27,237 bases of DNA from a virus, in the IMG/VR virus record IMGVR_UViG_3300025889_000778, positions 1-27,237 of that record; one strand, written 5' to 3'. The notes below the pieces were generated by a model. That model had not been told where the DNA came from, did no database searches, and saw nothing but the letters and a program-made list of their open reading frames with translations. Shown here piece by piece: positions 1-27,237 of the stretch (the first letter of the stretch is position 1; each line of letters opens with the position of its first letter). The translations under genes were made by a program, and so were the position numbers.

Positions 1-189
1 ACGTCTTATGATGTAGGGCCTGATGAGGTTGCTACGTTTAACAGCTTCAATGAATGGATTGCTTACTACAACAATTGGGTTCTGTCGCAATGGAACGCTA
101 AGCAAGTGGAGGACGATCTTAGTGACGAGGATGCGGCTACGGTAGATAACTTCGTAGATGTTACTCTTGACGATGAGATTCCTTTCTGA
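1..189 (+). CDS. C-terminal end of a probable ssDNA-binding protein (partial)
   Basis: The window opens inside a reading frame of 62 codons that ends with TGA. The visible part is acidic and its last residues are DDEIPF. An acidic tail ending in D-D-x-I-P-F is the classic tip by which bacterial and phage SSB proteins recruit replication and repair partners, so the likely role is binding single-stranded DNA during replication. The OB-fold that would prove this lies outside the window. The stop codon overlaps the start of the Cas4-like nuclease by one base (TGATG), which fits co-translation with a recombination/replication partner. It could be another protein that carries an SSB-like tip. Confidence 0.6.
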   Translation, partial: TSYDVGPDEVATFNSFNEWIAYYNNWVLSQWNAKQVEDDLSDEDAATVDNFVDVTLDDEIPF

Positions 190-1052
190 TGGGCCCAACT
201 AACCCCTCTGAAATTTCTCTCCTCGGGTGGCTTGCAAAAGCTACTCAGGGGGCAGCAGCAATGTCAACCGAGAACAAGGAGTACATTAAGGACGAAGTTG
301 TTAAGGCGCTTGATCGCCAGTTCTCTGGTAAACCTCGTGATGCTTTCCGCCTCCGTATGTCCAACATTGGAAAAACTTTCTGCCAATTGTGGTACGAGAA
401 GAATAAGCCCGAAGCAGCCGCTGCCCGTTCAAACCATTTCATTATGCGTATGTTGTTGGGCGACATCTATGAAGCGGTGTTTAAGGGCGTGCTAAAAGAG
501 ATCGGCATTAAGTTCTCTGACAATGAAAAGGTTGAACTTGTACTTGACGACGGCACCGTAATCAACGGGGAGTTAGACCTTGCCATTGGTGATACGGTTG
601 ACGACGTTAAGACTGCATCAAACTGGTCGTACACAAATAAGTTTGGTAGCGTCGATGATTTGATTAAGGAGGACCCTTTTGGTTACATTGGGCAGCTAGT
701 AGGATACGCCAAAGCGAAAGGAGTAAAGGTAGGCGGCTGGTGGGTGTCTAACACTGCTACGGGTGAAGTTAAGTACGTGCCCGCTGAAGGCATTGACGTT
801 GACGCTGTTATGAAGCAGCTTAACGACACCAATGCTAAACTTAAGGCTAACGTCTTTGAGCGTTGCTTTGAGCCTGTGGAAGAGGTGTTTCGTAAAGTTC
901 CTACTGGCAACTTGATGTTGGGAACTACGTGTGGCTTCTGCGATTTCAAGGAGGATTGTTGGAAGGGTAAATTGCAGACGCTGCCTTCTATTCCGTCTAG
1001 AGCCAAAGCACCTAAGATGGTTGATTACGTGCACATTGAGAAGGAGGCGTAA
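189..1052 (+). CDS. Cas4/RecB-like PD-(D/E)XK exonuclease with Fe-S cluster cysteines
   Basis: This 287-aa protein shows the RecB/Cas4 nuclease layout. A first cysteine is at C65, followed by a GDIYEA segment (E95) in the position of motif I. The metal-binding core GELD (D130) and DDVK (D139, K141) comes next, then Q169 with Y173 as the QxxxY motif, and a C-terminal cysteine group C248, C251 and C257. One N-terminal plus three C-terminal cysteines is the 4Fe-4S arrangement of Cas4 and AddB. The family cuts single-stranded DNA from an end; in phages it is usually linked to recombination or host DNA degradation. It sits between an SSB-like gene and an endonuclease I gene, which supports a DNA-processing role. 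No cas1/cas2 or CRISPR array is visible, so an adaptation role is not suggested. The start overlaps the previous stop; an internal ATG at codon 25 is a possible alternative. Confidence 0.85.
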   Translation: MGPTNPSEISLLGWLAKATQGAAAMSTENKEYIKDEVVKALDRQFSGKPRDAFRLRMSNIGKTFCQLWYEKNKPEAAAARSNHFIMRMLLGDIYEAVFKGVLKEIGIKFSDNEKVELVLDDGTVINGELDLAIGDTVDDVKTASNWSYTNKFGSVDDLIKEDPFGYIGQLVGYAKAKGVKVGGWWVSNTATGEVKYVPAEGIDVDAVMKQLNDTNAKLKANVFERCFEPVEEVFRKVPTGNLMLGTTCGFCDFKEDCWKGKLQTLPSIPSRAKAPKMVDYVHIEKEA

Positions 1053-1053
1053 C

Positions 1054-1281
1054 GTGGCACCTTACATGGAAGACATGCTAGACGTTGAGGATATGGAGTA
1101 CTCTACACTTGTAGCTACAATGGACGATCTTGAAAGGCGTCTGCATAATACACTGCGAGAGTGTGCGAGACGGGATAACACTACCATCTCGCTAACTCTT
1201 ATTGGGCACCCTGACGACACAGTTGAGCTGTCAAGGTTGCGTCAGATTACGAGGCACAAGATGTCTACGAACCACGAGTAA
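1054..1281 (+). CDS. Small hypothetical protein, GTG start
   Basis: I do not recognise this 75-aa protein. The GTG at 1054 is chosen because AAGGAGG (1041-1047) lies six bases upstream; the next ATG in frame is at 1066. The N-terminal third is acidic (EDMLDVEDMEYS), the middle is a basic, probably helical stretch (LERRLHNTLRECARR), and the end is basic. It follows the Cas4-like gene after a single base and is followed five bases later by endonuclease I, so it is probably made together with those nucleases. There is no signal peptide or membrane segment. A small helical partner or regulator is possible but is a guess. Confidence 0.7.
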   Translation: MAPYMEDMLDVEDMEYSTLVATMDDLERRLHNTLRECARRDNTTISLTLIGHPDDTVELSRLRQITRHKMSTNHE

Positions 1282-1285
1282 GAGT

Positions 1286-1807
1286 ATGCCAAGACGTAAC
1301 GCTAATGCGCGTACTCCCCGAGCTAAAAGAAAGCCGCCTAAAAAGCTCACTACTCGTCAGGTAGCCTTACGTAAAGGGTATTCGTCAGGCTTTGAGTTTA
1401 CAGAAGCCACAAGGCTTAAAGCATTAGGCGTTACGGATTCTCGCTACGAAGCAGTCACAATTACGTGGCTAGATATGCAAGTAAGAACGTATCGGCCCGA
1501 CTTTGTTTTGCCTAACAACATTATAGTTGAGACTAAAGGACGCTTTACTGCCATTGATAGACGTAAGCACAAGCGTATTAAAGAGCAACATCCAGAACTT
1601 GACATTCGTTTCGTGTTTTCTAACAGTAATTCAAAACTTTACAAAGGAGCTAAATCGTCGTATGGTGACTGGTGTGACAAGAATGGGTTCCCTTTTGCAA
1701 ATGAGACCATACCGGAGGAATGGTTAGCCGAGCCAGATAAACCTACCGTGCCTAAACTCATCCCACTAAGTGAAAAAGAGGAAAAACTCGTTAATGAAAA
1801 CGACTGA
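1286..1807 (+). CDS. Endonuclease I, T7 gp3-type Holliday-junction resolvase
   Basis: This 173-aa protein matches T7 endonuclease I closely in its core. SGFEFTEA carries the first catalytic Glu (E37), YRPDFVLPN carries D72, and IVETKGR carries E82 and K84, the same E/D/E-x-K set used by T7 gp3 (E20, D55, E65, K67). KEQHPELDIRFVFSNS and KLYKGAKSSYG follow, as in T7. The family dimerises and resolves branched DNA, both freeing replication intermediates before packaging and degrading host DNA. A basic N-terminal tail of about 30 residues precedes the domain. ATG 1286 is preferred because upstream starts in this frame lie inside the previous gene; its ribosome-binding site is weak, so coupling to the upstream gene is likely. 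The last 14 bases overlap the next gene. Confidence 0.92.
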   Translation: MPRRNANARTPRAKRKPPKKLTTRQVALRKGYSSGFEFTEATRLKALGVTDSRYEAVTITWLDMQVRTYRPDFVLPNNIIVETKGRFTAIDRRKHKRIKEQHPELDIRFVFSNSNSKLYKGAKSSYGDWCDKNGFPFANETIPEEWLAEPDKPTVPKLIPLSEKEEKLVNEND

Positions 1808-2210
1808 TAAAAAAGGCTCCGTTACCGATGAACTTAAAGCGGAGGATGGCAGCATCTTCTTGCGTATCAAGCCAACTATGGAGAATGGCGTATGGGACAC
1901 AGGAATTGATATTTCCTTGATTATTCCAGATGGAGGGCCTCTTAGTGAAAGCGACCAGAACGTACTGCTTAACATAGCTTTTTGCATCTGCGCCTCCGTT
2001 CCTTTGTACGAGCAGAATGACGGAGTGCTTGATATGGCTAAGGCTATTCTAGCTGACGCACGCGCTAACAATAAAGGAGAGTATTTGTTTGAGGACGTTG
2101 TAGGAGGGGGTGTTGAGAATGCACAACAGGCGGAAGGGTTTCCTAATAGAGTTGTGAAGCGTGAAGGGAATGTTGTGCAGGTATTGTTTAACCGGACGGA
2201 GGGCAAGTAG
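1794..2210 (+). CDS. Hypothetical protein
   Basis: This 138-aa protein is not recognised. ATG 1794 is preferred over a GTG at 1770 because AAGAGGA (1776-1782) lies 11 bases upstream of it and almost nothing precedes the GTG. It begins inside the end of endonuclease I. A mixed alpha/beta N-terminal half (SIFLRIKPTMENGVWDTG, then ISLIIPDGG) leads to a helical segment with cysteines (LLNIAFCICASVPLY), an acidic helix and a glycine stretch (DVVGGGVEN). It has no signal peptide and no clear catalytic motif. Its place between endonuclease I and a DUF3310-like gene suggests a nucleic-acid or nucleotide metabolism accessory, which is inference from position only. Confidence 0.75.
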   Translation: MKTTDKKGSVTDELKAEDGSIFLRIKPTMENGVWDTGIDISLIIPDGGPLSESDQNVLLNIAFCICASVPLYEQNDGVLDMAKAILADARANNKGEYLFEDVVGGGVENAQQAEGFPNRVVKREGNVVQVLFNRTEGK

Positions 2211-2621
2211 GTGAGTAAATACAAAACTCCGGAGATCGTGGAAGACCCCTTTGCCGAGGGCGGCGTTATTCCTACTTACATGTACGGCGGGGAGTTTGGC
2301 GGGGCAATGGTGGAGAACATGTTCCCTTCTTGGGAAGGAAACTTTTGTAGTACTCTTGGGGGTCTTCCTGATAAGCCACACGACCGCCCCAAGACTGCAT
2401 CGGATGGAGGCAGCACTGACTATTACTTCCTGCCAGAACATGCTAAAGAATTGCGCCATCTTATCTCCCATAAAGGCATGTCTAAGGCTCGCGGTGACGT
2501 GTTTAAGGCGTGTTATAGATTGGGTGAGAAGGAAGGAGTTGATACTCTGTACGACTTGAACAAGATGAAGTTTTTCGTGGAAGACTTGATTGAAATGTAT
2601 CACAGAGGAGAGAGGTTGTGA
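2211..2621 (+). CDS. DUF3310-like protein
   Basis: The 136-aa product starts at GTG 2211, directly after the previous TAG. Its C-terminal half resembles the DUF3310 phage family: Y-Y-x-L-P, a helix ELRHLISHKGMS, then RGDVFKACYRLGEKEG and a final helix DLNKMKFFVEDLIEMY. Such domains are common in phage early regions and are sometimes fused to nucleotide kinases; their function is unknown. The N-terminal 65 residues (rich in Gly, Pro and acidic residues) are unlike that domain and not recognised. The gene ends in GTGA, which overlaps the next start. The family assignment is from memory of the pattern, not a search. Confidence 0.7.
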   Translation: MSKYKTPEIVEDPFAEGGVIPTYMYGGEFGGAMVENMFPSWEGNFCSTLGGLPDKPHDRPKTASDGGSTDYYFLPEHAKELRHLISHKGMSKARGDVFKACYRLGEKEGVDTLYDLNKMKFFVEDLIEMYHRGERL

Positions 2622-2797
2622 CGATAGCGTTTCATGAATTGTGGGAAACGTATAATACGTACCTTATGGCTGGCTTCAATGGCGACTACGGCGCATATGA
2701 CAATTACATAACTGCTCTGCCCGCCTACCAGTTGCTAGACGAACTTGCCCGTTATGAGAAGAATGTGCACCCCTACGTACAAGGAGAGGAGTCATGA
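2618..2797 (+). CDS. Coupled micro-gene 1, hypothetical 59-aa protein
   Basis: A short frame of 59 codons starts at GTG 2618 inside the GTGA overlap with the DUF3310-like gene and ends at TGA 2795-2797, which overlaps the next ATG. A GAGAGG-type ribosome-binding site (around 2608-2615) lies upstream. The product is rich in tyrosine and small residues (ETYNTYLMAGFNGDYGAYDN) and has a helical end (YQLLDELARYEKN). It is not recognised. Its credibility comes from the stop/start overlaps on both sides and the protein-like composition. It is the first of three similar-sized coupled genes. Confidence 0.7.
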   Translation: MTIAFHELWETYNTYLMAGFNGDYGAYDNYITALPAYQLLDELARYEKNVHPYVQGEES

Positions 2798-2970
2798 AAT
2801 ACGATTACAAGGTAGAGGGAGGCTACATTAAAGTCAAACCTGAAGACTACTACGAACTACTGCGAGACGTTAAATTCCTTGATTGCCTATGCGGCATGGG
2901 CGTTGATAATTGGGAAGGCTACGAGGCCGCTGTAGAAGAGTACGAGAGCACAATGCCGGGGGGGTACTAA
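2794..2970 (+). CDS. Coupled micro-gene 2, hypothetical 58-aa acidic protein
   Basis: The frame starts at ATG 2794 in an ATGA overlap with the previous gene, with AAGGAG at 2781-2786 as a good ribosome-binding site, and stops at TAA 2968-2970. The product starts MKYDYKVEGGYIKVKPEDYY, contains CLCGMGVDNWEGY and an acidic helix EAAVEEYES, and ends MPGGY. It is strongly acidic and tyrosine-rich, and the two cysteines are two residues apart. No family is recognised. Small acidic phage early proteins are often host-directed inhibitors or DNA mimics; nothing here proves that. Confidence 0.72.
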   Translation: MKYDYKVEGGYIKVKPEDYYELLRDVKFLDCLCGMGVDNWEGYEAAVEEYESTMPGGY

Positions 2971-3155
2971 TGTACGTAACAAAACCTAAAAGCTTTCAAG
3001 AGTTCGATGTGTATGATTACATAACGCCTAAACTATCCGTTACAGTGTTGGAAGAGGAACGGGAAACACATAAATTCTCTGGACTGTATAACGCCGAAGG
3101 CGTGCCCTTGTATAAGGTACAACAAAAGAACGTAATGGGGTTTAAACTTACTTAA
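2970..3155 (+). CDS. Coupled micro-gene 3, hypothetical 61-aa protein
   Basis: ATG 2970 shares one base with the previous stop (TAATG), so translation is probably coupled. The 61-aa product alternates polar and hydrophobic residues in likely beta strands (KLSVTVLEEERETHKFSGLY, then GVPLYKVQQKNVMGFKLT). It has no cysteine, signal or membrane segment, and I do not recognise it. It is the last gene before the nrdJ promoter; no terminator hairpin is visible after its stop. Confidence 0.72.
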   Translation: MYVTKPKSFQEFDVYDYITPKLSVTVLEEERETHKFSGLYNAEGVPLYKVQQKNVMGFKLT

Positions 3156-3160
3156 TTCCC

Positions 3161-3189
3161 TTGCCTTACTTCACTCAATAGCGTATAAC
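3161..3189 (+). promoter_or_regulatory. Putative sigma70-type promoter before nrdJ
   Basis: TTGCCT (3161-3166) and TATAAC (3184-3189) are separated by exactly 17 bases, matching four of six and five of six consensus positions. The predicted start would be near 3196, about 27 bases before the nrdJ ATG. The site lies in the only real gap of the plus-strand block (3156-3222), which supports it. Confidence 0.6.
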
Positions 3190-3219
3190 CTTCGGCCTTG
3201 CCCCCATTAAGAAAGGTTA
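3186..3219 (+). repeat. Perfect 7-bp inverted repeat across the nrdJ start region
   Basis: TAACCTT (3186-3192) and AAGGTTA (3213-3219) are perfect inverted copies 20 bases apart. The left arm overlaps the predicted -10 box and the right arm covers the probable ribosome-binding site (AAGAAAGG) of nrdJ. It could be an operator or a hairpin that hides the ribosome-binding site in read-through transcripts. Chance occurrence cannot be excluded. Confidence 0.4.
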
Positions 3220-3222
3220 CAC

Positions 3223-5175
3223 ATGTCGTCGGTATTGCCCACGGACTACCAGAACTTTATTGCTTTGTCACGCTACGCTCGCTGGCTTGAAAATGAGAAT
3301 AGGCGTGAAAGTTGGGACGAGTCCGTTGGGCGATACGTCTCCTTCATCGTTAAGACGCTTAAGGCCAAACACAATTACACTGTTAAGCCTACACTAGTTA
3401 AGCGCATCACGGATCACATCACCGAACTTAAAACTATGGGCTCGATGAGGGCTCTCATGACTGCCGGCCCTGCGTTGGAGCGTTGTAGCGTTGCAGGATA
3501 TAACTGCGCGTACATGCCAGTCGACAGCCTTCGTGCCTTCGACGAGACTATGTACATTTTGATGTGTGGTACTGGCGTAGGCTTTTCAGTTGAACGCCAA
3601 TTTGTGGAGAAACTACCAATTGTTAATGAATCTTTTGAGCCTACTAGCACTACTATTGTCGTAGACGACAGCAAGATGGGCTGGGCTAAAGCTTTACGAG
3701 AACTCGTGGCCAGCCTGTTCATTGGTGTTGTTCCCTCTGTAGACTACAGCCTGTTGCGTCCTGCTGGGGCGCGCCTTAAGACGTTTGGCGGTAGGGCGTC
3801 TGGTCCTGAGCCTTTGGAAGAGTTGTTTAACTTCGTAGTGTCTGTTATTAAGAAAGCTGCCGGCCGTCGCCTTACCGCTCTTGAGTGTCACGACTTGATG
3901 TGTAAGATTGGCGAGGTTGTGGTTGTGGGCGGAGTACGTCGCTCCGCACTCATTAGCTTGTCCAACCTTGACGACGATCAAATGCGTCATGCTAAGACGG
4001 GCGAATGGTGGACTACCACTGCCCATAGGGCCTTAGCTAACAACTCTACAGCATACGACAGTAAGCCGGATATGGGAGCCTTCATGCGTGAATGGCTCGC
4101 TTTGTATGAGAGCAAGAGCGGCGAGCGTGGCATTGTTAATCGCCAAGCTATGAAAGCACAAGTATCTAAGAATGGTCGACGCTCTCTTGAACAGCACGGT
4201 AAGCCTATTCAGTTTGGCGTTAACCCGTGCGGGGAAATCATTCTACGCCCCAATCAGTTTTGTAACCTTTCAGAGATTATCGTGCGTTCTGACGACACTG
4301 CTGAACAACTTGAAGATAAGGTTGAAGTAGCTACTATTTTAGGAACCTTTCAGTCGTGCCTTACTGACTTTAAGTATCTTCGCAAGGTGTGGAAAACCAA
4401 TACTGAGGAAGAGCGCTTGTTGGGCGTCAGCCTTACTGGCATTATGGATCACCCTATTCTGAATGGTTCTAAAACTACAGGGCTTGAACTGCAAGGACTT
4501 CTTACACGCCTTAGAGAGGTAGCTGTTAAAACCAATGCCACATACGCTAAAGACATTGGCATTCCTGTGTCCGCTGCCATTACCTGCATTAAGCCGAGCG
4601 GAACCGTTAGCCAGCTAGTCGATTCAGCTAGTGGCATTCACTCTCGGCATAGCCCATACTACATTCGAACGGTTAGAGGGGACGCCAAAGACCCTATCAC
4701 GAAGTTCATGCAATCGGTAGGCATTCCCAATGAGCCCGACTTCACTAAGCCAGACAGCACCGTAGTGTTCTCCTTTCCTATGAAATCTCCGGAGGGTGCT
4801 ATTTGCCGTAATGATAAAACGGCCATTGAGCAACTTGCTATGTGGCTCACGTATAAGCGCTATTGGTGTGAGCATAACCCGTCCATTACCGTCTCAGTTA
4901 AGGAAGACGAGTGGGCTAAAGTAGGAGCGTTTGTCTATGAGCATTTTGACGAACTTTCAGGCGTATCGTTTCTGCCTTTTAGTGACCATACTTACGTACA
5001 AGCTCCATATCAAGATTGCACTAAAGAGGAGTATGAACAACTTCTTAAACAGATGCCCGCAAGCATTGACTGGGCTACTCTTTCCGAGTATGAAAAGGAG
5101 GATGGAACAACAGGCTCTCAAGAACTGGCATGCACAGGCGGAGTCTGTGAGGTCGTCGACATCGGTAGTCGCTAA
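3223..5175 (+). CDS. nrdJ: Class II (adenosylcobalamin-dependent) ribonucleoside-triphosphate reductase, monomeric type
   Basis: This 650-aa enzyme converts ribonucleotides to deoxyribonucleotides for phage DNA synthesis, using coenzyme B12 to make the thiyl radical. The key residues of the Lactobacillus leichmannii-type reductase are visible: C95 in YNCAY, the loop NPCGEIILRPNQFCNLSEI with C336, E338 and C347 (the same 11-residue spacing as C408/C419), and a C-terminal redox pair C637/C642 in ACTGGVCE. FGGRASGPEPLEELF and IKPSGTVSQLVDSASGIHSR are also typical. At 650 residues it is somewhat shorter than the roughly 740-aa Lactobacillus enzyme, with no extra N-terminal regulatory cone evident. 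ATG 3223 has AAGAAAGG upstream and follows its own promoter. Its presence implies that the host can obtain cobalamin. The next gene starts 30 bases on. Confidence 0.95.
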   Translation: MSSVLPTDYQNFIALSRYARWLENENRRESWDESVGRYVSFIVKTLKAKHNYTVKPTLVKRITDHITELKTMGSMRALMTAGPALERCSVAGYNCAYMPVDSLRAFDETMYILMCGTGVGFSVERQFVEKLPIVNESFEPTSTTIVVDDSKMGWAKALRELVASLFIGVVPSVDYSLLRPAGARLKTFGGRASGPEPLEELFNFVVSVIKKAAGRRLTALECHDLMCKIGEVVVVGGVRRSALISLSNLDDDQMRHAKTGEWWTTTAHRALANNSTAYDSKPDMGAFMREWLALYESKSGERGIVNRQAMKAQVSKNGRRSLEQHGKPIQFGVNPCGEIILRPNQFCNLSEIIVRSDDTAEQLEDKVEVATILGTFQSCLTDFKYLRKVWKTNTEEERLLGVSLTGIMDHPILNGSKTTGLELQGLLTRLREVAVKTNATYAKDIGIPVSAAITCIKPSGTVSQLVDSASGIHSRHSPYYIRTVRGDAKDPITKFMQSVGIPNEPDFTKPDSTVVFSFPMKSPEGAICRNDKTAIEQLAMWLTYKRYWCEHNPSITVSVKEDEWAKVGAFVYEHFDELSGVSFLPFSDHTYVQAPYQDCTKEEYEQLLKQMPASIDWATLSEYEKEDGTTGSQELACTGGVCEVVDIGSR

Positions 5176-5205
5176 GGTTAACGGAACAACTAAGAGGGTA
5201 GAGTG

Positions 5206-5505
5206 ATGCTTAGGCGCGACTTAGTTGAGTGGCTGACGCCAGAACAGCGCGTAGCCGCCTCACAAATAGCTACCTACAATCTGCATAGCATCTTTAAGAA
5301 GAACGATTGGGCGTGGTTTAACCGTCTGCTTTGCTTGTACTACTGCACTGCGGATGTTGAGGTGCCAGCTAAATGGCTTCCTGTCATACTGCGTGACCTC
5401 AATCGAGTGGCTGCTACATTTGGGGCATCCGTCCCCTCCATCGAAGAGCAAGTGCAAGCACAACAAGGCCGTAGAATGTCTAAACAAGGGAAAACAACAC
5501 AATGA
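5206..5505 (+). CDS. Hypothetical protein between nrdJ and mazG
   Basis: This 99-aa protein starts at ATG 5206, with AAGAGGG (5193-5198 region) upstream; a GTG three bases earlier is an alternative. It looks all-helical and soluble, with an aromatic, cysteine-containing centre (DWAWFNRLLCLYYCTADVEV) and a polar, basic glutamine-rich tail (EEQVQAQQGRRMSKQGK). It is not recognised. Its TGA overlaps the mazG start in ATGA, so the two are probably translated together downstream of nrdJ. A role in nucleotide metabolism is suggested by position only. Confidence 0.75.
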   Translation: MLRRDLVEWLTPEQRVAASQIATYNLHSIFKKNDWAWFNRLLCLYYCTADVEVPAKWLPVILRDLNRVAATFGASVPSIEEQVQAQQGRRMSKQGKTTQ

Positions 5506-5867
5506 TTTCGACCGACGCAAATGTTGAATCGTCTCTATTCCAGTTTGAACGTGCATGTCTATCCCTTCTCCAAGAGAAGTATGCTAGATGGGAAGGAGAC
5601 ATTTCCGTTAGACTTATAGAAGAGGAGAGTAAGGAGCTAGTACATGCGTTGAAGAATGAAAACCATGACGCAATCCTTAAGGAAATATGCGACCTCGTGT
5701 ACGTAGCTGTGGGCACTGCTGTTGCCAGAGGGTACAACTTTAGTGAGGCCTTTAAGCGAGTGCATAATTCTAATATGTCAAAGCTGGATAATTGCACGGT
5801 TAGAGAGGATGGTAAAATTCTCAAGGGGGCCAATTACACGCCTCCTGATTTGAAGGACTGTGTGTAA
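5502..5867 (+). CDS. mazG: MazG-like nucleotide pyrophosphohydrolase
   Basis: This 121-aa protein is a single-domain, all-alpha NTP pyrophosphatase of the MazG/PRA-PH type. The metal-binding helices show LIEEESKEL (E41, E45) and EICDLVYVAVG (E61, D64), and the C-terminal signature VHNSNMSKLD followed by REDGKILKGANYTPPDLKD is typical of phage MazG-like proteins. Such enzymes hydrolyse NTPs or dNTPs to NMPs and pyrophosphate; in phages they are thought to clean the pool or adjust host signalling nucleotides. Proximity to nrdJ fits a nucleotide-supply unit. It overlaps its neighbours on both sides (ATGA at the start, TAATG at the end). Confidence 0.9.
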   Translation: MISTDANVESSLFQFERACLSLLQEKYARWEGDISVRLIEEESKELVHALKNENHDAILKEICDLVYVAVGTAVARGYNFSEAFKRVHNSNMSKLDNCTVREDGKILKGANYTPPDLKDCV

Positions 5868-6052
5868 TGCCTAAAGTGGAGATTAGCGTTAACGCTAAAG
5901 ACGCAGTGCAGTTTGGGCTGCGCCCTTTCATTGAACGTCAATACGAAAACATAAAAAGGGCCTGTCCAACTGCTTGCAATTTCTCACATGTTGTGATAGC
6001 AGATAACTGGACTGGTGAACACGACATTGTAATCACGTATGATGAAAGCTGA
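5867..6052 (+). CDS. Small hypothetical protein
   Basis: This 61-aa protein starts in a TAATG overlap with mazG. It begins with a strand (PKVEISVNAKDAVQFGL), has a helix with two cysteines (ERQYENIKRACPTACNF) and ends in strands and acidic residues (HVVIADNWTGEHDIVITYDE). I do not recognise it. The three bases between its stop and the next ATG imply co-translation with the PD-(D/E)XK gene. The C-x-x-x-C pair might bind metal or form a disulphide, but a second pair is lacking. Confidence 0.72.
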   Translation: MPKVEISVNAKDAVQFGLRPFIERQYENIKRACPTACNFSHVVIADNWTGEHDIVITYDES

Positions 6053-6055
6053 GAC

Positions 6056-6532
6056 ATGATTGAGATTGACATCACCGAAGATATGGTGGCTAAAGCATTC
6101 CGTAAAGCAAAGGAGATGGGAGAACTACGGCAGTCTATTACTAGAGGAGACGGCAACCTTGCCGGTTTCATTGGTGAACAAGTAGTGTGGCAAATTCTTG
6201 GAGGTGAATGGGCTAACACGTATGACTATGACATAATCGCTAAAGACGGCAGCACAGTTGACGTAAAGACTAAGCGTACTGGCGTTACACCATTGCCGCA
6301 CTACGATTGCTCAGTGTCAGGCTTGAACGCTAAGCAGAAATGTGATAAGTATGCCTTCGTGCGTATTCTCAATAACAATACTAAAGCGTGGTACTTAGGC
6401 ACTATTGATAAAGACGTGTTCTACGAAAACGCCACCTTCATTAAAAAGGGAGAAGTGGACCCTTCAAACAACTTCAAAGCTAAGAGTGATATGTACAATT
6501 TAACAATTGCCAAACTCAAGGAACTTGCATAA
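6056..6532 (+). CDS. PD-(D/E)XK-type nuclease, 158 aa
   Basis: The 158-aa protein carries a compact restriction-endonuclease-like core: G-F-I-G-E (E41) on a helix, D59 in YDYDIIAKDG, and then VDVKTKR giving D69 and K71. This E...D...DxK order is the signature of the PD-(D/E)XK fold, seen in phage and restriction nucleases of unknown target. The C-terminal half (DKYAFVRILNNN, KAWYLGTIDKDVF) looks like the closing strands of that fold. It is unrelated in sequence to the Cas4-like nuclease and endonuclease I at the other end of the block, so the phage carries three candidate DNA-cutting enzymes here. Possible jobs are host DNA degradation or processing of branched DNA; the substrate cannot be read from sequence. 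Confidence 0.75.
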   Translation: MIEIDITEDMVAKAFRKAKEMGELRQSITRGDGNLAGFIGEQVVWQILGGEWANTYDYDIIAKDGSTVDVKTKRTGVTPLPHYDCSVSGLNAKQKCDKYAFVRILNNNTKAWYLGTIDKDVFYENATFIKKGEVDPSNNFKAKSDMYNLTIAKLKELA

Positions 6533-6735
6533 TGGCACGAAGCGCATTTTACTACGATAAGTACAGCCTTCCTCCGCTGCGTAATCAATTCAAGGCCGGG
6601 TACCTTGCGTATAAAAGCCCCTATCTTAAGAGGCTAAATGGTGCAACTATTATTGTGACTGCTAATCCATATCCAGAGGGCACTATGCAACATAAGGAAT
6701 GGCAACGTGGGTACGACCACGCATACTTTAATTAG
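6532..6735 (+). CDS. Small basic protein resembling ribosome modulation factor-like phage proteins
   Basis: The 67-aa product begins in a TAATG overlap with the nuclease gene. It is basic and aromatic, with two related-looking segments: FKAGYLAYKSPYL and, near the end, NPYPEGTMQHKEWQRGYDHA. The G-Y-x-A and N-P-Y...W-x-x-G-Y-x-x-A pattern is like that in short phage proteins annotated as ribosome modulation factor (Rmf)-like. Rmf binds 70S ribosomes and causes dimerisation in resting cells. The resemblance is short and from memory, so function is uncertain. The last four bases overlap the end of the opposing holin-like gene. Confidence 0.65.
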   Translation: MARSAFYYDKYSLPPLRNQFKAGYLAYKSPYLKRLNGATIIVTANPYPEGTMQHKEWQRGYDHAYFN

Positions 6736-6977
6736 GACTCTAGAAATTTAACAACGCTTTTACCGAACACCCCTAAGGCCACGCCAACGGCCCCAGTTGT
6801 GCCAGCTAACCACACAAGTACGCGCTCAGCGCCTTTGCGTTCACATAGAGCTTTCTCTATAGTAGCCAGCCTACTTGTGTTTTTAGACTGGCCTTCTTTT
6901 AGGGCGGTAACGGCGCCAGTTAAATTAACTATGGCCTCCCCTATTTTACCTAATTCTCGTTCGTAACTATCCGTCAT
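6732..6977 (-). CDS. Holin-like one-TM membrane protein with N-terminal coiled coil
   Basis: This 81-aa protein has a polar helical region (residues 5-45; LGKIGEAIVNLTGAVTALKE) followed after a short charged stretch by one hydrophobic segment at about residues 53-71 (VLVWLAGTTGAVGVALGVF) and a short charged tail. A coiled coil plus one membrane helix is the design of small phage holins and XhlA-type lysis proteins, which form or trigger membrane lesions at the end of infection. The ribosome-binding site is strong (GGGGGAGGGT directly before the ATG). It is the last gene of the minus-strand virion block, a common place for lysis genes, but no endolysin or spanin is visible in the window. Another small membrane protein remains possible. 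Confidence 0.65.
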   Translation of the reverse strand: MTDSYERELGKIGEAIVNLTGAVTALKEGQSKNTSRLATIEKALCERKGAERVLVWLAGTTGAVGVALGVFGKSVVKFLES

Positions 6978-7015
6978 ACCCTCCCCCGAGCCGAACTAAC
7001 GCCGGCCTTCTGTTG

Positions 7016-8017
7016 TTAGATTGCCGTGATCGTGCCGGTGCCGGTTTTCACCGGAGTCCCATCATCGCCATCATTCGTAAACCCGCTCGACAGCATGTCT
7101 GTCCCGCGCATGGCGATGTCTGGCGTCGCGCCGAGGGTCGTGATAACAACCGACATGTCTTGGAGACCCCTGTTGTAGAGCGTTTGTTGTGTCGCGGTCA
7201 GCGACGCATCAAGATAGTTTTCCATGTCGAACACGAACCGCTCCATTTGACCGGAGATGCCTACGGTGCCATTCGACGTAGAGCCAATACGGAGGTCGGT
7301 CATACTGCCGTTGTCGATGTAGGAATAATCGCCTGCGATCATGTCGATTGGCGAATTGGCGACAAGATAGTGTGGCGTAGCAGAGTCAGCCGTCAGGAAA
7401 TTGTCAGGGTCCAGCAGCCACGCTTCGTTGATCGTGGATCGGGCCAGAGACCGACGAGCGAGAGGCATGACGACGCCCGCTTCGTGCAGGTGCATGGAAT
7501 ATTGATCAGGCAAAGTGCCGCCAGTCCCATGCGTGACGCCCGTCTTCTTCCAGTAGTTGCCTATGTTCGCGCCGCTAACGCCCTCAAGCGGTTGGCCCAC
7601 GGCGTTCTCGACCGTATCTGTGCATTGCGTCCAGCCAGTCAGCGCGGCTTGCCCGCTAAAGACAGGCGTCTCGCCATTGTAGGCGTAGAATTTCAACGCA
7701 GCCGAGCGAAGCGTGTCACCAAAATCGAAATAGTCCTCGGCGTAGGTGCCGCCGCGAACGCCGACCGTTCCGCCTGCCGTGCCGCTGACGGCTTTAATCT
7801 TCGCCATCGAGGCGTAGGGATTGCCTACGGAACCGTCGCCAGTTGTATCGTTGCCCGTGGGAGAAATGTAATAGTCGAACGACGTGCCGTAGTTGGTCCC
7901 GAGGGGGCCGTAGGTTATGGAAAGAGGCGGCGTACCACCACTTCCAACGGACAACGACATGAGGCTGACACCGGTGCGGATGCCGTACAGACGGCGGAGA
8001 CGGTCAGCCCTACTCAT
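7016..8017 (-). CDS. Tail-spike-like protein with beta-helix entry motif
   Basis: The 333-aa product contains, after about 45 residues, FDYYISPTGNDTTGDGS and GNPYASMAKI, the pattern that opens right-handed beta-helix domains of the pectate-lyase/DUF1565 kind, followed by short strands and turns (GTVGVRGGTYAEDYFDFGD, LKFYAYNGETPVFSG). Phage tail spikes of this kind bind or cut surface polysaccharide, so host attachment is the likely role. At 333 aa it is short for a full spike. The DNA is much more GC-rich than its surroundings (41 of 60 bases at 7741-7800 and 39 of 60 at 7441-7500, against 27 of 60 at 9121-9180), which suggests recent replacement. No ribosome-binding site precedes the ATG; it starts two bases after the previous stop, so re-initiation is likely. 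Confidence 0.7.
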   Translation of the reverse strand: MSRADRLRRLYGIRTGVSLMSLSVGSGGTPPLSITYGPLGTNYGTSFDYYISPTGNDTTGDGSVGNPYASMAKIKAVSGTAGGTVGVRGGTYAEDYFDFGDTLRSAALKFYAYNGETPVFSGQAALTGWTQCTDTVENAVGQPLEGVSGANIGNYWKKTGVTHGTGGTLPDQYSMHLHEAGVVMPLARRSLARSTINEAWLLDPDNFLTADSATPHYLVANSPIDMIAGDYSYIDNGSMTDLRIGSTSNGTVGISGQMERFVFDMENYLDASLTATQQTLYNRGLQDMSVVITTLGATPDIAMRGTDMLSSGFTNDGDDGTPVKTGTGTITAI

Positions 8018-8019
8018 TA

Positions 8020-8415
8020 TTATTTAAACCCTACAGTAGCAATCACATCAATATTAGCCCCAGTACCAGCAGTAAGGTATGGCCGGATAAGGTCAGGAAG
8101 CGTAGAGATAGAGTGCATAAAGGAGGCACCACTGGTGTGCGTAATAGCAGTGCCGGTTTCATCTTTCAAAGCAGTCCATGTAGTGCCGTTATCATTGCTG
8201 CCTTGAGTCGTCACGTCACCACTAGTCCCATAGCTAGTGCCGATAATCTGAAAAACGGTATCAACAATATCCCCGCCGCATTGAATGGCTTCAATCGTGT
8301 CTGCTGAAGTAACCAAACCGTCCCACCAATAACGCCGGGAAGTAATGCGGCCAACTTGAGTGGTGGCAGTGTTAATAGGGATAGCGTAGTTAGAGTCGCC
8401 AGTGTACGGCTTCAT
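8020..8415 (-). CDS. Small structural-type protein, beta-rich
   Basis: This 131-aa protein is probably a virion component because of its position among fibre-like genes and its composition: rich in Thr, Gly, Ser and Ile, few charges, with alternating strands and turns (TVFQIIGTSYGTSGDVTTQG, then SNDNGTTWTALKDETGTA). The N-D-N-G-T-T-W-T segment resembles those of beta-sandwich modules in phage head or tail accessory proteins. It is not assigned to a named family. The stop is two bases before the spike start. AAGGGCC upstream is the likely ribosome-binding site. Confidence 0.6.
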   Translation of the reverse strand: MKPYTGDSNYAIPINTATTQVGRITSRRYWWDGLVTSADTIEAIQCGGDIVDTVFQIIGTSYGTSGDVTTQGSNDNGTTWTALKDETGTAITHTSGASFMHSISTLPDLIRPYLTAGTGANIDVIATVGFK

Positions 8416-8429
8416 AGTAATGGTGGCCC

Positions 8430-8678
8430 TTAGTTTTTACCTCTCTTGGGTTGTTTAATACGATTAGCGCGCTTGGACACAACCTTTAAGTTGCCAGCAC
8501 TATTATTGCGCGGATTCATGTCCTTATGATCCACCTCTTTACCGTCACCTTTTTTAACTAGGCCCTTCTTCATCATCTTAGCACGTGCAGCATTACGGGA
8601 CGCACGAGCCTTTAACTGCGCTGGAGTACCACCGTAGTCTGCGTATTCTTTCTTGTAATTACGCGGCCTAGGTGCCAA
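8430..8678 (-). CDS. HNH-like small basic protein, TTG start
   Basis: The 82-aa protein is very basic. Residues about 47-70 (KEVDHKDMNPRNNSAGNLKV, then VSKRANR) carry the D-H...N...N-L pattern of the HNH/beta-beta-alpha metal fold, with H51 as candidate general base. Short proteins of this type occur in phage structural regions and are usually annotated HNH endonuclease; a zinc-finger cysteine set is absent. The start is taken as TTG 8678, with AGAGG five bases upstream; it lies inside the last codons of the preceding gene. A nicking role in packaging or a free-standing homing role are both possible, as is a DNA-binding protein that has lost catalysis. Confidence 0.6.
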   Translation of the reverse strand: MAPRPRNYKKEYADYGGTPAQLKARASRNAARAKMMKKGLVKKGDGKEVDHKDMNPRNNSAGNLKVVSKRANRIKQPKRGKN

Positions 8679-9030
8679 GGGGACCTCTAGCTACGCCAAA
8701 GTATTCTTTAATGACACCGGTCATGGCTACAGTATTTGCTGTAGCGACAGTCATGACAATTTGGTCGCCTGCCTCTAGAACCATAAGTATACTATCCATT
8801 ACTGTTAAAGAGTCCTTTCCGGGAACACTTCCCACGTATACGTTATGGTACTCTGTATGACTCGCATGATACTGCTCAATCAGAATAGAATCAGGCCCCA
8901 CTGTGTCGTTAGATAAAATCATAGACACTAGAACTGCTGTATTATTGGCTGGGCATGTGTATACAACTTCCCGACTTGTAGTTGTCGGCTGAAGAAATAT
9001 AGATCGCAGCTTGTAAGTGTCGTCTCTCAT
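8668..9030 (-). CDS. Small virion-associated protein, first gene after a promoter
   Basis: This 120-aa product has the strand-rich, low-charge make-up of a phage structural protein: TTTSREVVYTCPANNTAVLV, then MILSNDTV and repeated hydrophobic strands (DQIVMTVATANTVAMTGVI). A T-C-P-A-N-N-T-A segment near the start followed by strand pairs is often seen in small head or tail proteins. It is not assigned to a family. ATG 9030 has AAAGGG just upstream and follows the putative promoter at 9063-9090 with a leader of about 26 bases. It overlaps the HNH-like gene by 11 bases. Confidence 0.6.
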   Translation of the reverse strand: MRDDTYKLRSIFLQPTTTSREVVYTCPANNTAVLVSMILSNDTVGPDSILIEQYHASHTEYHNVYVGSVPGKDSLTVMDSILMVLEAGDQIVMTVATANTVAMTGVIKEYFGVARGPLGT

Positions 9031-9062
9031 TTGGCCCTTTAGAATTGAGTACTACTGGCTTG

Positions 9063-9090
9063 GTTGTACATAAATACGCTCTAATGTCAA
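9063..9090 (-). promoter_or_regulatory. Putative sigma70-type promoter for the distal spike/lysis genes
   Basis: On the minus strand a perfect -35 TTGACA (9085-9090) is followed after 16 bases by TACAAC (9063-9068), four of six matches to TATAAT. It fills the 63-base gap between the 1302-aa gene and the 120-aa gene, with a predicted start near 9056. The same TTGACATT block begins the promoter before the capsid gene. Confidence 0.55.
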
Positions 9091-9093
9091 GAA

Positions 9094-12000
9094 TTATTTA
9101 GGCTTCCTTATGCTTTGTAGGTCTTTAGCTATAGCTGCCCCAATACCGTACAGGCCTAAATTCTCTGTAGTGTTGCCTTTTCCGTACAACACCAGCTTCT
9201 CTAGATCAGTTGGGGCGTAATCGTTATTCTCAAACACATACCGCTGAAGTCTCTCTTTGTACTTCTTCATCTCTAGATCGGCCAGCGCACGATATTCCTT
9301 AGTTGCGCCTAGCCAAGTCGCTCGGGCGAATGGGCCCGTGTACTCGTTGTAACGTGCACGAATCAATTCCAACTCTTTATTCAGAATACTGTTCTTGTCT
9401 CGTCGTATGTCACTACTATTGGCTTTGTAATTGTCAAACTCAGTCTGTAGCTTTTCTGCCTTATCAACCGCCGCAGCCGCAGCATGTAACTCAGCGTATT
9501 CTCTAGCGTGGCGTTTAAGGAAGCGAACTCTCTCGTTAAGGCGGGTTTTCTTATCCGCGTCGGGTAACTCAAGGTACGTAGGGTCCTTTAGCAATTGGGA
9601 GCCTACTACTTCTATAGCAGGCGCTAGGTTTTGATTAATGTAGTCGTCAACTATAGGCTCCCCAGAAGCAGGGATAACTTCAAATTCAGTCAGGCCTAAG
9701 CGCAAATACTCCTTAGCTACTTCTGACTCACGGGGCATAGTGGCCGCACCTGTAAGCTGCTTAATCAGGCCACCGCTGACACGGGGCCCTGAAGTAAGCC
9801 CTGTATGTGCAATAGGCTGGTCTAAATCCCCACCCGGAAAATTCTTCTTTATGGTATTCCAAAACATTTCTTTTCCGCGCTCAACACTGCCGCTGCTTTC
9901 AAGGATGTTAGAGTCTCTAGCGTAGGCCATTTCCTTATCTACAATGGAGACAATATCCTTAACCGTTCGGGGAATGGCTAGTGTGCCGCCGAGTAACTCT
10001 CCAAAAAACTTCCCGATGGCCTCGCCTGTATTTTCATCCGTACTGTCTTCTGACGCTATGGCGTCAAACACTCGATCAAGTATAATCGGCTGTAGCCCAC
10101 TTCTACTATTGATGCCTATTACCGTCTTAAGGGTTTCCCATGACTTAAGAGCGGGGCCATTTCCCTCTTTATCTCGACTATGCCATTTAATAGCTAAATC
10201 AGCCACAGCAAGATACTGAGCAAAAGGAAATAGAGACCGCGCATCTTGTCCATCCAAGTCGTACCATTCCGTGTCTAGGTGCTGTGATCTATACCACATA
10301 GCGCCTCCCAAAGCTATGGTTCCGATAGTTCCCTCTGCTACAGATTTAGCAAATTGCTCTTTAGTATGAGAGACTTCTCTTCTTAGGGCTGTAGCGATCC
10401 CTGCTTGTGTGAATTTAACTATGGGGTCTACGGGACTGTAACGCATCTGCCACGCAAGAGCATTGTACATAAACCTCGGAAAAGGAACTGCCATAGAGCT
10501 AATAGGAGAAGTCTTATTAACAGCGTCAATTAAAGCTTTGCCTATTCCGTGTGCTTCCTTGTTAGGCGTATATGCAAACGTATCCTTCAGAGAAGCATCT
10601 ACTGCCTTGCGAAGGTGCTTACTATCCATTTTCATGCCAGACGCAACAAACTTCTCAAGACTTATGGGGTTTTTTATAGACGCGTCGCTTTGTGTTCTAA
10701 TAAGAGTGCGATTTACCTCAGCTACGAATCTCGCCCTACGATAAAAGCCGTCCGTTACAATGTTAAAGTGGTTGGCCATACGCACAAGTTTGGAAACTTC
10801 ATCCGCGCCAGCCTCCTGCATTTGTCGGACTACCGCCTGACTAAGTTTAGGATTGCCCGATAGTATTTCTTCAAACATACTACGGGTCTTAGTGTCGTTA
10901 ACTAGTGCCCCAACAACAGCAAATGTGTCTCTATACCAGTCGCCTAATGCCTGTTTGGTTTGTCCCTTCTGGAGAGCCCTGCCCCCGTAAATGTACGCAT
11001 TTTCAAGCGCTGCGGCGGCCGTACCAAAGGTCAAGGAGCCCGCAGAACCAAGTACGTTTCTAACAGTAGTGGCAAAGCCACTAGTCAAAAGGGCTACTTT
11101 GTTTTGAGTTAACCATTTTGCCCTATGCCACCACCCCCTTGCCTCTTTGGCGCTAGGTTCATACTTTTCAAGGTGTACGCCAAGGGCTTTAGACAACTCA
11201 TCTGGGACTAAAGTAAAGCGCTTAGCCGTTTTACCTGCTTGACTTGCTGCGCCCCCTTCTCCAGCAAGCCCTCTGCCCATTTTGCTCATGCCCTCTTTAA
11301 AACTGCTCTCAAGCAATCCGGGGTTATGCTTTAGTATTTGCGCCATAGTTACAAAAGTATCAGTGCTAATATTGGCAGTGGATAAAACTCTCTCAAGGGT
11401 GTCTACATTCACCTTATCCCAATGAACCGTATCGCCACCAGCAATGTCTTTAATAAAGTCAGCTACTGCGTGCATAAGAGGCTTGTTAGTCTTAGCGGCT
11501 TCACTATACTTAAGCGTGGCATTAAAAATGACATCCGCCTGAGGGTCAAACGCAAGACCTACAGCTCGTGCCGTCTTCATTTGATCCATTAATACTTGCT
11601 GAGAAGAGGACGCTATGTGGTAAGAAGCCGCTGCTAAATGCTGCCTAAGTACGGCTTCTTGCGCTTCTTCCCCTAACATTTCAACATCTGCTACTTGCTT
11701 CAACAGTCGCTCAACTGGCCCACCAATGCCCGCGTCAGGGGAGGGATCAACGCCTGCTCGGAACTCCTCGACTCTCTTCAAAAGGTTTATGGCTTCTTTG
11801 TCTCCATAAGACGCGGCCTCTTTAACGTTAATATCGTGCAGAGAGCCTCTATACGGATCGACAACGGCTGCCTCTTTTACAGGCTTAAGATTGTAAAACT
11901 CTTTAGCTGTGTCCAGCTTCTTCATAAATACTTTCTTAGCGCCGAGAGCCGTTGTACCTCCCCCAAGAACTGCGCCTACACCAGTCTGTAGGGCAATGTC

Positions 12001-13002
12001 GCCAATGTCATATTCAAGTTTATTACGGTCGGAAGTAGGATCGTAGATACCAGTCTTAGGGTCAATGTAAGCCGCCCGCTCAGCAGCCTGATTTGCTAGT
12101 TCGATGCCTCCAGAACCAGCGCCTTCGACTACGCCAACCCATGCAGCTTGTTTCATGACCCTCTTACGCACATATGCCTTAAGGGCGGCTTCAGTAACTT
12201 CCTTAAGTAAAATCTTAGTAGCTGCGCCACCCACACCGCCCGTAGCAATAGCCGCTGCGGCACTAAAGAGATTTGTAGGATCAAGAACTCCAGCAAGAGC
12301 ATAATCTTTAATCGACGATAGGGCGCTAAGGACGGACTGATCCGAAATGTTTGGAACATCTTCCTCAAATACGCGCATAGCAGCGCCTACAAGTTTTGCA
12401 TTGTCTTCATCGGCCCCATACAAATTATACGTATCGCGCCCCGCTGTTCCTATGTTGGATTTACTCCATCTCATGTGAGTAGCAAAATCAGCGGCAAAAT
12501 CTTCGTCTGATTGCCCTTCTTGCTGTTTAGTCCCATTAAGGGTGTAAAAAGCCCTACGAATAATGCGCATTTTTTCAGGGTCAATTACAATTTTAGAATA
12601 GCGGTCGTCGGTCGTAGGTTCCGTTGACGCAGGCCTGTCAAATTTATAATTGTCTGCAAGTACCGGATCGTCCGTAGGCTGAGAAGCATCATCCGAAATA
12701 GGGGCGTCTTCAGTTACTTGCTCATCAGTAGAAGATGCTTGCTTATATTGCCGCATACCTGCATCTGGCAAGTCAAGAACGGGAGGTGTGTAATCATCTT
12801 CTACAGGAACCTCCTCAGAAGAAGACACGTAGTCCCCTATAACGGGCGGCACATACTCGTCTTCTGAGGCTACCTCTTCTACTGCTTGCAGACCGTCTGT
12901 TGATGGGACTGCCGGCAAGTCTAGAACAGGAGGAGTGTAATCGTCTTCCTCCTCTTCATTAACGTACGGGTCCACAGATAGAAGTGTGTTGTTACTGGGC
13001 AT
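9094..13002 (-). CDS. Very large internal virion (ejection) protein
   Basis: This 1302-aa protein is most likely the phage's counterpart of T7 gp16, a core protein ejected with the genome that helps DNA cross the envelope. Support is size, place at the end of the virion block, an almost wholly helical, charged sequence, and several hydrophobic glycine/alanine stretches that could insert in membrane (about residues 245-264, LFSAAAAIATGGVGGAATKI, and another near 340-355). I see no lytic transglycosylase motif like that of T7 gp16. The first 80 residues hold three copies of an acidic Y-[TV]-P-P-V motif. ATG 13002 is preferred over GTG 13008 because AAGG lies five bases upstream of it. It overlaps the 519-aa gene by 11 bases. 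No family was recognised directly. Confidence 0.75.
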   Translation of the reverse strand: MPSNNTLLSVDPYVNEEEEDDYTPPVLDLPAVPSTDGLQAVEEVASEDEYVPPVIGDYVSSSEEVPVEDDYTPPVLDLPDAGMRQYKQASSTDEQVTEDAPISDDASQPTDDPVLADNYKFDRPASTEPTTDDRYSKIVIDPEKMRIIRRAFYTLNGTKQQEGQSDEDFAADFATHMRWSKSNIGTAGRDTYNLYGADEDNAKLVGAAMRVFEEDVPNISDQSVLSALSSIKDYALAGVLDPTNLFSAAAAIATGGVGGAATKILLKEVTEAALKAYVRKRVMKQAAWVGVVEGAGSGGIELANQAAERAAYIDPKTGIYDPTSDRNKLEYDIGDIALQTGVGAVLGGGTTALGAKKVFMKKLDTAKEFYNLKPVKEAAVVDPYRGSLHDINVKEAASYGDKEAINLLKRVEEFRAGVDPSPDAGIGGPVERLLKQVADVEMLGEEAQEAVLRQHLAAASYHIASSSQQVLMDQMKTARAVGLAFDPQADVIFNATLKYSEAAKTNKPLMHAVADFIKDIAGGDTVHWDKVNVDTLERVLSTANISTDTFVTMAQILKHNPGLLESSFKEGMSKMGRGLAGEGGAASQAGKTAKRFTLVPDELSKALGVHLEKYEPSAKEARGWWHRAKWLTQNKVALLTSGFATTVRNVLGSAGSLTFGTAAAALENAYIYGGRALQKGQTKQALGDWYRDTFAVVGALVNDTKTRSMFEEILSGNPKLSQAVVRQMQEAGADEVSKLVRMANHFNIVTDGFYRRARFVAEVNRTLIRTQSDASIKNPISLEKFVASGMKMDSKHLRKAVDASLKDTFAYTPNKEAHGIGKALIDAVNKTSPISSMAVPFPRFMYNALAWQMRYSPVDPIVKFTQAGIATALRREVSHTKEQFAKSVAEGTIGTIALGGAMWYRSQHLDTEWYDLDGQDARSLFPFAQYLAVADLAIKWHSRDKEGNGPALKSWETLKTVIGINSRSGLQPIILDRVFDAIASEDSTDENTGEAIGKFFGELLGGTLAIPRTVKDIVSIVDKEMAYARDSNILESSGSVERGKEMFWNTIKKNFPGGDLDQPIAHTGLTSGPRVSGGLIKQLTGAATMPRESEVAKEYLRLGLTEFEVIPASGEPIVDDYINQNLAPAIEVVGSQLLKDPTYLELPDADKKTRLNERVRFLKRHAREYAELHAAAAAVDKAEKLQTEFDNYKANSSDIRRDKNSILNKELELIRARYNEYTGPFARATWLGATKEYRALADLEMKKYKERLQRYVFENNDYAPTDLEKLVLYGKGNTTENLGLYGIGAAIAKDLQSIRKPK
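12768..12947 (-). repeat. Three acidic Y-x-P-P-V motif copies in the large ejection protein
   Basis: Residues 20-30, 48-57 and 69-79 of the 1302-aa protein read DDYTPPVLDLP, DEYVPPVIGD and DDYTPPVLDLP. The first and third are identical in protein over the 12 codons compared, yet differ at five codons, all synonymously. That shows selection on the peptide. Disordered acidic repeats of this kind often act as linear binding motifs or as linkers. Confidence 0.75.
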
Positions 13003-14551
13003 TTGCACCTTGCATTTTTTGAAGGGCTAGATCGAAGGCATTCAGAAATTCCCCCGACTTATTCATGAACCGAGCAGTAAGTTCAAAAGTGATACGGGCC
13101 TTTTCAATTGCAGATTTAGCTGCTGCGGCTTGTGCTTCGGGCGTCTTGTCTGCTCTGGCTTTTTCAGCTTCGACGGTTTTACTGATGTTTCGTTGAAGCC
13201 TGCTTACCAACGCATCACCTTCAAGGCCCTTTAGGTAGTATGTGTTTTCAAAGGCAACGTCATACACTTTGCGCTCCTCAGGAGGCATACCTAAGAGAAC
13301 CGTAGAATTTTTATGAAGGACTTTACGGTTCTTTGGATCGTACACAGCGGAGGACCTATACAGAGCCATTTGGTGTTGCTCAGCGATGGCCATTCTGTAC
13401 TTAGGTACGTACACTTGAGTGATTAAGGCTTCTATAGGGTAGTCGCCATACTGGGTGCTTTTTGGGTCCAGCCCCATAATCCGCAAAATTGCCTCCTGCC
13501 TATCTCCCATTTGCTTAAGTTTTGTGCCTATTTTAAGGTCTGAGATCATAGTAGTGCCTGTTCTAGCTTGAAACCACCCAAGCGGGTCAGTCAGTGCCTT
13601 TTCCATATTGACTTTGTCTGCTGAGTCCTTAATAGATGTAGTCATGTAGTCGTAGTATCTTTTCGGTGCCTCTTGGGCCAGTTCTGGAGAAGACAGAATA
13701 AAGTTCTGTTGTATAGTAGTGTATGCGACTTCGGCCTCTTGCTTTTGTTCTGGAGGTACAGTAGGGTCGTTTAAAGTATCAAAATATACGCCTGCTGCCT
13801 TCTGAACCTCTCTGCTCGCGGCACTGAGTTTTCTGTCTTCTTGTTCTTGTATAAACTTAGCTCGGTCTCTAGTGTTTTTTTCTATTTGTATGGCATGCGT
13901 TTCTGCGTCACGCCTGCGTTTAATCTCAACATCTTTTCTGGCGGCTACAACATCCGGAGTAAGTTCACCGGGCTCAAATCTAATACTTTCGCCGATGTCT
14001 GCGCTAGTCTGCTCAGGAGCCGCCTCTACTGGGGTCTCTTCCTCCCCGGATGAAAACAAACTACCAATTGAGGACACAATACTATCTGCAATCGTAGGCT
14101 TCTTCTCAACAGGAGACGGCAAGGGGGCAACATCACGAGCCAAGATATCTGCTAGAGCGCCGGGGTCCCATGCCTGCGTAGGCCTATTGGGGTCTGACGG
14201 AGCAGAACTAAAATACTTCTGCTTCAAGGGCTGTAACAGAGGACTACCAGAGTCATACATTTTCCTTATAGAAGACACTGTCCCTTCAATCTCATCTACA
14301 GACTTGCCTTTAATCATTCTAGCTGCGTCTTGGTTAGAAATGTCTAACATAGACGACAACGACTTAATATGAGAAGTCATGGCCGTTCTAGTTTTCTTAT
14401 ACGTCTCAAGTTCAGCTTGGCGAGTCTCAAATTCAGACTGCCACTCGTGCTTCTTTTTATAACTTGCGAGGTCTCGACGCGACTCCTCTGCCGCATCGTA
14501 CTCCTTGTTGAAGCCCTGCGAAAAACTATCGAAGAAAGAGTTTTTAGCCAT
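12992..14551 (-). CDS. Probable internal virion protein, helical, 519 aa
   Basis: The 519-aa product starts MAKNSFFDSFSQGFNKEYDA and is almost entirely helical and charged, with long predicted coiled coil from about residue 200 (DVEIKRRRDAETHAIQIEKN) and near the C-terminus. A proline/serine/glutamate-rich linker lies around residues 140-190. Neither enzyme motif nor membrane segment is evident. Size and position, just before the 1302-aa protein, fit the T7 gp15 place in the ejection apparatus, which is inference from order. AGGA lies nine bases before the ATG, and the start overlaps the previous stop by eight bases. Confidence 0.65.
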   Translation of the reverse strand: MAKNSFFDSFSQGFNKEYDAAEESRRDLASYKKKHEWQSEFETRQAELETYKKTRTAMTSHIKSLSSMLDISNQDAARMIKGKSVDEIEGTVSSIRKMYDSGSPLLQPLKQKYFSSAPSDPNRPTQAWDPGALADILARDVAPLPSPVEKKPTIADSIVSSIGSLFSSGEEETPVEAAPEQTSADIGESIRFEPGELTPDVVAARKDVEIKRRRDAETHAIQIEKNTRDRAKFIQEQEDRKLSAASREVQKAAGVYFDTLNDPTVPPEQKQEAEVAYTTIQQNFILSSPELAQEAPKRYYDYMTTSIKDSADKVNMEKALTDPLGWFQARTGTTMISDLKIGTKLKQMGDRQEAILRIMGLDPKSTQYGDYPIEALITQVYVPKYRMAIAEQHQMALYRSSAVYDPKNRKVLHKNSTVLLGMPPEERKVYDVAFENTYYLKGLEGDALVSRLQRNISKTVEAEKARADKTPEAQAAAAKSAIEKARITFELTARFMNKSGEFLNAFDLALQKMQGANAQ

Positions 14552-15110
14552 TTAGCGGTTTCCTACTCATAAGACCTTTTGAAGGCATAGGCAAAGGAGG
14601 CTCTTCCTCCACAGGCACGTCAGGCACAGCGCCTACAGCCGGCTCTACTTCCATAGGATCAACATCCTCAAATTCATTCTCATCTTCAAGATCGACAAGC
14701 AGGGCGTCAATGAACGAGGGCCTAATGTACTCTTCATTATCTTCATCTGGCAATCCAAACTTGTAATCTACTTGATACTCATCCCCAATCATTGCTACAG
14801 CTTCAACTAGAGCAGGGGCAACCAGAACGCTGCTATCTAAAGTGTGTACGCCTTCCATAGCCCCTGTCGACAGAAGATTTTCTACTATATCTGCTACAGG
14901 CATTCCAGACATGAAAGCGTCCAAAATATGCTGTTTGCTTTCCTTATCCATAATGGCCTTGATGTAGTACTCCAGCACATCTTTAGTCTTGACGTATTGT
15001 GGCGGGCGGGTGTAGGGGCGAGACTTTAAATCCGTAGTTAGGCTTTGCCCCGGAATAGGCGCAATAAAATTATACTGTTGTTCAAATTGACTAAGTTTCT
15101 TTTTAGCCAT
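14544..15110 (-). CDS. Hypothetical virion-block protein with acidic proline-rich tail
   Basis: This 188-aa protein begins MAKKKLSQFEQQYNFIAPIP and has a helical middle (DVLEYYIKAIMDKESKQHIL) resembling a small globular domain. The last 60 residues are strongly acidic and proline-rich (LEDENEFEDVDPMEVEPAVG). I do not recognise it. The ATG lies eight bases inside the end of the previous gene and has GGAG about seven bases upstream. Tight coupling with the large helical proteins suggests an assembly or ejection partner; the acidic tail could mimic nucleic acid or bind a basic partner. Confidence 0.65.
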   Translation of the reverse strand: MAKKKLSQFEQQYNFIAPIPGQSLTTDLKSRPYTRPPQYVKTKDVLEYYIKAIMDKESKQHILDAFMSGMPVADIVENLLSTGAMEGVHTLDSSVLVAPALVEAVAMIGDEYQVDYKFGLPDEDNEEYIRPSFIDALLVDLEDENEFEDVDPMEVEPAVGAVPDVPVEEEPPLPMPSKGLMSRKPLNG

Positions 15111-15375
15111 TAGCGTTCTCCATCATAGCCTTGCGAGCCAGTCGCAACTGACGAAGCCTTTTTGCGTACTGAATATGTTCCCCCTCTTTAGGGGGAGTTT
15201 CCTCTTTACTGCCTTTTGCACTCATATTCTTTTTAGCCATCATCCCTTTAGCCGGCTTAAATTCGGGCTTATCCTGCCCAAACAAGTCATCCAGTACTGA
15301 AGAAGGCTTATCCTCCAGTGTCTTAAGAAATGCCACATACGCCCTGCGTACAAGACTTTTGCTTATATCACGCAT
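15103..15375 (-). CDS. Small basic hypothetical protein of the virion block
   Basis: The 90-aa product is basic and probably two helices joined by a disordered lysine-rich linker: ISKSLVRRAYVAFLKTLEDK, then AKGMMAKKNMSAKGSKEE, then YAKRLRQLRLARKAMMENAN. It is not recognised. Its ATG lies 13 bases inside the end of the 992-aa gene, with GAGG about ten bases upstream, and its stop overlaps the next gene. Its charge is opposite to that of the acidic protein encoded next, so a complex between them is an attractive but untested idea. Confidence 0.65.
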   Translation of the reverse strand: MRDISKSLVRRAYVAFLKTLEDKPSSVLDDLFGQDKPEFKPAKGMMAKKNMSAKGSKEETPPKEGEHIQYAKRLRQLRLARKAMMENANG

Positions 15376-18341
15376 TTAAGGATGACCTCTCCGTAATTAA
15401 CCATCAGTGTGTTATTTATAGGGTGCCTCTTCACACAGTGAGGGAGATACTTATACACATTCTGTGCAATAAAGCCAGTGGTGGGGGCATTACGACCGTC
15501 TCGCCAGTCCCACGTGTAAATGCCAACACCGTTAGGAAACATTCCTACCCGTTTGATATTCTCTTTCAATGACGCATCGCTGGAAAAGTCTATTTTATTA
15601 ATAACGGAGGAAGCAATTGACCCACCAATACGCCCAAGAATATTACCAGCGAAGCCTAAGATACCTCCACTGGAGCTGCCGTCTTGGGCGTTAGCCGCAA
15701 TCTGAGCCATGCTAAGAGATACTGCCCGCCCAAGGTACGATTCATTTGTAGCGTACACCATATCTACAGCATCTTTGTACTCTTCCCATAATTGTGCGTA
15801 AGCTTCTTCACGAATACCCAGAAAAGCTGTACTATTCTGTTTATTGGCTTCCTGCTGATTGGCTGTATCAATAGTGGCTGCCTGCCTACGCCACGTGGCA
15901 TTACTTGCAACAATCTCAACTAGACGTTTAGAGTTGTACTCGTCGCGTTGTGCCTGCTGCTCTGCGTTAAAAGTGCTAATTGCAGCCGCTCGATCTGCAT
16001 CAGCTTTAGTCAAAGCGTCTGCCTGTGCAGCATTTTGCAGATTGACATTCTGTTGTAGCCCAGAGAAGAACTTATCCATTTCCATCTGGTTGCTAACATT
16101 TAGCGCTTTAGCAGCGTTGGTAGCAGCCGCGTCAGTGAATAGGCTTTGAATAACTTGCTGCTTCTTAAACATATCATTCGTAGCAGCCGCATCGAGATTT
16201 GCTAAGTCCATCTGGAGAAAGTTACGAGCGTTCTCACTCTGGGCCTGCTGACGATTATTCAGATTAGCCATGTTCAATTCAGATAGTTCAGCCAGTTCCC
16301 CCATAAGCACAGCTTGCCTGTTGCTAAGGTTCTCCAAATTCATGGTGTTGGCAGCACGAGAGTTCTCTAGAGCCACTTGCTGTGAAGCAGTAAAATTCAT
16401 ATTGGCCACATCTGAAACCTTAGCAGCATTGGCTACTTTAGCTTGAAATCTTTGGTCAAACTCCGCACCAATAAAGGCGGCACGCTGCTCAGCAGCCATC
16501 ATGGCGCGCTGTTGACGATTACTAAGATTCTGCAATTCAAACGTAGCTTGCGTCTGCGCGTCAGCCGTAGCAATTGGGAGAGCCGACTCCATAGCTGCCT
16601 GCACGAGGGATTGACCGGCAATGGTAGACGCTACAATGCCGCGAGATGCCATAGCAGCAGTAGCAGCGCGCATAGCCCCAGCAGCCCACGGGGGAGGAGG
16701 CGCACCGTCCTTAAAGTCGCTATACAACTTCGTAAGCTGACCCTGCACAGTTGCAAGGGCTGTAGGTTGCGCCTGCGCAGCGGTAACGTCCTCGGTAAAG
16801 GCAGCAGCTTGCTTAGCACTAAACGCAGCGCTTACTAGCTCTTTACCCGACAGCGTGCGTAGAGGAGCGCCAGTGACATCCACAGACTCGCCTTGCGCTC
16901 CGGTGATGCCAGATGCAGCAATAGCGCTTTGCGTCTCCTGAGCAGCCTCTACGCCTTTAGTGACCTGCCCCTGAACAGCGTCCATACCTGCCGTAGCAGC
17001 CGACACACCGGGAGCCGCTTGTGCCACACCAACTTTACCCGCTTGAACAGCATCAACACCCTGCGCCGCAGTCTGCGTAGTAGGGGCTGTCGTAGCCTGT
17101 GGGGCTGTGGCACCCAAGGCCCCTGTACCGCCGCCAATAAGCTGGTTGCTTTCTACAGGCGTCTTAGCTGCCTGCATTTTGCCTTCACCGAGAACATCCG
17201 CTTCCGACCCCGTCAGACGTTTCTTTTGCTCAGGGCTATACTCTTTTGAAAGGTCGGTCGCTTGACTTGCGGCAAAGTTGACATTAGCGCCTTGTTCATT
17301 GTTAATACGCTCAATGTCGAACACACGCTGGTTCTTTACAGCATCTGCAACCGCTGCTGCACGAGGGCCATAGGCATCCTTAAAGGCTTTTTCTTCAGGA
17401 GTGAGGTTTTCAATAGGCTTTCGTGAAATAATATCATATTTATTAGCGGCTTCTTGTGCAGTATAACTCTGCCCACCTAATACAAAGCCAAAGGAGTTTC
17501 GATAATCTTTAAGTTTTGCAAGTTCCTCTGGGCGCAGCTTAGCAGTATCAACGGACACCAGATTAGCAAATTCCTGCTGCGCGTCTGCAAGGCTCTGTCG
17601 AATCTCCTTAGGCGGGTACGTTGAGCGGTCAAATCCAATGTATTGACCATCTTTAATGCTGGGCTTGAAGGGAGACCCGAAAGCGTCTTCATACTCTTGC
17701 ACCCATTTGGTGTAATACGCAGTATTCCCTCCCGCAGTGCCGGCAGTAAGCGCCTTAGACAAATTATCATATTGGGCCTTTGCGGCGGCGGGGGAGTAGG
17801 AAAACGTAGACGGTACGTTTATTTTAAACTCTTCAAGGGCCGCAGGCCTAAAGGACGTAGGCGGCGTGGGAGCGGCAACAGGCTCAAACTGTCCAAGGCT
17901 TTCGGCACCTTCTCCAATAGGAAGAGGGGGCGGCGTAGGCGTCGGTGCTGGCTGAGGAGTAGCTGTAGTAGTGGTAGTGGGTACGGGCGGCGGCGTCGTA
18001 GGCGTCGCAGTCGTAGTGCTTTCTACAGTAGGCGTAGTAGTAGTCGGTGCAGCAGGGTAAGTCGTTTCAGCAGGAGGAGGAGGAGTAGAATCGCTTTCGT
18101 AATTGACTGCGCCATTGTTATTGTCAACTAAGCCCCCATCATTGTAGCTCTTACTAGGCGTAGACCTACTAAGGGCAGACTTTGCCGACTTGCTTACTTT
18201 TGCCAGAGCGTCAGCATTCTTAGACATCCACGCCTTGACGGACTCCCGGTTTTCTTCACCATCGTAGCCATATCGTTTTGCTACCTTAAACAGAGAAGCG
18301 TCTTTAAGAGTTGCTTTGACTTTAGCCATTTGTTTGCTCAT
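15363..18341 (-). CDS. Ala/Gln-rich virion protein with C-terminal S74-like intramolecular chaperone domain
   Basis: The 992-aa product has four parts: a basic N-terminus (MSKQMAKVKATLKDASLFKV); a low-complexity proline/threonine linker at about residues 75-150; a long Ala/Gln/Asn-rich helical region; and a glycine-rich hydrophobic patch (ILGFAGNILGRIGGSIASSV). The last 72 residues begin SDASLKENIKRVG, continue with IYTWDWRDGRNAPTTGFIAQ and end in NYGEVI, the pattern of Peptidase S74/endosialidase-type chaperone domains, which trimerise fibres and usually then cut themselves off at the S-D site. The domain is short, so self-cleavage may be lost. ATG 18341 is chosen because it overlaps the stop of the preceding small frame (TAATG); a GTG at 18392 has no ribosome-binding site and lies within that frame. 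The protein could be a fibre or an internal protein. Confidence 0.8.
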   Translation of the reverse strand: MSKQMAKVKATLKDASLFKVAKRYGYDGEENRESVKAWMSKNADALAKVSKSAKSALSRSTPSKSYNDGGLVDNNNGAVNYESDSTPPPPAETTYPAAPTTTTPTVESTTTATPTTPPPVPTTTTTATPQPAPTPTPPPLPIGEGAESLGQFEPVAAPTPPTSFRPAALEEFKINVPSTFSYSPAAAKAQYDNLSKALTAGTAGGNTAYYTKWVQEYEDAFGSPFKPSIKDGQYIGFDRSTYPPKEIRQSLADAQQEFANLVSVDTAKLRPEELAKLKDYRNSFGFVLGGQSYTAQEAANKYDIISRKPIENLTPEEKAFKDAYGPRAAAVADAVKNQRVFDIERINNEQGANVNFAASQATDLSKEYSPEQKKRLTGSEADVLGEGKMQAAKTPVESNQLIGGGTGALGATAPQATTAPTTQTAAQGVDAVQAGKVGVAQAAPGVSAATAGMDAVQGQVTKGVEAAQETQSAIAASGITGAQGESVDVTGAPLRTLSGKELVSAAFSAKQAAAFTEDVTAAQAQPTALATVQGQLTKLYSDFKDGAPPPPWAAGAMRAATAAMASRGIVASTIAGQSLVQAAMESALPIATADAQTQATFELQNLSNRQQRAMMAAEQRAAFIGAEFDQRFQAKVANAAKVSDVANMNFTASQQVALENSRAANTMNLENLSNRQAVLMGELAELSELNMANLNNRQQAQSENARNFLQMDLANLDAAATNDMFKKQQVIQSLFTDAAATNAAKALNVSNQMEMDKFFSGLQQNVNLQNAAQADALTKADADRAAAISTFNAEQQAQRDEYNSKRLVEIVASNATWRRQAATIDTANQQEANKQNSTAFLGIREEAYAQLWEEYKDAVDMVYATNESYLGRAVSLSMAQIAANAQDGSSSGGILGFAGNILGRIGGSIASSVINKIDFSSDASLKENIKRVGMFPNGVGIYTWDWRDGRNAPTTGFIAQNVYKYLPHCVKRHPINNTLMVNYGEVILKCVI

Positions 18342-18472
18342 TATCCTATAGGGTTCCAACCCGAATTGTCCGGGTCGATTTCGTCGTGCCACGCATCACG
18401 CAGCTTTGGGTCTTCTTGTACATGTTCCTGCCACTGCCGCTCATTGATCTGGCCGCTGCGGTAACAGGCCAC
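18341..18472 (-). CDS. Small hypothetical protein, GTG start or frameshift product
   Basis: An open frame ends in TAA at 18341-18343, overlapping the ATG of the 992-aa gene. From a GTG at 18472 it encodes 43 residues including ACYRSGQINERQWQEHVQED and ending DPDNSGWNPIG, a composition that looks like true protein. No ATG and no clear ribosome-binding site exist in this frame, and the codons before the GTG (AAQELL) also look coding. It overlaps the neighbouring 73-codon frame almost entirely. The best reading is either an independent GTG gene or the real C-terminus of that frame reached by a -1 shift. Similar short phage proteins exist, I believe, but no function is known to me. Confidence 0.55.
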   Translation of the reverse strand: MACYRSGQINERQWQEHVQEDPKLRDAWHDEIDPDNSGWNPIG

Positions 18473-18567
18473 GAGAAGTTCTTGCGCCGCTCTTCGATGC
18501 GGGTATACCGGAGGTTACATTCGGCCTCGTGCTTTTCGAGCTTGCTAAGGACTTCTTCGACGCGCAT
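18346..18567 (-). CDS. Small coiled-coil protein whose second half looks out of frame
   Basis: ATG 18567 has a GGTGAGG ribosome-binding site just upstream and starts ten bases after... the previous stop region, so initiation here is credible. The first 26 residues (MRVEEVLSKLEKHEAECNLR, then YTRIEE) form a charged helix of the kind found at the N-terminus of small phage coiled-coil or holin-like proteins. After residue 27 the sequence becomes rich in Arg, Ser and Thr without pattern, as expected for an out-of-frame stretch, and runs to 73 residues. The other frame of the same DNA looks coding there. A -1 shift at codon 26 would join the two good halves. Confidence 0.5.
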   Translation of the reverse strand: MRVEEVLSKLEKHEAECNLRYTRIEERRKNFSWPVTAAARSMSGSGRNMYKKTQSCVMRGTTKSTRTIRVGTL

Positions 18568-18574
18568 CTCGACC

Positions 18575-18859
18575 TCACCAAGCCTTACAAGACCAATATC
18601 TTGCAGAGAACTTATCGCTTGCGGTGTCGCAGGAGTGCCGCGCCCTGAAATTTTTACGCCTTCCGGGCTGATCCTTCTTAATCGACATATTCGGATCGCC
18701 AAACCTGACAAGTCTAATCTGATCGCCTTTTTTAGCGAGTACAGCGCTTTTCTTGGCTTTACCCGGAGTCCGTTTTGGCTTGTTGAAACCTGCGAACGTC
18801 TCATCGCGATACTTTACCCTTCCAGAGGGGAGACGCTTAACGTCTTTCGTAGTAGGCAT
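18575..18859 (-). CDS. Conserved small basic phage protein
   Basis: The 94-aa product is very basic: FNKPKRTPGKAKKSAVLAKK, then IRLVRFGDPNMSIKKDQPGR, and a C-terminal part RKNFRARHSCDTASDKFSAR ending YWSCKAW. This order (F-N-K-P-K-R-T-P, R-F-G, R-x-x-F-x-A-R-H, A-x-Y-W-x-x-K-x-W) is one I recall from a small, widely conserved protein in podo- and cyanophage virion regions, with unknown function. The two late cysteines (about 76 and 91) with H75 might bind a metal, but conservation was not checked. It starts in a TAATG overlap with the 26-codon gene. DNA binding or capsid association are guesses. Confidence 0.75.
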   Translation of the reverse strand: MPTTKDVKRLPSGRVKYRDETFAGFNKPKRTPGKAKKSAVLAKKGDQIRLVRFGDPNMSIKKDQPGRRKNFRARHSCDTASDKFSARYWSCKAW

Positions 18860-18939
18860 TACAGGGTATCTCCGTTTTTAATATAAGTCATATCGAGAGT
18901 AGCAGAGGCAGTAATTGTTCCCCCTGCGGAGTCGGCCAT
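18859..18939 (-). CDS. 26-aa micro-gene with strong ribosome-binding site
   Basis: A 26-codon frame starts at ATG 18939, six bases after AAAGGTG, which itself overlaps the stop of the fibre gene. It ends in TAA that shares a base with the next ATG (TAATG). The product begins MADSAGGTITASATLDMTYI and ends KNGDTL. It fills what would otherwise be a 91-base gap in a block with hardly any gaps. Strong initiation signals and coupling on both sides make it likely to be translated, either as a leader that opens the next gene or as a minor structural peptide. Confidence 0.6.
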   Translation of the reverse strand: MADSAGGTITASATLDMTYIKNGDTL

Positions 18940-18950
18940 TTTATACACCT

Positions 18951-21347
18951 TTAGCCGCAATGGAGGGTACACGGCACTGTGTATGAGCCATCATCATAGG
19001 TTTCAATGGCAGTGGTGCTAGTCACTTTGGCAATCGTACTTGCCTTAAACAAATCAGCGCTATCTCCTGTCTGTGGTCTAGCAGTCCCGTCACCAGCCGA
19101 CTCAAGAAGATCACCGTTCGCAACAGTTACGCCTGAACCGACACGGATAGCACCAAGACCAAGAGACTCGATGCTGCTGTCACCATCTTTGTAGTGACCG
19201 GCAAACACGCCATAGACGGATTTATCACCAGCAGTGTCACTTACTTTTACTTTTGCTAGACGTTTGTGCGTACTTTGAGCAATAGCAGTTCCTTCCGCCT
19301 GTGCGCCGTCTTCATCAATGTAAATTGTGTGGGTGCTTCCGATTTCGAACGAACCAGCAATATCTGTTTTCTGTGTTTGACCGTCACCATCAACATATTC
19401 GAACTGTGTGTAATTACACATTTCATTGATCGTGGACATTACTGTGCCGAGTGGAATTTCTGGCTGGCTGTGGTCTGTAAACTGCGACCAGTGCGCCCCG
19501 GTAAAAGTATTATACCTGATAGTGCTGTTATCAACTGTATCAATGTCCCCGATTGACGAGGCTTGATACCTAAAAACAATGTAGTTATGAGTTCCAGCAG
19601 CAGATGAACTATCGGTCATAATTATTGCAAGAGTATTGTCGGTGCTGTGCGCAATTTGACCGGTTGATCCAAACAAGAAGCCGTTTTCACCGCTACTACC
19701 ACTAGCATTCACATTCAATACTTCAAGTGGACCGGCTGGTGCCGTGTTGCCAATACCAACATTGCCGCTGCTGTTGATGCGCATACGTTCAGAGTTAGTC
19801 GCTCCTGTTCCTGAGCTAAAAATAAGGCCACCGGCATTTGTCCCCGTAGTCGAACCTCCGAAGGTGATTGAGCCGCCGTTGTTAAATGTATTGCCACCCG
19901 CAATGCTATAGGTCGAGGACGTGGCATCGCTGAACATATCTCCGCCATCAACAAGGGCAATGTTGCCGCTTACTGTTAGAGGCTGACTTGGAGAACTTGT
20001 ACCAATGCCGACATTCCCGCTGCTGTCGATACGCATACGTTCAGTTGCATTAGTCGTAAACGACATAAAATCACTAGCATGACTGTATCGGATTATTCCA
20101 ATGTTTGTGTCGTCAAGATCACCAAAGTAAATGTAATTATTTCGACTATTGTCAGCGCATAGATTTTCGAAAACAGTATCTGCGCCGCCACCCGTGTCTG
20201 AAGCTTTGAGACGAATCCACGCATCTCCAGAGGCTTCATCCACTTCAAAGAGGCGGTCAGGTGTCGCAGTACCCACGCCGACGTTATCGGCGCTGCTGAT
20301 GGTCAAGGCTGTGCTTGTAGCATTGTCATCAATGCCGGTCGAAGTAAACGTCGTAAACGTACCCGCAGCCGCGCTAGAACCGCCAATCACCGTGCCGTCG
20401 ATGGTGCCGCCGTTGATGTCGGCGGTGGTAACAGCCCCAAGGTTGGTGATAGTTTGACCTGCAAAGGTGCTCGTGCCAGCAGCAGTAATACCGCCGTCCT
20501 TGACAAGAAGGGAGTCAATTGTCACGCCTGACGCGGCGGTCGTTTCATTGATGGTGTTCGTGGTGATTACGTCGCCAGACGACACCACAATGTCTGTCCC
20601 GCCGGTCGTATTACCGTTGGCAAGAATTTCCGCAAGAGTGTCGACCGTATCAACCTGACTATCAACATAGGCCTTAATCGACTGCTGGGTCGCCAATGCG
20701 GTCGCGCTATCTGAAGCCATGTTGTCTTCGTCAAGAATAGTGCTGACAACCGTAACCCCCGTACCTTTTAGCTCGCCAAACGTAACGCGCCCACTAGCGG
20801 TGACCGTGGTAAAGCCACCCGCCGCCGTGCTGGCACCGCCGATGGTAACCCCATCCATAGTGCCGCCGTTGATATCTGCTGTGGTAGCAGATAAGGTAGT
20901 AAAAGCCCCAGCAGCAGGGGCAGCGCCGCCAATGGCAGCCCCATCAATAGTGCCTCCATTAATGTCTGCTGTCGTAACAGTACCCAAATCAGCAATCGTG
21001 GCTCCCGAAAAGGTGCCAGTGGCTGTAACAGTCAGAGCATCTACAGACGCGGCGTCAATATTGGCGGTACCGTCGATGTACAAATCTTTAAATTCTTTAG
21101 ACGCACTGCCCAAATCTAGCGTATTATCAGTCTTTGGCGTTAGAGCAGAGGCGCTGATTACAAGGTCTTGTACAGGCCCAACAACAGTAATCGGGGCCCC
21201 TTCATCAGCAGTTCCATCATGGGTATGCCCCGTGGTCTCATCGAAGGCAGCCTCGATGGCATCGTATTCGCCATCTAGGTCACTAGCGTTAATAATATTA
21301 CCCGTAGCAATATTATTACTTGTGTCATTGCGAGTGTAGCCGGTCAC
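18951..21347 (-). CDS. Repeat-rich tail fibre protein
   Basis: The 798-aa protein is a typical aquatic-phage tail fibre. The N-terminus has NNIATGNIINASDLDGEYDA and TTGHTHDGT, as in fibre heads that join the tail. Three copies of a 26-28 residue unit (TTADINGGTIDG..IGG...AAG.FTT) occur at residues 125-152, 156-182 and 308-333, and ERMRIDSSGNVGIG-type units at about 436-449 and 520-533, consistent with a triple beta-stranded shaft. The last 100 residues (LGAIRVGSGVTVANGDLLES, then IAKVTS) resemble a G2-type chaperone/autoprotease end domain; that is tentative. The start is GTG 21347, with AGGAG seven bases upstream. It follows the nozzle gene, as a fibre attached to that part of the tail would. 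Confidence 0.85.
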   Translation of the reverse strand: MTGYTRNDTSNNIATGNIINASDLDGEYDAIEAAFDETTGHTHDGTADEGAPITVVGPVQDLVISASALTPKTDNTLDLGSASKEFKDLYIDGTANIDAASVDALTVTATGTFSGATIADLGTVTTADINGGTIDGAAIGGAAPAAGAFTTLSATTADINGGTMDGVTIGGASTAAGGFTTVTASGRVTFGELKGTGVTVVSTILDEDNMASDSATALATQQSIKAYVDSQVDTVDTLAEILANGNTTGGTDIVVSSGDVITTNTINETTAASGVTIDSLLVKDGGITAAGTSTFAGQTITNLGAVTTADINGGTIDGTVIGGSSAAAGTFTTFTSTGIDDNATSTALTISSADNVGVGTATPDRLFEVDEASGDAWIRLKASDTGGGADTVFENLCADNSRNNYIYFGDLDDTNIGIIRYSHASDFMSFTTNATERMRIDSSGNVGIGTSSPSQPLTVSGNIALVDGGDMFSDATSSTYSIAGGNTFNNGGSITFGGSTTGTNAGGLIFSSGTGATNSERMRINSSGNVGIGNTAPAGPLEVLNVNASGSSGENGFLFGSTGQIAHSTDNTLAIIMTDSSSAAGTHNYIVFRYQASSIGDIDTVDNSTIRYNTFTGAHWSQFTDHSQPEIPLGTVMSTINEMCNYTQFEYVDGDGQTQKTDIAGSFEIGSTHTIYIDEDGAQAEGTAIAQSTHKRLAKVKVSDTAGDKSVYGVFAGHYKDGDSSIESLGLGAIRVGSGVTVANGDLLESAGDGTARPQTGDSADLFKASTIAKVTSTTAIETYDDGSYTVPCTLHCG
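20349..20975 (-). repeat. Three-copy coding repeat in the fibre gene
   Basis: Three units encoding T-T-A-D-I-N-G-G-T-[IM]-D-G...IGG...AAG.FTT lie at 20892-20975, 20802-20882 and 20349-20426. The first two are adjacent and the third is separated by about 125 codons. Shaft repeats like these can recombine and change fibre length. Confidence 0.8.
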
Positions 21348-21360
21348 AAATTAACTCCTA

Positions 21361-23349
21361 TTACCTACGATCATCTTCACGATACTCTAGAATCACTGCG
21401 TCTAGAGCAAATGGCGCGCCCGTTCCAGTAGTTGCAAATTCAAGCGAAGTAGTAAAACCTGCGCCTACCATAGGCACCGTGAATACTTTAACTAGCAAAT
21501 CGCCATAAATACCTGTGCCGTATCGGCTACTGCCATAGAAACTTCCTCCGGTGCCAGTATTTGTTACTTCAGTAGCTTGGGGTTGTACCACATCTTTTCC
21601 ATCGAAGTCAAGTTTTAATGCTAGAGTAAAGGTAAAACCTCCTTCTGGATTACTATAAATGTGTGCTTTGTACACAGTTTTGCGAAGTCTTGGATTATTT
21701 ATCGGCCAGTGAGGTGTAGCGAAAGAGGCAAATAGACCTGACCCATCCATAGTGTTACCCGTGTCCATTTCGTACACGTAGCCATCGTCATTGGCAAAGA
21801 CAGAAGTTTCCACACCTTCAAAAAAGTGGCTATGCCCAACATAAGCATTGAAGCCTTGCAATTGAGCAAAGGCAAAATTGTCATCGTCTTGGGCTTCTTT
21901 TGCCAACATAGTCGTTACAAAACCCAATGCAGAGTTATTAGCAGTAGAAGAACTCCAACCAAAAATACGATACTGGGACTTTCCTCGAATAATTATAGAC
22001 GCGTACGACGTTGAAAGCGTACGAAATGTGGAAAATTCAGACTGCACACTCTTAGACACATTAGCAAAGTTAAAGTCACCTACACGGTCCGTGGCGCTCA
22101 ACTGTCGCAAGCCATCTTGGGCTAGAAATAAAACGTCTGTGCCGACCTCTTGAATAGTATCCGTGTGAATACACCCAATCTCTCGCGTCACAGGTTGCAT
22201 ATCAAAAGTGTCAAGAGAGGAACCAGATAGCCTATAAATGCTCTCTTCAGTGAAGATAAACAATTCGTCACGAAAGGATATAAGACCAGTGATGGGATCG
22301 CCTACACGAATCAGTCCCGCTCCTGTAGCCGTCTCAAGCGTGTCGTAAGCGTAGGGGGCAGTAAAAGAGAGCATATCATCTTTTGCAAAAAACAAAGCAT
22401 TTTTGTGATTACAGACATGAGAAGCACCTTGAACATCAGAAGTCGCGCTAGCAAAAGGAATAAAACTTGTGCCGTCATAAAAGGAAGGATAGTCAATACC
22501 ATTTACCATTACAATTCGTTCAGTACCATCGTAGTTAAAACGATCAAACCTCATTTTAGTAAAGGCGGAAAATTTAGAACTGTAGAACGTAATGGCCGCA
22601 TCATCCGCAGGGGACGAGTCAAGAGCAGGGCTAATTGTGACGTTTACTTCTTTAGTGGCGGGATCACTATACGCTGCAACAGAGGACACCACGGAATAAG
22701 TTAAATCCACACCAGAGATAGTAAAAATATCTCCTGCTTGTGGAAAGTAGTCAAAACCATCTGCTACTAAAGTTGTGCCAGTCTGAGACCCCCCATCGAC
22801 TAGTGTAGTGCCATATGCAGGTTTAGAGACAAGAGTCATACCAGAGCCAACAGTTTTGTAGACTGCCGTATTTTTGGCTACAAACACATTGCTATTGTCC
22901 CATGCAAAAATGCCTCTAGCAAGGTGCTTAGATGTGGTGGTTACGAATGTCAAAGCCGCTGCATTGGCGGGAGAGCTGTCTAGTGTAGGCGTAATAACTA
23001 GCGTGTAACGATAGGCGGCGTCAATTGTGCTACTCACTACCGTGTACGTTCCAGCCACGCCAGCAATAGTGAACGTGTCACCTGCTTCAGGCTCCGTATA
23101 TACACCGTCAACTAGAAGGCTAGTGCCCGTCTGACTTCCACCATGAACTAGTACGGACCCATACGGAGGGATCATGGTGTCGTCGTATTTGACGTAGCCC
23201 TTTACTTTTTTGTAGCCGCCCTCAATCGACGGCTCAAAGTTAATCAGGCGTCTGGCGCTACCGGGTCTATTGACACCTTGCTGCAAAGGACTAAGATTGG
23301 TAATTAGCCCGCCACGAAGTTCAACAGAAAAGGTTTCCCATCCATCCAT
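21361..23349 (-). CDS. Tail tubular protein B-like nozzle (T7 gp12-like)
   Basis: The 662-aa product follows the gp11-like gene after a single base and has the opening expected of podovirus nozzle proteins: LQQGVNRPGSARRLINFEPS, then EGGYKKVKGYV. Later blocks such as FRDELFIFTEESIYRLSGSS and DVLFLAQDGLRQLSATDRVG look like blades of the beta-propeller of gp12. The protein would form the distal, DNA-gating end of the short tail and carry the fibres. It holds two related inserts of about 75 residues (64-135 and 180-255) inside the propeller. The stop is directly followed by the ribosome-binding site of the fibre gene. Confidence 0.8.
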   Translation of the reverse strand: MDGWETFSVELRGGLITNLSPLQQGVNRPGSARRLINFEPSIEGGYKKVKGYVKYDDTMIPPYGSVLVHGGSQTGTSLLVDGVYTEPEAGDTFTIAGVAGTYTVVSSTIDAAYRYTLVITPTLDSSPANAAALTFVTTTSKHLARGIFAWDNSNVFVAKNTAVYKTVGSGMTLVSKPAYGTTLVDGGSQTGTTLVADGFDYFPQAGDIFTISGVDLTYSVVSSVAAYSDPATKEVNVTISPALDSSPADDAAITFYSSKFSAFTKMRFDRFNYDGTERIVMVNGIDYPSFYDGTSFIPFASATSDVQGASHVCNHKNALFFAKDDMLSFTAPYAYDTLETATGAGLIRVGDPITGLISFRDELFIFTEESIYRLSGSSLDTFDMQPVTREIGCIHTDTIQEVGTDVLFLAQDGLRQLSATDRVGDFNFANVSKSVQSEFSTFRTLSTSYASIIIRGKSQYRIFGWSSSTANNSALGFVTTMLAKEAQDDDNFAFAQLQGFNAYVGHSHFFEGVETSVFANDDGYVYEMDTGNTMDGSGLFASFATPHWPINNPRLRKTVYKAHIYSNPEGGFTFTLALKLDFDGKDVVQPQATEVTNTGTGGSFYGSSRYGTGIYGDLLVKVFTVPMVGAGFTTSLEFATTGTGAPFALDAVILEYREDDRR
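22585..23163 (-). repeat. Two diverged copies of a ~75-residue domain inside the nozzle
   Basis: Residues 64-135 and 180-255 share GGSQTGT[ST]L, then AGD[TI]FTI[AS]GV, TY[TS]VVSS, and P[TA]LDSSPA..AA[LI]TF. Each is preceded by PYG or AYG. They look like an internal duplication of a small beta domain, with the copies at 22948-23163 and 22585-22812. Confidence 0.85.
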
Positions 23350-23350
23350 G

Positions 23351-24076
23351 CTAGTAGCTAAACACTTTTCCAGAAAGTCGGTATTTTGAACGAATTACTT
23401 CTGTTCCACGGACACGATCATAGTTGTTAATCATGATCTTTCGCATGTCCTCAAGATTATCTTCATATAATGCTTTCATCATATCAGCAGACTCTTTGTT
23501 GCTACGAAAAATATAAGCGTAGTACATAGCCTTAGCGTAAATTACATGACTGAATTTTTCAGGAATAACAGGCACATCGTTGTACGCGGAAAGTGATGCA
23601 GGGCTGCTGTAGTACTCATACGTTAGCGTGTACGCGGCGTCAGGGACTGGGGAGACAATGTATTCCTCAGACGGAGTAAGCGTGACGTATTGTGGAATAG
23701 CCCGGATGCTAGTATCCGTTTCATACTCTTGATCTATAAAGTTGTTCAGGTACTCATGGTATTCAATGTATGTTAGACGCTGGGTGTTATTGCCAATAGT
23801 GTCATCTTGCTGAATGCGAAAACTGTAACGATCCACATATTTGTAGTCAGACTGAAGATTGTATCTAGAAGTTCCAACAACCAGAGTGTCATCTTGCGTA
23901 GTATGATTCCAAGGCCACGTAAACACGGATTGGTTAATGTCACGAATGGCCTGATTTACTGCATCCTTAGCATGGGCGTAAAAGCCAATAGCAGTAGCAA
24001 AATTAGTGGAATTGAGTTCCACTTCGTTCAAAGGCCTATTAACTTGATTTACCAGCTCTAGAAAATTGTAAGTCAT
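23351..24076 (-). CDS. Tail tubular protein A-like adaptor (T7 gp11-like)
   Basis: The 241-aa protein has the size and pattern of podovirus adaptor/gatekeeper proteins. An N-terminal helix carries FLELVNQVNRPLNEVELNS; next come AVNQAIRDINQSVFTWPWNH, where internal-helix tryptophans are typical, strand pairs such as QYVTLTPSEEYIVSPVPDAA, and a C-terminal helical hairpin (FSHVIYAKAMYYAYIFRSNK). Twelve copies would sit under the portal and bridge it to the nozzle. It is the first gene after the terminator at 24109-24132 and abuts the nozzle gene. TATAGGG about nine bases upstream is the ribosome-binding site. Confidence 0.82.
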   Translation of the reverse strand: MTYNFLELVNQVNRPLNEVELNSTNFATAIGFYAHAKDAVNQAIRDINQSVFTWPWNHTTQDDTLVVGTSRYNLQSDYKYVDRYSFRIQQDDTIGNNTQRLTYIEYHEYLNNFIDQEYETDTSIRAIPQYVTLTPSEEYIVSPVPDAAYTLTYEYYSSPASLSAYNDVPVIPEKFSHVIYAKAMYYAYIFRSNKESADMMKALYEDNLEDMRKIMINNYDRVRGTEVIRSKYRLSGKVFSY

Positions 24077-24108
24077 ATTAATGGGCCCTATAATCAGAAA
24101 CAGAGTAA

Positions 24109-24132
24109 GGGGACCCTCCGAAGAGAGCCCCC
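24109..24132 (-). terminator. Rho-independent-type terminator after the capsid genes
   Basis: Read on the minus strand, GGGGGCTCTC and GAGGGTCCCC form a ten-base-pair stem (two G-U pairs) closed by the very stable TTCG tetraloop on a C-G pair. The stem is followed by TTACTCTGTTTCTG, which is T-rich but not a pure T-run. It lies in the 89-base gap between the decoration-type gene and the gp11-like gene, the same place as T-phi in T7. The rest of the gap (24077-24165) shows no open frame. Confidence 0.75.
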
Positions 24133-24165
24133 AAACCCTTGTAGTTAACGATTAGCGCGGTAAAG

Positions 24166-24660
24166 TTAAGCGAGGCGATCTCGATCAACTTCATTAGCAG
24201 TAACGTCACCAACGTCGTCAATGTCCATACAGACAGCCCAGCAGCGAAGTTTGCCAGTGAGCGTAGTGCCCGTCTGAGCGGCAATCAGCACGTCGATGGT
24301 GTCAGCCGTCCCACCAACAACCACCGGAGTACCAGCAGCCGGCTGAGAGTAGTCACCAACAGACGCAGCATCGAAGTCAAAGCCGTCAACGAAGGCGTCA
24401 ACATCCCCGCCAGTCAGACCGAAGTCCAACGCGCAGTCGGTGGACGTACCCGTATGAGCGCCCGTAACTTCAAAGCCAGCACTAAGGATCACCGTGTTAG
24501 CCGGAATGGTAAGGACCGGAATAACATCCGAAGCAGCCAGAGCCGTGCCCTTATCCGTAACAGCAGTAGCGAAATCCAGTTCGTGCTGAATGTAGTAAGG
24601 CTGACGACCATTAGCATTAGCGCCATGAGAGACAGAGGTAGTATTATCACCCAATGCCAT
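24166..24660 (-). CDS. Capsid decoration/head-accessory-type protein
   Basis: The 164-aa protein follows the major capsid gene after 12 bases and has AAGGAG before its ATG. It is low in lysine, rich in Thr, Ala, Asp and Val, and beta-rich: VIPVLTIPANTVILSAGFEV, then CALDFGLTGGDVDAFVDGFD, and a C-terminal strand set DTIDVLIAAQTGTTLTGKLR. Proteins of this shape directly after the capsid gene in aquatic podoviruses are usually annotated head decoration or minor virion proteins, binding the outside of the shell. It has two cysteines in the C-terminal strand (CWAVC). The codon choice is as biased as in the capsid gene, pointing to high expression. Confidence 0.68.
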   Translation of the reverse strand: MALGDNTTSVSHGANANGRQPYYIQHELDFATAVTDKGTALAASDVIPVLTIPANTVILSAGFEVTGAHTGTSTDCALDFGLTGGDVDAFVDGFDFDAASVGDYSQPAAGTPVVVGGTADTIDVLIAAQTGTTLTGKLRCWAVCMDIDDVGDVTANEVDRDRLA

Positions 24661-24672
24661 TATGAGTTCTCC

Positions 24673-25755
24673 TTACACCAAGTTGTAAATGGCACGAGCA
24701 ATACCCTCAGGCTTGAGGATTTTACGGCCATACAAATGCATCCCGCGAACGAGGTCGCCGAAGCTGTTGGGATTGCGGAACGATTCAACCTTGTTGATCT
24801 GCTCAGCAGTAGCAACGCAGCTAGCGTGGCCGGCAGCGATAACACCGAAGTTACTCGCATTCGTGCCACCCGTAGTAGCGGGGCCAGTACCGATAGACGG
24901 AAGGTTGTTGCTCTTGTAGACGCGGAAACCGTGCAGGTCAGGAAGAACCATACCATTACGGAGTTCACGAGCACCGCCGCCTTCATAGTTGAAGAGACGG
25001 CTGTCTTCGTCCTTAAGGATTTCGCAGAAGACCGGATCAATAACCAGCCAACGGCCCTCAGTCGGGACATTTTGCTGATCGAGGAGACGATCCATACGAG
25101 CGATAACCGTAAGAGCAAAGGCATTACCAGCAGTAGCCGACTTCGTAGCCGTAGCGCCACCGGCGCGCGGCTCAATACCAATGGACGAATTGGCGGAACC
25201 CGCCGTACCCGACGTATTGGTGAAGTCCGACGCGTCAAGCTTCATGCTAGCCAGCAGTTCGTCACTGTCGGCAGTCGAAACCGCCTTGGTGCCCGAAGCC
25301 GTGGTACGAGCCGTGTCAGCAACAGCGCCAAGCGTGGACTGCTGATAACCCGTCATGTAACCAAGAACATCCATGTCGAAGTTATCCGACAGGCTGTACG
25401 CAGCACGATTCGACGCAAGCGACTCAAAGTTCACATGAGAATGCGCCGCTTCAATGTCGTCAACGGCAAACGCAAAGTAGTTAGCCTTGTCAACCACAAG
25501 AGTGAAATCCTCATCGTCGAGGTCTTGCGGCTGAATGACCGTACCACGAGCGTACGCCTTAACCGTGATTTCCGGCTCTTTGATGATCTTAACAGAGTCG
25601 CCAAAGTTAGCAATTTCGCCGAAGTAGTCAGAATTGGTGATGTCCTGCGCGACCGACTTGGTACGGAAGGCAAGCTGCACCTGTTTGCTGTAAATTACGG
25701 GGCTGAAATTGCCGTTAGGCAGATTGCCATTACCCGCAGCAGATTGAAACGCCAT
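24673..25755 (-). CDS. Major capsid protein
   Basis: The 360-aa product is the shell protein. It follows the scaffold gene and has the features of HK97-fold podovirus coat proteins: an N-arm, KAYARGTVIQPQDLDDEDFT and LVVDKANYFAFAVDDIEAAH as in the E-loop/P-domain spine helix area, RWLVIDPVFCEILKDEDSRL, and the C-terminal FGVIAAGHASCVATAEQINK with a closing strand. The assignment rests on size, order and these patterns. It is the gene with the most restricted codon use in the window, so its antisense strand stays open over a long distance. The start has AAGGAT nine bases upstream. Expression is probably from the promoter at 25973-26000 and ends at 24109-24132. Confidence 0.88.
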   Translation of the reverse strand: MAFQSAAGNGNLPNGNFSPVIYSKQVQLAFRTKSVAQDITNSDYFGEIANFGDSVKIIKEPEITVKAYARGTVIQPQDLDDEDFTLVVDKANYFAFAVDDIEAAHSHVNFESLASNRAAYSLSDNFDMDVLGYMTGYQQSTLGAVADTARTTASGTKAVSTADSDELLASMKLDASDFTNTSGTAGSANSSIGIEPRAGGATATKSATAGNAFALTVIARMDRLLDQQNVPTEGRWLVIDPVFCEILKDEDSRLFNYEGGGARELRNGMVLPDLHGFRVYKSNNLPSIGTGPATTGGTNASNFGVIAAGHASCVATAEQINKVESFRNPNSFGDLVRGMHLYGRKILKPEGIARAIYNLV

Positions 25756-25835
25756 TTTGAGTAATCCTTAGTAGCGTTACAGATGCTAACTTCCAATAAC
25801 CACATAATGGGCGGCTAACTCGGATCAGGGTGCGA

Positions 25836-25867
25836 AGTAGAGAGGAGATGGCCGTCTCCCCTTTACT
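25836..25867. repeat. 14-base imperfect inverted repeat with GGCC loop
   Basis: Arms at 25836-25849 and 25854-25867 match at 11 of 14 positions (AGTAGAGAGGAGAT against AGTAAAGGGGAGAC), closed by GGCC. In the capsid transcript this gives a long hairpin with a G-U pair and two mismatches. No T-run follows, so it is more like an RNase III-type processing or mRNA-stabilising hairpin than a terminator. Confidence 0.6.
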
Positions 25868-25918
25868 CGGGCCTTTAGGTTAGGTAGGTCCTAAGGTATT
25901 GTAGTTGCGTTTTAGTAA

Positions 25919-25957
25919 CTTAATGTAGAGGTGTCCATAAAGGGGCTATACATTAAG
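25919..25957. repeat. 9-bp perfect inverted repeat near the capsid transcript start
   Basis: CTTAATGTA (25919-25927) and TACATTAAG (25949-25957) are perfect inverted copies separated by 21 bases. They lie within the first 50 bases after the predicted start, so they could be an operator or an early hairpin of the capsid mRNA. Confidence 0.6.
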
Positions 25958-25972
25958 CTGAGTGTAATTCCG

Positions 25973-26000
25973 GGTATACTCACAATTTTAAGAATGTCAA
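25973..26000 (-). promoter_or_regulatory. Putative sigma70-type promoter before the capsid gene
   Basis: On the minus strand TTGACA (25995-26000) is followed after 16 bases by TATACC (25973-25978). The -35 box is perfect and the -10 matches four of six. The predicted start is near 25965, leaving a leader of about 210 bases before the capsid ATG. It shares TTGACATT and spacing with the promoter at 9063-9090. Confidence 0.6.
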
Positions 26001-26006
26001 CACTTA

Positions 26007-26861
26007 TTATCGTGCGCCACCGGAAATATCGTAAACAAAAGTGTTTTTACGCATGGAATCGTGAATAGCTTCCTTGTGCTTCTCGTATTCAGCCACGGAC
26101 ATGGCCTCAACTTGCGATTCACTAAAGCCACCTTCGCCAGTCTCAGCAGGAGAATTACGATTGCCCTTGCCCACAAGAGTTGCAGCTTTAGCATCTGCAC
26201 TCTTCTTAGTTTTAGGTTTGCTTTTCTTGGCTTGGTCTGCCTTATACAAGTCAATAGCTCGGGCAGCAGCCTTAGCATCTGTATCGTTTTCATACAGAGC
26301 GTCTTGCACCCACTTAGGTTGCTCGCCAGCCCAATCGTGAAACTCGTCACTATCTCTAATCTCATCAATGTCTGGATGGAAACTAAGCAATTCCTGTTCA
26401 GCCCGTGCTACAAGCGTATCACGTTCGCGCTGATCTAGCTCCTCAAAACGAGACGAGAGAGTAGCACTCTGTTCCGCCGCCTTCTTAGAAGCCAACGTCT
26501 CAATGATGCTAGCCAATTCTGGATTGTCCTTCATCCACGTTTCAAGTTCATCGTCAGACTTAGGAACCGTCACTGACGTAGAAGCGGCACTTTTTGCTTC
26601 TAGCTCTTCGATACGTTTCAGAAGTTCCTGTTCCTTCTGCTGCGTGTGACGGCGAAGGTCTCCATAGCGCTTCTTAAACGTACGCTCTTCGGCAGAGGCA
26701 GGCTCTTCTTCCACAACCTCCTTAACAACAGGCTCCTTACGCGCTTCAAGAAGTTCTGCAAGTTCGTCTTCGTCCCGTTTGATACGATCCTCATTGGCGT
26801 AAGGCTTGTTCATAAAAGCGACACGCTTCGGGGTATTCTCAATAACCATAGCTTCCGACAT
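26007..26861 (-). CDS. Scaffolding (capsid assembly) protein
   Basis: The 284-aa protein directly precedes the capsid gene and has the hallmarks of podovirus scaffolds: highly charged, almost all helical, no cysteine, and rich in Glu, Lys and Ala. Coiled coil runs over about residues 65-92 (RRHTQQKEQELLKRIEELEA) and again over 120-160. A more ordered part holds FHPDIDEIRDSDEFHDWAGE and the C-terminus ends in a basic/helical capsid-binding type tail. It would fill the procapsid and leave before DNA packaging. The start is ATG 26861 with GGAG ten bases upstream; ATG 26849 is an alternative. Confidence 0.82.
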   Translation of the reverse strand: MSEAMVIENTPKRVAFMNKPYANEDRIKRDEDELAELLEARKEPVVKEVVEEEPASAEERTFKKRYGDLRRHTQQKEQELLKRIEELEAKSAASTSVTVPKSDDELETWMKDNPELASIIETLASKKAAEQSATLSSRFEELDQRERDTLVARAEQELLSFHPDIDEIRDSDEFHDWAGEQPKWVQDALYENDTDAKAAARAIDLYKADQAKKSKPKTKKSADAKAATLVGKGNRNSPAETGEGGFSESQVEAMSVAEYEKHKEAIHDSMRKNTFVYDISGGAR

Positions 26862-26867
26862 AGTAGT

Positions 26868-26966
26868 TTATTCTCCGTTTGTTGGGGCAACCGTAGCCTT
26901 ATTAGGGGGATTAGTAGCCAACCACGAACTGTCTTTTTCGGTGCAGTCCTTACCGTCGTTTGCCGG
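26868..26966 (-). other. Protein-like open frame without a start, probably a shifted extension of the upstream gene
   Basis: Thirty-two codons run open to a TAA that overlaps the scaffold ribosome-binding site (GGAGAATAA). The encoded residues (for example [20 protein letters not shown]) have normal protein composition, but no ATG or GTG exists; one internal TTG would give only 18 residues. The frame is +1 relative to the preceding gene and overlaps its last codons, so one base less near GGCAAAC would join them. Confidence 0.35.
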
Positions 26967-27237
26967 CTAAGCCGGATTTATTTTTGGGCCGTCCCGAGTA
27001 CTCTTTATCTTGCTCTTCATGTAGTTTGCGAGCGTATTCCGTGGCCTGCTCTGGGGTATCAAACATACCCAAGTGTTTGCCCGTCTTGATGTACGTATTA
27101 TATGCATCTTCATCAGACATAATACGCCCGTCGTCGCTCACCGTTGGCACTAAAACTTCTTTGCCCTTAATATTAAAAGAGGTAGAACGGACTGTGCTAA
27201 TAGAACCGTCAGCATTCTTCACTATTGGTCTATTATG
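26950..27237 (-). CDS. C-terminal part of an uncharacterised phage protein (partial)
   Basis: The frame is open to the window edge, so the true start lies outside; a GTG at 27222 is not needed. The 95 visible residues begin [20 protein letters not shown] and continue with [40 protein letters not shown], and [11 protein letters not shown]. This module (R-P-x-V-x-N-x-D-G-S-x-S-T-V-R, then a G-x-H-L-G-x-F-D/A-T-P-E-x-A helix) is one I remember as recurrent in phage structural and lysis-associated proteins, but its function is unknown to me. The place just before the scaffold is where podoviruses often have the portal gene, so it may be the tail of, or a gene next to, the portal. The last residues before the stop are basic (AGKRR). 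Confidence 0.7.

Follow-up and report, generated by a model that had tools for sequence, protein, structure and literature searches.

A probable separate promoter for nrdJ in an HMO-2011-type marine podophage

In a stretch of DNA from an HMO-2011-type marine podophage, the class II ribonucleotide reductase gene (nrdJ) is preceded by a 67-nt intergenic gap that probably holds an ordinary promoter giving nrdJ its own transcript. The stretch (hereafter the window) comprises 27,237 nt, positions 1 to 27,237 of IMG/VR record IMGVR_UViG_3300025889_000778, and the gap (3156..3222, plus strand) extends from the stop codon of a 61-aa open reading frame (ORF) to the nrdJ ATG at 3223. An earlier note had pointed to the sequence TTGCCT-17-TATAAC and a perfect TAACCTT/AAGGTTA inverted repeat in this gap, and had proposed that the repeat controls both transcription and translation of nrdJ. 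Read directly, the letters are as it described. The promoter is backed by a phage-trained matrix and by promoter-like sites in two other lineages with a gap before nrdJ; the repeat most likely arose by chance, from the letters that the -10 and Shine-Dalgarno elements happen to have.

The assignment to the HMO-2011 group is based on similarity and gene order. In its capsid protein the phage shares 70.8% identity with Roseobacter phage CRP-345 and 69.4% with Puniceispirillum phage HMO-2011, nrdJ is 65.4% identical to its HMO-2011 counterpart, and the order of genes by position is that of both phages: polymerase (seen in contig L001), a gene of unknown function, exonuclease, endonuclease I, small genes, nrdJ and MazG, followed by a structural block on the opposite strand. 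A candidate identification of the gene after the polymerase as a single-strand binding protein was dropped (weak PHROGs match, function unknown). Sister contigs of the same phage are nearly identical to the window, with 1 difference in 4722 bases for L001 (99.98%), 3 in 4770 for L162 and 1 in 11,626 for L082, which covers the structural side. The gap sequence is identical in the window, L001 and L162, three records of one phage, and two later scans for closer relatives covering the gap gave only L001 and L162. Among the matches listed, no nrdJ record falls between these sister contigs and approximately 68–69% identity. The DNA polymerase frame of L001 is interrupted close to the end of the contig by an in-frame stop (L001:25-27), which is either an edge error or the sign of a shorter gene.

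The nrdJ gene (3223..5175, plus strand) encodes a 650-aa product that matches phrog_367 (E 1.8e-181), PDB 1l1l (E 1.1e-49) and PDB 1xje, similarities that mark it as an adenosylcobalamin (B12)-dependent, class II ribonucleotide reductase; the Pfam domain RNR-II_ins_dom scores 26.7, slightly below its cut-off of 27. A Shine-Dalgarno sequence AAAGG (3212..3216, plus strand) lies 6 nt 5' of the ATG. The 61-aa ORF that adjoins the gap on its 5' side (2970..3155, plus strand) matches nothing in Pfam or PHROGs at E 0.001, and the viral-contig scan found it elsewhere in two contigs only, both of the same phage. No tRNA was found in the window. The gap had been called the only real one in the plus-strand block (1-6735), which holds within the window, where our own ORF calls give 30 nt (5176-5205) as the second-largest gap, but fails upstream of it: contig L001 has a 45-nt gap after the polymerase gene, bearing a promoter, 0.7–0.8 kb 5' of the window's first base. 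The broader statement that the phage otherwise packs its genes without gaps is too strong, given this 45-nt gap and the gaps of 38, 63, 91, 251 and 88 nt that the same ORF calls leave in the minus-strand block.

The putative promoter consists of a -35 element TTGCCT (3161..3166, plus strand), which has 4 of 6 consensus letters and is weak compared with the TTGACA of the group, a 17-nt spacer (3167-3183, plus strand) and a -10 element TATAAC (3184..3189, plus strand), the letters of which are conserved in the promoters of the group. The two hexamers hold 9 of 12 consensus letters at a spacing of the RpoD type (sigma-70). No TG stands in front of the -10 element, and an automated promoter scan omits the site since it requires T at position 6. 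Host RNA polymerase with a housekeeping (RpoD-type) sigma factor would bind this sequence, and transcription would start near 3196 on the plus strand, about 7 nt past the -10 element as judged from the spacing, giving a leader of approximately 27 nt that carries its own Shine-Dalgarno for nrdJ. Because this leader would begin at its own promoter and bring its own Shine-Dalgarno, nrdJ, probably together with the genes as far as 6735, would be transcribed apart from read-through of the presumably stronger post-polymerase promoter. We infer the use of host polymerase by HMO-2011-type phages from the promoter letters; Cobavirus-like roseophages are described as having no RNA polymerase of their own in PMC6918029. 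RpoD promoters of Caulobacter are given as TTGaCgS / GCTANAWC in PMC8144410, and TATAAC fits the last six letters of that -10 motif. As in these alphaproteobacterial promoters, the nrdJ site has two hexamers at ordinary spacing and a -10 element that ends in C and not T (TANAWC), but its -35 element reads TTGCCT and the GC directly before the -10 element is absent.

Two promoters of this general type are conserved in the HMO-2011 group. At the polymerase junction, a sigma-70-like site is present in each of the 68 loci in which the polymerase C-terminus could be recognised (2 of them from this phage), and on a generic matrix none of these sites scores below the nrdJ site. In the commonest arrangement, the -35 element TTGACA lies within the codons for ...WLDTKDV near the end of the polymerase, and the TG of an extended -10 element comes from the polymerase stop codon TGA, with TATAAC directly after it. 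Among the 64 distinct junctions, 63 use CTT for the Leu codon in the -35 element, compared with 17.8% in the upstream polymerase (up to 200 codons), and 63 use GAC for the Asp codon, compared with 29.9% over the same upstream region; hence, DNA letters are kept here and not the protein alone. The polymerase stop is TGA in 47 of 64 junctions, 42 of which continue with TATAAC, and nrdJ stops in the same locus set are TGA in 44 of 147. From the -10 element to the next gene start, the distance is 34–43 nt in 47 of the 54 loci measured. In the phage studied here, the junction promoter (L001:1742-1770, with the -35 element from 1742 and the -10 element from 1765) reads TTGACA-17-TACTAT and follows a TAA stop.

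The second conserved promoter stands before the capsid gene, where a perfect TTGACA-16/17-TATAAC was found in 75 of 77 loci tested (80 were fetched and three dropped for too little upstream DNA). In the 18 perfect-site loci listed, the site lies 204–238 nt upstream of the gene. The window has a site of the same class, TTGACA-16-TATACC (25973..26000, minus strand), 5' of the gene for the major capsid protein. Of the two loci that lack the perfect form, L082, a contig of this phage, carries TATACC at -223, and L154 shows no site of similar quality. Among random stretches used as a control, 46 of 385 reach 10.5 and 21 of 385 reach 18, counts that may include the conserved promoters themselves. 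The nrdJ site resembles both conserved promoters in its TATAAC -10 element and a spacer of 16–17 nt, and the polymerase-junction promoter also in the distance from the -10 element to the gene start. It differs in that those two occur group-wide with TTGACA, whereas the nrdJ site was found in this phage only.

Scored with a matrix built from 57 polymerase-junction sites, with the window's own phage left out, the nrdJ site reaches 13.66, the best value in the plus block 1-6735 (runner-up 9.12) and the fifth among the 54,408 strand positions of the window. The five top positions are, on the minus strand, 9068, 25978 (which marks the capsid promoter), 21587 and 25914, followed by 3184 on the plus strand. 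By our own ORF calls all except 21587 are in sense orientation and intergenic, a class accounting for 1.27% of positions. Random 56-nt stretches of three relatives reach 13.66 in 6 of 2100 cases. The score places the site in the HMO-2011-group class, yet below the perfect capsid sites (at least 21.4). On the generic matrix, which is E. coli-like, the nrdJ site does not stand out: counting the site itself, 73 of the 54,412 strand positions score as well, and 32 of 148 nrdJ loci without a gap have an equally good site upstream of the gene.

To place the gap among relatives, we measured how far the nrdJ start lies from the closest ORF stop before it in 152 loci, which comprise 80 from a first scan (taken from at least 600 matches, L162 not among them), L162, ten isolate phages and 61 of 80 from a second set, the remaining 19 being contigs already included. 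The upstream ORF overlaps nrdJ or ends at most 13 nt away in 148 of the 152. The HMO-2011-type and Cobavirus phages share the class II reductase gene and the order endonuclease, small genes, nrdJ with the window; whereas here 67 nt and a promoter-like site intervene, the gene before nrdJ abuts or overlaps it in the relatives examined. Translational coupling is open to nrdJ in nearly all relatives because of this abutting or overlapping gene, and a promoter of its own may serve to replace it. The nrdJ promoter is not conserved group-wide: none of the 148 packed loci reaches 13.66 with the phage matrix between -70 and -14. The site would thus be a lineage-specific member of the TTGACA-16/17-TATAAC type and not one of the conserved two, because both the gap and the score are missing from these 148 loci.

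The four loci with a gap are L001 and L162, which are the same phage, and two others, L018 and L409. The gap measures 66 nt in L018 and, in L409, 67 nt to the match start or 64 nt to an ATG just before it. Both hold promoter-like sites, TTGTAA-17-TGATACAAT in L018 and TTGTAT-17-TGATATGAT in L409, and the distance from the start of the -10 element to the ATG is 39 nt in this phage, 41 nt in L018 and 37 nt in L409. With the phage matrix these sites score only 3.2 and 0.2, and they therefore support a promoter at this place, not the same kind of promoter. On a FastTree tree of 152 nrdJ proteins (the window and 151 loci, one locus being too short), L018 and L409 sit on other branches and the gap requires three changes, so three lineages most likely gained it separately, with gain and loss as the alternative. 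The gaps of the window, L018 and L409 were compared by eye and no homology among them is claimed. The small genes to the left of nrdJ vary between relatives, and to its right HMO-2011 (L241:7942-8303, 362 nt) and CRP-345 (L242:7921-8290, 370 nt) have gaps without annotated genes.

The left arm of the inverted repeat, TAACCTT (3186..3192, plus strand), overlaps the -10 element and the right arm, AAGGTTA (3213..3219, plus strand), overlaps the Shine-Dalgarno. The match is perfect over 7 bp and extends to 9 of 10 (3183-3192 / 3213-3222). When the gap is shuffled with dinucleotides preserved, a perfect repeat of at least 7 bp arises in 87 of 2000 sequences and a 9/10 repeat in 4 of 300. Of 406 tiles of 67 nt cut from the window, 26 contain a perfect repeat of at least 7 bp. 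With the letters of the hexamers and the Shine-Dalgarno held fixed, any 7-bp repeat is seen in 1383 of 20,000 shuffles, and one linking the Shine-Dalgarno to the -10 element in 80 of 20,000. A 7-bp repeat on the Shine-Dalgarno with its partner at most 60 nt away occurs at none of 185 annotated starts in HMO-2011, CRP-345 and CRP-1 and at none of 53 post-polymerase starts. The 185 were drawn from the first 50 kb of the three records, excluding starts at base 1, end-cut genes and one plus-strand gene inside the HMO-2011 minus block. Among the window's 32 gene starts, such a repeat is present at nrdJ and at 13008, there with its partner 80 nt upstream; one of the 32 was entered as 1795 (the ATG is at 1794) and another, 27222, has almost no upstream sequence, neither of which affects nrdJ. 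The repeat is thus unusual at a level of approximately 0.4 to 7%, depending on how the question is framed, and was chosen post hoc. It is absent from the gaps of L018 and L409. In viral contigs, the same repeat stands before an ATG in at least 119 stretches, many of them expected by chance given that a variable gap was allowed. TAACCTT or AAGGTTA occurs four times in the window (3186, 3213, 4263 and 5174) compared with 4.06 expected. All four copies cluster at 3186-5180, before, in or at the end of nrdJ.

Predicted pairing of the arms depends strongly on where the RNA begins. It is up to 0.97 for an RNA from 3120, up to 0.95 from 3156, up to 0.66 from 3186 and approximately 0.47 from 2970, and falls to 0.01 from 3040 or 3080, where 3189-3196 pairs with 3093-3100 instead in the minimum free energy structure. 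In the RNA from 3196 the Shine-Dalgarno is also paired (unpaired probability 0.01–0.23 at 3213-3216), and it is most open (0.07–0.53) in the longest read-through RNA folded, 2970-3300. Hence, a Shine-Dalgarno hidden in read-through RNA and free in promoter-started RNA is not predicted; it is predicted to be paired in both. Folding energies do not differ from those of shuffles (z 0.04 to 0.74).

These results bear directly on the possibility of a switch, in which the promoter is shut off by a repeat-bound protein, the arms hide the ribosome-binding site in read-through RNA, or both. Such a switch, which we consider improbable, could coexist with the promoter itself, and the companion idea that only promoter-started RNA is translated is equally doubtful. 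The repeat is real and rare (0/185 and 0/53 starts, 80/20,000 constrained shuffles), its arms are predicted to pair at up to 0.97 and 0.95 from 3120 and 3156, and all four TAACCTT copies are in or beside nrdJ. However, the folding does not support the claim for read-through RNA: depending on the 5' end, predicted pairing of the arms ranges between 0.97 and 0.01, the RNA from 3196 is predicted to be paired at the Shine-Dalgarno too, the longest RNA behaves in the opposite way and the energies are like those of shuffles. Other observations also speak against the switch: the repeat is missing from both other gapped lineages, TAACCTT is no more frequent than chance and the start at 13008 has a 7-bp Shine-Dalgarno repeat as well. 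The arms are 27 bp apart centre to centre, approximately 2.6 helical turns, and would therefore face roughly opposite sides of the DNA, a spacing that does not suit a helical arrangement. A two-level version, in which a phage or host TAACCTT-binding protein covers the -10 element and the Shine-Dalgarno while part of the read-through RNA hides the start, seems quite unlikely; were it true, the phage would time dNTP synthesis apart from the rest of the replication block.

A neutral spacer is a less remote alternative, although still an unlikely one. The gap would then be left over from loss of a small gene or from recombination at the nrdJ boundary, the promoter match would be due to chance and nrdJ would be expressed by read-through only. 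Consistent with this, 148 of 152 loci have neither the gap nor a gap promoter, the -35 element is weak, the generic matrix finds nothing remarkable and the small genes left of nrdJ vary. Against it, the one sizeable gap of the plus block, which takes up 67 of 6735 positions, is where the block's best phage-type site lies, the same matrix recovers the capsid promoter, on which it was untrained, and both other gapped lineages have promoter-like sites. Cobalamin riboswitches and the repressor NrdR both regulate nrd genes in bacteria, and either could in principle control a B12-dependent reductase. At the sensitivity of the scans used, that reading is hardly credible here, given that no Rfam family reaches threshold in the window, a relaxed scan of 2900-3500 gives a single snoRNA match (E 4.7) and the sole match to the NrdR box has 3 mismatches and lies at 19315, compared with 3.26 matches expected by chance. 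An ordinary promoter for nrdJ thus remains the reading we favour.

The literature searched contains no account of the polymerase-junction and capsid promoters of HMO-2011-type phages. By a word search, 'promoter' is absent from the main texts of three genome papers on the group, PMC9038755, PMC8528129 and PMC6918029, and, judged by title and the beginning of the abstract, no record retrieved for HMO-2011 and promoter concerns the promoters of these phages. Searches on TATAAC and on overlapping stop codons found nothing, and among the matches listed for phage nrdJ promoters none is on topic by title. PMC12753301 deals with two pelagiphages, of which one carries nrdAB and the other lacks a reductase.

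If the preferred reading of an ordinary promoter holds, a single lineage within an abundant group of marine phages may have split the gene for nucleotide supply from its replication operon, and two further lineages may have made a similar change. The interest lies in this repeated separation of nrdJ, the mechanism being ordinary. A by-product may be worth more, namely the conserved promoter with its -35 element in the last polymerase codons and an extended -10 element that often uses the stop codon. Together, the polymerase and capsid promoters provide a matrix for annotating transcription units in the group. The top scorer of the window, the promoter-like site TTGACA-16-TACAAC (9063..9090, minus strand), lies in the 63-nt gap 9031-9093, with its -10 element 38 nt from the start of the minus-strand gene at 9030. 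The capsid promoter lies in the 251-nt gap, which may hold a long leader, and a second promoter-like site, TGGACA-17-TAAAAC (25914, minus strand), follows 64 nt further downstream, within the leader of the capsid gene.
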